NCBI RefSeq assembly: GCF_900142015.1
Contig: NZ_FQZN01000005.1
Coordinates: 124,001-188,000, forward strand
Source of the DNA: Bacteroides stercorirosoris
GTDB lineage: Bacteria > Bacteroidota > Bacteroidia > Bacteroidales > Bacteroidaceae
DNA: 64,000 bases
Direction of reading: 5' to 3'
In this document: positions 1 through 64,000 of the stretch, piece by piece
Layout: every line of letters begins with the position of its first letter
Numbering within the stretch: the first letter of the stretch is position 1
Notes under the pieces: model-generated
The model's database searches: none
What the model was told of the DNA's origin: nothing
Seen by the model: only the letters and a program-made list of their open reading frames with translations
Translations under genes and position numbers: made by a program

Positions 1-377
1 ATGGAAGATTCGACAGAAGGGACCAGCACGTCCGAGGCTTCCCAACTGCTGCCGCTAATGTGCCAGCGTCCCGAACGGACAAATGCTTTAAGCTGCTCAT
101 ATTCGCTGGGATAATATTCCTTCATCCATGCATATTTGACACCTCCCTCAAAATTGAAAACATAGTCGGGATACTTCTTCAGCAAAAGCAGGTTGCGTGA
201 CAGGGTATTCCAGACATACTCCTTAATGGTGGTCTGTATATCCCAGTTCCATTGGGTATCCAAGTGGGCATCCGCCACCGCATAAACTTTCGCTTGTTTC
301 TCTTGCTCCGTATTTTGTGCGTATGAACCACCCGAGCAAAACAGCATAGATGCTAATAAGATAATCGGTAATTTCAT
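1..377 (-). CDS. GH38 alpha-mannosidase, N-terminal part (cut by window edge)
   Basis: The first 125 residues of a secreted protein are visible and the gene runs off the left edge. A signal peptide (about residues 1-20, ending near SYAQ) is followed by AVADAHLDTQWNW. This matches the start of the glycoside hydrolase family 38 catalytic domain, where the His and Asp of the HxD motif bind the catalytic zinc. GH38 enzymes remove alpha-mannose, typically from N-glycan or mannan structures. The gene diverges from the HTCS sensor at 596, which commonly controls the neighbouring carbohydrate genes, so a mannoside-related locus probably extends to the left. The catalytic nucleophile region is outside the window, so activity cannot be judged. 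Confidence 0.85.
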   Translation of the reverse strand, partial: MKLPIILLASMLFCSGGSYAQNTEQEKQAKVYAVADAHLDTQWNWDIQTTIKEYVWNTLSRNLLLLKKYPDYVFNFEGGVKYAWMKEYYPSEYEQLKAFVRSGRWHISGSSWEASDVLVPSVESS

Positions 378-558
378 GGTTAACTATTTAAGTGAATAAT
401 CAAGATAGACACAAAAGTAAGCATATTTACCTGAAAGCTTATACACATTTACGACATAAGAGTCCCACAATGCAGTCATGGCAGGAGAATGAACAAAAAA
501 GTCAGAAAAGTATTACTCTATTTTTTAAGTATTCCTGCCATATCCTCCCATTATTCTC

Positions 559-566
559 TATCTTTG
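559..566 (+). promoter_or_regulatory. -7 box of the HTCS gene at 596
   Basis: TATCTTTG fits the Bacteroides -7 consensus TAnnTTTG and lies 30 bp before the ATG. No clear TTTG -33 element is seen at the expected distance. Confidence 0.55.
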
Positions 567-595
567 CAATAACCAATTAGTCCGATATATAGAAT

Positions 596-3500
596 ATGAA
601 AAACAGACACTACCTTTTCGGAATTTCATTACTGACCTGCATCTTATGCTGCCTTTCACATCAGGCCCGCGCATACAGCTTACGACAATTCTCCAATAAG
701 GATGGACTGTCCAACAGCGCCATCCTGTCTCTTTATCAAGATCACCAAGGCATCATCTGGATTGGTTCGTGTGACGGTCTGAACGTCTTCGACGGCAAAA
801 GCCTGCATGTATACAGCCCTGTCAACTCTTCTAAAACATTGCTGTCCGGCAACCTGATCAACAGCATCATGGAAACCGAAAGAGACGTATTGTGGATCCA
901 GACCAACTACGGACTCGACCGGCTGGACACCAAGCAGCAGACCTGCCGGAGTTTCGCCGAGTTCAAGGACAAAAACTACATGGCTAAAAGTGACGATAAT
1001 GACCTGTTCATCGTAAAAGATGACGGATATCTCTACTACTTTCAGCGGGAAAAACAAGCTTTTCAGAAGTTGGACGTTCCCCAGATCTCATTCGGGCATG
1101 TGCTGTCCGTCACCGTCGATGCGAATAATATATTGTGGGTTTTCACCTCCGATAATGACACCCGCAGCTATCAGATAAACAAGACGGCAGAAAGCGTAAC
1201 CTTAACCTCCAACAACCTCTTCAAGCACCAGGAGAAACTGTTATGGGCCTTCTCGGAAGAACGTTTAGTGTATTTCATTGATGAAACCTACTCACTCTAC
1301 GAATATGATTTCAACAACCAGCAGCAATACTTCATCGCAGATCTCAAAGCGGAAATCGAAGCGCGCGGTGAAGTCTCTTCCATCATCAAACAGCAGAACG
1401 ATTACTACATCGGCTTCAAAAGCAGCGGTTTAATCGTACTCAAATACATGTCCGACCAAAAAATCAAATACCAGATACAGCCCACTGAGATTCATTCCGG
1501 CATCTTCTGCCTGATGCAAGACAAATTCCAGGACATTGTCTGGATAGGAACGGACGGGCAAGGAGTATATATGTATTTCAACGATGCTTTTTCCATCACC
1601 AATACCTTGCTGGATACCCCGGTATATCAGATAAACAATCCTGTACGCGCCCTGTACTATGACCAGGAGCAGACACTATGGATAGGAACCAAAGGGGGAG
1701 GAATACTGCGTATCCGGAATTATTCTCCCGAAAGCAGTGCACCGGAATCTTTCGACCGTATTTCCGTCAGCAACAGTACACTGACTGATAACTCTGTCTA
1801 CTGCTTTGCTCCCGGTTCCACTGACAAACTATGGATAGGTACGGAAAATGGACTCAACTACTATTCCTATAAAAGTAAACAGGTAAGAGAGTTCCCGGTG
1901 ACAGCCAACGGAGAAAAGCTGAAATATGTACATTCCATTAACGAACTGAATGATTCTACCCTATGGGTGGCTACTGTAGGTGAAGGTATTGTGAAGATTG
2001 TTCTGGGTGGGAACAGTGCTTCTCCTACCGTAAAATCAGCCACCAGGATAGTATTGGATGACGGACGCATGGCTTCCAACTATTTCTTTACCTCTTTCCA
2101 GGAAAATGATTCTGTCTTGTGGTTTGGAAACCGTGGCTACGGAGCTTACAAGCTGAATACCCATACCGGTAAACTAACTCCATATAGTTTCGATGACGTA
2201 GTGAACAGCCAGACAGCCAATGATATTTTTGCCATTTACAAGAATAAAAAGGGGTATTGGCTGGGAACCAGTTCGGGGCTGCTTCATTTCAACCAGGATA
2301 ATTCGCACTATCATGACAGGGCTGACCTGTTTTTGAACAACACCGTACATGGCATTCTGGAAGACCAGCAGGCTAATCTCTGGATCAGCACCAATCAAGG
2401 ACTGGTAAGATTCAATCCCCAAACCAATACCGGGCAAACCTATAACCGGGAAAACGGACTGGCCGTTACCGAATTCAGCGATGGCGCTTTCTACCAGGAC
2501 AAACGGACGGGCACATTGCTTTTTGGTGGTACAAACGGGTTTGTGACCGTTAAGTCCAATACATACACTATGGAAGATTATATGCCCCAGATACACCTGA
2601 AAGGCCTGACCATCTTCGGAAAGGATCACAATATCTACGATTTCTTCTCAGAGGAGAAAGGGACGCCTGCACTTCAACTGGATTACAGCCAGAACTTCTT
2701 CTGTATCAACTTTATGGCTGTCGACTACATCAACGGCAATAACTACTCCTACTCTTATAAACTGGAAGAAGTAAGTGAGCATTGGATAGAGAGCGGAACG
2801 TCGGCCAGCGCCATATTCTCCAACCTCTCACCCGGAAAGTACACTTTGTTAGTGAAATACAAGAATAACATTAACGGACAGGAAAGCCAGCCTCAGACCT
2901 TGTTCATCTACATCACTCCGCCCTGGTATCTGAGTTACTGGGCTTACGGAATTTATTTCATCCTGTTCGCTTCTCTCTGCATCCTGCTGGTTTATCAGTT
3001 CATTCAAAGATATCGCCGCAAGCAACACCACATGATTGAGAAAATGAACCGGGAGAAGAAAGAGGAAATCTACGAATCGAAACTACGCTTCTTCACTAAC
3101 ATTACGCATGAATTCTGTACTCCCCTGACACTGATTTATGGTCCGTGTGAGAAGATACTGGCTTACCCGAATGCCGATTCATACATTCGCAAATACGGAC
3201 AAATGATACGGCAGAATACGGAAAGGTTGAATAGCTTGATTTTAGAATTACTTGAATTCCGCAGACTGGAAACCGGCAACAAGGCTCTGTCAATCCAGCG
3301 GCTATCCGTATCGGATAAGATAAGGAATATAGCAGAGTCATTCGGTGAATTGGCTGAAAATCGCAATTTGGACTACCGTTTGGACATACAGCCTGACGTT
3401 TTATGGAACACGGATATCAGTTGTTTTAATAAGATAACCAACAATCTGGTATCTAATGCTTTCAAGTATACACCGGAAAAAGGGAGTATCACCGTTGAAC

Positions 3501-4648
3501 TGAAAACAGAAGACAAACACCTTACTCTCCGTATCTCCAATTCCGGTAAGGGAATAGCCAAAGAGAACCTTGCAAAGATATTCGACCGCTACAAGATACT
3601 GGATTCTTTCGAGATGAACGGAACCAATTCGCGGAACGGTCTCGGACTGGCTATATGCAAGAGCATGACCAATCTGCTGAATGGACAGATCAGCGTTGAC
3701 AGTGTGCCCAACGAGTTAACGACATTCACAGTTACTTTACCGGAACTAACACTGACAGAGCAGGAAACACCGCAGGAAGTGTATGAAAACACTCCATTGA
3801 ATATCCATGAGGAACCCATAGAACTGGAAAAGACTGTTGCGGATTTCGATGTGTCCAAAGAAACAATCATGATTATCGACGATGACCCTTCCATGTTGTG
3901 GTTCGTTTCGGAAATATTTGTAGAGAAGTATAATGTATTATCCTTCAACAATGTCAGGGAGGCTTTAGACAGTCTGGAGCTAAAGCAACCGGATTTAATC
4001 ATCTCCGATGTGATGATGCCCGAAATCGACGGACTCTCTTTCGCCCAACAGATAAAGCAGAATAAATTGTGGAGCCACATACCGTTGATTCTATTGTCCG
4101 CCCTCCACAATGAGGACGAGCAGGTGAAGGGTATCGAATCGGGGGCGGAAGCTTACGTCACCAAGCCTTTCAATGTGAAATATCTGGAGAAGATAGTCTA
4201 CCGGCTGATAAAACGGAAATTAGACTTAAAAGAGTATTATAGCTCCATATTCAGTTCCTTCAAGATAGAAAACGGCAATTGCATACATAAAGAAGAACAG
4301 GAGTTTCTGGATAAGGTAATAGAGACCATAGAGAAGAACATCAGTAATCCCGACTTATCCGTCGAACTATTGAGCAGCGACTTAGGTTATAGTACCCGCC
4401 AGTTCTACCGGAAACTGAAGCCAATAACCGAAAAGTCACCGGCCGACATCATCAAGGAGTATCGCCTTACCATGGCAGAACGGTTACTGTTGACCAAGAA
4501 TCTCACCATTGATGAGATTATGGACCAGACAGGGTTCAATAACCGAGGTACCTTCTACAAGCTGTTTACTGCACGCTTCGGTATGCCGCCGCGGCAGTAT
4601 AGGGAACAGCAAAAGGATAACGTCATGATAGAGAAGTCTTTATTATAA
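596..4648 (+). CDS. Hybrid two-component system (HTCS) sensor/regulator
   Basis: This 1350-residue single-chain sensor and transcription factor has the full HTCS order. A signal peptide (1-26) is followed by periplasmic Reg_prop propeller repeats (motifs such as DHQGIIWIGSCDGLNVFDG, to about 680), a Y_Y_Y domain (about 700-775), one membrane helix (about 777-805), a HisKA domain with phospho-acceptor His838 in NITHEFCTPLTL, a HATPase domain (NAFKYTPEKG, GLGLAIC), a receiver domain with Asp1138 in SDVMMPEIDG, and an AraC-type DNA-binding domain (about 1240-1345). Such proteins bind an oligosaccharide in the periplasm and switch on a polysaccharide utilization locus. The divergent GH38 gene at 1-377 suggests the target lies to the left; the GH30 at 7810 is a less likely target. 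The ligand is unknown. Confidence 0.97.
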   Translation: MKNRHYLFGISLLTCILCCLSHQARAYSLRQFSNKDGLSNSAILSLYQDHQGIIWIGSCDGLNVFDGKSLHVYSPVNSSKTLLSGNLINSIMETERDVLWIQTNYGLDRLDTKQQTCRSFAEFKDKNYMAKSDDNDLFIVKDDGYLYYFQREKQAFQKLDVPQISFGHVLSVTVDANNILWVFTSDNDTRSYQINKTAESVTLTSNNLFKHQEKLLWAFSEERLVYFIDETYSLYEYDFNNQQQYFIADLKAEIEARGEVSSIIKQQNDYYIGFKSSGLIVLKYMSDQKIKYQIQPTEIHSGIFCLMQDKFQDIVWIGTDGQGVYMYFNDAFSITNTLLDTPVYQINNPVRALYYDQEQTLWIGTKGGGILRIRNYSPESSAPESFDRISVSNSTLTDNSVYCFAPGSTDKLWIGTENGLNYYSYKSKQVREFPVTANGEKLKYVHSINELNDSTLWVATVGEGIVKIVLGGNSASPTVKSATRIVLDDGRMASNYFFTSFQENDSVLWFGNRGYGAYKLNTHTGKLTPYSFDDVVNSQTANDIFAIYKNKKGYWLGTSSGLLHFNQDNSHYHDRADLFLNNTVHGILEDQQANLWISTNQGLVRFNPQTNTGQTYNRENGLAVTEFSDGAFYQDKRTGTLLFGGTNGFVTVKSNTYTMEDYMPQIHLKGLTIFGKDHNIYDFFSEEKGTPALQLDYSQNFFCINFMAVDYINGNNYSYSYKLEEVSEHWIESGTSASAIFSNLSPGKYTLLVKYKNNINGQESQPQTLFIYITPPWYLSYWAYGIYFILFASLCILLVYQFIQRYRRKQHHMIEKMNREKKEEIYESKLRFFTNITHEFCTPLTLIYGPCEKILAYPNADSYIRKYGQMIRQNTERLNSLILELLEFRRLETGNKALSIQRLSVSDKIRNIAESFGELAENRNLDYRLDIQPDVLWNTDISCFNKITNNLVSNAFKYTPEKGSITVELKTEDKHLTLRISNSGKGIAKENLAKIFDRYKILDSFEMNGTNSRNGLGLAICKSMTNLLNGQISVDSVPNELTTFTVTLPELTLTEQETPQEVYENTPLNIHEEPIELEKTVADFDVSKETIMIIDDDPSMLWFVSEIFVEKYNVLSFNNVREALDSLELKQPDLIISDVMMPEIDGLSFAQQIKQNKLWSHIPLILLSALHNEDEQVKGIESGAEAYVTKPFNVKYLEKIVYRLIKRKLDLKEYYSSIFSSFKIENGNCIHKEEQEFLDKVIETIEKNISNPDLSVELLSSDLGYSTRQFYRKLKPITEKSPADIIKEYRLTMAERLLLTKNLTIDEIMDQTGFNNRGTFYKLFTARFGMPPRQYREQQKDNVMIEKSLL

Positions 4649-4669
4649 AAGCACAATCTAAAATTTATC

Positions 4670-4703
4670 CTGATCGTTTTCCTGATATCAGGAAAACGAT
4701 CAG
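4670..4703. terminator. Bidirectional terminator, perfect 34-bp palindrome
   Basis: CTGATCGTTTTCCTGAT is followed directly by its exact reverse complement. It lies between the convergent stop codons of the HTCS gene and mutS, with A/T-rich flanks, and can fold into a hairpin on either transcript. Confidence 0.75.
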
Positions 4704-4733
4704 AAAGTTATTCTAAAGCGTACCGGAAAATAT

Positions 4734-7349
<2,616 letters not shown>

Positions 7350-7366
7350 GCAGATTTATCTTTATC

Positions 7367-7450
7367 GAACACAGAGGCACGGAGGTACAGAGTATTTCAC
7401 TGATATAAAAATTATAAAAGAGAACTCTATGTCTCTGTGCCTCTGTGTTC
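7367..7450. repeat. Imperfect palindromic intergenic repeat (CACAGAG type)
   Basis: GAACACAGAGGCACGGAGG at the left pairs with GTGCCTCTGTGTTC at the right across a central A/T-rich loop. It sits just upstream of mutS. It resembles the palindromes at 28827, 45988 and 57311, which are built from the same roughly 10-bp CACAGA units. Confidence 0.7.
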
Positions 7451-7582
7451 ATTAATTAATGAGACAAAGATAATTCTTTTTTAGAAAATAAGCGTGGAGA
7501 GGGTTCAAATCCTTAGTAAGCCTTAACAAAAGCGTTCGTTTCGCTAAAACATGTTATAAAACACACTTTTTTATTTGTTTTA

Positions 7583-7613
7583 TTTGGAGATATCCCGAAA
7601 GTCCGTACCTTTG
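7583..7613 (+). promoter_or_regulatory. Promoter of the short RNA
   Basis: TTTG (7583-7586) and TACCTTTG (7606-7613) are separated by 19 bp, a full match to the Bacteroides -33/-7 promoter layout. Confidence 0.7.
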
Positions 7614-7619
7614 CAATGT

Positions 7620-7681
7620 GTTTTTCATAGTATTAGATTTAAGGTTAACAAAGGTTGGAGTACAGCGGTACTCCTTTTTTT
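7620..7681 (+). ncRNA. Short intergenic RNA, about 60 nt, function unknown
   Basis: A complete promoter is followed about 45 bp later by a strong intrinsic terminator, with no room for a protein gene. The predicted transcript starts near 7620 and ends in the T-run at 7675-7681. It is A/U-rich before the terminator hairpin. The arrangement resembles promoter-plus-terminator-delimited RNAs described in Bacteroidales (for example the Bacteroidales-1 motif), but I cannot assign it to a named family. It could instead be a truncated leader or attenuator for the GH30 at 7810. Confidence 0.5.
7657..7681 (+). terminator. Intrinsic terminator of the short RNA
   Basis: The 7-bp stem GGAGTAC/GTACTCC has a 4-base loop AGCG and is followed by seven T residues. 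Confidence 0.85.
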
Positions 7682-7809
7682 ATGCCCATACGTAACGTCA
7701 TACAGTAAAATAATCTCCATTTGAACTGATTTGTCCCCTTTTTTGCGCCTTTTGTACACCTGGTAATAGCAACTATTTCGCTTAATTTGCATCCAAAAGA
7801 CATATTACC

Positions 7810-9291
7810 ATGAAAAACAAGAAAATGAAAAAAGTACTCCTTTATTGCCTGGCAACCATCTTTGCCACCGGAGCCTATGCCCAAACTTACAACTGGGTGA
7901 GCAGCACGGAAGACAACATCTGGCAACAGTCCAAAGTAAAGTTACAACCGAACACCGCTCAGACCCCGCTCTTAGAAGTCAGCGGAACCGAAGAAGGCAC
8001 TACCTTCAAAGCATGGGGCACCACCTTCAACGAACTGTGCTGGGATGCCCTGAACATGCTCACCCGCGATGAACAGGATGACCTTCTGGAAAGAATGTTT
8101 TCTCCACAAGGAGATTTACGCTTCACAAGAGGAAGAATTTCGATGAATGCGAACGATTATGCACGCGACTGGTACAGTTGCGACGAAGTATCGGGCGACT
8201 TCCAGTTGAAGTATTTCAACATCAACCGTGATAAGCTGGCAATCATTCCTTTCGTCCGTGCGGCACAAAAGTATAATCCTGAAATGACATTCTGGATTTC
8301 CCCCTGGTCTCCTCCCAGCTGGATGAAAATCAACCACGATTACCCGGTGCGTAGCGACAAGACCAATAAAATGTCTCCGGAATCGAGCATAGCCCTCTAC
8401 GAAGACCATACCGAGAAACGTGAAGACGTCTTCCCCAAACAGCTGGCCGTGAACGACTATATGATACAAGACCCCCGCTATCTGCAGACGTATGCCAACT
8501 ATTTCTGCAAATTCATTGATGCCTACAAAGAACAGGGAATTCCCGTCGATATGGTCATGTATCAGAACGAAGCATACAGCTACACTCCCTATCCCGGTTG
8601 TGCCTGGACCGCCGAAGGCACCGTGCGCTTCAATGTAGAATATCTGGCTCCTACGCTGAAAAAGCATCACCCGGAAGTGAAACTATACCTCGGCACCTTC
8701 AACACGAACCGCTACGACTACGTCGACAAGATACTCTCCGACCCGCGTATGCCGCAAAGCATCGAAGGCATAGGTTTCCAGTGGGAAGGCGGACAGATAT
8801 TGCCGAAAATCCGCGGGAAATATCCCCAATATAAGTATGTACAGAGTGAAAGCGAATGTGGCTGGGGCAGTTTCGACTGGAAGGCCGGAGAACATACTTT
8901 CCATCTGATCAACCATTACCTGGGCAATGGTTGCGAAGAATACACTTTCTGGAACAATACGCTCTGCGATAACGGCGAGAGTCCCTGGGGCTGGAAGCAG
9001 AATGCGCTGATACATGTGGACTCTAAAACCCGCAAGGCAACGCTGACGCCCGAGTATTACGCCGTGAAGCATTACAGCCAATTCGTCTCTCCCGGCTCAC
9101 GCATCATAGCCTATAAACCGCAGAAAGAAGATAAAACGCCCGTCATGGTAGTGGAAACCCCACAAAAGAAGAAGATAGTCATAGCCGGCAATTTCAACAA
9201 TGAAGCCAAAGAAATAACCCTGAAATTGGGCAACCGCTATCTGAATGTAGAGCTCCGGCCACATTCGTTCAATACGTTCGAAGAGAAATAA
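7810..9291 (+). CDS. GH30-family glycoside hydrolase, secreted
   Basis: This 493-residue protein has a signal peptide ending near AYAQ (residue 25), a (beta/alpha)8 barrel and the C-terminal beta-sandwich typical of GH30. The motif FWISPWSPPSWMK, the likely acid/base Glu254 in MYQNEAYS and the likely nucleophile Glu347 in VQSESECGWG fit the family. NEA replaces the more usual NEP, so the subfamily differs from the two GH30 enzymes of the locus at 23-29 kb. GH30 members include beta-1,6-glucanases, glucosylceramidases, xylanases and galactanases, and the substrate cannot be called here. The gene appears monocistronic, with a hairpin directly after it. A second Met at residue 6 is an alternative start. 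Confidence 0.88.
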   Translation: MKNKKMKKVLLYCLATIFATGAYAQTYNWVSSTEDNIWQQSKVKLQPNTAQTPLLEVSGTEEGTTFKAWGTTFNELCWDALNMLTRDEQDDLLERMFSPQGDLRFTRGRISMNANDYARDWYSCDEVSGDFQLKYFNINRDKLAIIPFVRAAQKYNPEMTFWISPWSPPSWMKINHDYPVRSDKTNKMSPESSIALYEDHTEKREDVFPKQLAVNDYMIQDPRYLQTYANYFCKFIDAYKEQGIPVDMVMYQNEAYSYTPYPGCAWTAEGTVRFNVEYLAPTLKKHHPEVKLYLGTFNTNRYDYVDKILSDPRMPQSIEGIGFQWEGGQILPKIRGKYPQYKYVQSESECGWGSFDWKAGEHTFHLINHYLGNGCEEYTFWNNTLCDNGESPWGWKQNALIHVDSKTRKATLTPEYYAVKHYSQFVSPGSRIIAYKPQKEDKTPVMVVETPQKKKIVIAGNFNNEAKEITLKLGNRYLNVELRPHSFNTFEEK

Positions 9292-9297
9292 ATTGAT

Positions 9298-9345
9298 AAA
9301 AGTAATCGTTATCCGGACAATCATATCCGAATAATGATTACTTTT
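9298..9345. terminator. Hairpin after GH30; 3' arm carries a -7-like box
   Basis: AAAAGTAATCGTTATCCGGA pairs with TCCGAATAATGATTACTTTT at 18 of 20 positions around an 8-base loop, ending in a short T-run. The 3' arm runs into TACTTTTG (9339-9346), which fits the -7 consensus and may start the DUF6078 transcript. Confidence 0.65.
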
Positions 9346-9443
9346 GCCGTGAAATTCAATCGTAGTCATCGCAAAAGAAACACTGAGCTTCTATTTTGAA
9401 TAAGGATAACTGCCTTGGAAACAACAACAAACAACCCACAGTC

Positions 9444-9878
9444 ATGAAAGAAGAACATTATTTTCCGAACGTACCCCACAACTATCCCTTATGCCTCAAC
9501 CGCCAATGTCCCAAAGCATCTACCTGCCTGCGGCAACTGGTAGAGCAAGAAGTGGCGGATAACGTGGAATACTGGGTAATCATCAGCCCCAAATACCAGG
9601 CCAAACTGAAGGGTGCATGTCCCCACTATCGCTCCAGTAAAAAAGTGCAATACGCCAAAGGCTGCATAAATATCCTTGATAACCTGCCCCACAGACAAAG
9701 GCAACATGCCATGAGCGGTCTGGTGGAATACTTCAGCCGAAGAACCTATTACCGCGTCCGCAAAGGCGAACGCCTTCTCAGCCCTGCCGAACAAAGGGAC
9801 GTACAGAAGATTTTCAAACAGTGCGGTGCAACCGGGAAACAGGAGTTTGACGCTTACGTAGAAGACTACGAATGGTAA
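9444..9878 (+). CDS. DUF6078 family protein
   Basis: This 144-residue cytoplasmic protein has an N-terminal cysteine group (LCLNRQCPKASTCLRQ) followed by a conserved basic region (KGERLLSPAEQR). The pattern matches DUF6078, a Bacteroidales family without a known function. The in-frame ATG at 9396 would add 16 polar residues with no family similarity. The ATG at 9444 starts directly at the conserved region and is preferred. It is followed by a 22-bp repeat array rather than another gene. Confidence 0.75.
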   Translation: MKEEHYFPNVPHNYPLCLNRQCPKASTCLRQLVEQEVADNVEYWVIISPKYQAKLKGACPHYRSSKKVQYAKGCINILDNLPHRQRQHAMSGLVEYFSRRTYYRVRKGERLLSPAEQRDVQKIFKQCGATGKQEFDAYVEDYEW

Positions 9879-9886
9879 CAATCACC

Positions 9887-10018
9887 CCCATCTACAGGTT
9901 AGCTACATCCCATCTATAGATCCATGCTTTTGCCATGCCTATGGCACAACTTTGCCATCGCATTGGCACAACATTGCCATGCCTATGGCACGACTGTGCC
10001 AAAGCGATGGCAAGAATC
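9887..10018. repeat. 22-bp-period tandem array (six units)
   Basis: Six consecutive 22-bp units start at 9887, 9909, 9931, 9953, 9975 and 9997. The later units contain 14-bp imperfect dyads such as GGCACAACTTTGCC (9943), GGCACAACATTGCC (9965) and GGCACGACTGTGCC (9987), separated by 8-bp spacers. The first two units are more degenerate. The array lies between the DUF6078 gene and the convergent gene at 10129. Confidence 0.8.
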
Positions 10019-10111
10019 GGGCATAACTCTACGGTTTCGGCAACGCCGCAGTCCCGGCAGATTAAAGCTGCAAGGCAGCAAAATGATCAGGCAGCTAAGA
10101 TTATTCTGATA

Positions 10112-10126
10112 TTATATCGAACTCAC
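10112..10126. repeat. 15-bp inverted repeat, left copy
   Basis: TTATATCGAACTCAC is the exact reverse complement of 12148-12162. It lies 2 bp beyond the stop codon of the lipoprotein gene and may be a terminal repeat of a mobile element. Confidence 0.7.
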
Positions 10127-10128
10127 TC

Positions 10129-11466
10129 TTAAATAAGAGTATCTCTGGAAACAGAGGTTTCTGGTGACCAATTCCACGGTTCCATAATTCCAGTCTGTTT
10201 ATTGACTAAACGTTCATCCTGTTTTATCTTCTGAATTAGTCTGGTTAAATTCGGCAAGTTATAACAATCATTTGCTTCAATGTCTTTGAGTAATTCATGA
10301 TCGTCAAAAAAAGCACTCCAAAAACAATCTACAATTCCAATATTATATTTATCCAAATGCCCATAACCATCCTGCCCATTATATTTTTCATACAGAGGTT
10401 GAAGCGTATTGACTACATAAGCAATCATTTTATGACGTTCTTCAAGCGTCATACCTTCCAGCTGAGAATATTCTTTTTGCTTCTCATCTTCACGTTCAAG
10501 AATATATGCAATTTGTTCCACAAATGTACTTGCTTTTACAAAATAGTCACTATGATTTTCGTCAGATAACCGCTCTACGAAGCGTAGTATTCCTTCATGA
10601 ATTTTGGGCTTTCCATAAATGTCACGTCCCATGAATTTATCCATTATAGACAGATTGTCATCGTTCAATACCAATTCATTTATTTTATCATCCTTGTCAT
10701 ATCCAAAATTGACTAGCAAATCTTTCAATTCCTTTTCTTTTCCATTATTTAACAACCAGGCTAAACTAATCTTATTGTCATTCAGCACATAATTATTCCA
10801 GTGATAATCAATAGAATCTCCGCAAACATTTATATTATCTTTATTTGTATTCTCGTCCATTTCTATTAATAGAACAGATGGCATCTGCACAGTGCAGAGA
10901 TTGAACTTCTTAAAAAAATACAGATGCTCTCTGTATGGATAAAACTCTTTGCTTAGTATATTGTCCTCGCTATCAATATTAGACATTGGATTTAAAGCTA
11001 CAATGTAGTCTTTATAGCTTATAAATTTGTTTTTATTTAAAGTATCAAGATGATTATAATCAATTCCAAAAACATATTTTATGCGTTCTACATATTCATT
11101 GTCCGGTAAAAACTGATAGCCTTGCTGCTTCAATTTATAATATAGCATCATTCCTCCCAACGAAACATCATTAGACGTTGCTATTCCGGATAGGTTTACA
11201 TATAGACTACCTTCGTAATCATCTCCACTCATTATTTCATCCAAAGCATTCACTAACTTATCATAACTCGACTTTACCTCCAGCCACTCTTTATCCGTCA
11301 ATTTCATGGCCGTAAGCATAAGTGTGTCACTTCTTACGTCTTCCACTTGTTGCATCTCTTCTTTTGTAGACACAACATCTTCTTTTGTTTTCTTCGCATT
11401 TTCACAACCCACAATAATAATGGCTATAAATAATAATTTGATAAAAGTTTGCCGTTTCATTTTCAT
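10129..11466 (-). CDS. Putative lipoprotein, unknown function
   Basis: This 445-residue protein has an N-terminal hydrophobic segment ending in a lipobox-like IIIVGC (Cys21), so it is probably a lipoprotein. No catalytic motif or known domain is recognised. The body is rich in Asp, Asn, Lys and Tyr, and the gene is clearly more A/T-rich than the carbohydrate genes on either side, which suggests horizontal acquisition. It is followed after 2 bp by a 15-bp repeat whose inverse partner lies beyond the next gene upstream, so the two genes look like one inserted cassette. A role as a surface or periplasmic factor is only a guess. Confidence 0.7.
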   Translation of the reverse strand: MKMKRQTFIKLLFIAIIIVGCENAKKTKEDVVSTKEEMQQVEDVRSDTLMLTAMKLTDKEWLEVKSSYDKLVNALDEIMSGDDYEGSLYVNLSGIATSNDVSLGGMMLYYKLKQQGYQFLPDNEYVERIKYVFGIDYNHLDTLNKNKFISYKDYIVALNPMSNIDSEDNILSKEFYPYREHLYFFKKFNLCTVQMPSVLLIEMDENTNKDNINVCGDSIDYHWNNYVLNDNKISLAWLLNNGKEKELKDLLVNFGYDKDDKINELVLNDDNLSIMDKFMGRDIYGKPKIHEGILRFVERLSDENHSDYFVKASTFVEQIAYILEREDEKQKEYSQLEGMTLEERHKMIAYVVNTLQPLYEKYNGQDGYGHLDKYNIGIVDCFWSAFFDDHELLKDIEANDCYNLPNLTRLIQKIKQDERLVNKQTGIMEPWNWSPETSVSRDTLI

Positions 11467-11580
11467 TCGTTTTTATTTCTTAATATTACAGAGAAAGGTA
11501 TTGAATATTCGCTCACTTTACAATCGTCCAATATCTTATTTATCATTTATAATAATATATGCATCCGCAGCTTAAATTTT

Positions 11581-12096
11581 CTACCTTTGTTCTTTTTCAA
11601 TTAATCCAAAGAGTTTGGATATCGATATTGCATCCTTATCAACACCGGTAAGAGGTACTTTACAACGTTTATCAAAGAAATCGACATAAACGGTGTCATT
11701 TACTATTCGCCATTCAAATGACAGAATGCGTTTATCAAAATGGTCGTATATAATATCCGAGCCATTTGCTTCTTCCCGATAGTCTTTATTAAGGATTATA
11801 CTTCTTCTGAAAAAGCTTCGGCAATAGCTATCAGGATATTTTTTTATTGAGTCTAACCGGATAGTTCTATCATTGAAAGCAATGATACTATCTATAAGGG
11901 TTTGTTCACTTTTACATAAGTGATTATAAACTACATAATTTTCCTCTTTCTGTGTGGAACTGGGACCCATCCATATTTTACGTTCCCAAGCATCTATCGG
12001 CATTAAGTAAAATCTTACTGGCATAAAATAGAATCCCAAATAAATAGCTGTACATATAATCAGCGTACAAACCAATATATGCTTTGTTTTCTTCAT
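11581..12096 (-). CDS. Membrane-anchored hypothetical protein
   Basis: This 171-residue protein has one N-terminal hydrophobic helix (about residues 7-26), which could be an uncleaved anchor or signal sequence. A soluble domain without a recognisable family motif follows. It is A/T-rich like its neighbour at 10129, is transcribed in the same direction, and is separated from it by 114 bp. The pair lies between 15-bp inverted repeats. The function is unknown. Confidence 0.65.
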   Translation of the reverse strand: MKKTKHILVCTLIICTAIYLGFYFMPVRFYLMPIDAWERKIWMGPSSTQKEENYVVYNHLCKSEQTLIDSIIAFNDRTIRLDSIKKYPDSYCRSFFRRSIILNKDYREEANGSDIIYDHFDKRILSFEWRIVNDTVYVDFFDKRCKVPLTGVDKDAISISKLFGLIEKEQR

Positions 12097-12147
12097 AATA
12101 TCCTATATGAATCATCCTTTATGGATTCTGTTTAAACCGTATTTAAC

Positions 12148-12162
12148 GTGAGTTCGATATAA
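12148..12162. repeat. 15-bp inverted repeat, right copy
   Basis: GTGAGTTCGATATAA is the exact reverse complement of 10112-10126. It lies 77 bp before the first codon of the transposase remnant at 12239, about where the left end of an insertion sequence would be. Confidence 0.7.
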
Positions 12163-12238
12163 GTGATAACTTGCGATTAGCAATAAAAGCAGTAAATTTA
12201 TAGTACTAAAATATAACATTCACTAGACTTTTACCGCT

Positions 12239-12530
12239 ATGTTCACCAAAAGCAAAATTACAGAAATATATTGTTTGGCAAATGATTTCTGCAAAGAATT
12301 TACCAAGCAACAAGAAAAATATATGTTGGAAGACCAAGTTGAAGGTCATAACCACCGAAATGAGCCTAATCGTATATGTGTGTAAGCATTCATCCCATTG
12401 GTTTCCGGTCCGAGTTTCCTATAACCGCTTTGTGGAATTAGAAAAGGAGATTCTTCTCCCATTGACTATCTTTATCAGACAGGTACTCTTGGGGCAATGT
12501 ACAGGAATTAGTTTTGCAAATCAAACTTGT
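12239..12530 (+). pseudogene. IS982-family transposase remnant
   Basis: The frame from the ATG at 12239 gives 48 residues (KITEIYCLANDFCKEF, then HNHRNEPNRI) resembling the N terminus of IS982-family transposases, ending in a TAA at 12383-12385. In the next frame, from about 12395, WFPVRVSYNRFVELEKEI and LLGQCTGISF match the family's VSYNRFVEL and CTGISF motifs. The segment between these blocks in intact proteins is missing and nothing is left after CTGISF. This is therefore a frameshifted, internally deleted and 3'-truncated copy. The identification rests on recalled family motifs. Confidence 0.75.
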
Positions 12531-12564
12531 TTGATAACATTATATCATTACCACCTGCACCCCT

Positions 12565-15500
12565 TTACGGCTGTTTCAGATAATCCGAAGGCAACACTCC
12601 GAACTCCTCTTTAAAGCATTGCCGGAAGTAAACCACGCTATTTATACCTACTTTGAACGCAACCTCGGATATATTATACCTGCCCTCCAGCAACAACCGT
12701 TCGGCATACCGCATCTTTATCTTACGGACATACTCATTAGTGGAAAGTCCCGTCAGCGCTTTCATCTTACGGTAAAGCGTAGATTTACTCATATACATAT
12801 TGTCAGACAAGTAGCCGATATCAATCTTCTCGGACGACAGCCGGTCTTCTATCAGCTTGTTTATCTTCTCAAGAAATTCATTATCCAGCTTATTCATGGA
12901 CTCTGCCAACTGGGCACGCTTCTCATCCAGACTGTGATGAGACGTCGAACCGGCAAAGCGTTCCGCCAGCAGCTTGCGCGATTCAAGCAGATTATTGATG
13001 CGGCTATGCAGGAGGGTAGCGCTGAAAGGCTTGGTCAGATAAGAGTCCGCTCCCACCTGATACCCTTCTTCTTTATCTTGCAGAGAGTCTTTAGCAGTCA
13101 GCAGGATGATGGGGATATGACTGGTGCGCACGTCTTCTTTCAGCTGCTTACACATCGTTATTCCGTTCATCACGGGCATCATGATATCGCTCACGATGAT
13201 GTCGGGGATGCAACTCAACGCTTGCTCTATTCCCAGTTCGCCGTTGGCGGCGGTCTTCACTTCAAAATCGTCGGAGAAGGACTCGACGATATAGTTGCAA
13301 ATGTCCTCATTGTCCTCCACAATCAGCAGAATACGCTTTCCGCCGGACACTGATTCCGGAATCTCTTCCTTTTCCTCCTTTTCATCGGCCGGTTTCTCCG
13401 GTGAGTCGGTATGCAACACGTGGGGATAAGTATTGTCCGTCAGCAAGCTGAAGTAGAACGTGCTGCCTACGCCCAAAGTGCTTTCCGCCCTTATCTCCCC
13501 TTCATGAAGGGCAACCAGATTCTTCACCAACGCCAGACCGATGCCCGTACCGGAAGCCTGGTGGTCGCCGCCCTCCTGATAATAACGGTTAAAGATATGG
13601 GGCAATGAATCGGGAGTGATACCATAACCGGTATCACTGACCTTAATCTCGGTATAGTCGATGTTGTTCCGCACCACGTGATACAGGCCCAGTGTAATGA
13701 TACCCTTTTCGGTATATTTAATCGCATTGGAGATCAGATTGTCCAGGATAATGGTCACCACTTCCTTGTCAAAGTACAGGGACATATCCTCCCTTTCCAG
13801 TTCGATGTGGAACTCTATATCCGGTTTGCGGTTCAGTTCCTTGTATTTGAGGCCGACTTCATGCACCAGATTAGCGATATTGTCATGAGCCACACAGAGT
13901 TTCTTATTCTGCGTTTCCGTCTTTCTGAATTCCAGTATCTGATTTATCAGGTTCAGCAACCGGATGGCACTCTGATGAATCACCGATATCTTCTGGGAAT
14001 CTTTGTTTGACAATGAGTTGCTTTTCTGCATATCTTCCAATGGTCCCAGTATCAGTGTCAGCGGTGTGCGGAGTTCATGCGTGATGTTAGTGTAGAAACG
14101 AAGACGCTCCTGATTCAGTTCCTGCTCCTGCTCATGGTTCTTCTTTTCCAGGTCGTAGAGAACTTCCACATCGAGCTTCCTCTTATAGGCATGGAGAATA
14201 AGAAACAGGATTACCGCACTCAGCAATATATAGGACAGTTTGGCCCACCAGGTCAGCCACAAGGGAGGTACGATGTGAATGTCCAGTGCAGTCACGTTGT
14301 CCGACCATTCCTGGTTTCTGATACGGGTCTTTATCTGGAAGCGGTAGTCGCCGGGAGGAATATTACGGAAAGTGACGTTATTAACGTCCTTCACCGTGTA
14401 CCAGGCGTCTTCCAGACCTTTCAGCATATAGGCATACTCTACTTGGTTGGCCAGTGCATAGTTCCGGATGTTGAAGGTGATACCAAAGCTGTTCTGCATA
14501 TATCCCAGCTTCACCTTCGACTGGCTGTCGATACTGACCACTTCCTCGTTACTACCCGGACTGCCCAAAGGGGCGAATATCTTCATTTCCGTGATAACGG
14601 CCGCAGGAGACTCACGCTTTGCCAGAACAAAATCCGGATTGAAATGGCACAAACCATTGATGGAACCGAAGTATATCTCTCCATCCTGTCCCTTAGCCAC
14701 ACTCCCGCTCATGAAGTTTCCCATCGGCACCCGGTCCCAATGGTCGTAATTGTAGAAAATGCCTTTATCCCTTACCAGGCAACTGATTCCCTTGTTCGTA
14801 CTCACCCAGATATTACCGTTACCGTCTTCGGTTATCGCGCGTATATGCGTATTGTTCAGCCCCTCCTCGCGGCGGTATGCCTTGTAAGTCCATTCAGGGA
14901 ATGAGGAAAAGCACACTAATCCCTCTCCCGTACCGACCCATACGTTTTTCCGGCTATCTTCATAGATAGCATTCACGGTGTTGGAAGGGAACTGATTTTC
15001 AATATTGAAAAGCTTGATATCCTGCAAGTTTCCGTTACCTACACCCAGTCCGCTGCCAAACGAGCCAATCCACAGATATCCCCGTGAGTCTTTCAAAACG
15101 CATCTCACCAGGTTGTTTTCAAACTCATAATGCCCGGCAAGTTTCTTCGTGGCAAGGTCAACCTTATAAATACCGTTGCTGGTACCAATCCATAATATAC
15201 GCTGATTATCCTCATAGAAGGAGCGTACATCCTCATGTTCTATCTCTTTCAGAAAATTCCGGTGAAACACTTTTCTTCTGGTATCATAGTAATTCACTCC
15301 ATCCATGAACAGACCGAACCACAGATTACCTTCCGAATCACGCAACGAAGCCTGCACGGAGTTTCCTCCCATATCTTCAGTCTCTTCCTGATAGACAGCT
15401 ACCCGCGTACCATTGTCAAAGACATTGATTCCTCCTCCATCCGTACCAATCCACAACCTGCCCCGGCCGTCTACACAAACGCTGCTTGCAGTCTTATTAT

Positions 15501-16605
15501 TCAAACGGCTCATGGAGTCATGGTTCGACGAATAGTAATAGCCGCTGAACAAGGGAGGTTCGTAACTGAGAAAGTTTATGCCGCCACCCCAGACCCCCGC
15601 CCAGATGTTCTTGAATGAATCCTGAAAAATACATCTTGTACTCGAATTTGACAGACTATATCCGTCATCCCCTTCCTTTATATAATGGAACTGGGTCTGT
15701 TCCGGCAACAGAAACAGCCGTTGGGACAAATCCATGATAGCTACTCCACCGAATTCCATCGCTATCCATAGCTTATTCCCGTCGAGCTGACGGATATCAT
15801 AGATGTAATGCGAAAGATTGCCATCTGAATTAAACTGAATGAAGTTCATTGATTCCGGATTGAACAGGGCCAGTCCCTTATTTGTCCCTACCCAAATGTT
15901 ATCGTTCGTATCCTTATACACGCATCTTACTTCATTACCCGGCAGGCTGTTCTTGTCATCAGGGTCATGGACAAAATTTTTCACCCGCTTGTCTTTAATG
16001 GAAAGGATGCTGAAACCGTGATGCACATGCCCGATATATAACTTGCCATTTCCTCCGTCGGCCACTGTCCAGATATTGTCACTTGCCAGACCGGGTATAT
16101 TTTCTGTATTATAATGGAAAAAGTGCCCGGACTTCTTATCAAAATATTCTATTCCTTTCCAATAAGTAGTGACCCAAAGGTTGCCGTCGGCGGCAGCCAC
16201 GATATTGGTCACATCATCGGTTATGATACTTTCCGGAACCGAATCATTATGCCGGTAAAACGTAAAGGTGTCATTCGCATAGTCATAAGCATTCAGTCCG
16301 GCCCTCTGCGTACCAATCCACAGAACAGAGTCTTCCGGGTCATCCAGCAAGCAATTCAGTTCGTTTCCCGTGATTCCATATCCGTTTTCAGTCTCATTCT
16401 TATAATAAGTGATAAAACGGGTTCCATCAAACTTATTCAGGCCTTCTTCCGTAGCAAACCAAAGAAATCCCTGCTTATCCTGAGCAATACTGACCACATA
16501 ATTGTTGGATAGTCCCTTCTCAATACTGAGTTGCCTGACAGCATATGGTTGTGCCGACAAAAGGAAAGGTAACCACAAGAAGTAAAGTAAAAATCTGCTT
16601 TTCAT
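12565..16605 (-). CDS. Hybrid two-component system (HTCS) of the galactan-type locus
   Basis: This 1346-residue protein has the same order as the sensor at 596. A signal peptide (1-18) is followed by many propeller repeats (DKQGFLWFATEEGLNKFDG), a Y_Y_Y domain, a membrane helix (about 795-815), HisKA with His843 in NITHELRTPLTL, a HATPase domain (GTGIGLALVKNL), a receiver with Asp1140 in VSDIMMPVMNG, and an AraC-type DNA-binding C terminus (SKSTLYRKMKALTG). It diverges from the SusC/SusD locus at 16807-28819 and is very likely its activator, induced by an oligosaccharide released from the target polysaccharide. A palindrome in the shared upstream region (16657-16691) is a candidate binding site. 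Confidence 0.97.
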   Translation of the reverse strand: MKSRFLLYFLWLPFLLSAQPYAVRQLSIEKGLSNNYVVSIAQDKQGFLWFATEEGLNKFDGTRFITYYKNETENGYGITGNELNCLLDDPEDSVLWIGTQRAGLNAYDYANDTFTFYRHNDSVPESIITDDVTNIVAAADGNLWVTTYWKGIEYFDKKSGHFFHYNTENIPGLASDNIWTVADGGNGKLYIGHVHHGFSILSIKDKRVKNFVHDPDDKNSLPGNEVRCVYKDTNDNIWVGTNKGLALFNPESMNFIQFNSDGNLSHYIYDIRQLDGNKLWIAMEFGGVAIMDLSQRLFLLPEQTQFHYIKEGDDGYSLSNSSTRCIFQDSFKNIWAGVWGGGINFLSYEPPLFSGYYYSSNHDSMSRLNNKTASSVCVDGRGRLWIGTDGGGINVFDNGTRVAVYQEETEDMGGNSVQASLRDSEGNLWFGLFMDGVNYYDTRRKVFHRNFLKEIEHEDVRSFYEDNQRILWIGTSNGIYKVDLATKKLAGHYEFENNLVRCVLKDSRGYLWIGSFGSGLGVGNGNLQDIKLFNIENQFPSNTVNAIYEDSRKNVWVGTGEGLVCFSSFPEWTYKAYRREEGLNNTHIRAITEDGNGNIWVSTNKGISCLVRDKGIFYNYDHWDRVPMGNFMSGSVAKGQDGEIYFGSINGLCHFNPDFVLAKRESPAAVITEMKIFAPLGSPGSNEEVVSIDSQSKVKLGYMQNSFGITFNIRNYALANQVEYAYMLKGLEDAWYTVKDVNNVTFRNIPPGDYRFQIKTRIRNQEWSDNVTALDIHIVPPLWLTWWAKLSYILLSAVILFLILHAYKRKLDVEVLYDLEKKNHEQEQELNQERLRFYTNITHELRTPLTLILGPLEDMQKSNSLSNKDSQKISVIHQSAIRLLNLINQILEFRKTETQNKKLCVAHDNIANLVHEVGLKYKELNRKPDIEFHIELEREDMSLYFDKEVVTIILDNLISNAIKYTEKGIITLGLYHVVRNNIDYTEIKVSDTGYGITPDSLPHIFNRYYQEGGDHQASGTGIGLALVKNLVALHEGEIRAESTLGVGSTFYFSLLTDNTYPHVLHTDSPEKPADEKEEKEEIPESVSGGKRILLIVEDNEDICNYIVESFSDDFEVKTAANGELGIEQALSCIPDIIVSDIMMPVMNGITMCKQLKEDVRTSHIPIILLTAKDSLQDKEEGYQVGADSYLTKPFSATLLHSRINNLLESRKLLAERFAGSTSHHSLDEKRAQLAESMNKLDNEFLEKINKLIEDRLSSEKIDIGYLSDNMYMSKSTLYRKMKALTGLSTNEYVRKIKMRYAERLLLEGRYNISEVAFKVGINSVVYFRQCFKEEFGVLPSDYLKQP

Positions 16606-16628
16606 TATATCAGTTTTTTATTCTAATC

Positions 16629-16636
16629 CAAAAATA
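16629..16636 (-). promoter_or_regulatory. -7 box of the HTCS gene at 16605
   Basis: Read on the minus strand, TATTTTTG fits TAnnTTTG and lies 24 bp before the start codon. Confidence 0.55.
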
Positions 16637-16656
16637 CGAATAAATTCTGTATTCAA

Positions 16657-16691
16657 GGTACACAAATCATTCAATGCATGATTTGTATACC
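16657..16691. promoter_or_regulatory. Candidate HTCS operator palindrome
   Basis: GGTACACAAATCA and TGATTTGTATACC pair at 12 of 13 positions around a 9-base spacer, in the region shared by the divergent HTCS and SusC/D operon. It ends 42 bp upstream of the operon's -7 box. Confidence 0.5.
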
Positions 16692-16733
16692 TTCACTGCA
16701 CGATTTACACAGTCCTCGAATGCCAATATAGCA

Positions 16734-16741
16734 TACATTTG
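16734..16741 (+). promoter_or_regulatory. -7 box of the SusC/D operon
   Basis: TACATTTG fits TAnnTTTG and leaves a 5' leader of about 60 nt before the ATG at 16807. Confidence 0.6.
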
Positions 16742-16806
16742 CATTGACTAAAAGTGATATTTTAGTAAAGAGTGTATCTAATTGTTTAACTTTAAAAGTA
16801 ATATTT

Positions 16807-18318
16807 ATGAAGAAGCATTTCTTTAATGCCACCTTACTCTGGGCATTTTTATCGCTGGCTTTATGGACTACAGGATGTAGCGACGACGATGGCTATCCTG
16901 ATGTGGATGGACAAGCTCCTTCGATAGCATTAACTGCCGACCACATTCAGACTGCAGCAGGTCGCACGTTCACGCTTGAAGGAACCATCACCGATGCTGA
17001 TGGCATTTCAACCATTCAGCTACAGTGTGCCGACCTGTACCTCAACAAAACAATCGATTTAATCGAGATTTACGACAAGCCGCTGGAGACTTACAAGTTG
17101 AGTTACAACTTCGAAATCCAACCTAACGAAATCGGTGAACAATTCACAGTGAAAGTAACGGTGACAGACGTAGGCGGACGTAGCGTTTCACAAGACGTGC
17201 GCATAACGCTGGACGGAGACTTCGAGAATCCCATTTTCGTCATTGCCCCTACTAATGGAAGCATGGTCACTGCATTGTTGAGAGAAGGCGAAATTCCTAA
17301 ATTCACCATGAACATTTCAGTAACTGACGACCGCGCATTGGATTATCTTATTCTTAATATTGAAGGTATCGAAGAATACACAAATCTGAGAGTGGATGCC
17401 GATGGCGGCAAAGCCTTTGAACAAGCATTCGACATCACAATGCCTGCCGAAAAGAAAGACTATCCCATGACTATCAGCGTTTACGACAAGACGGGCAAAA
17501 GCTCAACTATCGAGTGCACCGTATCCGTAACCGATGTTCAGGACTTTGAAAAGATGTATCTTGCTGACGTAGCAACCGAAGCGGAACTGAACAGCGACGT
17601 ATTCGGCGTGCCGATGCGAATCGATCATGTGGGCGAATACCAATACCAGGCTCTCTATTACTGCCGGAACGCCAATACGGAAATCTTCTTCCTGCCGCAG
17701 AAGACAAGCTTCTCTCCTGTTTGTTATGGTCTCGACCCCGAAAATGAAGACATGCTTACTGACGATCCGTCAACAGCCAAACCTATTGTACTGACCCATG
17801 CAAATGTGTACTACAAAATCAATTTCAACATCTTACAGAAGACATACGAAATAGACTTCTATTCGGTTGAAGACGCCATAGATCCCTGGCCTGCAAGCAT
17901 GACATACGGACTTCCGACTATGGATAAATGGAATGACGGCGGTTCTACAATGATGGACTTTACCTTTGGTATGACATCAACTAATCCGACTGAAGTTGTT
18001 TCCTTAAAGCAAGATGCCACCAACCCGCATCTCTTCTATTATGATCCGATGTCGCTGACGGGAGGAGAATCCATGAACTTCATCATCCACAATTATCACA
18101 CAGACCAGTGGTGGAACTTTGTACGCTGGTGCAGCGATACAGAGGATAATCCCGAAGTCTTCGGTTATTATAACGGAAGTTCAATGAAGAATGCGGCTTA
18201 CACCGGACCTACAACAACGCAAGATGTTTGGTCTAAACCCAGAGTAACGGCTACCGGTTCCTACCAGTTCTGGTTTGATTCCCACTTGGGTAGAGCAAAA
18301 TTAGTAAGAGTAAATTAA
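16807..18318 (+). CDS. Surface glycan-binding-type lipoprotein, first gene of the locus
   Basis: This 503-residue lipoprotein has a signal peptide with Cys24 in WTTGC followed by acidic SDDDGYPD, a lipoprotein export-type tail seen in Bacteroides surface proteins. Ig-like beta-sandwich repeats follow (AGRTFTLEGTITDADGIS; FTVKVTVTDVGG), then a C-terminal aromatic-rich domain (TDQWWNFVRWCSD) that could bind sugar. By position and architecture it would act like SusE/SusF or a surface glycan-binding protein, holding polysaccharide at the cell surface. The ATG at 16807 is preferred over 16744, because the extra 21 residues are not signal-like and the -7 box is at 16734. Placement before SusC is less common than after SusD. 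Confidence 0.8.
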   Translation: MKKHFFNATLLWAFLSLALWTTGCSDDDGYPDVDGQAPSIALTADHIQTAAGRTFTLEGTITDADGISTIQLQCADLYLNKTIDLIEIYDKPLETYKLSYNFEIQPNEIGEQFTVKVTVTDVGGRSVSQDVRITLDGDFENPIFVIAPTNGSMVTALLREGEIPKFTMNISVTDDRALDYLILNIEGIEEYTNLRVDADGGKAFEQAFDITMPAEKKDYPMTISVYDKTGKSSTIECTVSVTDVQDFEKMYLADVATEAELNSDVFGVPMRIDHVGEYQYQALYYCRNANTEIFFLPQKTSFSPVCYGLDPENEDMLTDDPSTAKPIVLTHANVYYKINFNILQKTYEIDFYSVEDAIDPWPASMTYGLPTMDKWNDGGSTMMDFTFGMTSTNPTEVVSLKQDATNPHLFYYDPMSLTGGESMNFIIHNYHTDQWWNFVRWCSDTEDNPEVFGYYNGSSMKNAAYTGPTTTQDVWSKPRVTATGSYQFWFDSHLGRAKLVRVN

Positions 18319-18337
18319 CCTGATAATAGTCTGACAA

Positions 18338-21300
18338 ATGAGAAAGCAACTATTAATAGCATGTCTTTTGTTACTGTCAATATGCAGTTATGCACAACAG
18401 ATAACAATAAAAGGTATAGTGACTTCTGCTACCGACAAGGAACCCCTGATCGGAGCAACAGTTCAAGTGAAAGGTACCGGTAGTGGTACGATTACCGGCA
18501 TTAACGGTGATTATTCACTATCCAATGTAGAAAAGAATGCCGTATTGGTATTCTCTTCCATCGGTTTTGAATCTCAAGAAATTGCAGTAGGAAGCCAAAC
18601 CACAATCAATGTAGTACTGAAAGAAGCTACCGAACTGTTGGATGAAGTGGTAGTTATCGGTTATGGTGCTGTAAAGAAGAGCGACTTAACCAGCTCCATC
18701 GCTACAGTAAAAGGTGAAGAAATCACCGAAACCGTGACAGGTAATGCCATGGATGCCTTGCAAGGCAAGGTAAATGGCGTGCAAGTTACCAGCGGCGGTG
18801 GCCCGGGCGCCAGTCCGAAGGTGTTGATTCGTGGTGTAACTACAGCCAATGGTACAAACCCGCTGTATGTTGTAGACGGCATGCCGGTGGGTGACAATAT
18901 CAACTTCCTGAACAGCAACGACATCGCTTCCATGGAAGTGTTGAAGGATGCTTCGGCTGCCGCTATCTACGGTACACGTGCATCAAACGGTGTTATCCTG
19001 ATTACCACAAAGAAAGGCAAGACGGGCAAAGCCCGCATCAACTGGACTACCTCCGTAGGTTTCCAAACCGTAGCCAAACCTGATATTGCCGGTCCGGCCG
19101 AATATAAGGAAGTGTTTAATACCCGCTACACAAACGATAACGCGGGTTCCATTTGGAAGGATAACGGTGCAACAACCAATCCGGGTGGTACAGACTGGTG
19201 GGACACCGTGGTCAATAAAACCGCCTTGGTGCAGAACCACTCACTCAGTGTGGCCGGTGGCTCCGAACAGTTTGTCTATAATTTCAGCGTGGGCTACTAT
19301 CGCAACAACTCCCAATTTGATGTGGGTTACTGGGACAAAATCAATATCCGCCTGAATACCGAATACACATTCAATAAGTATGTGAAGCTGGGCGTTGACA
19401 TTGCTCCGCGTGTAGAATCGTGGGATGATACTCCGAATGTCTTTTCGGCAGCGATGGCTATGGACCCTACAACTCCGGTATTCCGTCCTCAGGATCAATG
19501 GGAAGACAATGAATTCAACAACTACCAACGTTCCTATAACAATCAGGAATGGAATCCGGCAGGTACGGTAGCCCGTCAAAACGCGCACTCCCGCGAAATG
19601 GGGGCTATCTTGAATACTTACTTGCAGGTGAATCCGATAGAAAAGCTGACCTTGCGTACCCAGTTTGGTGCCAATGCGCACTATCGTCGTTCCGACACGT
19701 TCATTCCTGAATTTAGCATGGACCCGCTGGAACAACAAACATTGAGCGAAATTACCCGTCGTAATCAGGAATGGTTTGACTGGAACTGGACGAATACAGC
19801 CACTTATATGGATACGTTTGCCGGGAAGCACAACCTGAACGTTATGGCCGGTTTTACCGCTGAACGTTTTGCATGGTACAACACGCAAGCCCGACGTGAC
19901 AATGTTCCCAACAATCTGGACCAGATGCAAGAGGTGAATGCCGGACAGCAGGGTACGGACGAGGCCAACGGTGAGACTACTTATAATACATTAGTCTCTT
20001 TCCTGGGACGCGTCATGTATAACTATGATAATCGTTACTACATCTCTGCCTCTCTTCGTGCCGATGGCTCTTCCCGTTTCCCGAAAGGTAACAAGTACGC
20101 CCTCTTCCCTTCCGTATCTGCTTCCTGGCGTGTCATCAGCGAAGGATTCATGCAGGATCAGGAAATCTTCAGCGACTTGAAACTCCGTGGCGGCTGGGGA
20201 CGCGTAGGTAACCAGAGCATCGACAACAATGCTACCCTAACCTTATTGAGCGAAACTCAATATTATTTTGGCAATACGCTGACAAACGGTTATTACGTGT
20301 CTACAGTAGGCAACAAAGAATTGAAGTGGGAGACCGTAGAAGACTGGAACGTGGGTGTGGATATGTCCTTCCTTAATTCACGTCTGGGCGTGACATTCGA
20401 ATACTTCCAAAAAAAGTCCATGGATATGCTCTATCAGAAACAGAACATCCTGGCTCTGGGTTATAACAACTGGAACAGCCAGATTTGGATGAACATCGGC
20501 AGCATGCAGGCCCGCGGTTGGGAATTGGGACTTACCTGGCGCGATGAAATCGGCAAGGACTTCTCTTATGATCTTGGTCTGAATCTTTCTGCCGTGCGCA
20601 ATAAGGCTATCAAATTCTCAGGTGACGGTCCTATGAGCGTCGGTGGCTTCAACAGCGATCAGATTATCCGCAATGAAGACGGTGGCCTCATCTCCCGCTT
20701 CTATGGTTATGTAGCCGACGGCTTGTTCCAGAACTGGGAAGAAGTATATGCACATACCGATGAACACGGAACAAAGATTCAGCCTGACGCGAAGCCGGGA
20801 GATATCCGCTTCAAAGACTTAGACCACAACGGTGTGCTTGATGCCAATGACAAAGCTTATATCGGTAATCCTTATCCCGACCTGATGATGGGTCTGAACA
20901 TCGGCATGCGTTATAAGAATATTGACTTTGCCGCCAACTTCTATGGTACGTTCGGTAATGATATCTACAATATTACCAAAGGCAGATATTCCGGTGCCGG
21001 CGGACAGAATGTCTGGGCAGGTACATTGGAAAAAGCATGGCATGGCGAAGGCACCAGCAACGATATTCCCCGCTTGTCGAGCAACGATTTGAATTTGAAC
21101 TATAACCGTGTATCCAGCTTCTACGTGGAAGACGGTTCTTACATGCGCTGCAAGTTATTACAAATAGGTTATACACTTCCTAAAAAATGGGTCGGTGGTG
21201 CCGATTTACGTCTCTCTTTCTCCGCGCAGAACCCGTTTACCATTACCGGCTATTCCGGTATGGATCCTGAGCGTCCGATGGTTGACGGTACTACCGACCA

Positions 21301-21388
21301 ATCTGGTAGTGCTATCAATACCGGTATCGACAACGTGGCTTATCCTAATCCGAGAACATTCCTATTCGGCATTGACTTTAAATTTTAA
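18338..21388 (+). CDS. SusC-like TonB-dependent outer-membrane transporter
   Basis: This 1016-residue protein has a signal peptide (1-19), an N-terminal CarboxypepD_reg-like beta-sandwich (about 22-95), the SusC signature LDEVVVIGYGAVKKSDLTSS, a plug domain (VLIRGVTTANG, NPLYVVDGMP, SAAAIYGTRASNGVILITTKKG) and a 22-strand barrel ending in FLFGIDFKF. With SusD it imports oligosaccharides across the outer membrane, powered by TonB. It starts 19 bp after the lipoprotein gene and is followed by susD after 13 bp, so they are co-transcribed. The length is normal for the family. Confidence 0.97.
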   Translation: MRKQLLIACLLLLSICSYAQQITIKGIVTSATDKEPLIGATVQVKGTGSGTITGINGDYSLSNVEKNAVLVFSSIGFESQEIAVGSQTTINVVLKEATELLDEVVVIGYGAVKKSDLTSSIATVKGEEITETVTGNAMDALQGKVNGVQVTSGGGPGASPKVLIRGVTTANGTNPLYVVDGMPVGDNINFLNSNDIASMEVLKDASAAAIYGTRASNGVILITTKKGKTGKARINWTTSVGFQTVAKPDIAGPAEYKEVFNTRYTNDNAGSIWKDNGATTNPGGTDWWDTVVNKTALVQNHSLSVAGGSEQFVYNFSVGYYRNNSQFDVGYWDKINIRLNTEYTFNKYVKLGVDIAPRVESWDDTPNVFSAAMAMDPTTPVFRPQDQWEDNEFNNYQRSYNNQEWNPAGTVARQNAHSREMGAILNTYLQVNPIEKLTLRTQFGANAHYRRSDTFIPEFSMDPLEQQTLSEITRRNQEWFDWNWTNTATYMDTFAGKHNLNVMAGFTAERFAWYNTQARRDNVPNNLDQMQEVNAGQQGTDEANGETTYNTLVSFLGRVMYNYDNRYYISASLRADGSSRFPKGNKYALFPSVSASWRVISEGFMQDQEIFSDLKLRGGWGRVGNQSIDNNATLTLLSETQYYFGNTLTNGYYVSTVGNKELKWETVEDWNVGVDMSFLNSRLGVTFEYFQKKSMDMLYQKQNILALGYNNWNSQIWMNIGSMQARGWELGLTWRDEIGKDFSYDLGLNLSAVRNKAIKFSGDGPMSVGGFNSDQIIRNEDGGLISRFYGYVADGLFQNWEEVYAHTDEHGTKIQPDAKPGDIRFKDLDHNGVLDANDKAYIGNPYPDLMMGLNIGMRYKNIDFAANFYGTFGNDIYNITKGRYSGAGGQNVWAGTLEKAWHGEGTSNDIPRLSSNDLNLNYNRVSSFYVEDGSYMRCKLLQIGYTLPKKWVGGADLRLSFSAQNPFTITGYSGMDPERPMVDGTTDQSGSAINTGIDNVAYPNPRTFLFGIDFKF

Positions 21389-21401
21389 TCCTTGATTACT
21401 C

Positions 21402-23051
21402 ATGAAACGAATATTTACAATAGTAGTTTTGATTGCTTCGCTGATGTTTACCTCTTGTGAGGACTTCCTGACCGAAGACGCACGCGGGCAGTTGAACGTG
21501 GACACTTATTACAAGTCCATAGAAGAATGTGAATCCGCCGTTACGAGCTGCTATCAGGCTCTTACTTATGGAGGATGGTGGCAAATAAATACAGTGTGGC
21601 TGCTTTCTGAAATGTGCAGTGACGATGCCTGGATGGGCAATACGACACAAAGCCAGAGTGACTATATTTCATTAGCCCACTATCAGGGAAACGGTGCCAG
21701 CAACGGTCCTATTTCCAACTTCTGGCAATACCGTTACAAAGGTATCTTGCGATGCAACATTGCCATAGACCGTATTTCGGCTCTTGAAACTCCGGATACT
21801 GAATCCCGGGACCGTCTGGTAGCAGAAGCTCGTTTCCTGCGTGCTTACTATTACTTCGAACTGGTGAGAAATTTTGGAGGGGTACCTTTGATGACCAGTT
21901 TCCAGATGCCGGAAGAAGTGGCAGGAACCGAACGTGCAACAGAAGAAGCTGTCTACAAATTTATTGAAGACGACTTGGTGGCTGCTGCCGGAGTATTGCC
22001 ACGACGCAATGCAGCTGAAGTAGGGCATGCCACCCGTGGTACTGCTCTGGGACTATTGGGTAAGGTTTATCTCTATCAAGAGAAGTGGCAGGATGCCCGT
22101 GAAGCATTGAAGACCGTGATTGACGAAGGAGAATATAAATTGCTCCCTGACTTTGGTGATGTATGGAGTTTGGCTTATGACAACAGTGAAGAGAGCCTTT
22201 TTGAAATCCAATACGAGTATCATGCAACATTAGGCTTAGGTGGTTCGCTTGCTACCATCACCGGTGCCCGTAACGGCCCGGGCGACGGTTGGAGCTGGTG
22301 CCAACCTACAGCCAATCTGGAACAGGCTTATATTGATGCCGGTGATACGGAGCGGTTGAAGTGGACTATCATTAAATCCGGTTGTACGGAAATTGCCGGA
22401 GAAGATCAATTCACAGAGTTTGTAGAAACAAGTAAAGCCTTGAACAAATATCAGGAATACATTGATAAGTATGGTTGGGACCCCGATTGTTATATCGTTG
22501 ATCCTGCGCAGCACAAATCTGCCCGTCTCATCCGCAAGTATTTCCTGCCGCTGAAAGATCGCCCGGCAATATACAATACGGACAAGAGCCCTTTGAACCA
22601 TCGTATTTTGCGTTATGCCGATGTCCTTCTGATGTATGCTGAGGCTTGCAACGAATTGAATGATGATGAATCTGCACGCGATGCCCTCAACCAAGTACGT
22701 AAACGCGCAAAGCTGGATAACATTACAGCAAGCGGAACAGAGTTACAGAATGCCATTCGACTGGAACGGCGCCTTGAACTGGCATTTGAGCAAAACCGCC
22801 TGTACGACATCCGTCGCTGGAACGATGACAACGGAAAGAAAGTTATTTGCAACCTAATGGGTTCGAACGGAACATTCGTGAAATGGAATACCGATGAAGC
22901 AACCCGCGATGCCCTCGAATGGGAAAACCAGGGTGAAGCAAGCAACAAAGGTATCAGCTTTAATGAAAACCGTGACATGGTATTCCCGATTCCTTTATAT
23001 GAAATTACAATGTCTAACGGTTCTATCACTCAGAATCCAGGTTGGAATTAA
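21402..23051 (+). CDS. SusD/RagB family glycan-binding lipoprotein
   Basis: This 549-residue lipoprotein has a lipobox LMFTSC (Cys19) followed by EDFLTEDARGQL. The SusD fold is recognisable from the TPR-like helices (LVAEARFLRAYYYFELVRNFGGVPL) and from the C-terminal RYADVLLMYAEACNEL and RRLELAFEQNRLYDIRRW motifs. It forms the lid on the SusC barrel and binds the oligosaccharide to be imported. It is paired with the SusC gene just upstream and followed by an intrinsic terminator that separates it from the enzyme genes. Confidence 0.97.
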   Translation: MKRIFTIVVLIASLMFTSCEDFLTEDARGQLNVDTYYKSIEECESAVTSCYQALTYGGWWQINTVWLLSEMCSDDAWMGNTTQSQSDYISLAHYQGNGASNGPISNFWQYRYKGILRCNIAIDRISALETPDTESRDRLVAEARFLRAYYYFELVRNFGGVPLMTSFQMPEEVAGTERATEEAVYKFIEDDLVAAAGVLPRRNAAEVGHATRGTALGLLGKVYLYQEKWQDAREALKTVIDEGEYKLLPDFGDVWSLAYDNSEESLFEIQYEYHATLGLGGSLATITGARNGPGDGWSWCQPTANLEQAYIDAGDTERLKWTIIKSGCTEIAGEDQFTEFVETSKALNKYQEYIDKYGWDPDCYIVDPAQHKSARLIRKYFLPLKDRPAIYNTDKSPLNHRILRYADVLLMYAEACNELNDDESARDALNQVRKRAKLDNITASGTELQNAIRLERRLELAFEQNRLYDIRRWNDDNGKKVICNLMGSNGTFVKWNTDEATRDALEWENQGEASNKGISFNENRDMVFPIPLYEITMSNGSITQNPGWN

Positions 23052-23118
23052 CCCGGCCCGGACTCAGGTAACAGATTGTTATAGAAGTTAATCACTCAAT
23101 AGGTTAATACTATATTTT

Positions 23119-23160
23119 CTGCCGCGGGTAGTCCACAGGATTATTCGCGGCAGTTTTTTT
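23119..23160 (+). terminator. Intrinsic terminator between susD and the enzyme genes
   Basis: CTGCCGCG pairs with CGCGGCAG and is followed by seven T residues. It would reduce expression of the downstream glycosidases relative to the transporter. Confidence 0.8.
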
Positions 23161-23175
23161 ATAAATACGAATATC

Positions 23176-24783
23176 ATGAAATTCAAGCATTATCTTTTTT
23201 CTTCCCTGTTACTCGCCCTTGCGGCTTGCAGTGACGACAATGCCCCCGACTCTCCGGGCACCGAACCGGAACAGCCCGGCACAAGCGTAGAGAAATTAGT
23301 TACCATCAACGCCGGACGCACTTACCAGACCATTGCCGGATTCGGAGCATCCGACTGTTGGACACCGTCCTACGTAGGCAAATACTGGACCGGAAGCCGT
23401 GACCGAATCACCGAACTGCTCTTCTCGTCCGAAATAGAAGCAGGTAGTCCCAAAGGCATCGGTCTTTCGATGTGGCGCGTGAATCTGGGCGGCGGAAGTG
23501 CCGGACAAGGTGACGCAAGCGGGATCACCGACAAGTCACGCCGTGCAGAATCCTATCTGACCGACGACTTACAACTCGACTGGACGCGATGTGAAGGACA
23601 ACGCTATTTCCTGAACCGCGCCAAAGGATTCGGTTGCGAGAGTATCGTACTCTTCAGCAATACCCCACCCGTACAATACACCTACAACGGCAAAGGCTTC
23701 TCCAACCGAGGAGGAGTATCCAACCTGAAAACAGAACATTATACCGACTTCGCCGACTACATGGCCGACGTAGCGCAACATTACATCACCGAAGGATATC
23801 CCGTGACACACATCTCTCCCGTCAACGAACCGCAGTACAACTGGGACGGCGGACAGGAGGGAAGCGGATGGACCAACGATGAAGTAGCCGCACTGGCACG
23901 CGAACTGAACCGGTCACTCACCGAAAGAAATCTGACCACCGACATCTTGCTCGGTGAATCGGGTGACTGGGAATACCTCTACAAAGCCAAAGATGATGCC
24001 AACCGGAGCAATGTGATATCGGCTTTCTTCACTCCCGGAACCTCCTCCTATGTGGGAGACCTGAATCACGTAAAAAATCTCATCTGCGGACACAGTTATT
24101 GGACTGACGGCACTTGGGATGGCATGCGCAGTGTTCGCAGACAAGTGGCACAGGCCGCACAGAAACAGGGTGTCGATGTATGGCAAAGTGAATGGAGCAT
24201 GCTGGGAGACAACTATAGTAACACCGAATTTGTAGGATACGACAACGCCACTGAAATGGATATCGCATTCTATATGTCCAGAGTAATACACAACGATCTC
24301 ACCGTGGCGGGAGTGTCTTCGTGGAGCTACTGGACTTCTATGGATGTAACCCGCTGGGGACACAAGAACCGTTTTCTGCTGATATCTCTGGTACCGGGCG
24401 GCGGAGTCGATGATAATAACGCTAATATTGAACAGGAAGGTACCTTCCAGCCTACCGCCACGCTTTGGGTGCTGGGCAACTATAGCCGTTTTATCCGTCC
24501 CGGATACCAACGCATCAACATGACGCTGACAGAATCCCTCAACTTCTTCGGGTCAGCATGGATTTCACCACAAGGCGATAAAATAGTAGCCGTCTTCACC
24601 AATATGTCCGATAAGAACGTCCGCCTGAGCGAAACTCATGAAGGATGGAGCAGCGAGGCCACCTCTATCAATACCTACACCACCACCGGAAGCAAAAACT
24701 TAGTAGAAACTACTATATCCGGCGGAGAATCTGTAATTTTGGAGGCAAAGAGTGTAACCACAGTCGTGTATAATCTAAAATAA
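23176..24783 (+). CDS. GH30 lipoprotein, endo-beta-1,6-galactanase-like
   Basis: This 535-residue lipoprotein has Cys18 in LALAAC followed by SDDN, which suggests surface anchoring. The GH30 barrel starts at QTIAGFGASDCW. The likely acid/base is Glu218 in SPVNEPQYNW and the likely nucleophile is Glu339 in VWQSEWSM. A beta-sandwich at the C terminus completes the family fold. The NEPQ/W...GG.QEG context and FGASD start resemble proteins annotated as endo-beta-1,6-galactanases, so it could cut the beta-1,6-galactan side chains of arabinogalactan at the surface. Some other beta-linked glycan is possible. It lies after a terminator, 10 bp before the GH2 gene. Confidence 0.87.
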   Translation: MKFKHYLFSSLLLALAACSDDNAPDSPGTEPEQPGTSVEKLVTINAGRTYQTIAGFGASDCWTPSYVGKYWTGSRDRITELLFSSEIEAGSPKGIGLSMWRVNLGGGSAGQGDASGITDKSRRAESYLTDDLQLDWTRCEGQRYFLNRAKGFGCESIVLFSNTPPVQYTYNGKGFSNRGGVSNLKTEHYTDFADYMADVAQHYITEGYPVTHISPVNEPQYNWDGGQEGSGWTNDEVAALARELNRSLTERNLTTDILLGESGDWEYLYKAKDDANRSNVISAFFTPGTSSYVGDLNHVKNLICGHSYWTDGTWDGMRSVRRQVAQAAQKQGVDVWQSEWSMLGDNYSNTEFVGYDNATEMDIAFYMSRVIHNDLTVAGVSSWSYWTSMDVTRWGHKNRFLLISLVPGGGVDDNNANIEQEGTFQPTATLWVLGNYSRFIRPGYQRINMTLTESLNFFGSAWISPQGDKIVAVFTNMSDKNVRLSETHEGWSSEATSINTYTTTGSKNLVETTISGGESVILEAKSVTTVVYNLK

Positions 24784-24792
24784 CATGTCTAT

Positions 24793-27228
24793 ATGAAGAA
24801 CGCTATACTTGTAACAGTCATTTTCATAACAACCTTGTTCACCGCTATCCCGATAAAAGCACAGGTTTCGTTTGGTGATGCCGTGAAGTTCAATGACGGA
24901 TGGTTATTCCGTCTGGATGATGATTCCGCCGCCACTGAGGCATCTTATGATGACAGCCAATGGCGCAAACTGACATTGCCGCACGACTGGTCTATAGAAG
25001 GGCAATTATCACCTTCGTTGGCCAGCTGCACCGGTTATCTGCCGGGAGGCATAGGCTGGTATCGTAAACATTTCAATATTACGGATGACGCGGCACGCCA
25101 TTATATCTATTTCGAAGGAGTATATAACCGCAGTGAGGTCTATCTGAACGGGCATCTGCTCGGCAAGCGTCCCAATGGCTACATATCATTCCTTTATGAC
25201 ATGACTCCCTATCTGAAAGAGGGTGACAATGTACTGAGCGTACGCGTAGACCATAGCCGTTACGCCGATTCACGCTGGTATACAGGATCGGGCATCTATC
25301 GCGATGTATGGTTGGTGGCCGCTCCCGAAGTACATTTTGCCCAATGGGGCATAGGATGGAAAGCAACTTCGCTCACCAACCGGCAGGCTACTGTGTCCGT
25401 CGATATGGAAGTGCAAAAACATCTGCCTGCCACCGATAAGATTGAACTGACCGCCGCATTGTTCAATGCCGAAGGGAAACAGGTAGCACAGCGCCGCGTT
25501 CGTCTCTCGGATGGCAAGGAAGGGATTAGCAAAGAAAATCTCACCTTAAAGTTAACCAATCCCCAGCGTTGGAGTCTTGACAACCCCTATCTATATACCC
25601 TGAAAACCGAACTGATCAGTAACGGGCAACGCCTGGATGGTTGCGAGACCAAAGTGGGACTTCGTACACTGGACTTCAACCCCGACAAAGGGTTCGCGCT
25701 CAATGGCAAATGGATGAAAATCAAAGGGGTATGCCTGCATCACGATGCCGGTGTGCTGGGTGCAGTGGTTCCTCCCGAGGTATGGGAACGCCGCCTGAAA
25801 AATCTGAAAGAAATCGGAGTTAATGCCATCCGCATGAGCCACAATCCGCAAGCTCCGGTCGTTTATGATTTGTGCGACCGCCTGGGACTGCTCGTCATGG
25901 ATGAAGCCTCCGACGAATGGGAGTTCCCGAAACGTAAGTGGGTGAAAGGCTGGAACAAAGGCGAGCCAAGCTTCGACGGTACTTTTGACTTCTTCGAAGA
26001 ATGGATTGAACGGGATGTAACCGACATGGTGCGCCGTGACCGCAATCACCCCTCCATCTTCCTGTGGAGTATCGGCAATGAGGTGGATTATCCGAATGAT
26101 CCCTATTCCCATCCCATCCTCGACGGTTCCACTATCAACCAGCCGATGTTCGGCGGTTATAAACCGGATGCTCCCGATGCCATGCGCATCGGAAAGATAG
26201 CCAAACGCCTGGCTGCCTGTGTGCGCGCCGTAGATACTTCACGCCCGGTGACCGGTGCCCTGGCAGGCGTGGTAATGTCCAACCAGACAGAATATCCCGA
26301 AGCCGTTGACGTGGTAGGATATAACTATACGGAAGACCGCTATGACGAAGACCATGCCACCTATCCCAAACGTGTAATTTACGGAAGTGAAAACGGTTCG
26401 GGACTTGATGCATGGTATGCAGTGAAAAACAAAGAGTTTATCTTCGGCCAGTTCATATGGACGGGCACAGACTACCTGGGCGAATCGGGAGCATGGCCTT
26501 CGCGCGGGCTCTACACCGGCTTACTTGATTTCGGCAGTTTTCCCAAGCCTCGCGGACATTTCCGTGCCTCGCTGTGGAGTGAGAAACCTGTCACTTATCT
26601 GGGTACCTATCCGGTACAGCCCAGATTTAAAAACTCCAAACGCCTCTATCTGTCACCCGATGCATGGGACATCTGGAATTATGAGCCAGGACAGGAGATA
26701 CGTATAGTTTGCTACACCAATGCCCCGCAGGCACGTCTGTTATTGGACGGGAAAGTAGTGGGTGAGATGAAACCATACGATGAAAAAACTGGTATTATCT
26801 ACTGGGACATTCCCTATCAACCCGGCGAATTAAAGGCGGAAGGATGTGACAAGGATGGGAATGCCATGTCGGACTATTCAATAAAAACCTCCGGTCGGCC
26901 TTATGCGCTCCGCGTCAGTGCAGACCGTACTTCCTTATCCAAAGACCGGGCTACGGCACACCTCACAGTAGAAATCATTGATGAAAGCGGTACGGTTGTG
27001 AAACTTGGCGACAATGACGTCACCTGCGTCATCGAAGGTCCGGCACGGTTGTTAGGTCTCGAAGGCTCCGATAACAGTGATATGAGCGACTACACCGATA
27101 ACCATCATCGTGCTTATCACGGCCGCTTGCTGGGTTATGTGCAGACTACCGGCGAGAAAGGACAGGTTCGTGTGAAGTTTACCTCACCTCTCCTGCAAGG
27201 AAGTGAGATTCTTTTGAATGTTGAATAA
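24793..27228 (+). CDS. GH2 family glycosidase, probable beta-galactosidase
   Basis: This 811-residue secreted enzyme has a signal peptide (1-23, ending KAQ), a jelly-roll sugar-binding domain (LPHDWSIEG, RWYTGSGIYRDVWL), an Ig-like domain, and a TIM barrel with acid/base Glu430 in SIGNEVDYP and nucleophile Glu533 in YGSENGSG. A further beta-domain (DUF4982-like) and a C-terminal Ig-like domain follow. GH2 members of this layout are mostly beta-galactosidases, which fits trimming of galacto-oligosaccharides produced by the adjacent GH30 enzymes in the periplasm. No lipobox is present, consistent with periplasmic location. Beta-mannosidase or beta-glucuronidase activity is not excluded. Confidence 0.9.
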   Translation: MKNAILVTVIFITTLFTAIPIKAQVSFGDAVKFNDGWLFRLDDDSAATEASYDDSQWRKLTLPHDWSIEGQLSPSLASCTGYLPGGIGWYRKHFNITDDAARHYIYFEGVYNRSEVYLNGHLLGKRPNGYISFLYDMTPYLKEGDNVLSVRVDHSRYADSRWYTGSGIYRDVWLVAAPEVHFAQWGIGWKATSLTNRQATVSVDMEVQKHLPATDKIELTAALFNAEGKQVAQRRVRLSDGKEGISKENLTLKLTNPQRWSLDNPYLYTLKTELISNGQRLDGCETKVGLRTLDFNPDKGFALNGKWMKIKGVCLHHDAGVLGAVVPPEVWERRLKNLKEIGVNAIRMSHNPQAPVVYDLCDRLGLLVMDEASDEWEFPKRKWVKGWNKGEPSFDGTFDFFEEWIERDVTDMVRRDRNHPSIFLWSIGNEVDYPNDPYSHPILDGSTINQPMFGGYKPDAPDAMRIGKIAKRLAACVRAVDTSRPVTGALAGVVMSNQTEYPEAVDVVGYNYTEDRYDEDHATYPKRVIYGSENGSGLDAWYAVKNKEFIFGQFIWTGTDYLGESGAWPSRGLYTGLLDFGSFPKPRGHFRASLWSEKPVTYLGTYPVQPRFKNSKRLYLSPDAWDIWNYEPGQEIRIVCYTNAPQARLLLDGKVVGEMKPYDEKTGIIYWDIPYQPGELKAEGCDKDGNAMSDYSIKTSGRPYALRVSADRTSLSKDRATAHLTVEIIDESGTVVKLGDNDVTCVIEGPARLLGLEGSDNSDMSDYTDNHHRAYHGRLLGYVQTTGEKGQVRVKFTSPLLQGSEILLNVE

Positions 27229-27247
27229 TCCCCAATAACAGATATTT

Positions 27248-28819
27248 ATGAGATACAAAGTATTATTACTCGCTTTAGTTGCAATAACTACTTCGTGTTC
27301 ACCTCAAGCAGATATAAACTATCGGATAGTTGCCGAACAACCTTTACAGGTCATGGAACACTTCGGCGCTTCGGACGCCTGGAGCATGCACATCATTGGT
27401 CAATGGCCTCAGGAAAGGCAGAACCAGGTGGCCGACTGGCTGTTCAGCACAGAGAATGACGCCAACGGCAAACCTAAAGGAATCGGCCTCTCCTTATGGC
27501 GGTTCAATGTGGGTGCAGGCAGCACGGAACAGGGTGAGGCAAGTCAGATAGGCTCTCTCTGGATGCGTACCGAGTGTTTCTTAAAGCCGGACGGAAGCTA
27601 TGACTGGGACAAACAACCGGGACAGCGTAACTTCCTCCGCTTAGCCAAAGAACGCGGAGTCAGCAAATTCCTTGCTTTTCTGAATTCACCTCCCGTTTAT
27701 TATACTCAAAACGGACTGGCTACCAATACCGGGCGTGACGGTACGCTCAATCTGAAAGAGGAACATTATGAAGACTTCGCCCGCTTCCTGGCAAACATGA
27801 TTAAAGGAGTGGAGAAGAAAGACGGTATCAAGTTCGATTACCTCTCCCCTTTCAATGAACCCGACGGACACTGGAATTGGATAGGCCCTAAACAGGAAGG
27901 CACTCCGGCCACAAAGAAAGAAATAGCCCGTGCCGTGCGCCTCATCAGTAAAGAGTTTGTAAAAGAAGGCATTGATACGGAAATTGCCATCTGCGAAGCA
28001 TCGGACTATCGCTGTATGTTTGCCACCCACATGACGAATCATGAACGGGGATACGAAATCCAGTCTTTCTTCTGTCCCGATAGTGTGGATACTTATCTGG
28101 GGAATACCCCCAAAGTACTTCCCCTCATCTCAGGACACAGTTACTGGACGACTACTCCGCTGAATATGCTACGCGATTATCGCCGTCAATTACGTGACAC
28201 GCTGGATAAATACAAGGTCGGTTTCTGGCAGACGGAAACCTGCATTATGGGGAACGATGAAGAAATCGGTGGCGGTCACGGATTCGACCATACGATGAAA
28301 ACGGCACTTTATGTGGCACGTATCATTCATCATGACATTGTCTATGCAGGAGCACGAAGCTGGCAATGGTGGCGTGCCATAGGAGGCGACTACAAGGATG
28401 GACTGATACGCGAATACGCCAATCCCGACTTGCGCGACGGCAAAGTGAAAGATTCAAAGCTGATGTGGGTATTAGGTAACTACAGTCGCTTTATCCGTCC
28501 GGGAGCTGTACGCATGTCCATTCAGACGACTGACAAGAACGGGCAGGTTATCCCGGAAGGAGATACCGATCAGAAAGGACTTATGTGCACCGCTTACCGA
28601 AATACAAACGGGCAATGGGTGATAGTAGTCATCAACTATGCCGAGCAGGAACAAAACTTCACGTTCAATGTAGACGATTCGAAGGTGAAGTCATGGCAAG
28701 GCTATCGTACATCGGATATAGCCGGTGAAGACTTGCTCCCTATCCATAAATTGAAAAAAGGACAGTTGGCAGTTATCCCTGCACGTTCGGTAATTACGTT
28801 TATTTCTGTGCAGAAATGA
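27248..28819 (+). CDS. GH30 lipoprotein, second endo-beta-1,6-galactanase-like enzyme
   Basis: This 523-residue lipoprotein has Cys17 in ITTSC followed by SPQADI, which lacks the acidic surface-export tail of the first GH30, so it may face the periplasm. The barrel begins at EHFGASDAWS. Probable catalytic residues are Glu204 in PFNEPDGHWNW and Glu330 in FWQTETCIM, and WVLGNYSRFIRPG is shared with the paralog at 23176. The pair probably acts in sequence on the same backbone, one outside and one inside. It is the last gene of the locus, 19 bp after GH2. A dispersed palindromic repeat begins 8 bp after its stop codon, and similarity to the second copy of that repeat may reach the last codons. 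Confidence 0.87.
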   Translation: MRYKVLLLALVAITTSCSPQADINYRIVAEQPLQVMEHFGASDAWSMHIIGQWPQERQNQVADWLFSTENDANGKPKGIGLSLWRFNVGAGSTEQGEASQIGSLWMRTECFLKPDGSYDWDKQPGQRNFLRLAKERGVSKFLAFLNSPPVYYTQNGLATNTGRDGTLNLKEEHYEDFARFLANMIKGVEKKDGIKFDYLSPFNEPDGHWNWIGPKQEGTPATKKEIARAVRLISKEFVKEGIDTEIAICEASDYRCMFATHMTNHERGYEIQSFFCPDSVDTYLGNTPKVLPLISGHSYWTTTPLNMLRDYRRQLRDTLDKYKVGFWQTETCIMGNDEEIGGGHGFDHTMKTALYVARIIHHDIVYAGARSWQWWRAIGGDYKDGLIREYANPDLRDGKVKDSKLMWVLGNYSRFIRPGAVRMSIQTTDKNGQVIPEGDTDQKGLMCTAYRNTNGQWVIVVINYAEQEQNFTFNVDDSKVKSWQGYRTSDIAGEDLLPIHKLKKGQLAVIPARSVITFISVQK

Positions 28820-28826
28820 ATTATTT

Positions 28827-28917
28827 CACCACAGATTACACAGATTAGCACAGATTTAATTTATTAATAATCAGAGATATCTTCCCTAATCTGTGTAAAT
28901 CTGTGTAATCTGTGGTG
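28827..28917. repeat. 91-bp dispersed palindromic repeat, copy 1
   Basis: Both ends read CACCACAGATTACACAGATT toward the centre, forming a near-perfect hairpin made of roughly 10-bp CACAGATT units. The reverse complement recurs at 57311-57401 with about one difference. It lies between the convergent GH30 and TPR-SUFU genes and may also stop transcription. Confidence 0.85.
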
Positions 28918-28948
28918 CATCAAAACCGTGCAAAGAGAAAGAAAAACC

Positions 28949-31174
28949 TTACCTCCTGCGTTTTGGCAACTTGAACCCAGCGCAGACATTCGCTCTATTG
29001 ATGTCCACCACCGCATTTACTCCACCCATCTTTCCTAATAAAGCTTCCGCTCCCTTCGCTATCTTGAAATTCATCTCCTCTTCATAGAGTGGAATCACCT
29101 GATAGAAATTCACTTCTTCACCATTAGGCAACTGGCAAACGGCAGCTCCATCTTCCACATCCTCCGGATTAATCAGCAATACACCGGAGAGCAACGTATT
29201 CTCTGCAAACGGCCCGCCATTGGGCACCGTATGTCCCCAGCCTAACCAGGTATCCTGCTCCAAAGGCAAGCGGGCAAGTATCTTGAGCCAGCGCAAGGGC
29301 CAATAATACTTTTCATCATCGCCTTGGATATCCCAGTCGGCAGGCAAGTATATCAGCAACTCTGCACGTTCCAACTTATATTCAGCTAATTCATAAGGTA
29401 CATTCATCCAGTGCGCACCCATTCCCAAAGTAACCAACGTATAATAATTCCTCTCGGCTGTCGGTTCAATAATATAAATATCCACATGGATATCCGGTGA
29501 GACTATCTCATGAAAAACATGATCCGAATGCCCGAAGAACTTCTCAAGATGAGCATTAAGAGCATCCTTCTCTTCCTCTTCGTACAGCTCCATACGATAA
29601 GGAGATACCCCATTCTTACAATTCTCAATATACTCTTTCGCATCTTCATCATCCGGATCCAGTTCCAACGAACGTTCAAAAGCTTCCTGAGCTTTATCCA
29701 GCTGATTCAAATAATAATGAGCATAGCCCACCCGATAGAACCAAAGTGCATCTTCCTTACACTCCTCTTCTATCGTAGAAAGGCAGTTGAGAGCTTCCTG
29801 AAAACTTCCCAGGTTATTGTAAGCACGTGCCAGAAGACCGGTCAGTTCCGTTTCCCGTTCTCCTTCCGGAATCTCCAAGATGGCATCAATTATCTTCTGC
29901 TCCTCATCCTCTTCATTCCACTGCTCTATCTTTTTGAACAACTCGTCATGGTTACTCATTTTCGTGGCTTCCAAATGCTCTATAAACTCAGCAGAGAAAA
30001 CTGTCGCCTCATTCTTTCCTTTGCACGAAATGGTGAAAAGGGAGAATTGGTGCTCAGTGATAGCCTGACATTGGAACACATATTCATCACTATCTTTGCC
30101 TCTACCCAGGTTATAAAGCCTGCATTTACCATTCTTGAAGTTCTTTTCTTTCACCAACACAGGCGCATCTTCCTCCATATAGCTCACCTCATCATCAGGA
30201 ACGGAACATGCCAACAGGCGCACAATATGCCAGTCCTCATTCTCTCCGTCATAATAACCGCGGAAGTCGTCCTCTTCAAAATAAAGGTAGTTGCCCGGAA
30301 GGGAAAATTTCAGATTGCCCAAAGTATACGTCACCCAGCCTTTGCGATAACCTATCGAAAATTCACATACGTAGTCCGGCAATGCAGAGACATCTATCGG
30401 CTCTTTTTCGGCTAGACGGCAAAGTTGCAGATAATCTTCTTTCGGGAAAGGCAGAGAAGCATCCATCCCGGCTGCCGTCTCCAGATTCTTTATAATGAAC
30501 GAATTAATTTCCTCATCTTCATCACTGCGTGCGGAAGGCATGAAGTAACAGTCCTCCCACAAAGCACTTAATGCCGTATTCCGGTAAAACAACGCATCAC
30601 GTTCCTTATTATTCCACATGAGGAATTCATTTGCCAGGGCTTCGATGCCTTCGGTCTTTATCCGTTCAACAAAATGTTCCGGACGTATGCGTCCAAAGGG
30701 GGACACAACCGTTCCTTCCACTTCCCGAGGCATATATTTATGGCAATCCCAGCAGATGGCATACATACTTCCATCCTTACTCATACGCTCCTGGCAGAGT
30801 TCTACAATTGCATTCAGCCAATGATAAAAATGCTCGGAACGCATCCGCTCAAAGTCCCTGTGCTCATAATATTCCGTATCGTCTTCCACCTCGAAAGGGA
30901 AGTCCCTCAGCTCCATCACTTCGTCAACGATGTCTATTGCAGCCTTATGGAAACCCGCTCCTAACAGGTTAGTCTGGCAATCGCCTATGATAACCGTTTC
31001 ATCCTCTGTCGGCTCATAATTGAAGAATATATTTCCTAAACGGCAAACAGATAATTCCGAATAATCCTCCGTATGACTAACAGATACCTCATGCCGGGCA
31101 GCCACCACATCCAACAGCTTCTGGAATGAAGAAACATTTTTGCACTTCGTTGTCAATCTGAAACCTATACTCAT
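28949..31174 (-). CDS. TPR protein with C-terminal SUFU domain
   Basis: This 741-residue protein has no signal peptide and should be cytoplasmic. It has an N-terminal region of unknown fold (1-410), a tetratricopeptide segment (about 415-515, GLLARAYNNLG, then ALWFYRVGYAHYYLNQLDKA) and a C-terminal domain (about 550-735) matching suppressor-of-fused (SUFU) proteins: YTLVTLGMGAHWM, LLIYLPADWDI, YWPLRWLKILARLP, LGWGHTVPNG. Bacterial SUFU domains often occur as immunity or binding partners in toxin systems, but no toxin gene is adjacent. It is 34 bp downstream of the gene at 31209-32645, whose TPR segment is related, so the two are probably co-transcribed and may work as partners. Confidence 0.8.
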   Translation of the reverse strand: MSIGFRLTTKCKNVSSFQKLLDVVAARHEVSVSHTEDYSELSVCRLGNIFFNYEPTEDETVIIGDCQTNLLGAGFHKAAIDIVDEVMELRDFPFEVEDDTEYYEHRDFERMRSEHFYHWLNAIVELCQERMSKDGSMYAICWDCHKYMPREVEGTVVSPFGRIRPEHFVERIKTEGIEALANEFLMWNNKERDALFYRNTALSALWEDCYFMPSARSDEDEEINSFIIKNLETAAGMDASLPFPKEDYLQLCRLAEKEPIDVSALPDYVCEFSIGYRKGWVTYTLGNLKFSLPGNYLYFEEDDFRGYYDGENEDWHIVRLLACSVPDDEVSYMEEDAPVLVKEKNFKNGKCRLYNLGRGKDSDEYVFQCQAITEHQFSLFTISCKGKNEATVFSAEFIEHLEATKMSNHDELFKKIEQWNEEDEEQKIIDAILEIPEGERETELTGLLARAYNNLGSFQEALNCLSTIEEECKEDALWFYRVGYAHYYLNQLDKAQEAFERSLELDPDDEDAKEYIENCKNGVSPYRMELYEEEEKDALNAHLEKFFGHSDHVFHEIVSPDIHVDIYIIEPTAERNYYTLVTLGMGAHWMNVPYELAEYKLERAELLIYLPADWDIQGDDEKYYWPLRWLKILARLPLEQDTWLGWGHTVPNGGPFAENTLLSGVLLINPEDVEDGAAVCQLPNGEEVNFYQVIPLYEEEMNFKIAKGAEALLGKMGGVNAVVDINRANVCAGFKLPKRRR

Positions 31175-31208
31175 GGTTGTGACATATTAATTGTTAGCGA
31201 TTTATTTT

Positions 31209-32645
31209 TTATTCCTCCGTCTCGTCATCTTCTGTTTCATACAATCTGCACAAGTCACTCCCCTGACGGAAATCAGAGAGATAGAAGCGATACTGGGGAT
31301 AGTCTTTCAGGAATGGGACAATTTTCTCCATGAAAGCCGGCTCATCAAACAACAGGAGGTCTATGTAGCAAGTACCTGTTCCGACAGCACCACCCAGCAA
31401 AAGTCCCAGCCCTTCCGGCGCAAGCAATTCTTCCGACAAGCGGTCTTCCAACTCATATCGGAAATCCAGTGCCTTCTTCCCATCTCCTTCTTCATTGTTC
31501 TCATACGGGAAAGCGATAAATACCGCTTGTGCACCGAACCTGTTCAACCGGTTGAACAACTCCTCCGACCCATTATAATAATCGGCAACCAGAGGCTGGA
31601 AACAAGAGCTGCCTGCAACAACATCAAAACGCAACTCTTCGCTCTCCTGAGGTTCAAAACGGTAACCGGTATACACTTGTTGAGGATTATCAAATATTTC
31701 CTTATCATGAGCTTTTAGCGTATCTGTAATATATGCTTTAAGTTCGGGAAGCTTCATGCTGTTTTCAAGCGGAGCATCCGCCTTTTCCACACTACCGACG
31801 TACTGGTATGAAAGTCCTTCACCAAGCATAATTTCCATCATGATATAATATGCATTATAACTCTGGGCTTCTTCCAGCGAACACAACTGCTCTTCGTAAA
31901 AGTTGATATTAAAGGCGTTGATGTCTTCCTGATAGGCGGCGGACACCTGCACCTGAGCCATATCCACATTCACCCCGTACATGCCAAAGCTAAAGCTCGC
32001 ATCCGTTCCCTGATTGAAAGGGAAGAAATGCCATTTGTCCCTGAACTGTGCAGGCAACTGCGACACCACATACGGATAAAGGTAGAATAAGTGTGTGCTG
32101 CCCTCCACCGAGAAAGTAAATTCATAATCTCCGCCCAAGTTGAAGTGCACATCCTCGTTTATCAGATTGGTCCCGGCTGTCACAAACTCAACTGCATCAC
32201 CGCTCTCAAGCTGACCACGGTTTTCGACTATCCGTGCCAGTCCTTCTTCGTTGTCAGTAAACCATTTCCAGAAGTCCTGCACCCTTTTTCTGAAAGGCAG
32301 GTGGCTATTGCAACTACGGATGAAATCAAGAGTGTCCTCGTCGTCCGGAGTCAGCTCATCTGCTTTATTAAAGCAAGCCAAGGCCTCTTTGTATCTGTCC
32401 AGAAAGTAAAGCGCATACCCTTTTCTGAAATTCCAGTTCGTATCCTCAGTCCCTTCCTCACCGGTCGAATCGAGCAATTCCAGAGCTTTTTCATACTCAC
32501 CCAAGTTATTGTATGCACGTGCCAGCAGACCTGCCTCTTCAAAGTCTCTGTCTTCAGACTGAATTCGCCCTAACACATCAATAACTTTATCATGCTCGTC
32601 AGCTTCTGTCCAAGCATCAATCTGTCCTCTTAATGTTTCATCCAT
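31209..32645 (-). CDS. TPR protein paired with the SUFU protein
   Basis: This 478-residue cytoplasmic protein begins with a tetratricopeptide segment (1-115: AGLLARAYNNLGEYEKALELL, FRKGYALYFLDRYKEALACF), closely related to the internal TPR segment of the downstream protein. The remaining 360 residues show no family I recognise. A glycine-rich stretch (GLGLLLGGAVGTGTCYIDLLLF) lies near the C terminus. It is the first gene of a two-gene operon with a good promoter at 32670. The shared TPR module suggests exchange or duplication within the operon and possibly a common partner protein. Confidence 0.75.
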   Translation of the reverse strand: MDETLRGQIDAWTEADEHDKVIDVLGRIQSEDRDFEEAGLLARAYNNLGEYEKALELLDSTGEEGTEDTNWNFRKGYALYFLDRYKEALACFNKADELTPDDEDTLDFIRSCNSHLPFRKRVQDFWKWFTDNEEGLARIVENRGQLESGDAVEFVTAGTNLINEDVHFNLGGDYEFTFSVEGSTHLFYLYPYVVSQLPAQFRDKWHFFPFNQGTDASFSFGMYGVNVDMAQVQVSAAYQEDINAFNINFYEEQLCSLEEAQSYNAYYIMMEIMLGEGLSYQYVGSVEKADAPLENSMKLPELKAYITDTLKAHDKEIFDNPQQVYTGYRFEPQESEELRFDVVAGSSCFQPLVADYYNGSEELFNRLNRFGAQAVFIAFPYENNEEGDGKKALDFRYELEDRLSEELLAPEGLGLLLGGAVGTGTCYIDLLLFDEPAFMEKIVPFLKDYPQYRFYLSDFRQGSDLCRLYETEDDETEE

Positions 32646-32669
32646 TGTTTTCTACAGTTTAATCTTGTC

Positions 32670-32677
32670 CAAAGATA
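32670..32677 (-). promoter_or_regulatory. -7 box of the TPR operon
   Basis: On the minus strand TATCTTTG fits TAnnTTTG and lies 25 bp before the start codon at 32645. Confidence 0.6.
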
Positions 32678-32776
32678 GGAAAAGTCAGTTTATTCCTTCA
32701 ATAATTAGCCATAAAAAGTTACAATTGCATCACACCTATTCAAAGGGTGACCTGACAAAATGCAAATTACAAACTG

Positions 32777-32998
32777 TCATTTTGTATTTTTAAAGGGTCT
32801 CTGAGTGCTGCATTTTCGGGAAAAGGACAGAATAAACAGAAAAAACGCAGCCAAATTCATCAAACAGGGAGCAAGAGGATAGGAATAAATACGAACTATC
32901 GACAGAAGAGAACAATGAATTCTTATTTTTAAGAAAAAGGAAACAAAATAAGGCAATCCACCAATCAAAATAATAGTTTCATGTTTAACAGAAAACAT
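32777..32998 (-). CDS. Possible small hydrophobic protein
   Basis: This 73-residue open frame is rich in Phe, Leu and Ile, with two possible membrane segments. It has no recognised family and no clear promoter. It could be a chance frame in a 1.1-kb stretch that otherwise holds a repeat array and a decayed AraC gene. Confidence 0.2.
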   Translation of the reverse strand: MFSVKHETIILIGGLPYFVSFFLKIRIHCSLLSIVRIYSYPLAPCLMNLAAFFLFILSFSRKCSTQRPFKNTK

Positions 32999-33048
32999 TA
33001 GCTAAAAAAACTCTAAAGGGCATCTTTACTCTACTAATTCTGTTCATC

Positions 33049-33158
33049 GTAGAGTTTGGCACAGTTTCCCGTAGAGCAAGCAGGTGCCCATCTACGATAA
33101 AGTTAACTTCTTGTCGACAGGAAATTAAGAGTTTGTCAACAAGAAGTTAAGAGTCTGC
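33049..33158. repeat. Degenerate 22-bp-period array (five units)
   Basis: GTAGAG starts at 33049 and 33071. The 14-mers TACGATAAAGTTAA (33093), CGACAGGAAATTAA (33115) and CAACAAGAAGTTAA (33137) follow at exactly the same period, with 8-bp spacers. A 12-bp inverted repeat (TTAACTTCTTGT/ACAAGAAGTTAA) spans the last three units. Confidence 0.6.
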
Positions 33159-33356
33159 CTGCATAACATTGACATTTTTAGCTTAATTAGCGTATAAATA
33201 TCGCATATTATACAGTAATCAGTGTTGATTATTCGACTATTTATGCAACAAATATCTATTTTGCACATATTGGCAAAAATACAGGTTAGCAAAATCACGA
33301 ATGTGCTATCTTTATGAAACAAAACAGAAATAAATACGCACAAAAAGGTATATAGG

Positions 33357-33570
33357 TTAAGACCTGCTATACTCACCTGGAGAGACTCCTTTATTGCTCT
33401 TAAATACCCGATTGAAATACGGAACATTGTTAAATCCGGCATAATAACATATTTCAGAAACAGACATTTTCTTCTGCTTCAAAAGTTGGCAGGCAATCTC
33501 TGTCCGGTACTCGTTCAGGTAAGTGATATTTCTCTTTAAACCGGAGTATATGCCCGCTTAATTCGGGAAA
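33357..33570 (-). pseudogene. AraC-family regulator, 3' fragment
   Basis: The minus strand encodes a C-terminal AraC helix-turn-helix: YLNEYRTEIACQLL, then MSVSEICYYAGFNNVPYF and NRVFKSNKGVSPGEY, ending at the TAA at 33357-33359. Upstream the frame meets stops and a plausible continuation (LSGHILRFKE) shifts frame. No sensor or ligand-binding part remains. It is the broken tail of a regulator, possibly once controlling a neighbouring locus. Confidence 0.75.
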
Positions 33571-33680
33571 GGAGTCGGAGCAATGTTTCAGGAAGTCATT
33601 CGCTGTTGCTTTCCCGCATCAATAAATTGGTAAAGATAAAAAGAGGTTTCTGATGAAGACGAAAGCATAAAACAAAACAG

Positions 33681-33721
33681 AACCGGCTATCAGAAAAAGA
33701 CATACTTTCTGATAGCCGGTT
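33681..33721 (-). terminator. Terminator after DUF3836 gene (copy 1)
   Basis: AACCGGCTATCAGAAA pairs perfectly with TTTCTGATAGCCGGTT around a 9-base loop. A T-rich run follows on the minus strand, 22 bp beyond the stop codon. Confidence 0.8.
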
Positions 33722-33743
33722 TGGTTTAATTCTTTAAGTTAGC

Positions 33744-34169
33744 TTACTTTGTACTTGCCAGCATCAAAGTTGCATTGGCATCGTTCAATGCGTAAACGCT
33801 CTTTTGGATGTTGCTGTCGTAAGCGTTGCTCTTGGAGTTCCAACGGGCGTAATTTATTGCAATTTCATTGTTACTGTACTCTACATTCATTTTGAAGTAA
33901 GGAACCCAGGCTTCTTTTACGCTGTCCCATTTGGAAGCTTCCTTGCTGGTTACGCGGTTTTCGTTATCGTAAGTATACGTGTAATGGAGGTGGCGGAACA
34001 GGTGACCGTCTTCGTTCTTGAAGATAGTCTTCGCGGTCATCAGTTCACCGGTCATCTCTTCATTCTTTACGTACTGGGTAGGATTACTTGCACTTGCAGA
34101 GAAGTTCATTACACTTGCCATTACTACTACCATCATTATCACTGCTTTAGAAATTAAGTTCGTTTTCAT
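33744..34169 (-). CDS. DUF3836 family secreted protein, sigma-54-type copy 1
   Basis: This 141-residue protein has a signal peptide (MKTNLISKAVIMMVVVMASV, cleavage near SASAS). The mature domain is typical of DUF3836: FRHLHYTYTYDNENRVTSKE, KWDSVKEAWVPYFKM, YSNNEIAINYARWN, ending LMLASTK. Repeated beta-hairpin-like blocks suggest a small all-beta periplasmic or surface protein of unknown function. The ATG at 34169 is chosen because the longer frame from 34262 would run through the promoter and lacks a signal peptide at its start. The gene at 44538 is nearly identical, and the remnant at 35115 is a deleted third copy. A sigma-54-like promoter and TGTCCG dyad lie upstream. Confidence 0.9.
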   Translation of the reverse strand: MKTNLISKAVIMMVVVMASVMNFSASASNPTQYVKNEEMTGELMTAKTIFKNEDGHLFRHLHYTYTYDNENRVTSKEASKWDSVKEAWVPYFKMNVEYSNNEIAINYARWNSKSNAYDSNIQKSVYALNDANATLMLASTK

Positions 34170-34245
34170 AATCGTTATTTTTTTATTGTTATTACTTCTT
34201 GATTTTGGAAAGGAAGTTTTTGTCAACCGCCTTCGACTATATATA

Positions 34246-34261
34246 GTCAATTGCTGTGCCA
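34246..34261 (-). promoter_or_regulatory. Sigma-54-like promoter of DUF3836 copy 1
   Basis: On the minus strand TGGCACAGCAATTGAC keeps the -24 element TGGCAC. The -12 region (TTGA instead of TTGC) has the exact 10-bp spacing between GG and G. Confidence 0.6.
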
Positions 34262-34316
34262 AAACAATAAACCACTGATTATCAACGATTATTCACTTTT
34301 AAGTAGTGTTCATTAA

Positions 34317-34344
34317 CGGACATGTGTCCGCACAAAAGCGGACA
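34317..34344. promoter_or_regulatory. TGTCCG/CGGACA upstream activator site, copy 1
   Basis: CGGACA, TGTCCG and CGGACA half-sites form two overlapping palindromes. The 20-bp dyad TGTCCG-N8-CGGACA (34325-34344) recurs at 35336, 42963 and 45119. It lies about 64 bp upstream of the -24 element, a usual position for a sigma-54 activator. Confidence 0.7.
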
Positions 34345-34397
34345 ATAAATCACTCAATCAAGCAGAAAGAAAAAAGTGTTCTTATTGTCCTTCACTC

Positions 34398-34480
34398 CTT
34401 TCATCTCTCGTCAACTACCCTGTCCATCGGCTTTCCGGCTGAAAGTATCTCCTGAAGAAAGAATTTTTCTACTTTCAGTC
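34398..34480. repeat. Left arm of an 83-bp inverted repeat
   Basis: It is imperfectly complementary to 34840-34920. CATCGGCTTTCCGGCTGAAA is identical in both arms. The arms enclose 359 bp containing a 22-bp array and a hairpin. Confidence 0.7.
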
Positions 34481-34572
34481 TTCAGTCAATATTACAAGCA
34501 CGGGACGTTTCATGTTTAATAAATGCTATTCCATATAGAAACTTTTGTGCCGGAAAGTTCACATGTTTCACG

Positions 34573-34682
34573 GTGTTGGAGATATAGACCGTATGTGTAG
34601 GATATATAGATGGAAGGCGTTGGATATAGAGATGGGAGACATTGGATATATAGATGGGAAACGTTGGATATATAGATGCGTT
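34573..34682. repeat. 22-bp-period tandem array (five units)
   Basis: The 14-bp cores GGAGATATAGACCG, GGATATATAGATGG, GGATATAGAGATGG, GGATATATAGATGG and GGATATATAGATGC occur every 22 bp with 8-bp spacers. The array lies inside the inverted repeat 34398-34920. Confidence 0.85.
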
Positions 34683-34736
34683 ATCCAATCTTATTAAGTA
34701 GTATTTATCAATCAATATCATTGCTTGTTTTGGGGT

Positions 34737-34775
34737 AAAAGAAGCAATGATAACCATTAAAACATTGCTTCTTTT
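34737..34775. terminator. Perfect 13-bp hairpin inside the inverted-repeat segment
   Basis: AAAAGAAGCAATG and CATTGCTTCTTTT are exact complements around a 13-base loop, with T-runs suitable for termination on either strand. No convincing gene ends here. Confidence 0.5.
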
Positions 34776-34839
34776 CTTGTATGTGTTTACACAAGAACTG
34801 CCCCCTTGCCAACTAATCCGTTGTTTATCAAAAGGTGCT

Positions 34840-34920
34840 GACTGAAAGCAAAAAACATTCCTTCAGGCGGCACTTTCAGCCGGAAAGCCGATGAACAGGA
34901 CAGTTGACGAGAGATGAAAG
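34840..34920. repeat. Right arm of the inverted repeat
   Basis: It is the partner of 34398-34480, with mismatches mostly in the inner half. Confidence 0.7.
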
Positions 34921-35054
34921 AACTGCAAGATAAGAAATGACTTTTCTCCCTAAACATTTAAATGATTAGGATAATGTATTGACGAAGCCAGGAGAAGACA
35001 TAAAAAGATGCACGGTTCTTATTTTTTTATTTGCACAAAATCGTGGATAGCCCC

Positions 35055-35098
35055 AAAAGCCGGATACCCGAGAAATGCGTTCTCCGTATCCGGCTTTT
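35055..35098 (-). terminator. Terminator of the deleted DUF3836 copy
   Basis: AAAAGCCGGATA pairs with TATCCGGCTTTT. It is homologous to the terminator at 44479, which shows that the 3' flank of the gene was kept. Confidence 0.75.
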
Positions 35099-35114
35099 AA
35101 CAATGTGTGTATAC

Positions 35115-35180
35115 TTATTTTGCACTTGCCATTACTACTACCATCATTACCACTGCTTTTGAAAGTAAGTTCGTTTTCAT
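35115..35180 (-). pseudogene. DUF3836 copy 2, reduced to its signal peptide
   Basis: The gene encodes only MKTNLLSKAVVMMVVVMASA plus Lys, then a stop. Upstream leader and downstream terminator match the intact copy at 44538. In the intact gene the 8-mer TGGCAAGT occurs both at the end of the signal-peptide coding part and just before the stop codon. The remnant has one TGGCAAGT joining the two, so about 360 bp were lost by a deletion between short direct repeats. The promoter has decayed too (35257-35272). A 21-residue hydrophobic peptide could still be made. Confidence 0.85.
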
Positions 35181-35256
35181 AATCGTTATTTTTTTATTGT
35201 TATTACTTCTTGAGTTTGGAAAGGAAGTCTTTGTCAACCACCTTCGACAATATATA

Positions 35257-35272
35257 GTCTATTGCCGTGCTA
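35257..35272 (-). promoter_or_regulatory. Degenerate sigma-54-like promoter of the deleted copy
   Basis: The minus strand reads TAGCACGGCAATAGAC. The -24 GG has become AG and the -12 TTG has become TAG compared with 45040-45055, so the promoter is probably dead. Confidence 0.6.
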
Positions 35273-35335
35273 AAACAATAAAACACTGATTATCAGCGAA
35301 TATTCATTTTCAGAGAGTGTTCATAAACGGACAAG

Positions 35336-35355
35336 TGTCCGCACAAAAGCGAACA
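35336..35355. promoter_or_regulatory. TGTCCG-N8-CGAACA dyad, copy 2
   Basis: It has the same dyad and distance to the promoter as at 34325 and 45119, and is preserved although its gene is broken. Confidence 0.65.
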
Positions 35356-35404
35356 ATAAATTATTTATATCGCCTGATATACCTATCCCTACCCGATTCT
35401 CCCC

Positions 35405-36862
35405 TTACTTCAATAGAGCATCAATCTTTGTCGCCGTCTTCGGATAACTGGGTCTCAATGCAGTGCCATAATCCACTATAACCCCATCACGGTTAATCAG
35501 AAGGAATTGTGGTATGCTGTTCATGCCCCAATGTTTCATAATACGGCGATAGTCATCGGAGGTCGCCCAATCTTCCGAATAGACGCACTCAATATTCTTC
35601 CCCTGCAGAGAGAAGCGCTCCAGCACCTTATGATATGCCTCCCTGTCTCTACTTCCACAGATACTCACCATTACCACATCTTCGGGAGAATATCGCTTAC
35701 GTAATTCCTTCAAAGGCTCCATTTCTGCCAGACAAGGGGGACAAGTCACTCCCCAGAAATCAACATAAATCACCTTGCCTGCATACTTTTCCAGAAGATT
35801 ATATACGGGAATCATAAACGGCATGTCCTTCCTGGCAGCCGCCTCATCAGCATTATTGCCATAGAGCATCTGGTGGGATACCTTTCCGGGGGCTTTCAGA
35901 TAATCTGCTTTATCCTCATATAATTCAAGTATGGGTTGCCTCAAATGGGGAGCCTGCACTATAGAGTCGAACTGAAGCCTGTAATCAGCCAGACAAAGCG
36001 TATCGTTGTGGCATAAAGGAACGGCCACATGTTGGAGATATAAATAGGGCAGGATAGCATTATCCTTGCAATCCTTCATAAGATCCGCTAACTCAAAATC
36101 GCTATATTTTTTTCTGGTGTGATTGTAATAGAGGAAAAAATTCACCGTTTCAGCAAGCGGAAACAGACCGGCAAAGACGGTTTTCCCCGAAAAGAGAGGG
36201 TTAAGTTTTAACATCAATGCCATATACAGACTAACGTCCTTACCCTCCAACGCCTGTGACGCAGCATATCTAAAGAGTGCATTATAATAATCTATCCACA
36301 GCAAATCCGCCGTATATTCTTCAACCTCAGCACCCGGAGAATGTTCTTTCAGGAAGTCGGCACGACGTTCCCAACGACTGGTATGCTCTTCTCCCAATTC
36401 CTTTTCAAATTCTTCGAAAGTACTCCTTGGATTACAATAATAAGGGCCACGATAATATCCACCTAAAACGAAAAGAGCCATATATTGATTCAGTGTACCG
36501 GAAGTTCCCGTAATCTTGGGAGACAGCAAATCACTGAAATCAATCTCTACAAACAGACTATCACCCGGATGTACAAACAAGTGCTCCGCATAATTGCGAA
36601 GAACAATTTCGCGAACGGGAGCGTAAGGACTAAAACGGAAACTGAAAGTACCGTCATCCGCTATGGGAGAAGTATAGACAGTCTCCATTTCAGACAGATA
36701 AGGTATCACAAGCGTCACCTCCTTTTCCTTCGGATAGACCTCCCTATTCAAGACACGGCCCGAGATTATCACCTCCTTTGTCAAATCCTCATTATCCTTC
36801 TGAGCCTTACAGCTAAGGAAAGATAAAAAAGCAATCAATAAGCATAGATGCTTCATACGCAT
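35405..36862 (-). CDS. TlpA-like thioredoxin-fold lipoprotein
   Basis: This 485-residue lipoprotein has lipobox FLSC near residue 18 followed by KAQKD. An N-terminal DUF4369-like beta domain and a long helical middle part precede a C-terminal TlpA/AhpC-type thioredoxin domain with the active-site CPPC at residues 374-377 (DFWGVTCPPCLAEM). Bacteroides proteins of this type act as periplasmic thiol-disulfide oxidoreductases. The specific partner is unknown. The start at 36862 (MRMKHLC) is chosen because the longer frame from 36946 adds 28 residues that are not part of a signal peptide; 36856 is equally possible. It is downstream of the macroglobulin gene but separated by a large palindrome, so it is probably transcribed separately. 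Confidence 0.85.
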   Translation of the reverse strand: MRMKHLCLLIAFLSFLSCKAQKDNEDLTKEVIISGRVLNREVYPKEKEVTLVIPYLSEMETVYTSPIADDGTFSFRFSPYAPVREIVLRNYAEHLFVHPGDSLFVEIDFSDLLSPKITGTSGTLNQYMALFVLGGYYRGPYYCNPRSTFEEFEKELGEEHTSRWERRADFLKEHSPGAEVEEYTADLLWIDYYNALFRYAASQALEGKDVSLYMALMLKLNPLFSGKTVFAGLFPLAETVNFFLYYNHTRKKYSDFELADLMKDCKDNAILPYLYLQHVAVPLCHNDTLCLADYRLQFDSIVQAPHLRQPILELYEDKADYLKAPGKVSHQMLYGNNADEAAARKDMPFMIPVYNLLEKYAGKVIYVDFWGVTCPPCLAEMEPLKELRKRYSPEDVVMVSICGSRDREAYHKVLERFSLQGKNIECVYSEDWATSDDYRRIMKHWGMNSIPQFLLINRDGVIVDYGTALRPSYPKTATKIDALLK

Positions 36863-36934
36863 TTTATGATTAATGCGAATCAGGAGTTGAAATTGGTTTG
36901 TTATTGAGCGGATATGAATGAAATGGGTGATTAT

Positions 36935-37140
36935 TGCGCAGCTCAAGGCTGAAAGGCTTTCATCTTATAGCCCGGGGCAACGCCCTGGGAATTGAGTTAT
37001 GTTTATCCCTGCGCCCTGTAAGGGCATAACAGCACACATCAGCTTTTGCCCTTACAGGGCGTAAGATTGTGGGGACGATTCATTCCCAGGGCGTTGCCCT
37101 GGGCTATAAGATGAAAGCCTTTCAGGCTTAGGCTGCGCTA
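36935..37140. repeat. Large imperfect palindrome, about 206 bp
   Basis: Outer arms (GCGCAG...CTGAAAGGCTTTCATCTTATAG and its complement) enclose CCCAGGGCGTTGCCCTGGG pairs. Inner arms GCCCTGTAAGGGC and GCCCTTACAGGGC lie near the middle. No reading frame is present. It fits a non-coding, multi-stem mobile palindrome between the macroglobulin and TlpA genes. Confidence 0.8.
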
Positions 37141-37220
37141 AATTATCATTTGCTTCATTGTATACCGTTATACGCCAAATTCAGCTACTGATTCGTATGA
37201 TTAATAAATGAATAATAATT

Positions 37221-40200
37221 TCAACGCACCGTTACAGACAGACTCTTTGTATGTCCGGCAAACTCGGGTGCATAAGCCGATTGCACGGTGGCAATACCGG
37301 TCTGATAAGTTCCCGGACGGTCTATATAGACTTTGTATTCTATCTGAACAATGCCCTTCCTTAGTTTGTCAATAAAGAATTCGGCAGAAGCATCACGCAT
37401 CACCTGATAATAGCCGATAGCATCGGAATGACGATATCCCGACAACGCTTCCTTTGGCTCCATGCAGGCGGCACGCGTATCTTTTATCTGAATGAAATCC
37501 ATATCCCGGTCTGCTTTCACTGTCAGCCGGACGGTGAGTTCGTCCCCCACATGCAAATCTGTTTTTGAAGAAACTTCCTTGCCATCTCTATAATAAGTAC
37601 GGGTGATTTTCAAACCGTTACCTTTTGCGGATTGCAATTGATCCATATCTTCCAGATATTGGGCATATACAGCCCCCCAACCTATCCCTGCACCCGTGTG
37701 CGCTACTTCTATTTGCCGGGTTTCAGCCTCATCACCGGAGAACGAACGGCGGGCATAACCTAATGCATCATCGGGAGTCACCACTTCTGTTCCGGATATT
37801 TCCGCTTTCATAGCGCTGCTCTCTGCCAACTGATTATCATCTCTACCCAGGAAAGCATACACAGCATCGGCAGTAGCTACCGGATTGTTCCAGGCCTGCA
37901 CTTGCTTCTGTTTAAGCAACCATTGCTTCATTTCGGCAACCGCCAACGGTTCTTTCAGAATGTCGGACAAGGCTTCGATGGCGGCCACTTGCGTCGGAAT
38001 TCTATAACTGTTTCGGGGATAGCGGGCTTTCGGAGTATCGAAATAACGTCCCATCCCGGATGTGGCAACGGAATATTCCAGAATGGAGCGGGCAAGTTCG
38101 TTCGCTTTGGTCGTTTTACCTGCTTTATGCAGTAGGGTAGCGATAAGCGCCCTGTCATAAATGGCATCAGCCGGAGGGGCTGCCTCCAGTTTGCCAATCA
38201 TATACGAGTAAGCTGTTTTATCGGCACGCTTCGCAACTTGCGCATCCAAAGCACAGATATACAGGTAATGCAGGGATTGCTCGCCGGGCAATCTATCCTT
38301 ATCGCCCTTCTTTTCACTTTCCTTCATCTGTCTGTATTCATCCAGCCATTGGGTATGGAGATAATTCACCGCCTTTTCATACATTCCCTGTAGCGGAGCG
38401 ACAGACGCACCCATCGTCCGGAGCCGTGCCAGCATTTCTACAATCCGGGTGGTGACGTAGCGGTTGCCCGACATCCCTTTATACCAACTCCAGGAGCCGT
38501 CGGGGAGTTGCAATGTTTCCAGACGGGATGCTGCAACCTGATTACGGTTGCCCATTGTGTTCAGGTCGAACAGAAGCGCTATGCTTCTTTTCTGCTCCGT
38601 CTCATTGAGGGCATCCGCCAGCCAGGGAGTTTCTTTAAGCAGCAGGTCTTTCAGGTCTTCTTTATCACTGAGATTGCCTGATGATGAACCGCCCTGCGCT
38701 TTCCAGCTTTCGAACACCTGCCGGATGCGGGGATGAGTATTGATAATGGTTGTGGACAATGAATTGGCATAGTAAGCACCTGCCCACGACAAGGCATCTT
38801 CATTCAAAGGATTGCCAATGACGGGCAAAGCCTGTATGGCATACCAATCGGGATTGGCAGTCAGTTCCACCGTCAGGCGTTTGTCGGTAGCGGTTTTGCT
38901 TCCGTCATTAAACAAGCCGTCCAATGCAACCGATTTACTTTCCGCACCGTTCAATTGCACGGGTATTGCTTCAGTCACCCACTGTTTATCAGACAGAACC
39001 GGAAGATAATGCTGTTCGCCATCACTGAAATTGCCTCCCTCGGCAATAATCCGGCAAATCCAGACCGTAGCTTCATCCGGGGTTTCCAGATCAAAAGATA
39101 CGGAAACGGTTGCTCCGGCAGCCGCACTGAATTCGTGTTCGCGGGTTGAAAGAATCCGGTTTGTTTGCGGGTCAACCAGTTCCATTCGGGCTGTTCCCCG
39201 GATGTTTTCTTCCGACAGGTTGATTATTCCTGTACTGATGACCGGTTTATCGTTCACACGGATAAAACGGGGCATATTGGGTTGCACCATAAACGGCTTG
39301 ACAGCTTTTGCCCGGGCTGTTATCTGCCCGTAATCCATACCCCGGGTATGGGCAAGCCCCATGAACTTCCATTCGGTCAGGCTTTCGGGCAAGGTGAAAG
39401 ACAGGCTTACGACTCCATTTCTATCCGTACGGAGGGCGGGATAGAAGAAAGCTGTTTCTGCAAAGTTTTGCCGGAGAGGGACGTATGGAGAACCATCGTC
39501 CAATGCCACAGCGTCAGAGCATTCAAACACTGCTTCAATGGAGCTTCCGTCTTCTACTTCAAAACCGTCATCAGACAGAGTTTCAGCATCAAGGCTGATA
39601 GCTGCGGGCTTCATCATCCTGCTATCCTGCTTTACACGGAAACCGTTCTCCGGATGCGGAACCCGCCAGAACGGAGCATTCAGAGTGCTATACACATCCC
39701 ACCAACGAAGACCACGCAGAGTGCTGCCCGCATAGGGGAAGTTACTGTACATCCAGATGAAATGACCTGAGAATATCAGGTTTGCACGGACACCGGGAGT
39801 GGAACGGGGAAAGTTCAGGTTGAAAGCCCAGTCATTGACGTACAGTTTATCAAGGGAAGCGTCATAAAGAGTGGCGAGTAGTTGCGCATCGGCCGCTTTC
39901 TTGTCGGGATGCGTGATTTGGAGTTGCCATTCTTCTTTCCCCCCCGGTTGCAGCTTATCACGGAAAGTAATCCATTTCAGTTGCAGGCTCTTATCCGGGC
40001 GGGGACGGGCTATCTGCACTTGCTTGGTGTATAGTTTGCTCTCGCGCATAAAGGCGAAGTTCACGGTGATGCCGTCTCCATATTCCGGTTTATAGGGATA
40101 GGTGAACTGCCGGATTTCATTATTGAGAACCATCCGTTTGGATTCAATGCGCTTGTCGCCACAGAAGACATCGTACAACAGATAGACATCTTTCTCACTG

Positions 40201-42848
40201 CTACCCACATACAGGCTGACGGGATGCCCGTCATTAAACTCTGTCCCGTCCTGATAGAACCACTCCGGTGAATGTACCGGCAGGTGACGGTCTGCCAACG
40301 AAAAGAGAATGAAATCCTGCCGTGCCGTGCAGGTTCTTCCCTGCCCGTCGAGGGCTGACACTTCCATAGTGTAACGTCCCGGAGTAAGGGCCAGTATATC
40401 GTCCGGAACAAAAGACCGGCGGGTTTCTACTGTACGGCGGCATACCTCATTGCCTTTGTTTCCTTTTTCGTCCAAAGCATACACCACGCAAGTGGCTTGA
40501 AGCGTCACGGGCTGCCGGCTTAGATTCATAGCCAGCACCTGTATGGACTCCCGTTTCTCGCGAGCCACCTTTGGGCGCAGACCTTTAATCTGCAAGGCTA
40601 CGGACTGTTGCCCTACCGGTAACGACAAAGTACCGCTTTCCACCTCTCCGGTCAGGTTGATGACCTCAGCCGTTATTTTATAGGTGTAGTAACGCCCCGG
40701 TCGGTCGGGCTTGAAATCATCCGGTTTGCGCAGAAAGACCGGGAAGCGGAAGTTACCGGCTGCATCAGTCTGCACTTCACCTACTGCCAGAACAGTTTCA
40801 TGGTCCGAAATCCTCCAGAATTCATTCTCCGAACGGGTGAGTTTATAATTGAGTCTGCACAGTCCTACCGGAACGCCTGCAAATGTTTTTGCTTCGCCGC
40901 TAACTAATACGGTATCTCCCACGTTATAAGTGGCCTGATAAGGATGGAAGACTACATCAAACGTCGGACGCTTGTATTCATCCACACGGATATAACGGTT
41001 TTCACCGCTTTCTACCGACAGTTCAAACTCTCCCGGAAGAAGTGTTTCGGGAAGCACGAAGTCACCGTAAAAAGCCCCGAATTCGTCTGTAGCAAGAGAT
41101 AGTTTGCCAATCTCCTGCCGGTTGGCATCCCGCAGCACCACATCCTTGCGGACTCTTGAGAAGATGCGTATCGAATCACCCGATTGCTCATACGCTATTC
41201 CCGAAACATGCACCACCTGTCCGGGACGGTATAAAGCCCGGTCGGTGAAGAGGGAGACATGCTTTTCCCACTTCCGGGAGGCGGGCGCATTATATCCCCC
41301 AACCGAGAAACCGGCATAGCTGATTTCCATATAATCGGCACCCGGCTTACGGACGTTTATCCCCAGCCAGTTTCTTTCATCGGGCGGGGTAAGGGTAACA
41401 GTTCCTTTGCTATCTGCAGGGTATGCTTTGACCAAACGATAACCTTCTCTCTGCGACACACGGTAATAAGCTACTTCCGTGCCTGCCACCGGATGTCCCG
41501 TCAGGCGGTCGATAATATTGATTTCCTGTTTTCCGCCGGGCAATCCCAAGAATATGGCTTGCAGGGAGGAAGCATAAGCTTTTCCGTATGCTGTATACTT
41601 GCGATGGCCGTCGGGAATAGATTTTAATATGTAAATGCCTTCGGTGGGAAACTTATAACGCAGCAAGGTATCTGTTTCCATATAATCCGGGGTGGCTGCC
41701 AGTTGGTAATGACGGGTGCCGACCAATTTGCCGTATCGACTTACGGTGGAAGCTGTTATTTCCTCTTTCAGAATATTACTTGTGACGGGCAGATTCATCC
41801 GGTAAAGTTCTATGGTCAGCCCGGTCAGATTGCGATATTTTACTTTCAAATCCACTTCCCTTGCCGGATAGGCAAAGGGGATTTCTACCACCAGACGGGG
41901 AGTGAGCACTTCTGCCACTTGTTCCTTCAGATCATTGACAGAGGGTGATTGGGGGTATTTTTCAAGTCCGGTTTGGGCGGCATGCAGTTTGGCGGTATAA
42001 TCCTGCATTCTGTCGTAGCGCTCTGCCAGTTGGCAATATACCTCTCCGCAAAGCGGGGAAGCGGAGAACTCTTCGGCCCATTGTTTCAGGAGGGTTATTA
42101 CTTGTTCGTCGGTCAGCCTCAGATTTTCATTTACACCGCCGCGACTGATGTCATTCTCTTGGTAATTCAGTTTATCGAGCATTAGCAATAGGCGGGCATC
42201 CGTCATGCCTTGCTGTTGGTAAAAGTCAATCAGCCCGTCATAAATAGACAATATTTCGGTTTGTATTTTCTCGGCTAACACGGGATTGACAATGAAATAA
42301 CCACTCAGCCGCGAGATGGCCTGCCGGGCAAGCAACTGATACATATTGTCGCCGCAATACTTCCCGCTCAGCTCTTTGCTGACAGTCATCGGGCGGTAAT
42401 CCGCAGCGGACTTCCGGGAAAGCAGGTCTTTATCTTGCAGTGAAAGGCGGAAATAAGCAATGGCAGCGTCTATGGCAGCCCCATCCCTCTTGCCGGTACC
42501 AAAGGTGTAGTATCCCAGCAGATGATTCAGTATAGCTTTATACACCGGGTCTTTTTCTTCCGCCACCCAGGTTTTCAGTCCGGATAATTCACGGTCCAGA
42601 CTATCGGGGGTGATGTCGATAGATAAGGATGCCTTTGTCAGATGGGCTTTCATCATCTGGGGCATGTTCTTTTCCTGTTTGGCGTGCTCGTAAATCTTTT
42701 GCACTTCTTTGATTGCAGATTCAGGTAACTTCTTTTGTTCCAGAGCTTCAACCTGTTTCCACATTTGTTCGTACGACTGAGCGGAAACCCGAAGCGGCAG
42801 GCAGATAAGAATGCTTATGATGCCAGCCCAATAAAACATATTTTTCAT
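37221..42848 (-). CDS. Alpha-2-macroglobulin family protein without thioester
   Basis: This 1875-residue secreted protein has a signal peptide (MKNMFYWAG to VSAQ). A helical N-terminal region is followed by macroglobulin beta domains (MG2: TDRALYRPGQVVHVSG), a bait-like segment, the A2M domain (PESLTEWKFMGLAHTRGMDYG) and an alpha/alpha barrel (LPDGSWSWYKG) plus receptor-type C terminus. In thioester-containing members, the barrel starts with a CxEQ motif. Here the equivalent region reads NPLNEDALSW, so covalent trapping is not expected and it probably acts as a scaffold or protease-binding protein. The ATG at 42848 is used because the frame from 42983 precedes it with 45 residues lacking a signal peptide. 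It diverges from the S41 peptidase gene. Confidence 0.9.
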   Translation of the reverse strand: MKNMFYWAGIISILICLPLRVSAQSYEQMWKQVEALEQKKLPESAIKEVQKIYEHAKQEKNMPQMMKAHLTKASLSIDITPDSLDRELSGLKTWVAEEKDPVYKAILNHLLGYYTFGTGKRDGAAIDAAIAYFRLSLQDKDLLSRKSAADYRPMTVSKELSGKYCGDNMYQLLARQAISRLSGYFIVNPVLAEKIQTEILSIYDGLIDFYQQQGMTDARLLLMLDKLNYQENDISRGGVNENLRLTDEQVITLLKQWAEEFSASPLCGEVYCQLAERYDRMQDYTAKLHAAQTGLEKYPQSPSVNDLKEQVAEVLTPRLVVEIPFAYPAREVDLKVKYRNLTGLTIELYRMNLPVTSNILKEEITASTVSRYGKLVGTRHYQLAATPDYMETDTLLRYKFPTEGIYILKSIPDGHRKYTAYGKAYASSLQAIFLGLPGGKQEINIIDRLTGHPVAGTEVAYYRVSQREGYRLVKAYPADSKGTVTLTPPDERNWLGINVRKPGADYMEISYAGFSVGGYNAPASRKWEKHVSLFTDRALYRPGQVVHVSGIAYEQSGDSIRIFSRVRKDVVLRDANRQEIGKLSLATDEFGAFYGDFVLPETLLPGEFELSVESGENRYIRVDEYKRPTFDVVFHPYQATYNVGDTVLVSGEAKTFAGVPVGLCRLNYKLTRSENEFWRISDHETVLAVGEVQTDAAGNFRFPVFLRKPDDFKPDRPGRYYTYKITAEVINLTGEVESGTLSLPVGQQSVALQIKGLRPKVAREKRESIQVLAMNLSRQPVTLQATCVVYALDEKGNKGNEVCRRTVETRRSFVPDDILALTPGRYTMEVSALDGQGRTCTARQDFILFSLADRHLPVHSPEWFYQDGTEFNDGHPVSLYVGSSEKDVYLLYDVFCGDKRIESKRMVLNNEIRQFTYPYKPEYGDGITVNFAFMRESKLYTKQVQIARPRPDKSLQLKWITFRDKLQPGGKEEWQLQITHPDKKAADAQLLATLYDASLDKLYVNDWAFNLNFPRSTPGVRANLIFSGHFIWMYSNFPYAGSTLRGLRWWDVYSTLNAPFWRVPHPENGFRVKQDSRMMKPAAISLDAETLSDDGFEVEDGSSIEAVFECSDAVALDDGSPYVPLRQNFAETAFFYPALRTDRNGVVSLSFTLPESLTEWKFMGLAHTRGMDYGQITARAKAVKPFMVQPNMPRFIRVNDKPVISTGIINLSEENIRGTARMELVDPQTNRILSTREHEFSAAAGATVSVSFDLETPDEATVWICRIIAEGGNFSDGEQHYLPVLSDKQWVTEAIPVQLNGAESKSVALDGLFNDGSKTATDKRLTVELTANPDWYAIQALPVIGNPLNEDALSWAGAYYANSLSTTIINTHPRIRQVFESWKAQGGSSSGNLSDKEDLKDLLLKETPWLADALNETEQKRSIALLFDLNTMGNRNQVAASRLETLQLPDGSWSWYKGMSGNRYVTTRIVEMLARLRTMGASVAPLQGMYEKAVNYLHTQWLDEYRQMKESEKKGDKDRLPGEQSLHYLYICALDAQVAKRADKTAYSYMIGKLEAAPPADAIYDRALIATLLHKAGKTTKANELARSILEYSVATSGMGRYFDTPKARYPRNSYRIPTQVAAIEALSDILKEPLAVAEMKQWLLKQKQVQAWNNPVATADAVYAFLGRDDNQLAESSAMKAEISGTEVVTPDDALGYARRSFSGDEAETRQIEVAHTGAGIGWGAVYAQYLEDMDQLQSAKGNGLKITRTYYRDGKEVSSKTDLHVGDELTVRLTVKADRDMDFIQIKDTRAACMEPKEALSGYRHSDAIGYYQVMRDASAEFFIDKLRKGIVQIEYKVYIDRPGTYQTGIATVQSAYAPEFAGHTKSLSVTVR

Positions 42849-42962
42849 CTGTGTTTTGATTAATGTCCGACAATTAACAGGTTCATTCACAAAGATATAT
42901 TTTTTATCCATAGGGTAGCGAGGCTGTTCAGACTTAATAACATAACAAATGCCAATAACATG

Positions 42963-42982
42963 TGTCCGCATAAAAGCGAACA
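42963..42982. promoter_or_regulatory. TGTCCG-N8-CGAACA dyad between macroglobulin and S41 genes
   Basis: It has the same dyad as in front of the DUF3836 genes. On the plus strand, a sequence with -12 TTTGCA and correct GG-N10-GC spacing (GG at 43029) lies 47 bp away toward the S41 gene, so that gene may be the target. The rest of the 334-bp gap shows no gene. Confidence 0.6.
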
Positions 42983-43105
42983 AAGAAATTTACTACAGTC
43001 TCAATGAAGGAATACTCGTTTTATTTCCGGAGAATGATTTGCATAATGTATAATATAATAAGATAGAAAAGGTTATCTGTGTTTCAACATATAGAAGCAA
43101 AAGGT

Positions 43106-43113
43106 TACCTTTG
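43106..43113 (+). promoter_or_regulatory. -7 box of the S41 peptidase gene
   Basis: TACCTTTG fits the Bacteroides consensus and lies 69 bp before the ATG at 43183. Confidence 0.55.
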
Positions 43114-43182
43114 CAGCACAAAAGAGCCATAAATAAGAGTTCTAAAGAAACAACCGATATGTATAACAAAATTCTATAGAGT

Positions 43183-44430
43183 ATGAAACATTTAAAAATT
43201 GCATTTATCGTAATAGCCGTATGCGCCGTTGCCTGGTGCGGATTACGCATTTATGCCAAGCATTTTTACAACAAAGAACCTCAAGCGGAGTATTTCTATC
43301 TTTCGGAAATACCTGTGAAACCTTCGCAGTTTGAGGCTGATTTTGAGGAGATACACCAGATAGTAATGGAAAACTATTCACTATACCAAGCCAAACATCT
43401 GAATATGGATTCATTATACCAGACATACATTACCCGTGTCCGCCAGGCACAAACCACCACAGACTATGGATTGGCAGTACAAGAGTACATTTCCGCCTTA
43501 CAGTGCAGTCATGCCATTTCCTGCTTCAGGACGTACACGGCGAGACAATTTCCGGTCCTCATACAAGATTCCTTATACATCAACAAGCCCAATGCCTATC
43601 TGACACAATACGGATTCAAGGATAAAGACTGCATCATAGCCATCAATGAAGTTCCTTATAAAGAGTGGATTAATCAGTACGAAAAATATGCCGAGGCATC
43701 TACTGACGCATGGAGGCATCTGAAATCAGCCCGTTACGCATTCACCAGCTATGCCGACACCCTCCGAGACTATACGTTACTGAGAAAGGGCGATACACTG
43801 ACAATCTCTTTACCCTTGAAACGAAGAGACTACTTCTCTGATGAAAAAGAGGTAACCGTAGAAACCAGAGTTTTGCAAGACAGCATCGGCTATCTGGCCA
43901 TCAACACCATGATGTCCCCCGTGCTGGAAGATTTCAAAACAGCCTATCCTCAAATAAAAGACCTTCCCTATCTCATTATAGACATCCGCCAAAACGGAGG
44001 AGGCAACAGCGGCAACGGGCGGGATATTTGCAAATATTTTATCCGGAAAGAGCAACCGCATTGCGTCAGCAGGCAACAGATAATGCAACCCGAAGCAGAT
44101 GCTTATAAAGGGAAAATCTATCTGCTGACCGGCACTTTCACCTGCTCTGCCGCCGAAAGTTTCACAATAGATATGAAAGAAAGCGGAAACGTAACACTTG
44201 TCGGTGAAGCCACTGGAGGAGACACCGGCAATGGTCCCCGCACATTCAGAACAAAACACGGTACTTATTTGCGAATACCCACCCGTCAACCGGATTTATC
44301 ACCAAAAGGATTTCCTATGGAAGGGATGGGAATTCCTCCCCATCATCAAGTATCACAAACAATTGCCGACTTCATGAACGATGAAGACACCGCTTTGAAA
44401 TATACCTGCGGGCTTATAACCAAAAGATAA
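43183..44430 (+). CDS. S41 family peptidase (tail-specific protease-like)
   Basis: This 415-residue protein has an N-terminal hydrophobic segment (residues 5-22), probably an uncleaved anchor or a signal peptide. The S41 domain (about 235-400) has [25 protein letters not shown] and the nucleophile Ser322 in [10 protein letters not shown], followed by [13 protein letters not shown]41 enzymes cut periplasmic or surface proteins, often near the C terminus. A PDZ-like region ([17 protein letters not shown]) is present. It is divergent from a macroglobulin-type protein, a possible protease partner or inhibitor, and shares a regulatory dyad with it. Confidence 0.9.
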
Positions 44431-44478
44431 GCTTCTTTCTCTATACAGATAGTGGAGGAGCATAGTGAAAAATAACAA

Positions 44479-44520
44479 AAAGCCGGATATCCGAGAAATA
44501 CATTCTCCGTATCCGGCTTT
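44479..44520. terminator. Bidirectional terminator between S41 and DUF3836 genes
   Basis: AAAGCCGGATA pairs with TATCCGGCTTT around an inner extension. It stands between the convergent ends of the S41 and DUF3836 genes. Confidence 0.8.
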
Positions 44521-44537
44521 CAATAGTGCTTGTATAC

Positions 44538-44963
44538 TTATTTTGTACTTGCCAGCATCAAAGTCGCATTGGTATCGTTCAATTCGTAAACACTTTTTTG
44601 GATGTTGCTGTCGTAAGCGTTGCTCTTGGAGTTCCAACGGGCGTAGTTCACTTCTATTTCATTATTGCTATATTCCATATTCATTTTGAAGTAAGGAACC
44701 CAAGCTTCTTTTACGCTGTCCCATTTGGAAGCTTCCTTGCTGGTTACGCGATTTTCGTTATCGTAAGTATACGTGTAACGGAGGTGGCGGAACAGACGTC
44801 CGTCTTCGTTCTTGAAGATAGTCTTCGCGGTCATCAGTTCACCGGTCATCTCTTCGTTCTTTACGTACTGGGTAGGATTGCTTGCACTTGCAGAGAAGTT
44901 CATTACACTTGCCATAACTACTACCATCATTACCACTGCTTTAGAAATTAAGTTCGTTTTCAT
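44538..44963 (-). CDS. DUF3836 family secreted protein, sigma-54-type copy 3
   Basis: This 141-residue protein is nearly identical to the one at 33744, with the same signal peptide, RYTYTYDNENRVTSKE block, KWDSVKEAWVPYFKM block and LMLASTK end. Differences are few, for example Arg for His in the FRHLRYTYT block. The start at 44963 follows the paralog. Its sigma-54-like promoter (45040-45055) has the best -24 of the three copies (TGGCACG). It diverges from a sigma factor gene with a shared upstream dyad. High identity and a similar flank suggest recent duplication within this region. Function is unknown. Confidence 0.9.
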   Translation of the reverse strand: MKTNLISKAVVMMVVVMASVMNFSASASNPTQYVKNEEMTGELMTAKTIFKNEDGRLFRHLRYTYTYDNENRVTSKEASKWDSVKEAWVPYFKMNMEYSNNEIEVNYARWNSKSNAYDSNIQKSVYELNDTNATLMLASTK

Positions 44964-45039
44964 AATCGTTATTTTTTTATTGTTATTACTTCTTGGTTTT
45001 TGAAGGGAAGTCTTTGTCAACCGCCTTCGACAATATATA

Positions 45040-45055
45040 GTCAATTGCCGTGCCA
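45040..45055 (-). promoter_or_regulatory. Sigma-54-like promoter of DUF3836 copy 3
   Basis: The minus strand reads TGGCACGGCAATTGAC, a complete -24 element with a near-consensus -12. Confidence 0.65.
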
Positions 45056-45110
45056 AAACAATAAAACATTGATTATCAGCGGATATTCATTTTCAGAGAG
45101 TGTTCATAAA

Positions 45111-45138
45111 CGGACAGGTGTCCGCACAAAAGCGAACA
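45111..45138. promoter_or_regulatory. TGTCCG/CGGACA upstream activator site, copy 3
   Basis: CGGACA, TGTCCG and CGAACA half-sites have the same layout as at 34317. The site lies between the divergent DUF3836 and sigma factor genes. Confidence 0.7.
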
Positions 45139-45184
45139 GAACAAGAATAAAAAGCGCAGGAAGAGCAGGATAAAACAAATTAGT

Positions 45185-45192
45185 TACATTTG
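45185..45192 (+). promoter_or_regulatory. -7 box of the sigma factor gene
   Basis: TACATTTG fits TAnnTTTG and lies 29 bp before the ATG at 45222. Confidence 0.55.
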
Positions 45193-45221
45193 CAAACTCA
45201 ACATAGCCCAATACTTAGAAT

Positions 45222-45902
45222 ATGCAACCGGACTTAAAGGAAATCGTAGAACAATATGGCGTCATGGTATCTTCCATAGCACACCGCATGATACAAAACA
45301 AGGAAATCGCTAAAGAAGCGGCTCAGGAAGTCTGGTACGAAATCATCAAAAGCATAGACTCGTTCAACGGGGAATCCGGGTTATCGACATGGATATACAC
45401 AATATGCAAACGCACCATACTGCGATATGCCCGGAACGAAAGAATAGCCACAATGAATGAGTTGAGAGAATTTCGCGAACTTCCTGCCATTGATTATAAC
45501 GGGCAGGACCGGAACGAACAGGAATGGATAAAAGCATGCTGCGACTGGTGTCTGACAGCCCAGAACCATTGCCTGACGAACGATGCCCGGCTGATATTCA
45601 TATTCAAAATAAACCTCAACCTGCCGTACAAGCAAATCAGTGAAATCATGGGCATGACGGAAGAGAGCGTCCGTCAGATTTCCTCCCGTTCCATCCGGAA
45701 GATTACTCATTTTATGAATGACACCTGTCCACTATACAACCCGCAGGGAACCTGCAAATGCCGGATATGCAAGCAAGTCACCTCGCTCAATCTGGAGAAA
45801 GAATATACCGCCATAAAGAAGATTATCCGCCTCGTCGACGTTTACCAACGGCTCGAAAAGGAACTTCCCAGAAAGAACTACTGGGAAAAATTTATTCCCT
45901 GA
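45222..45902 (+). CDS. ECF-type RNA polymerase sigma factor with Cys cluster
   Basis: This 226-residue protein has a region-2-like N terminus (AHRMIQNKEIAKEAAQEVWYEI, GLSTWIYTICKRTI) and a region-4-like helix-turn-helix (LPYKQISEIMGMTEESVRQISSR). It continues with a C-terminal Cys group (CPLYNPQGTCKCRIC) that could bind a metal or sense redox. It is longer than most ECF factors (about 170-190 residues) because of this tail. No anti-sigma gene is adjacent, so the tail may control activity. It shares its upstream region with a DUF3836 gene and could belong to the same response. Confidence 0.85.
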   Translation: MQPDLKEIVEQYGVMVSSIAHRMIQNKEIAKEAAQEVWYEIIKSIDSFNGESGLSTWIYTICKRTILRYARNERIATMNELREFRELPAIDYNGQDRNEQEWIKACCDWCLTAQNHCLTNDARLIFIFKINLNLPYKQISEIMGMTEESVRQISSRSIRKITHFMNDTCPLYNPQGTCKCRICKQVTSLNLEKEYTAIKKIIRLVDVYQRLEKELPRKNYWEKFIP

Positions 45903-45987
45903 GCTGTCACAGAATGGAAAGCTTGCTCACTAACTACTATGTAACTTGTTGACGGAATTGGTTTATATCTGATAAGTAATGAGTTTT

Positions 45988-46076
45988 CACCACAGAGTAA
46001 CACAGAGTCTCACGGAGTTCCATTCTTTTGATTTCAAATTGATTAAACTCTGTGAGACTCTGTGTCCTCTGTGGTG
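45988..46076. repeat. Palindromic intergenic repeat (CACAGAG type), 89 bp
   Basis: CACCACAGAGTAACACAGAG pairs with CTCTGTGTCCTCTGTGGTG. The arms are built from three roughly 10-bp CACAGAGT units and are related to the repeats at 7367, 28827 and 57311. Confidence 0.8.
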
Positions 46077-46120
46077 AAAAGAATCATAACTGAAAAGACA
46101 TGAAGCAAATGATAAGCGAT

Positions 46121-46284
46121 ACTATCTCCATTCTCCTCCTCCTGGGAGGAGGAGTACCCGTAGGGGGAGGTGGTAGGTAAAACAATAAAATACCTATTAA
46201 TAAGAACATTAAGGACTTCTTTGCTCACCTACCACCCCGCCCTTTGGGCACCCCTCCTCCAACTGGAGGAGGGGAATTGAAATA
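46121..46284. repeat. Palindromic intergenic repeat (CCTCCTCC type), 164 bp
   Basis: The outer arms (CTATCTCCATTCTCCTCCTCC and its partner ending GGAGGAGGGGAATTGAAATA) and the inner GGAGGTGGTAGGT / ACCTACCACC arms form a branched hairpin. It follows the CACAGAG repeat and precedes the DinB gene. No coding potential is seen in the 45.9-46.3 kb gap. Confidence 0.8.
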
Positions 46285-46361
46285 GTCCATTTGATTCAAA
46301 ACCGTTACAGAAACGAATTAACTCCGCCAACGGTACTATGTATAACTTAAATAAACTAATT

Positions 46362-46880
46362 ATGAGCAAGATTGATTTTTTAAAAGAACAGATTATTGAA
46401 TCGCGGAATTTCGTGAATCGTTTAGTATCGGAACTTCCTGAAAACCTATGGTACACCATCCCCGAAGGCACTGACTCCAACTTCGCATGGCAAATCGGAC
46501 ATCTGATTATCAGTCAGAACTTTCATGCCATCGTCTGCATCACCGGAAGGAATGAAACCGTCAGCAAACTTATTCCGGTAATTGATTACGTGAAGGTTTT
46601 CAATGGAATGGGTACATTGCATCGCTCCGCCGAAAAGAATTTAATTCCTGTAGCAGAGCTAAAAAAACAACTGGATGCTGTTCATGAGATATGTATCAGC
46701 AGCCTGTCCCGCCTGGACGACCGTATTCTATCAGAAGATTTAGAGCCTATTCCCTTCAAACATCCGGTTGCCAATAATAAGTATGAAGCCCTTGCCTGGT
46801 GCTTCAAGCATGAGATGTGGCACAGTGCCGAGATGGAAGCGATAAAACAGGCATTGGGGCATCCTATCAAATGGATGTAA
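46362..46880 (+). CDS. DinB family protein
   Basis: This 172-residue cytoplasmic protein has the DinB four-helix-bundle pattern. The metal-binding His residues are expected from FAWQIGHLI, the HRSAEKN region and the C-terminal FKHEMWHSAEME. Family members are metal-binding, some acting as thiol-dependent transferases or damage-inducible proteins; the exact reaction here is unknown. The start at 46362 (MSKIDFL) is preferred over 46338. It is convergent with the acetyltransferase gene, separated by only 6 bp. Confidence 0.85.
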   Translation: MSKIDFLKEQIIESRNFVNRLVSELPENLWYTIPEGTDSNFAWQIGHLIISQNFHAIVCITGRNETVSKLIPVIDYVKVFNGMGTLHRSAEKNLIPVAELKKQLDAVHEICISSLSRLDDRILSEDLEPIPFKHPVANNKYEALAWCFKHEMWHSAEMEAIKQALGHPIKWM

Positions 46881-46886
46881 ACATAC

Positions 46887-47417
46887 TCAATCAACCAATG
46901 TCTCTTTCAATAATTCAAAATAGTGCGCATCACAAAATGCATCATTCTTATAAATGGATTTATGCATGATACCTATTTTGTTGAATCCGGCCTTTTCTAA
47001 TACACGCATTGAAGGAAGATTATATTCGAATACAAAAGCAAACACTCTGATTATAGGAGTATGCGCAAAATAGTAACGGATGGCTTCTTTCAATGCGTCA
47101 GTAACAATACCCTGCCCCCAATATGGTTCACCGATAAGATAGCCTACTTCAGCATTGAAGCGCTGCACATCACTTTCGGGCATGAAGCCGATATTGCCTA
47201 CAGCTTTTCCATTCACTTCAATACAAAAATCATGAATACCTTCTTTCTTGCCGATAATTTCCAGTATAGCCTGTGCATTTTCTAACTTATAAGGATGCGG
47301 AAGGGCATCCCGGCAATTATCCCATACCTTTTTGTTATTGAGTTGAACCGCTAATGACTCGGCATCAGATGCCTCCCAGGTACGAAGGATATAATTTTCT
47401 TTTTGAGCAATAATCAT
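46887..47417 (-). CDS. GNAT family acetyltransferase (RimJ/RimL-like)
   Basis: This 176-residue protein has the RimJ/RimL-like GNAT fold: YILRTWEASDAESLA at the N terminus, acyl-CoA-binding region IGEPYWGQGIVTDALKEAI, and NLPSMRVLEKAGFNKIG. It should transfer an acetyl group to an N-terminal amine, amino sugar or small molecule. The substrate is not predictable. It is a single gene with a normal length. Confidence 0.9.
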   Translation of the reverse strand: MIIAQKENYILRTWEASDAESLAVQLNNKKVWDNCRDALPHPYKLENAQAILEIIGKKEGIHDFCIEVNGKAVGNIGFMPESDVQRFNAEVGYLIGEPYWGQGIVTDALKEAIRYYFAHTPIIRVFAFVFEYNLPSMRVLEKAGFNKIGIMHKSIYKNDAFCDAHYFELLKETLVD

Positions 47418-47544
47418 AATTGTATTGTTTTATTTCATCATCTGCAAAGTAAGCATAATGCCCTTACAGTTCCTAAAGATTCTCATAAAACCTCTGATAA
47501 CTCAAGGATATTTTACAGACAAAAGCCAGAGAGCCTTTCAGCCT

Positions 47545-49206
47545 CTAAAAGTTATACAGCAGTTCTTCCAATGTAATGCCACTATCCGCCCCCATCTTCT
47601 CCATACGGATACGTTTCAGGCGTTTCTTCACCGAATCCTTCTCCAGATGCATCACCTGCGCCATGCCCGACTGGGATAATTGCATCTTCACCATACAGCA
47701 ATAGCGCAGATCATCTTTATTCAGACTCGGATAGGTCTGTTGCAGGCGTTTCGTGAAGTTATTGAAGATGATGTCGGCATTCTGCACAATATCGTCCCAG
47801 TCTTCATCGGAAAGAATCACATTTCCGCCTCTTTCTATCTCCTGCACCACCTTCTGGCTGAGTCTCCTGAAGAAAGTTTCCTTCAGCTTAGCTTCCTTCT
47901 GCTCCAGCTCCACCATACGCCGGAGGTTTTCGGAAGTGATCTCACGTTGCTGCGCCAATTCTTTTTCCTTTTTTACAAGCTGATGCTGCTGCGCCATCAG
48001 ATGGTTGCGGTTACGGCGATAGATGAAATATACCGCACTTGCCACCCAAACCAACAGCAAAGAGATTGTAGTCATCCAATACACATTACGCTGCCTTTCC
48101 GCGGCCCGGGTGCGCCAATACAGGTTTTCCACCGAAAGCTGTTCGTGTTTGTAAAGCTCTTGCAATGCAATGGCTTCCTCAGTATGACGATACTTGCGTA
48201 TGGTATCGGATAATTCAATGAAACGTTGTAGCATAGGATAGGCATCTGAAGCACGGCCCATCTTATGATATATTTTCGCCATATTATTATAGGCATCGGC
48301 CACCGAAGAAGGATTTGGACTGGAGATAACTTTCTGAAAATAGTGATATGCCGAATCATATTGTCCCAGTTTCCCAAACAACTCCAACTTTGCCCCATAG
48401 AGCGAAAGAATTCTCACAGTATCCTTAGCCGGACGAAGGCTTATAGACTTATTAATGTAGTCCAGCGCCTTGGCGGGTTCTCCCTTCTGGGAATAGATAC
48501 TACCCAGATTTGTATAGATGAAAGGAAGCTGCCGAGGAACAGAATCGGCTAAAGCCGCCTCATAGGCCGCCTGAGCATAATAAAGGGCGCTATCCAATTG
48601 ATTCAGAAACAAATATCCGGTAGAAATATCGCACAAGGCCATATTCTTATAGAACATATTTCCCAAATCCAAAGCCGCTTTCAAGGCTTCTTTGGAATAA
48701 CGCACCTTGCCGGAATATTCTTCCTGATTCAGGCAGACAACTCCCAACCAGGTATTCACCCGGTAGAGCTGCTCATGATTACCACTATTTTGCAGGAAAA
48801 GCAGAGCTTTCAGAAAAGATTGCATGGCATCCCTCATCCGGTTAAGCCGTCTGTCCAGGTGTGCTTTGCAGTAAAGGGCCCGTTCGGCATAAAGAGAATC
48901 GCCCGATTGGCTGAAATATTTAATAGCCGGTAGCAGCAGGGTATCTGTAGCTGCATTCAACTGTTGCTTCCTGTGGACAGCCTCGGACATCAGTAAGGCA
49001 TAAAGTGCATAATCGCGCTTCGATAAGTTATGCAACGGTTCTTTAATCTCATTCATCACTACTATGGCACTGTCTGTCTCCTTTTCTGCCATCAGTTTCT
49101 CTGCCAAGGCCACGCGATTATCAGGTCCACAAGAAACCAACATACCGCCCCACAGGATTATTCCTATCAAACTCTTCAATTTCATCTTCAATATCGTGTT
49201 ATTCAT
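47545..49206 (-). CDS. TPR sensor-like protein with membrane helix and C-terminal HTH
   Basis: This 553-residue protein has an N-terminal signal with lipobox-like MLVSC (Cys26 from the first Met), several tetratricopeptide repeats (about 40-345), one membrane helix (about 380-400, TTISLLLVWVASAVYFIY), a coiled coil (about 405-450) and a C-terminal region with a LuxR-like helix-turn-helix (LSQSGMAQVMHLEKDSVKKRLKRIR). This layout is seen in Bacteroidales membrane-bound regulators. The start overlaps the stop of the upstream gene (ATGAATAA), so translation is coupled. It is the last gene of a three-gene operon with two membrane proteins, which may supply the signal. Confidence 0.8.
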   Translation of the reverse strand: MNNTILKMKLKSLIGIILWGGMLVSCGPDNRVALAEKLMAEKETDSAIVVMNEIKEPLHNLSKRDYALYALLMSEAVHRKQQLNAATDTLLLPAIKYFSQSGDSLYAERALYCKAHLDRRLNRMRDAMQSFLKALLFLQNSGNHEQLYRVNTWLGVVCLNQEEYSGKVRYSKEALKAALDLGNMFYKNMALCDISTGYLFLNQLDSALYYAQAAYEAALADSVPRQLPFIYTNLGSIYSQKGEPAKALDYINKSISLRPAKDTVRILSLYGAKLELFGKLGQYDSAYHYFQKVISSPNPSSVADAYNNMAKIYHKMGRASDAYPMLQRFIELSDTIRKYRHTEEAIALQELYKHEQLSVENLYWRTRAAERQRNVYWMTTISLLLVWVASAVYFIYRRNRNHLMAQQHQLVKKEKELAQQREITSENLRRMVELEQKEAKLKETFFRRLSQKVVQEIERGGNVILSDEDWDDIVQNADIIFNNFTKRLQQTYPSLNKDDLRYCCMVKMQLSQSGMAQVMHLEKDSVKKRLKRIRMEKMGADSGITLEELLYNF

Positions 49207-50125
49207 ACGAATCCATCATCACTTCTCCAGTCTCTCCATGAATCAATATCACTCTGGCCATATCCGGCTGAATGGAATCGCGTATATCAATCTCCCATAC
49301 CGGAATACCTTTTTGCCCGTCTATATACTGATTTACACTGACGTGGGTAGTATCTGATAAATTAATATTCCTCAGTTTGGCAAAGATATGAATATCCCTC
49401 CATGTATACTTAAAAGCTTTTTCACTTTTTTCGTGCAAACAAGAATCAGACGCCTGTGCCTGCTCATCTTCAGGAAAACGAACTTCTACTTTTTCCAATG
49501 CTTTTGTTGTGGTCACCGAATTGATCTTCCGTATTACTCCCCATCCCAGCCAGCCGTCTTCCAACTCCATTTTAAGATAGATGCCTCGTTCACCGCTGAG
49601 CCGGTATGCAGAGTCAATGGGCAAGTAGATGCGAGTGTAACGGTCACCTTGTATAAATATCTCCCCGTAAGAAAATGTATTCAGCAACCATGCAGCAGAA
49701 CGGGGATTGTGACTCTTACGCGTCCGGTCGTGGGGAGCGATATTGACAATTATATACTCACGGGTCTGCACACCGGAAGTAAAACAACTGTTCAGCCAGA
49801 ACAGAAAAACCACCAGTATATTGGTACACAACCCTACTACGGCAGCTCCACACATAAAAGCATAGACAAAGTTTCTCCAATGATACCATTTCCCTGTACT
49901 TCTCTTACGGGTATACGCCATCCAACTGCACATCGTTATCGCCATAAGCACAGCAACAATCTTCTGGTTCAGCCCTAAATAACCACCGGAAGAAAATGCG
50001 GTATGCATCAACATCTCTTCTTCCGTATGCCACACCCTACAATGTAGAAGGAAAAGAAAGACGAAAACAGGCACTATGATTTTCCATAGCGCCACTTTTT
50101 TCTGCGTATCAGTCGTTTTCCGCAT
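49199..50125 (-). CDS. Membrane protein of unknown function
   Basis: This 308-residue protein has three hydrophobic segments in the first 120 residues (about 13-30, 55-70 and 90-112) and a soluble C-terminal domain (about 125-308) without a known motif. It overlaps the upstream gene by 17 bp and the downstream TPR regulator by 8 bp, so the three are translated together. I do not recognise the family. The coupling to a DNA-binding TPR protein suggests a sensory or stress function. Confidence 0.7.
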   Translation of the reverse strand: MRKTTDTQKKVALWKIIVPVFVFLFLLHCRVWHTEEEMLMHTAFSSGGYLGLNQKIVAVLMAITMCSWMAYTRKRSTGKWYHWRNFVYAFMCGAAVVGLCTNILVVFLFWLNSCFTSGVQTREYIIVNIAPHDRTRKSHNPRSAAWLLNTFSYGEIFIQGDRYTRIYLPIDSAYRLSGERGIYLKMELEDGWLGWGVIRKINSVTTTKALEKVEVRFPEDEQAQASDSCLHEKSEKAFKYTWRDIHIFAKLRNINLSDTTHVSVNQYIDGQKGIPVWEIDIRDSIQPDMARVILIHGETGEVMMDSYE

Positions 50126-50675
50126 CCTTAAGCATCTGCCTGATTACATCCGCATGATCGAGATAATCGTTTCCTGATAAGGTCAGGACATTGGTCAGAC
50201 CGATAATATTGCTGTTAGAATCGTAAGAAGTCAGTAAGCAATACATCTCCTGCCCTAATTTATCCTCTTCCACATGAATCTGAACCGGTGCGCTGTATGC
50301 TCCGGGCAACTCTGCCAGATACTCAAAGTCTTTTCTGAGAAACGCTTCCAGGATTCTGTCTATATCGGTTTCATCGCGCTTGAACTTCTTCAAGCCCACC
50401 TCTTTGATCTTACCCCCACTCTCACTATTATAATAATCGAAATTGCTCAAATACGCTGCAAGCAGGCATATTAATACAGCAATTACTCCGACCGTCCGAA
50501 CCAACCAACCCGCTACAGGGATAAAACCAGGAAAAATAACAATAATAACAGCGACTACAGCCAGTCCATAATAAAGCATCGGCTTAACATTGTTCTTTCT
50601 TTTTTCAAATTTCACCGGGTTTGCTGCATAGAATTCACCCATATAGCTTGGGTAGAGTTTTGTTTGATTTTCCAT
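50109..50675 (-). CDS. Small membrane protein, first gene of the TPR operon
   Basis: This 188-residue protein has two adjacent hydrophobic helices (about 32-50 and 55-75) and a cytoplasmic-looking C-terminal domain (ETDIDRILEAFLRKDFEYLAELPG). No family is recognised. A promoter lies at 50736. Its upstream leader, including the first codons MENQ, is duplicated near 56899-57135, where the gene has been truncated. Confidence 0.7.
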   Translation of the reverse strand: MENQTKLYPSYMGEFYAANPVKFEKRKNNVKPMLYYGLAVVAVIIVIFPGFIPVAGWLVRTVGVIAVLICLLAAYLSNFDYYNSESGGKIKEVGLKKFKRDETDIDRILEAFLRKDFEYLAELPGAYSAPVQIHVEEDKLGQEMYCLLTSYDSNSNIIGLTNVLTLSGNDYLDHADVIRQMLKDAEND

Positions 50676-50735
50676 AAATATTACTTTTTATAATGATTAA
50701 TAATAGTTCCATCTTTCCTGGTTATCGTATGAAAA

Positions 50736-50743
50736 CAAAAGTA
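50736..50743 (-). promoter_or_regulatory. -7 box of the three-gene operon
   Basis: On the minus strand TACTTTTG fits TAnnTTTG, 61 bp before the ATG at 50675. Confidence 0.55.
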
Positions 50744-51085
50744 AAAAGTAACCTGTAAATAATGAAACAATCGTGGGGGATAAATGAAGGGGACAACCCA
50801 CAAACTAAACAACTGTTTTTCAAATAATAACTCAATAGAAAGGATAGACAAATAAGGGGACATTTGCATAAAGTGACTGATTCCACCCACAGCTTTTCAT
50901 GAAGAACCAATGGAGGAGCAATATTATCTGTCATCAGATATATGCTTTCTTCCTTGTCTCCATATTTTTATAATTACTACTATCTGATCCACTTCTCCGA
51001 ACCGGATAACATCTTTTTCAGGAATCAGATATTTTCTCCGATTCATCTGCAAGAAAAGCAACTTCCTTTATAACTTGTATTCCCC
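50744..51085. other. Intergenic stretch with no recognised feature
   Basis: About 340 bp of A/T-rich sequence lies between the operon promoter and the response-regulator terminator. Parts near 50755-50830 resemble 57050-57120. No gene, repeat array or operator copy was seen. Confidence 0.5.
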
Positions 51086-51125
51086 AAAAAAAACGGGATG
51101 ATGAAATTTATATCTCATTATCCCG
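51086..51125 (-). terminator. Terminator of the response regulator gene
   Basis: CGGGATAATGA pairs with TCATCATCCCG at 10 of 11 positions and is followed by a run of eight T residues on the minus strand. Confidence 0.85.
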
Positions 51126-51152
51126 GTATTTACATTCTTAATTACTAATGTT

Positions 51153-51854
51153 TCATTCTTCCAGCATCAGCCCCACACCTTTCACCGTTTTAATGCTGAC
51201 TGATGAATCTTCAGCTATCAACTTACGGAGTTTTGTGACGAATACATCCAGGCTGCGGGAAGCAAAATAATCATCTTCCGTATTCCAGAACTTATCAAGA
51301 ATGGCTTCACGACGTACTACATCCCCTCTGTTCTCACAAAGCATTTGCAACAGTCCTGCTTCACGGGCGGTCAATGTCTTGTTTTCACCGGATGCATGTT
51401 TCAATATGGCGTGCGTAGCATCAAGCACATATTCCTTTCCAATCTTGTAACATTCGCTTTCGTCCTTACTCTTTTCACCTTTGGAGAGTTTCAACAAAGC
51501 ATGAATATGAGCATCCAGTTCTTCGGGAATGAAAGGTTTCTTGATATAATTGTTGGCTCCCAACTCATAGCCTTTCAATACATTTTTGGGAGAAACCAAA
51601 CCGGAAGAAAAGATTATAGGCGTCTCTTTATCCACCTCACGGATGCGCTTCACCATCTCATAACCATCCATGACGGGCATTTCTATATCCGAGAGAATGA
51701 CATCGGGACGATGCTCCCTCCACATTGCCAATCCTTCTTCACCATTGGCAGCTGCCAACACCTCATAGCCCTCTATGATATCTTCCAATCCGCTCTGAAC
51801 GATGTAACGCAGGCTGGGATCGTCCTCAACTAACAATAACTTTATTGTATCCAT
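51153..51854 (-). CDS. OmpR/PhoB-family response regulator
   Basis: This 233-residue protein has a receiver domain with Asp56 in VILSDIEMPVMDG, the conserved acidic pair EDD at residues 10-12 and Lys in YIKKPF, followed by a winged-helix DNA-binding domain (LTAREAGLLQMLCENRG, SRSLDVFVTKLRKL, IKTVKGVGLML). It resembles the Bacteroides RprY type. It is the only response regulator in the 51-61 kb cluster, so it is the likely partner of both kinases (53021 and 58485). The operator repeat at 51915-51950, shared with three DUF3836 genes, stands before its own promoter, indicating autoregulation. Confidence 0.93.
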   Translation of the reverse strand: MDTIKLLLVEDDPSLRYIVQSGLEDIIEGYEVLAAANGEEGLAMWREHRPDVILSDIEMPVMDGYEMVKRIREVDKETPIIFSSGLVSPKNVLKGYELGANNYIKKPFIPEELDAHIHALLKLSKGEKSKDESECYKIGKEYVLDATHAILKHASGENKTLTAREAGLLQMLCENRGDVVRREAILDKFWNTEDDYFASRSLDVFVTKLRKLIAEDSSVSIKTVKGVGLMLEE

Positions 51855-51894
51855 GTCTTTGATATGAATTGTATTAACTTCCGGTTGTATGCCA

Positions 51895-51902
51895 CAAAAG
51901 TA
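51895..51902 (-). promoter_or_regulatory. -7 box of the response regulator gene
   Basis: The minus strand reads TACTTTTG, and the shared operator begins 12 bp upstream. Confidence 0.65.
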
Positions 51903-51914
51903 ATAAATTATTCG

Positions 51915-51950
51915 TTAACCCGAAGATAACATTGCGATATCATTCATTCT
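51915..51950. promoter_or_regulatory. Shared operator, response regulator copy (inverse orientation)
   Basis: TTAACCCGAAGATAACATT followed by GCGATATCATTCATTCT matches the operator at 55501, 57929 and 60811 with about six differences in 36 bp. It contains two GATAACATT-like units, 11 bp apart. It is read here from the opposite side, so the site serves either orientation. Confidence 0.75.
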
Positions 51951-52056
51951 TATGCTAATTATCGCAAGCATGCTCTTCACAATAGGATATGCACAACAGA
52001 CTTGCACAACTGGCACATCTCAATGATCCGGTACATATCAAGAAAGATTTAGGAAA

Positions 52057-52917
52057 TCATTTTATCGGAAATGAAAACTTTGGCGGTCTAATCGTAGGGC
52101 CTCCACCAAAGTCACCGCCGCCGCGTTTATCAAACACCACGTTGCGCAGAATCTCGTACATTATTCCTCCTACATCCAGTCCCAGCTTAAACTTCTCGAA
52201 GCGGTAATAGGGTATCACAACGGGAACCGTCTGCCAACCTCCACGCATGGCATCGTAATAACGCTGGGCACCGACCTCCACACCAAAGCGCTCGGACATA
52301 TCAAGAGACATCGTAGCACCATAACTATTAGTGCTCATCCCGTAAGAATTACCGATATCATACGAACCGAAGACATTGAAGGCAACCCGGTCGGAAGCAC
52401 GATAAGTCAGCCTGCCCGCAGTACTGAAGGCTTGCCCGGTGATGTGAGACATATTTATCTTCATGGCATTGGCACGAAGTTGCAATGATAGCCGATCATT
52501 AAAGATATGCTGATATCCTAACGAAGCATTATTGAAACGCCCGATGCCCGGAAGACTGGTCTGACTCCCGGAGCCGAATACCGCTCCATGGGGAAATTGC
52601 CTTAATACGCCTCCCGTACTATAATCGCCCCGGAATAGCGGAGAAGGATTTATATGATAAGGTATACGGAGTTCCTCTTTCAAGGAGAAAGAAGGCAAAT
52701 CACCTAACTGTATAGGATTTATCAAAGGATATACGGTTTTTTCGGGAAGCAGGTTGACGGATGGAAGCTGAAATGTAGCTTTCGGCTTTATCAATAGGCT
52801 GTCAAGAGTGAAGCGTACACCATCTTCCTGTGCAGAAAGCAACTGCAAACCAGAAATGAACAGAAAAAATAATCCCCAACGAATTGGGAGCCAAGATATG
52901 CCAACCCTGCGTGTCAT
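52057..52917 (-). CDS. Secreted outer-membrane-type beta-barrel protein
   Basis: This 286-residue protein has a signal peptide (about 1-29, ending LLSAQ). The mature part alternates polar and aromatic residues (RLTYRASDRVAFNVFGSYDIG, YGATMSLDMSERFGVEVGAQRYY), typical of outer-membrane strands. It lies between the kinase at 53021 and the response regulator at 51153 in the same direction, with its own -7 box at 52953-52960. It could be a target or accessory of that signalling pair. Family is not recognised. Confidence 0.7.
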   Translation of the reverse strand: MTRRVGISWLPIRWGLFFLFISGLQLLSAQEDGVRFTLDSLLIKPKATFQLPSVNLLPEKTVYPLINPIQLGDLPSFSLKEELRIPYHINPSPLFRGDYSTGGVLRQFPHGAVFGSGSQTSLPGIGRFNNASLGYQHIFNDRLSLQLRANAMKINMSHITGQAFSTAGRLTYRASDRVAFNVFGSYDIGNSYGMSTNSYGATMSLDMSERFGVEVGAQRYYDAMRGGWQTVPVVIPYYRFEKFKLGLDVGGIMYEILRNVVFDKRGGGDFGGGPTIRPPKFSFPIK

Positions 52918-52952
52918 AATCCACCTCCTTTGTTTTTTACGGACTCTGTATA

Positions 52953-52960
52953 CAAAAATA
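52953..52960 (-). promoter_or_regulatory. -7 box of the beta-barrel gene
   Basis: The minus strand reads TATTTTTG. No copy of the shared operator is found upstream. Confidence 0.5.
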
Positions 52961-53020
52961 GCAAAACCCTATCTGAATAACAAATAGTTGGGCACATTTC
53001 ATCTTTACCAGCAGGCTTTT

Positions 53021-55279
53021 TTAACGCAAGGGGAATTGTAGCGTAAATTCACTGTAACTCCCTTCCACACTTTCTACCTTCACCATACCGCCGTGGGCAC
53101 TCACCACCTGCAACACATAATTCAATCCTAACCCGAAACCTGATGCACCCGTCTTACGACTGCCGGAAGCAATCCTCTCGAACTTATTGAATATCTTATG
53201 TTGTTCGCTCAAAGGAATGCCAATACCGTTATCATGCACTCTGACAATGATCCCATCCTCTGTCTTTGTACCTGAAAGAACGATCAGAACCTCTTCATTA
53301 GAGTACTTGACGGCATTGTCCACCAGATTGGAAAGTATCTCACGCAGACAGAAAGCATCCGCATAAACACTACATCCTTCTTCACAATCAATATCAAAAT
53401 GAACCGTCTTCGCCGCTTTCAACTGATACTTTTCCGCTATATCCCGCAGCAACGGTCTTAGGACAACTTCTTCTTTATGTAGTTCCAATTCTCCACGGTC
53501 TATCTCTGTCAGCATTACTACACGATTGGAAAGTGTCAGCAGATGTTCGCACTCATCCCCCATCACTTGCCTGTAACGGGCCAGTTTCTCCGGTTTATCC
53601 GCCAACTTACCACCTGCCAGGATATGCGCTCCCATCATGACAGACTGCAACGGTGACTTCATATCATGTATCATGGAGTAAGTAAAGTCCTTCTGAAACT
53701 GCTCCAACCGACGCTGTGCCCGCAACATACGTATCTGAAAGAAAACACAGAGAGATACGAAAAGGAAAGCAATAAGCAGCGGCACCTGCATATACCATGT
53801 GGCACTCATAATAGTACGTTGTGGTGAACGAACCACAGCAAAGATGCAGCTCGTACTATCCTTATCCAACGGAAACAACCGGGTAGTGATATCCCCGAAG
53901 TCAATAGCCGGACTACCTGTATAAAGTATCAACTCCCGGGACGGATATCTGATCCAATGGATATCCGCCCTATCCGGAAAACCTGTTTCCAAAAGCTGTT
54001 TTCTGAACACACTGTCGGCAAACTGCAAGGAAAACGGAATAGGCACACGGCTACGCAGACTGATCGTATCCTGTATATCATAAGCCGTCTTCATACGGAA
54101 GCCTTCATCAAACTTATTGTAAAGATGCCGAATGGTAAGCAACTGTATTCGGTAGCGATAACCTTTCTCCAGATATACCTTATAAAGCTCGTCCATCATA
54201 CGCAGCGGATAAGGGAGAAATTCTCCCGGCGAGCTATCCCAATTAAAATCAGGGTTAGCCTTAGTGAAAAGCGGATATCTATGTAAGTCTGCCTCCCGGT
54301 AGAAAGCCTCTTCCAATTGCTCCTCCGCCTGATACCGTATCTTTTGAGAGGTCGTGTAATACAAATATCCTGACCAGACAGCCAGCAACAGGAATACTCC
54401 CGCCAAGCTGACCATAGAAATTGCTTTAAGAGAAATAGGCCTGCCCGTACTTCTTTGCCGGATTTCTGCTTTGGCATGTGTCAGAGTAGCATTGGTTCTC
54501 TCAAAGAGTACGTTGCTTTGTGCCTCTATCTCTTGCCAGTTTTCTGTGGTTATCAAGTTCTTCATCCGGCTGACGGGATGTTTCATTTCTTCGACCAACG
54601 TATAGAAGTCCTGTTGTTGTTTCTGCAAGTCATGCCGTTGGCGGAATACCGACTTCATCTGTACAATCAAGGCATAGACAGCCGTACCCAGCAATAGCCA
54701 TGTAATGAATGACAGTAGCAGGAGTCTCTTCTCCATCTCCTTGGCAGGGAAAGAAAGAATGGCACGGACAGCCTCCCCACGGGATTTAAAGGTGAAAGCT
54801 GTTTCGGAAGTAACAGCGGCAAAGTTACGGTTACTTACCTGAGGATTGGTAGTTGCCAGCACCTCATTTGTATTTACATTAATGCGCTCCACGGTCAGCG
54901 TTCCATCCATGTCTAACTTCCGCAACTTATTGTGCAACACGCTATCTATGGTGGCCAACGGAATTTCTTTTATTCCATACACCCGTTGCAAAGCCTGTGC
55001 CGCCTGCTGGGAAGTACGCTTATTCCTTTCATCCCCATCTATCCGCTTGTATTTAGGATTGGGTGCATACGCTATGATAGCTATTGAATTATCAGGATAA
55101 GGAAGGTTGTTCACCAGATTATCCACTGTCTCCGTGAAAGACATCCAGAAGCACTTGTTCAGTGATTTCTCCGCTTCCTGCATCTGTGCATGAAAAGCAT
55201 AAAGCATTCCGCCCAACTGTATTAACACAACAGCAATCAGACTCACCAGTGAAAGAGAGATGACAGTACGTAATTTCAT
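53021..55279 (-). CDS. Sensor histidine kinase 1 with duplicated sensor and pseudo-DHp
   Basis: This 752-residue membrane kinase has four membrane helices (about 7-29, 185-207, 287-308 and 505-525) that create two periplasmic sensor regions. The C-terminal core has HisKA with His538 in MIHDMKSPLQS and a HATPase domain (LSNLVDNAVKYS, GFGLGLNYVLQVV). The cytoplasmic stretch between helices 2 and 3 contains QQDFYTLVEEMKHPVSRM, which aligns with the true FQKDFTYSMIHDMKSPLQS, but with Glu230 in place of the phospho-acceptor His. So the N-terminal half looks like a duplicated sensor plus inactive dimerization helix. It is encoded before the beta-barrel and response regulator genes, and is divergent from a DUF3836 gene. 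Confidence 0.9.
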   Translation of the reverse strand: MKLRTVISLSLVSLIAVVLIQLGGMLYAFHAQMQEAEKSLNKCFWMSFTETVDNLVNNLPYPDNSIAIIAYAPNPKYKRIDGDERNKRTSQQAAQALQRVYGIKEIPLATIDSVLHNKLRKLDMDGTLTVERINVNTNEVLATTNPQVSNRNFAAVTSETAFTFKSRGEAVRAILSFPAKEMEKRLLLLSFITWLLLGTAVYALIVQMKSVFRQRHDLQKQQQDFYTLVEEMKHPVSRMKNLITTENWQEIEAQSNVLFERTNATLTHAKAEIRQRSTGRPISLKAISMVSLAGVFLLLAVWSGYLYYTTSQKIRYQAEEQLEEAFYREADLHRYPLFTKANPDFNWDSSPGEFLPYPLRMMDELYKVYLEKGYRYRIQLLTIRHLYNKFDEGFRMKTAYDIQDTISLRSRVPIPFSLQFADSVFRKQLLETGFPDRADIHWIRYPSRELILYTGSPAIDFGDITTRLFPLDKDSTSCIFAVVRSPQRTIMSATWYMQVPLLIAFLFVSLCVFFQIRMLRAQRRLEQFQKDFTYSMIHDMKSPLQSVMMGAHILAGGKLADKPEKLARYRQVMGDECEHLLTLSNRVVMLTEIDRGELELHKEEVVLRPLLRDIAEKYQLKAAKTVHFDIDCEEGCSVYADAFCLREILSNLVDNAVKYSNEEVLIVLSGTKTEDGIIVRVHDNGIGIPLSEQHKIFNKFERIASGSRKTGASGFGLGLNYVLQVVSAHGGMVKVESVEGSYSEFTLQFPLR

Positions 55280-55301
55280 CTTATCCGTTTATATTCGCCT
55301 G

Positions 55302-55309
55302 CAAAAATA
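55302..55309 (-). promoter_or_regulatory. -7 box of histidine kinase 1
   Basis: The minus strand reads TATTTTTG, 23 bp before the start codon. Unlike kinase 2, no operator copy is adjacent. Confidence 0.5.
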
Positions 55310-55500
55310 GCAAATAACTATGGATCACGAAGTAATGCACTACTTTTTATATCGGACGAGAATGCGTTCGTTCCAGCCAATGGCAAGGCATGATGAAAAG
55401 AAACGAACGGAAATCAGCATCTTACTGATTAAAAGAGGAATATAAAAATACATACAACTCTAAAAAAACAAGAGAGCTCTCCAGAGTCGCAAAAGTGTCG

Positions 55501-55536
55501 TTAACCTAACGATAACATTACGATAACATTCATCCT
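55501..55536. promoter_or_regulatory. Shared operator, DUF3836 copy A
   Basis: TTAACCTAACGATAACATT then ACGATAACATTCATCCT: the 11-mer ACGATAACATT is repeated in tandem, one helical turn apart. It ends 13 bp before the -7 box. This is the layout of an OmpR-type regulator binding as two subunits. Confidence 0.8.
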
Positions 55537-55549
55537 CATGCCCCTGCCC

Positions 55550-55557
55550 TATCTTTG
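55550..55557 (+). promoter_or_regulatory. -7 box of DUF3836 copy A
   Basis: TATCTTTG is identical in position and flanks in copies B and C. The operator takes the place of a -33 element, so activation by the regulator is expected. Confidence 0.75.
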
Positions 55558-55603
55558 CAACATCAAAAGTAACGAAATATATAACTTAAAAAATAAAACG
55601 ATT

Positions 55604-56029
55604 ATGAAAGCTTTAGTATTATCAGTAGTATTCGCATTGACAGCAGTAGTAAACGCAGTAAGTGGTAATAGCATAAAAGACTTCGCCTACAACAGTGAGA
55701 AACAGGAAAACGGTGTAGAAACCCAGACAGTCTACAAAGTAAAAGAAGGCAAGTACCTGGAACGCCACCTGCAATACAACTACACACGTGATGAAAAAGG
55801 ACGTGTATCAGCCAAGGAAATCCTGAAATGGAACCAGGACAACAGCCGCTTTGAAAAGCAGTATTGCCTCAACTTCAGCTACACCGACAACGAAGTAAGC
55901 GTGGAATATGTAGCATGGAGCAGCAAAGCCGGTGATTATACAAATGTGAAAGCCAAAGCCGTTTATCAGACGAATGAAAATGGCATGAATTACATGGCTT
56001 ATAACCGGAATGAGAAGGGTAACCTCTAA
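55604..56029 (+). CDS. DUF3836 family secreted protein, operator-type copy A
   Basis: This 141-residue protein has a signal peptide (MKALVLSVVFALTAVVNAVS) and a mature DUF3836 domain: VYKVKEGKYLERHLQYNYT, DEKGRVSAKEILKWN, FEKQYCLNFSYTDNEVSVEY. It differs clearly from the sigma-54-type copies (33744, 44538) but has the same layout. Compared with copies B and C it stops early (NRNEKGNL instead of NWNEKNNSWNL), so the last 13-20 residues are missing. The ATG at 55604 is used; the in-frame ATG at 55538 lies upstream of the -7 box and cannot be on the mRNA. Function unknown. Confidence 0.9.
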   Translation: MKALVLSVVFALTAVVNAVSGNSIKDFAYNSEKQENGVETQTVYKVKEGKYLERHLQYNYTRDEKGRVSAKEILKWNQDNSRFEKQYCLNFSYTDNEVSVEYVAWSSKAGDYTNVKAKAVYQTNENGMNYMAYNRNEKGNL

Positions 56030-56060
56030 CGATAAACGCCCTCTTTTAAATTCCTAAAGA

Positions 56061-56100
56061 AATGCGGCTACCGGAAAAGCAATTTTCCGATAGCCGCATT
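56061..56100. terminator. Bidirectional terminator between DUF3836 copy A and the gene at 56108
   Basis: AATGCGGCTACCGGAAAA pairs with TTTTCCGATAGCCGCATT with one mismatch and a 4-base loop. Confidence 0.8.
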
Positions 56101-56107
56101 CTTTGAT

Positions 56108-56818
56108 TTATCCAATATACAATTCGGAGGGAATCAGTTTAAAATCCACAAATTGGTTCTCTACCGGATTGGCCTTCAACAAGAAAGGAACGATGCCGTC
56201 CGAAGGAAGCGCTTTGCGCGGAAGAGCCGATTGCTTATCGAATTTATAAGTAGCACACCAGGCATCGGCATCACCAGATACACTCCTGCCGATACGGAAA
56301 CAGAACTCACTCTCGCTATCGCGCAACGTATTAATCAGCTTGCGGCAATCATCCGGCACAGTAGGGCTATCTGACAATTCGCTGATCTTTTCTGCCATTT
56401 GCGATAACCATTCCACATCGTGAATGTGCTTCTTGTCGAGGGCAAAAACAAACACTGCCGGATAGTAATCGTTATCTCCCGGTCTCCACAAGGCACTGTT
56501 GGCCTGCACCACTGCTGCATATACGACGGGAGACTCTGTATATTTCTTCTTCCAGCGATCCTTGAACAACCAGGGAGCATTGCCTGCCACTGCCCTGAAG
56601 AAGGGAGTTTCCATATCCCGGGGTGTTTGCAGATAAGGTTTCAGCCTATCCAGACGAGTAGGATTATCGAAAGTTTCCTCTCCTTCTTCATCATCTTCCG
56701 GCACGGAGGGCCTGTTACGCAGTCCGTTTACGTCACACCCTTGCGCTTCCAGTTTCGCAATATCTTCTTCTGTCAGGTTATTCTCCCAGTCTTTGCCGGG
56801 GTTCACAAAAAATGCCAT
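56108..56818 (-). CDS. Cytoplasmic protein of unknown function
   Basis: This 236-residue protein has no signal peptide. It has an acidic N-terminal third (PEDDEEGEETFDN) and a globular remainder (PVVYAAVVQANSALWRPGDNDYYPAVFVFALD). No family is recognised. It lies between two DUF3836 genes on the opposite strand. The 1.1 kb upstream holds a truncated paralog leader, repeats and a 22-bp array, and no obvious promoter close to the gene. Confidence 0.7.
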   Translation of the reverse strand: MAFFVNPGKDWENNLTEEDIAKLEAQGCDVNGLRNRPSVPEDDEEGEETFDNPTRLDRLKPYLQTPRDMETPFFRAVAGNAPWLFKDRWKKKYTESPVVYAAVVQANSALWRPGDNDYYPAVFVFALDKKHIHDVEWLSQMAEKISELSDSPTVPDDCRKLINTLRDSESEFCFRIGRSVSGDADAWCATYKFDKQSALPRKALPSDGIVPFLLKANPVENQFVDFKLIPSELYIG

Positions 56819-56898
56819 AATAATTCTAGTTTAAGAGTTAATATTCTGTCAAATAGTTAATATAATAAATGCATATTGGTTAAGTCTCGATTCATCCG

Positions 56899-56964
56899 CT
56901 ACCTGACAAGCAAGAAACACAATAAGCCTATCCTGATATAAAGAAGAATTCCCTGGTTTTCCAT
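56899..56964 (-). pseudogene. Truncated duplicate of the 5' end of the gene at 50109
   Basis: The minus strand starts MENQ, as the gene at 50675 does, then diverges into GILLYIRIGLLCFLLVR and stops. The upstream sequence to about 57135, including a TACTTTTG -7 box (57128-57135), is recognisably similar to the leader of 50675. This looks like the promoter and first codons of a lost paralog. Confidence 0.55.
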
Positions 56965-57310
56965 AATTTTACTTTCTGATATAGATTAATAGTAGTTCCA
57001 TCGCAGCTGCCAAGGAGACTGTTACAAAAATAAGAAGATACCCATGAACCGGAAAACAAACAGGGGGGATAAATGAGAAGGGAGTTTAACTTCATAAAAA
57101 TCTGTTTTTCAACCCGTTATTATCCAGCAAAAGTAAGAGCAAAGGGGATATTTTCAATTTCCAAAAGAAACAGCAGGCGTTTTAAAGGAAAAAAACAAAG
57201 AATTCCGACCTTAATCATTCAAAGTTCTTGATTTCACAAAAGCCTGAAGGTTATGATTATTACAAGTGAGTTATTGGCGGAATTAGTTCCTTTTTGTAAC
57301 GGTTATGATG

Positions 57311-57401
57311 CACCACAGATTACACAGATTTACACAGATTAGGAAAGATATCTCTGATTATTAATAAATTAAATCTGTGCTAATCTGTGTAATCTGTGGT
57401 G
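57311..57401. repeat. 91-bp dispersed palindromic repeat, copy 2
   Basis: It is nearly identical to the reverse complement of 28827-28917. Similarity extends about 18 bp further on one side (AAATAATTC-TTTCTG). It lies in a non-coding stretch. Confidence 0.85.
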
Positions 57402-57433
57402 AAATAATTCCTTTCTGTACTGTTATGAATATA

Positions 57434-57494
57434 TTTTAGACACGGATTACACTGTTGTTTTTATATACTACAACAGTGTAATCCGTGTCTAAAA
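57434..57494. repeat. Perfect 25-bp inverted repeat
   Basis: Arms 57434-57458 and 57470-57494 are exact complements (TTTTAGACACGGATTACACT and on) with an 11-base loop. CACGGATTACAC recalls the preceding CACAGATT repeat, so it may be a related element. Confidence 0.8.
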
Positions 57495-57647
57495 TCTCAT
57501 TTATCATTTGATTCATTACTATACCCAATGAATCAATTCCGCCAACAGGTCACAAGTAGGATAAGAAGAGTGATAACCCACTGTAAATAAACCCCGTACC
57601 TACTTCTTCAGTAAAGTATAATTAATCAAATATCATTCCGTTATGAA

Positions 57648-57806
57648 GAAACGTAAGTCTCACTTTATCGGAACATTTGTCTCCTTACTATGAGACATCC
57701 GTTTCTTCCCTAAGAAACTTTTGTTCCTTGCCTGTGGAACAAGAGTTTCACAGGCAAGGAACAAAAGTTTCAATAGGGAGAAACAAAACAGAACAAATAG
57801 AGGCAC
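57648..57806. repeat. 22-bp-period array of GRRAC-N4-GTYYC dyads
   Basis: Six consecutive 14-bp dyads start at 57648, 57670, 57692, 57714, 57736 and 57758. All are of the form G[AG][AG]AC-N4-GT[CT][CT]C (for example GGAACAAAAGTTTC) and are separated by 8-bp spacers. Two further left half-sites follow at 57780 and 57802 in the same phase. The array is about 120 bp upstream of the next operator and shows no coding potential. Confidence 0.88.
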
Positions 57807-57928
57807 GACAAAGCACCTATGTCTCCCTCCCCAGCCACAAGGAAAGACGTAATCTCACGACTATACCTCCCGCTTGACAACAAGCTTATTTGCAGAATTC
57901 CACCATCGGATTAAGAAACTCTTTTTAT

Positions 57929-57964
57929 TAACCTAACGATAACATTACGATAACATTCATCCTC
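57929..57964. promoter_or_regulatory. Shared operator, DUF3836 copy B
   Basis: It is identical to 55501-55536 and again ends 13 bp before the -7 box TATCTTTG at 57978-57985. Confidence 0.8.
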
Positions 57965-57977
57965 ATGCCCCTGCCCT

Positions 57978-57985
57978 ATCTTTGC
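57978..57985 (+). promoter_or_regulatory. -7 box of DUF3836 copy B
   Basis: TATCTTTG, with the same flanks as copy A. Confidence 0.75.
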
Positions 57986-58030
57986 AACATCAAAAGTAAC
58001 GAAATGTATAACTTAAAAAATAAAACGATT

Positions 58031-58495
58031 ATGAAAGCTTTAGTATTATCAGTAGTATTCGCATTGACATCAGTAGTAAACGCAGTAAGTGGTAACAATG
58101 TAAAAGACTTCGCCTACAACAGTGAGAAACAGGAAAACGGGATAGAAACCCAGACAGTCTACAAAGTAAAAGAAGGCAAGTACCTGGAACGCCACCTGCA
58201 ATACAACTACACACATGATGAAAAAGGACGTGTATCAGCAAAGGAAATTCTGAAATGGAACCAGGACAACAGCCGCTTTGAAAAGCAGTATTGCCTCAAC
58301 TTCAGCTACACCGACAACGAAGTAAACGTGGAATATGTAGCATGGAACAATAAAATCGGTGACTATACAGACGTAAAAGCCAAAGCTGTTTACCAGACGA
58401 ACGAACAGGGAGTAAACTACACTGCCTACAACTGGGATAAAAAGGAAAACGCCTGGAACCTAACCGTAGGACAAGATAACCGCTTTACTCTCTAA
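58031..58495 (+). CDS. DUF3836 family secreted protein, operator-type copy B
   Basis: This 154-residue protein is nearly identical to copy A up to YTDNEV, then differs, and has a longer C terminus (AYNWDKKENAWNLTVGQDNRF). Signal peptide and start (58031) as in copy A. Its last 11 bp overlap the end of the convergent kinase 2 gene, so the two stop codons are interleaved and the two transcripts must overlap. The 5' leader and first codons are almost the same as in copies A and C, which indicates recent duplication or gene conversion. Confidence 0.9.
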   Translation: MKALVLSVVFALTSVVNAVSGNNVKDFAYNSEKQENGIETQTVYKVKEGKYLERHLQYNYTHDEKGRVSAKEILKWNQDNSRFEKQYCLNFSYTDNEVNVEYVAWNNKIGDYTDVKAKAVYQTNEQGVNYTAYNWDKKENAWNLTVGQDNRFTL

Positions 58496-60770
58496 CCGGA
58501 AAATAAAGCGTGAACTCACTGAAACGCCCTTCTTCGCTCTCTACTTCCACCCGACCCTCATGCGCTAACATCACTTGCTGCACATAGTTCAGTCCCAGAC
58601 CGAAGCCCGTAGCTCCTCCCTTACTGCTGCGGGCAGCAGCGACCGAACGCTCAAAACGGTTGAAAATACGTGCAAGGTCTTTCACAGGAATACCCAAGCC
58701 ATTATCACAGATTTTAATCTTGCTGAAACCTTTCTCCGACTCACAGATGATATCAATCTTTACTTCGTCACGGGAGTATTTTATTGCATTATCCAGAAGA
58801 TTACTCAGCACTTCACGCAGGCAGAAAGCATCTGCATAAACAGTTTCACAACGATGATAGAGGGTATTGAACTCTATTTTCTTACCGGCTTTCAGTAATA
58901 TTTTAGCTGTTAAATCGTCAATCAACGGGCATAAGGGAACCTCTTCAATATTCAGTTGCAAATGTCCCTTATCCAGTTGTGTCAAAAGCAATACCCTATC
59001 GGATAAAGCCAACAAATGTTCACACTCTTCCGTCATGACTTGCTTATATTTCTGTTCTTTCTCCGGTTTGTTAGCCAGTTTACCACTTGCCAGACTATGC
59101 GCTCCCATCAATATAGAGTTTAGTGGAGACTTCATATCATGAACCATAGCATACGTAAAATCCTTCTGGAACTGCTTCAAACGATACTGCATATAAAGTA
59201 AATGTATTTGGAAGATGACACATACACATACAAACAGAAAAAGTATTCCCAAGGGCACCAGCAAATACCAAATGGAAGAAAAGATATGTTTGGTAGTTGA
59301 GGATACCACACCTTCAATGAAAACGGTGCTGTCCTTATTCAAAGCAATCATATTCGTTCTTAAATCAAGTATACCCGGAAAAGGATTTCCCGTATAAATC
59401 ATCAATTCCTCAGACGGATAACGACACATACGGATGCCAGCATCGGTTGGCATCCGGTGTTCTTCCAGAAACTGTATAAATAAAGAGTCTGCATAGTGCA
59501 AAGAGAAAGGAATGGGTACCTTACTATAAGTATCTATTGCATTCTGGTTGTTATAACCATAATACGCATTATCGCTTATCTCAGACTTTTCACGAATATC
59601 CTCAGTACCAACATGTACATGAGTAGCAACCAGAGCTATTTTCTTCTCACGCATAAAGGCATTCAATGCCAGTCTTTGCCTTTCATAATAGGGAGAAAAT
59701 ATCATGGTATCTGACTTTTCCGCTTTTTCTAAGTAATATCCATTAATTTGCCGATAAAGTTTCATCCGACGGATAGTTTCGTTGTAAAACATATTGTCGA
59801 AACAATCATTGACCACCTGTGCCATCTTCTTCCGATTATCCTGATACAGATAGCCTGTCCATATCAATAACAATACTAAAGCACTCAATAAAGCGATTAA
59901 AGGCAGAACTTTCAATGAAAAATATTTCTTCTTTTCTTTTTGCGCCTCCAATTTAGCTTTAAGAAGAGTCTGTTCCGTTCCATTCAATAAACGGACACTC
60001 TGCTCTTCTATCCTACTCCACTCCGATCCGGGGATATCCGAAAGAAGATCTGTAACAGGAGACTTCATACGCTCTGCCAACGTATAAAAACTGTTTCGTT
60101 GTTCTTCAATATTATGATGCTGAAAGTTAATAGAACGTATTTGTTTTACAAATGCGAACACCACTATCCCCAATGCCAAAGATGTACCCAAAAACAACAG
60201 TAAAATCTTACGTATTCCCCACAAAAAAGGAGTCTGGAGTACAGCTTCTACAGCTATTCCTTTCTCCTTATTTATAAATGCGCGTCTAGAAGTGAACACG
60301 CCAATGCCTGCCGACGCATACGGTTGCGTAAATTCCAAATCTTCCCCTGTTTCTGTCTTAAATTTACGGATAGTAATTTTTCCCTCAACGGACTTTTTTT
60401 GTAATTTACAAGTTAACAAAGTATCCAGGGTAACTAAAGGAAGTTCTTCAGCATGATACACTTTTTGTAAAATCACTGATGTTTGTTGAGCAAAATAAAG
60501 AGTCATTTCATTTTTAGACTCCTTCATCTTTTTGCTCAGATACATGCTATAAGGCATGAAATTCATATGAGTAACAGTTCCTACCGCCAAAGGTAAAGAA
60601 TTTACCTGCCCACCTATCCCCTCAACAAAAGATTGTTCAAAGCAGTCATCCAAGATGGCTTGGGTCTCTTTTACATGATCACAATAAGCACGATATATGC
60701 CTACACCTTGCAAAAGAAATATGAGCAACAAAACAACAATTGAAAAGGAAACAAGTATCCGTACTTTCAT
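58485..60770 (-). CDS. Sensor histidine kinase 2 with duplicated sensor and pseudo-DHp
   Basis: This 761-residue paralog of the kinase at 53021 has the same four membrane helices and two periplasmic regions. The active core has His544 in MVHDMKSPLNSILMG and a HATPase domain (LSNLLDNAIKYS, GFGLGLNYVQQVM). Between helices 2 and 3, QRNSFYTLAERMKSPVTDLL repeats the histidine-motif region but has Glu233 where His would be, as in kinase 1. It probably signals to the response regulator at 51153. The gene is flanked by DUF3836 genes on both sides: convergent with copy B and divergent from copy C, with a shared operator. Confidence 0.9.
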   Translation of the reverse strand: MKVRILVSFSIVVLLLIFLLQGVGIYRAYCDHVKETQAILDDCFEQSFVEGIGGQVNSLPLAVGTVTHMNFMPYSMYLSKKMKESKNEMTLYFAQQTSVILQKVYHAEELPLVTLDTLLTCKLQKKSVEGKITIRKFKTETGEDLEFTQPYASAGIGVFTSRRAFINKEKGIAVEAVLQTPFLWGIRKILLLFLGTSLALGIVVFAFVKQIRSINFQHHNIEEQRNSFYTLAERMKSPVTDLLSDIPGSEWSRIEEQSVRLLNGTEQTLLKAKLEAQKEKKKYFSLKVLPLIALLSALVLLLIWTGYLYQDNRKKMAQVVNDCFDNMFYNETIRRMKLYRQINGYYLEKAEKSDTMIFSPYYERQRLALNAFMREKKIALVATHVHVGTEDIREKSEISDNAYYGYNNQNAIDTYSKVPIPFSLHYADSLFIQFLEEHRMPTDAGIRMCRYPSEELMIYTGNPFPGILDLRTNMIALNKDSTVFIEGVVSSTTKHIFSSIWYLLVPLGILFLFVCVCVIFQIHLLYMQYRLKQFQKDFTYAMVHDMKSPLNSILMGAHSLASGKLANKPEKEQKYKQVMTEECEHLLALSDRVLLLTQLDKGHLQLNIEEVPLCPLIDDLTAKILLKAGKKIEFNTLYHRCETVYADAFCLREVLSNLLDNAIKYSRDEVKIDIICESEKGFSKIKICDNGLGIPVKDLARIFNRFERSVAAARSSKGGATGFGLGLNYVQQVMLAHEGRVEVESEEGRFSEFTLYFPVRE

Positions 60771-60789
60771 TATGCATTTATTTTGGCTG

Positions 60790-60797
60790 CAAAGGTA
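60790..60797 (-). promoter_or_regulatory. -7 box of histidine kinase 2
   Basis: The minus strand reads TACCTTTG. The operator starts 13 bp upstream, the same distance as for the DUF3836 promoters. Confidence 0.65.
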
Positions 60798-60810
60798 ACA
60801 AATTATTCTA

Positions 60811-60846
60811 TTAACCTAACGATAACATTACGATAACATTCATCCT
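60811..60846. promoter_or_regulatory. Shared operator between kinase 2 and DUF3836 copy C
   Basis: It is identical to the copies at 55501 and 57929. It sits exactly 13 bp from a -7 box on each side, so one site can serve both divergent genes. Confidence 0.82.
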
Positions 60847-60859
60847 CATGCCCCTGCCC

Positions 60860-60867
60860 TATCTTTG
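60860..60867 (+). promoter_or_regulatory. -7 box of DUF3836 copy C
   Basis: TATCTTTG, 13 bp after the operator. Confidence 0.75.
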
Positions 60868-60913
60868 CAACATCAAAAGTAACGAAATGTATAACTTAAA
60901 AAATAAAACGATT

Positions 60914-61399
60914 ATGAAAGCTTTAGTATTATCAGTAGTATTCGCATTAACAGCAGTAGTAAACGCAGTAAGTGGTAACAATGTAAAAGACTTCGCCTAC
61001 AACAGTGAGAAACAGGAAAACGGGGTAGAAACCCAGACAGTCTACAAAGTAAAAGAAGGCAAGTACCTGGAACGCCACCTGCAATACAACTACACACATG
61101 ATGAAAAAGGACGTGTATCAGCCAAGGAAATCCTGAAATGGAACCAGGACAACAGCCGCTTTGAAAAGCAGTATTGCCTCAACTTCAACTACACCGACAA
61201 CGAAGTAAACGTGGAATATGTAGCATGGAACGGCGAAGCCGATGATTACACAAATGTGAAAGCCAAAGCCGTTTATCAGATGAACGAGAATGGCATGAAC
61301 TACATGGCTTACAACTGGAATGAGAAAAACAACTCCTGGAATCTGGTAACAGAACACAATGCAACAAATTGGAACAACGCTTTGCTGGCAAACAGATAA
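60914..61399 (+). CDS. DUF3836 family secreted protein, operator-type copy C
   Basis: This 161-residue protein is the longest of the three operator-type copies, with C terminus NSWNLVTEHNATNWNNALL. Signal peptide and N-terminal domain are nearly the same as in copies A and B. The start at 60914 follows them. It is transcribed away from kinase 2 with a shared operator and ends at a strong hairpin. The three C termini differ more than the N termini, which suggests that the variable end interacts with something specific. Confidence 0.9.
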   Translation: MKALVLSVVFALTAVVNAVSGNNVKDFAYNSEKQENGVETQTVYKVKEGKYLERHLQYNYTHDEKGRVSAKEILKWNQDNSRFEKQYCLNFNYTDNEVNVEYVAWNGEADDYTNVKAKAVYQMNENGMNYMAYNWNEKNNSWNLVTEHNATNWNNALLANR

Positions 61400-61440
61400 T
61401 TACTCTAACAAGAATTCTCTCTTACAGTTTCCAATGAAAA

Positions 61441-61489
61441 AACGCGGCTGCCAAAAGATAATCGATAATCTTTATAGGCAGCCGCGTTT
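61441..61489. terminator. Bidirectional terminator
   Basis: AACGCGGCTGCC pairs with GGCAGCCGCGTT, with a T-run after it. It lies between convergent DUF3836 copy C and the protease gene. Confidence 0.8.
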
Positions 61490-61506
61490 GCAATTATTAC
61501 CTAAAG

Positions 61507-62589
61507 TCAGTCTTCGTGTTTAGAATATTCAGAAAATTCGCAACCAAACTCTTCTACCATCATATTATCCATCTCATCGGCTTTCAATGCCAGATTCACC
61601 AGATTAGTCAGGATTTCATCTTCCGATGCATCCGTAATGTCAGACAGATGTACACGATATGCTATGTAGATCTGGCGTCCTTCAATACCCAGTTTGTAAG
61701 GACTGAAATCTTCACCCAGGATATAATCGAGCACCCTTTCCACCTCTTTCTTTGGTAACAGATTGATAGGAGAAACAGCAAACAGATAAGTATTTTCATA
61801 AACAAAGATACGCACTTCGGAACTGCCTTTATGGAATGTCCAGGAGTCATAACCGTCACGCGCAAGAACCGGATTAACTCCCATCTCACGGATGGCACGT
61901 TCGCAGAAGGTACTCAATGAAGACGGTTCGCGCTCTTCAAAGATACCCTCGGGCAGCTTTTCGCCGCATGAAGGGCAGAATTCTTCCTCTTCCGATATCA
62001 GCTCGTCACAACTGTCGCACTGCACCTGAAAAGCTGTACGGTCCACAGCCTCCACAAATTCAAGCAGCTTCCGTAATGCTTCCACACGGATGCCGAAACC
62101 CATATTGTCGGCATTACTCAGCTTACTCACCGTTACACCTACCACTTCGTTCTTTTCATTGAAGATAGGACCGCCGGAGTTACCGGGATTCACTGCCGCA
62201 TCAGTCTGTATATAGTACTTTCCATCCACCAGCTGTTTGGGCGAAGACACAGAGCCTTCGGTCACCGTAAAAGGCATGCCATAAGGATAACCGGCCACAC
62301 AAACCTTTCCACCGATGGACAAGGAATTATCTCCTGCCAGATTCAGGGAAGGCAGAGCCGAGAAATCACCGTCTACGGACAGCAGGGCTATGTCCAATGA
62401 AGGGTTCACCAGTACCACCTTAGCCAGATAAGGATTCCGGTCATTATCATGTACCGCCACTGCATGAAAGCCTTTCACCACATGGTAGTTCGTCACAAAA
62501 AGATCATAGTCTTTCAGATAGAAACAGCTGCCTGATCCACCTGCATGGGTTACTTTGAAAACCAACTGATATATATTGTTCTGTTCCAT
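61507..62589 (-). CDS. Cytoplasmic trypsin-like protease with zinc ribbon
   Basis: This 360-residue protein has no signal peptide. The N-terminal trypsin-like domain (about 1-180) has the triad His36 (TNYHVVKG), Asp66 (PSLDIALLSV) and Ser138 (NPGNSGGPI), as in DegP/HtrA-type proteases, but no PDZ domain follows. A zinc ribbon comes next (Cys191, Cys194, Cys205, Cys208: CDSCDELISEEEEFCPSCG), then a C-terminal domain of about 130 residues of unknown type. Most trypsin-like proteases in bacteria are exported, so cytoplasmic location is unusual. It lies 21 bp downstream of the gene at 62611 and is probably co-transcribed. Confidence 0.87.
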   Translation of the reverse strand: MEQNNIYQLVFKVTHAGGSGSCFYLKDYDLFVTNYHVVKGFHAVAVHDNDRNPYLAKVVLVNPSLDIALLSVDGDFSALPSLNLAGDNSLSIGGKVCVAGYPYGMPFTVTEGSVSSPKQLVDGKYYIQTDAAVNPGNSGGPIFNEKNEVVGVTVSKLSNADNMGFGIRVEALRKLLEFVEAVDRTAFQVQCDSCDELISEEEEFCPSCGEKLPEGIFEEREPSSLSTFCERAIREMGVNPVLARDGYDSWTFHKGSSEVRIFVYENTYLFAVSPINLLPKKEVERVLDYILGEDFSPYKLGIEGRQIYIAYRVHLSDITDASEDEILTNLVNLALKADEMDNMMVEEFGCEFSEYSKHED

Positions 62590-62610
62590 TGATTCATTGT
62601 TTTTAATCTG

Positions 62611-63924
62611 TTATTGTTGTCCGCCAAGTGCCTGTTGCATCATCTTCTGTTGAAGTTCCTGCGCCAGACGCATATACTCGGCCATATCTCCCCTCATCAT
62701 GGCAGCCTGCATATCGGCCTGCGCCTTCATGATTTCCTCTTGCAGAGATGCTGCCATACCCTGCATTTGTTCGATGGCTTCTGCCGATATCTCTTCCAGG
62801 TCATCTTCATCCGGTTCCAGGTCACCTTCCATTATTTTATCCATCGCATTGTAAAGGATTTCAGATGCATCCTCCATCGACTTGCCGCTTGCTTTCTCAA
62901 GCGCATGCGAAAGAATCACGTTAATGTCATCCTGCACATCATTATAGAAGTAAGCTTCATAGAAAATATAGAGCAGACGTACCGCACTCCGCTCATAATT
63001 TTCCGTCTGAATGGCTTCAGTAGCTTCTTTATAGACACTCATAAAGTTCTCCTGCATATTCTTCAGAGACGAACGGCGCTTGGTAGACACCAATGTATCT
63101 ACGAAATAAAGATCAGCCGCCAGTTCCTCCTTAGGCATGGCGAGCAATTTCTCAAGGAAAGCCTTTCCTTTCGCTACCACCTCGGCAGTAGGCAGTTCGG
63201 CATCCATATCGTCCACCGCTTTATCAAGATCATTCAATAACTGGCCTTGCGGACGGGCAAAGTAGGAAATCTGATAGAAAGTCGTATCGAGCACATTCCA
63301 GGAGTAGCCATATTTCCGGTCGGCATCATACTCTTTCACAGCTTCCAGTGTTTCGTGGCCCAAGATTTGCAAACCTTCATAAATGCGGTCTATCTCTTGC
63401 TGCGGATAAGGGGTGACCTGCGGCTCATAGCACCGTGTAGCACCGAACTTCGTACAGAACTCGTCATCATATTTATCACCGATATGGCAGATATTCTGTA
63501 ACACGAAGTACATCTTATGGGGATGGCTCTGCGAGAGAGAACACGTGTACTCCATTCTCAACTTATCGTTGTCCTTCACAAAGCGAGGCAACAGCAGCTT
63601 GTTCAGATTCAGGTCTGCAATCTGTCGAAGCATGGCTACACGCCCTTTCTCGGGCAAGTTCAGGAAGTCGGCACTGATACGGTAAAATCCGTCTTTTACA
63701 GAAATATGCACCAGGATAGAACCGTGGGGAATATGAAATTCAGTACCATCCGCATTGCCATACTTCGTCCGGAAGTCCGCATTCAGGTAATCCAGCAAAC
63801 TGTGGAAAGCTTGCAGGTACTCGCCTTGGTTATATAAGTCCACGCTCTTTTCGTAAGCCTCCGTATGAATGGAACTTTGCGTGGAGTCCACTACGGGAGG
63901 AATAAATGTAAGTGTTTGTTTCAT
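62611..63924 (-). CDS. Cytoplasmic protein of unknown function in the protease operon
   Basis: This 437-residue protein has no signal peptide and appears largely helical. It has a TPR-like start (EKSVDLYNQGEYLQAFHSLLDYL), a central domain with basic and aromatic residues, an acidic stretch (EGDLEPDEDDLEEISAEA) and a Met/Gln-rich amphipathic C terminus (AEYMRLAQELQQKMMQQAL). No known family is recognised. It is upstream of the trypsin-like protease by 21 bp and downstream of another gene, so a complex or substrate relation is plausible but not shown. Confidence 0.7.
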   Translation of the reverse strand: MKQTLTFIPPVVDSTQSSIHTEAYEKSVDLYNQGEYLQAFHSLLDYLNADFRTKYGNADGTEFHIPHGSILVHISVKDGFYRISADFLNLPEKGRVAMLRQIADLNLNKLLLPRFVKDNDKLRMEYTCSLSQSHPHKMYFVLQNICHIGDKYDDEFCTKFGATRCYEPQVTPYPQQEIDRIYEGLQILGHETLEAVKEYDADRKYGYSWNVLDTTFYQISYFARPQGQLLNDLDKAVDDMDAELPTAEVVAKGKAFLEKLLAMPKEELAADLYFVDTLVSTKRRSSLKNMQENFMSVYKEATEAIQTENYERSAVRLLYIFYEAYFYNDVQDDINVILSHALEKASGKSMEDASEILYNAMDKIMEGDLEPDEDDLEEISAEAIEQMQGMAASLQEEIMKAQADMQAAMMRGDMAEYMRLAQELQQKMMQQALGGQQ

Positions 63925-63938
63925 GTTATAATATGGTT

Positions 63939-64000
63939 TTAAAGGATATCTGTCACCTGACAGGCAAGGTTTATATCATTGTATATCTCTTCAAGCAGAT
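63939..64000 (-). CDS. C-terminal end of a gene cut by the window edge
   Basis: The last 19 codons (LLEEIYNDINLACQVTDIL, then TAA at 63939-63941) are visible. The frame is open to the window edge and the stop lies 14 bp before the next gene's start, the same spacing class as in an operon. No family can be assigned. Confidence 0.5.
   Translation of the reverse strand, partial: LLEEIYNDINLACQVTDIL

Follow-up and report, generated by a model that had tools for sequence, protein, structure and literature searches.

The window analysed here, i.e., the whole 64,000-nt stretch of DNA from Bacteroides stercorirosoris, contains two-component genes together with three genes of the DUF3836 family. An OmpR/PhoB-type response regulator of 233 aa (RR; 51153–51854, minus strand), presumed to act on the operator described below, is separated from histidine kinase 1 (752 aa; 53021–55279, minus strand; HisKA and HATPase_c domains) by a gene for a 286-aa protein (52057–52917, minus strand), for which Pfam and NCBIfam gave no match at E ≤ 0.001. 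Histidine kinase 2 (761 aa; 58485–60770, minus strand) carries a duplicated sensor module. DUF3836 genes 1 (55604–56029), 2 (58031–58495), and 3 (60914–61399), all on the plus strand, matched PF12930 with E-values of 2.4e-29, 3.1e-30, and 7.9e-30 and scores of 102.2, 105.1, and 103.8 bits, respectively, over the gathering cut-off of 25.

Three identical copies of the 36-mer TTAACCTAACGATAACATTACGATAACATTCATCCT lie on the plus strand at 55501–55536, 57928–57963, and 60811–60846, the second starting one base lower than the sequence-only reading had placed it (57929). That reading had described a tandem 11-mer; both repeats are present, but an additional TTAACCT precedes them, and the element comprises three 11-bp direct repeats, TTAACCT-N4-ATAACAT-N4-ATAACWT, with 22 bp between the end of the third repeat and a TAnnTTTG box. 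The gap from the 36-mer to TATCTTTG is 13 bp at each copy (55550–55557, 57977–57984, and 60860–60867). The copy at 60811, between kinase 2 and DUF3836 gene 3, is indeed placed symmetrically between two divergent promoters, with 13 bp on its other side to CAAAGGTA at 60790–60797, the kinase 2 box (minus strand, TACCTTTG). A further copy upstream of the RR (51915–51944, plus strand), with three mismatches to the core, lies 12 bp from CAAAAGTA on the RR side (51895–51902), in line with the proposed distance of 12–13 bp; on its non-RR side, TAnnTTTG is absent from the stretch examined. The opposite orientation ascribed to this changed copy applies relative to the RR gene only; all four copies share one strand. 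It falls within 103 bp that are 99% identical to B. timonensis (L029) and faces the remnant of a divergent DUF5694 gene (51946–52066, plus strand; recovered by tblastn as two fragments, 18 and 22 residues long), whose L029 counterpart is a 272-aa open frame; the family was assigned by Pfam on the L029 protein.

The three identical operators sit in 300-nt copies that are 96–99% alike, and the homology begins at the 5′ edge of the operator (25–37% identity over the 60 bp upstream, 100% in the operator, 94–95% in the gene). Because these copies belong to a recent duplication of promoter and gene, the identity of the 36-mers is no independent evidence. It might even be a mere by-product of duplication or gene conversion of promoter and DUF3836 gene, with no special regulation behind it. 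We regard this explanation as highly improbable; the same repeats and the same 22-bp spacing occur in other genera as well as before unrelated genes, which largely refutes it.

Operator sites in the genome and in other Bacteroidales

The genome-wide scan that the sequence-only reading had proposed revealed more sites than chance would give, with the close matches confined to a single cluster. Six matches with ≤1 mismatch were found in the 6.27-Mb genome, all inside 17 kb, versus none for the reversed control. Allowing ≤3 mismatches raised the number to 17 (reversed control: 3); two of the 11 added matches were register shifts in the cluster and nine lay elsewhere. The strict promoter pattern (≤2 mismatches) gave five matches, all in the cluster, and none in the reversed control. 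The genes served by the six cluster sites are four of the DUF3836 family, one RR, two kinases, and one DUF3267 gene. Two of the sites lie beyond the window, where the cluster contains another kinase/DUF3836 pair and a unit formed by a 54-aa ORF and DUF3267.

Near relatives of the RR, the element was also found in Prevotella, Mediterranea, Parabacteroides, and Phocaeicola. The core (≤5 mismatches) had 83 matches in 81 sources, comprising the window, locus L026, and 79 RR loci, which were picked by RR similarity and are in many cases close relatives; the reversed core had none. TAnnTTTG starts exactly 22 bp past the core in 72 of the 83 matches. Boxes facing the RR and kinases vary more than the forward boxes: on the opposite side, 51 matches had no box, and the distances differed in the rest. 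A generalised pattern (≤2 mismatches) was detected in 61 of 80 sources (79 RR loci and the window), with 64 perfect sites and none in the reversed control, and the 19 sources lacking it are all RR loci. As sites were gathered with a pattern, conservation at the specified positions is partly built in. The collection of 152 sites includes twin genomes (L032/L214, L043/L234, L066/L210, L068/L244, L070/L245, L078/L246, and L100/L243) and counts one site twice (L219/L220), and 73 non-redundant sites (<80% identity) form the safer base. Forty stretches were taken from places found in the genome survey, leaving out G421, G465, G435 (a probable twin of L040), and single contigs of G422, G434, G283, G452, and G471.

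In the survey of 249 genomes of the family, the operator was present in 33 of 49 genomes with the RR (the strict pattern was missing from 16) and in 2 of 200 without it (Fisher 1e-26, phylogeny ignored), where "without" means without a close RR, since ≤11 candidates per genome were scored at a limit of E 1e-75. In G473, one of the two exceptions, disrupted RR-like reading frames lie near the sites. The earlier suggestion of a self-regulating two-component regulon is partly supported, in that the site tracks the RR subfamily across genomes. Kinase 1 lacks the shared-promoter geometry, its TAnnTTTG box (read by eye) being ~190 bp from the closest operator.

The RR combines a receiver (PF00072, E 3.5e-29) and a Trans_reg_C winged helix (PF00486, E 1.6e-17), which places it in the OmpR/PhoB family, and was the only match in its own genome at E ≤ 1e-60, the next relative there being 43% identical. 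In its best NCBIfam match it resembles RprY (NF051850) of the B. fragilis RprXY and Porphyromonas gingivalis RprY type, but its score of 182.6 bits falls short of the 370 required of an RprY equivalog, so it is not RprY. As RprY is the best match, the DNA specificities of the two may be similar, and a different OmpR/PhoB-type regulator (RprY, PhoB, or another paralogue) might bind the operator instead; G461, which has a site and a best RR match of 36% identity, would fit this. We nevertheless consider another regulator quite unlikely, given that the site is missing in 198 of the 200 genomes without a close RR, where the presence of rprY is assumed from the literature. The accessible part of PMC6032018 reports this gene in B. 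fragilis as well as in other Bacteroidetes. Neither there nor in the accessible part of PMC3646045, the second RprY paper searched, do the words motif, consensus, binding site, or direct repeat appear.

Proposed regulatory circuit

We consider it likely that the triple 11-bp repeats are bound by the RR, which would activate these promoters and also control its own gene and those of two kinases; the individual steps, i.e., binding, activation, phosphotransfer, and autoregulation, are inferred from sequence. The phosphorylated RR would bind the three direct repeats and switch on the promoter next to them, its TAnnTTTG box beginning 22 bp after the third. The third repeat lies where the promoter consensus would have a −33 box, so that the regulator probably replaces the −33 contact. 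PhoB-type regulators act on 11-bp direct repeats, and the present system resembles the PhoB box type in its receiver and winged helix and in having direct repeats with an 11-bp period, in tandem, immediately before the −7 box, but differs in the repeat sequence, the number of three repeats, the TAnnTTTG box, and the DUF3836 output. Repression rather than activation of these promoters by the RR appears unlikely: repeats that cover the −33 position and stop 22 bp short of the −7 box suit an activator, although this is not proof, and TTTG 14–28 nt upstream of the box is present in only 9 of the 73 non-redundant sites and absent from the other 64. On the other side, a relative, P. gingivalis RprY, is described as a repressor in the accessible part of PMC6032018.

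In the proposed activation circuit, the outputs in the own genome would be the four DUF3836 genes and the 54-aa ORF/DUF3267 unit. Where a site lies between divergent genes, it probably also controls, up or down, the gene on its other side (RR, kinase 2, or kinase 3), which would close a feedback loop. The sensors of kinases 1–3 are 28–41% identical and their DHp domains 68–81%, and all three kinases probably feed the one RR; a histidine kinase model (mean pLDDT 74.4, pTM 0.52) was used for helix layout alone. A kinase lies directly upstream of the RR in 71 of 79 RR loci, and the repeats are visible in 16 of 18 regions between divergent DUF3836/kinase pairs.

A small-protein gene divergent from a kinase gene with a shared control region is found at the 60811 site and also at L026:5952. 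The CpxP-CpxRA system has the same layout, with a small exported protein encoded divergently from the kinase. The window DUF3836 protein, for which export is predicted, is comparable in this respect, but DUF3836 matched no CpxP/Spy model at E ≤ 0.001 (DUF3836 alone matched), and its structure is predicted to be nearly all-beta. A shared control circuit can be predicted in many Bacteroidales, and its motif could serve as a genome-searchable marker for a Bacteroidales regulon. The sequence-only reading knew of no description of such an arrangement, which agrees with the open-licence literature searched, where the regulon is undescribed, including the accessible parts of PMC9308784, PMC10352776, PMC6671954, and PMC6032018.

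DUF3836 proteins and further regulon members

The core was found ≤250 nt upstream of 44 of 53 DUF3836 genes, in all 44 cases with TAnnTTTG at exactly +22, compared to core plus box at 34 of 1067 other ORFs (Fisher 2e-48, phylogeny ignored). On the basis of this result, the 83 core matches versus 0 reversed ones, and the 61 of 80 sources, chance or duplication was rejected as the sole cause. The nine site-less DUF3836 genes form a separate branch (one label change, support 88/21, long branches). With these nine genes on their own branch, and with PF12930 in 111 of the 249 genomes (107 over the cut-off) versus the RR in 49, DUF3836 was rejected as a regulon marker. A DUF3836 gene of either branch was present in the examined flanks of 40 of the 79 RR loci. 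The description of DUF3836 as the main output applies to the own genome but not to every genome, and the DUF3267 unit is a member as well.

DUF3836 proteins are probably secreted, export being suggested by the N-terminal helix of the predicted model. The structures 3MSW (BF3112), 4R8O (BVU_1206), and 4R03 (BDI_3222) belong to the same family and share the same fold; Foldseek matches outside these three entries had E > 0.001 and were ignored. Although structures have been solved, the entry titles give no function, and none was found in the open-licence literature. Linking one DUF3836 branch to a probable regulator and to a specific operator could help to establish when these proteins are made and which partners they have. 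The idea that each DUF3836 protein is the private ligand of its adjoining kinase is weakened, since DUF3836 genes 1–3 are near-identical while the kinase sensors diverge.

The regulon further includes M16 peptidases, CAAX-type peptidases, and DUF3267-like proteins without HExxH. The labels M16, HlyD, TolC, CPBP-like, and GG-leader denote sequence motifs assigned by script, with representatives alone scanned against Pfam and NCBIfam. Among the DUF3267-like proteins, PF11667 was matched by that of L026 and not by that of L221. An active leader protease role of DUF3267, as described for TMcin in the accessible part of PMC13252029, is not supported: the 15 DUF3267-like entries that follow a site, which include two pairs of copies, all lack HExxH.

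A plasmid version of the circuit ties it to bacteriocin-type secretion. The Phocaeicola plasmid pBACSA02 (P. salanitronis DSM 18170, a type strain) encodes a kinase, an RR, a bacteriocin-type signal sequence, a CAAX endopeptidase, HlyD, DUF3836, a peptidase-domain ABC exporter, and TolC, and carries five sites (three perfect, two with one mismatch; controls 0). The plasmid resembles class II bacteriocin three-component loci in having a histidine kinase, an RR, a GG-type peptide, a peptidase-domain ABC exporter, HlyD, and a CAAX protease next to operator sites. It differs from them in that the exporter is paired with TolC, and at the six sites of the window cluster no such peptide was seen. The circuit could be mainly a peptide-signalling or bacteriocin regulon whose peptide genes were lost in the own species, with DUF3836 as an accessory, e.g., an immunity or feedback protein. 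The plasmid gene set argues for this possibility, as do related peptides of the GG type that are placed under a site in L228, L236, L241, and L248; we take it into account but doubt it. Besides the missing peptide in the window cluster, none of the genes downstream of the first 83 core matches was labelled a bacteriocin-type peptide, and the three scanned peptides gave weak matches to GG-leader models (E 0.0004–0.03, one over the curated cut-off).

The peptidases, the DUF3267-like proteins, and the plasmid peptide and exporter suggest an envelope or peptide role for the regulon. Speculatively, and with the odds rather against it, the system might serve peptide or envelope-antagonism signalling in Bacteroidales: the kinases would sense a peptide or the envelope damage caused by it, the RR would act via the triple operator, and secreted DUF3836 would bind the peptide or be a feedback ligand of the kinases. 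The module, which is found both on chromosomes and on a plasmid, would then include peptides and exporter in certain lineages, while other lineages would have a form reduced to DUF3836/DUF3267.

Putative operator sites and their co-occurrence with the response regulator

The 36-mer described in the sequence-only reading as identical at three places occurs in identical copies at 55501, 57928 (rather than 57929), and 60811 of the window. An altered copy does lie at 51915, but not in the opposite orientation, as all four copies are on the + strand. The identical copies make up the 5′ end of a duplication that also takes in a DUF3836 gene (300-nt copies 96–99% alike), with homology beginning at the operator edge. 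Because the copies sit in this duplicated promoter and DUF3836 unit, identity of the 36-mer alone cannot show selection. The putative operator comprises three 11-bp direct repeats (the core). In the genome scan proposed in that reading, MGATAACATTNMGATANCATT gave six matches at ≤ 1 mismatch across the whole 6.27-Mb genome, all confined to one cluster (C58:175924–192980) on contig NZ_FQZN01000005.1, of which the window covers C58:124001–188000, and none for the reversed control. At ≤ 3 mismatches, 17 matches compared with three for the control, nine of the 17 being outside the cluster. A search at promoter level, for TAnnTTTG placed 22 bp after the three repeats, yielded five matches at ≤ 2 mismatches, all in the cluster (control 0). 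Two sites lie past the window end in stretch L026. Downstream of the one at 2885 are a 54-aa ORF and a DUF3267 gene; the one at 5952 separates a third kinase (741 aa) from the fourth DUF3836 gene to bear an operator. Within the window, several inverted repeats of 26–40 nt, including CACCACAGATTACACAGATTTACACAGATT, are found at 57261–57784, in the gap ahead of DUF3836 gene 2.

The response regulator (RR; 51153–51854, − strand) is of the OmpR/PhoB type. Its best segment is 99% identical to RRs of Bacteroides timonensis and B. cellulosilyticus, which places it in their clade. It is closest to the RprY model, yet scores far under the RprY cut-off, and its next relative in the same genome is 43% identical. 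In 249 family genomes, we searched for the strict promoter pattern (≤ 3 mismatches) and for the RR (E ≤ 1e-75, with no more than 11 candidates scored in each genome). The pattern was found in 35 and the RR in 49; 33 had both, two the site only, and 16 the RR only (Fisher 1e-26, ignoring kinship). In one site-only genome (G461), the best RR match is 36% identical. The other (G473) carries broken RR-like frames, 51–58% identical, close to its sites; these stop-containing frames (G473:C124:29038–29723) perhaps reflect decay of the circuit or an error in sequencing. An order-wide sample of 198 genomes, including our own, had the pattern at ≤ 2 mismatches in two.

We fetched 79 RR loci, giving 81 sources together with the window and L026. 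The core at ≤ 5 mismatches matched 83 times (reversed core 0), and TAnnTTTG begins 22 bp past it in 72 matches. The consensus of 73 non-redundant sites, themselves chosen by a pattern, is three WTAACNT units with an 11-bp period, then TAcCTTTG. Generalised to three WTAACNT-N4 units with TAnnTTTG 22 bp further on, the pattern at ≤ 2 mismatches was present in 61 of 80 sources (the window and the 79 RR loci), with 64 perfect sites (control 0), and absent from 19 RR loci. Eighteen divergent DUF3836/kinase gene pairs were listed, and inspection of the regions between them shows the repeats in 16; for the remaining two (L082 and L101), the stretch inspected begins at a mis-set kinase start, and the core search finds a site in both.

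DUF3836 genes and other candidate regulon members

The sources contain 53 DUF3836 genes, many from close relatives. The core lies within 250 nt upstream of 44, all 44 with the box at +22; for the other nine, the best core match has 8–11 mismatches. Of 1067 other ORFs, 47 carried the core, 34 of them together with the box; some of these are probably regulon members. A single branch separates the nine operator-less genes from the rest (support 88/21; one change versus a shuffled mean of 8.5); in the window they include 33744–34262 and 44538–45056. Divergent from the latter is an ECF sigma factor gene (45222–45902), which might exert a second control on the family. The predicted DUF3836 structure (mean pLDDT 81.5) comprises nine beta strands and, at its N-terminus, a helix modelled at low confidence; it matches the solved DUF3836 structures 3MSW, 4R8O, and 4R03.

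Genes following 73 non-redundant sites encode DUF3836 (19), DUF3267-like (8), M16 (7), TolC (5), HlyD (5), CPBP-like (5), GG-leader (4), and other (20) products; the raw counts for 152 sites, copies included, are 63, 15, 12, 7, 9, 7, 6, and 33. The GG-leader label relies on a sequence motif and on three peptides that match NCBIfam models weakly. Pfam searches of representatives returned Peptidase_M16, Rce1-like, OEP, TraB, Band_7, YbjQ, DUF3267, and DUF5694. The 54-aa ORF between operator and DUF3267 gene (L026:2961–3125) is hydrophobic. This unit recalls the membrane-peptide/DUF3267 pairing of TMcin, but the L026 DUF3267 lacks HExxH.

Two-component systems and direct-repeat operators are known kinds; this RR subfamily, its putative operator, and its DUF3836 output appear undescribed. 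In an open-licence library of papers, we found no paper on DUF3836, none with a fitting context for the core word, and no description of this regulon, in line with the earlier impression of novelty.

Promoter layout and kinases

OmpR/PhoB-type proteins bind tandem 11-bp repeats. The layout would suit activation by the RR, since the third repeat occupies the −33 position of the promoter consensus, and TTTG is rare 14–28 nt upstream of the box (9 of 73 sites). The site at 60811 was correctly read as symmetric between divergent promoters, with 13 bp to the box on either side. The 51915 site lies 12 bp from the RR box, and L026:5952 lies 13 bp from a kinase-side box (read by eye). These three placements would suit autoregulation of the circuit, but opposite-side boxes in other sources are less uniform. 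No forward TAnnTTTG occurs at 51915 in the stretch examined. In B. timonensis, this RR-side operator lies between the RR and a divergent 272-aa DUF5694 gene (open copy in L029), of which two short pieces are left in the window (51946–52066).

Kinases 1–3 share DHp domains of 68–81% identity, whereas their sensors are 28–41% identical; with one close RR, this suggests that several inputs may converge on one output. In 71 of the 79 loci, the gene immediately ahead of the RR encodes a kinase, so the separated arrangement in the window is probably derived. The 741–761 aa kinases (53021–55279 and 58485–60770; L026:3686–5911) show an internal duplication, with the layout TM-sensor-TM-helices without histidine, then TM-sensor-TM-DHp-CA. 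The halves of these long kinases, each with one of two tandem sensor modules, align with 98.5% probability (E 2.5e-15), the sensors alone with 95.4%, and the DHp-like helices alone weakly (34%). HDMKSP lies in the second helical segment, with no histidine at the matching place in the first.

Plasmid pBACSA02

The Phocaeicola salanitronis DSM 18170 plasmid pBACSA02 (L252, NC_015168.1), typed as mobilizable, encodes a kinase, an RR, a bacteriocin-type signal sequence, a CAAX endopeptidase, HlyD, a peptidase-domain ABC exporter, TolC, and DUF3836. It holds five operator sites on 19.3 kb, three perfect and two with one mismatch (controls 0).
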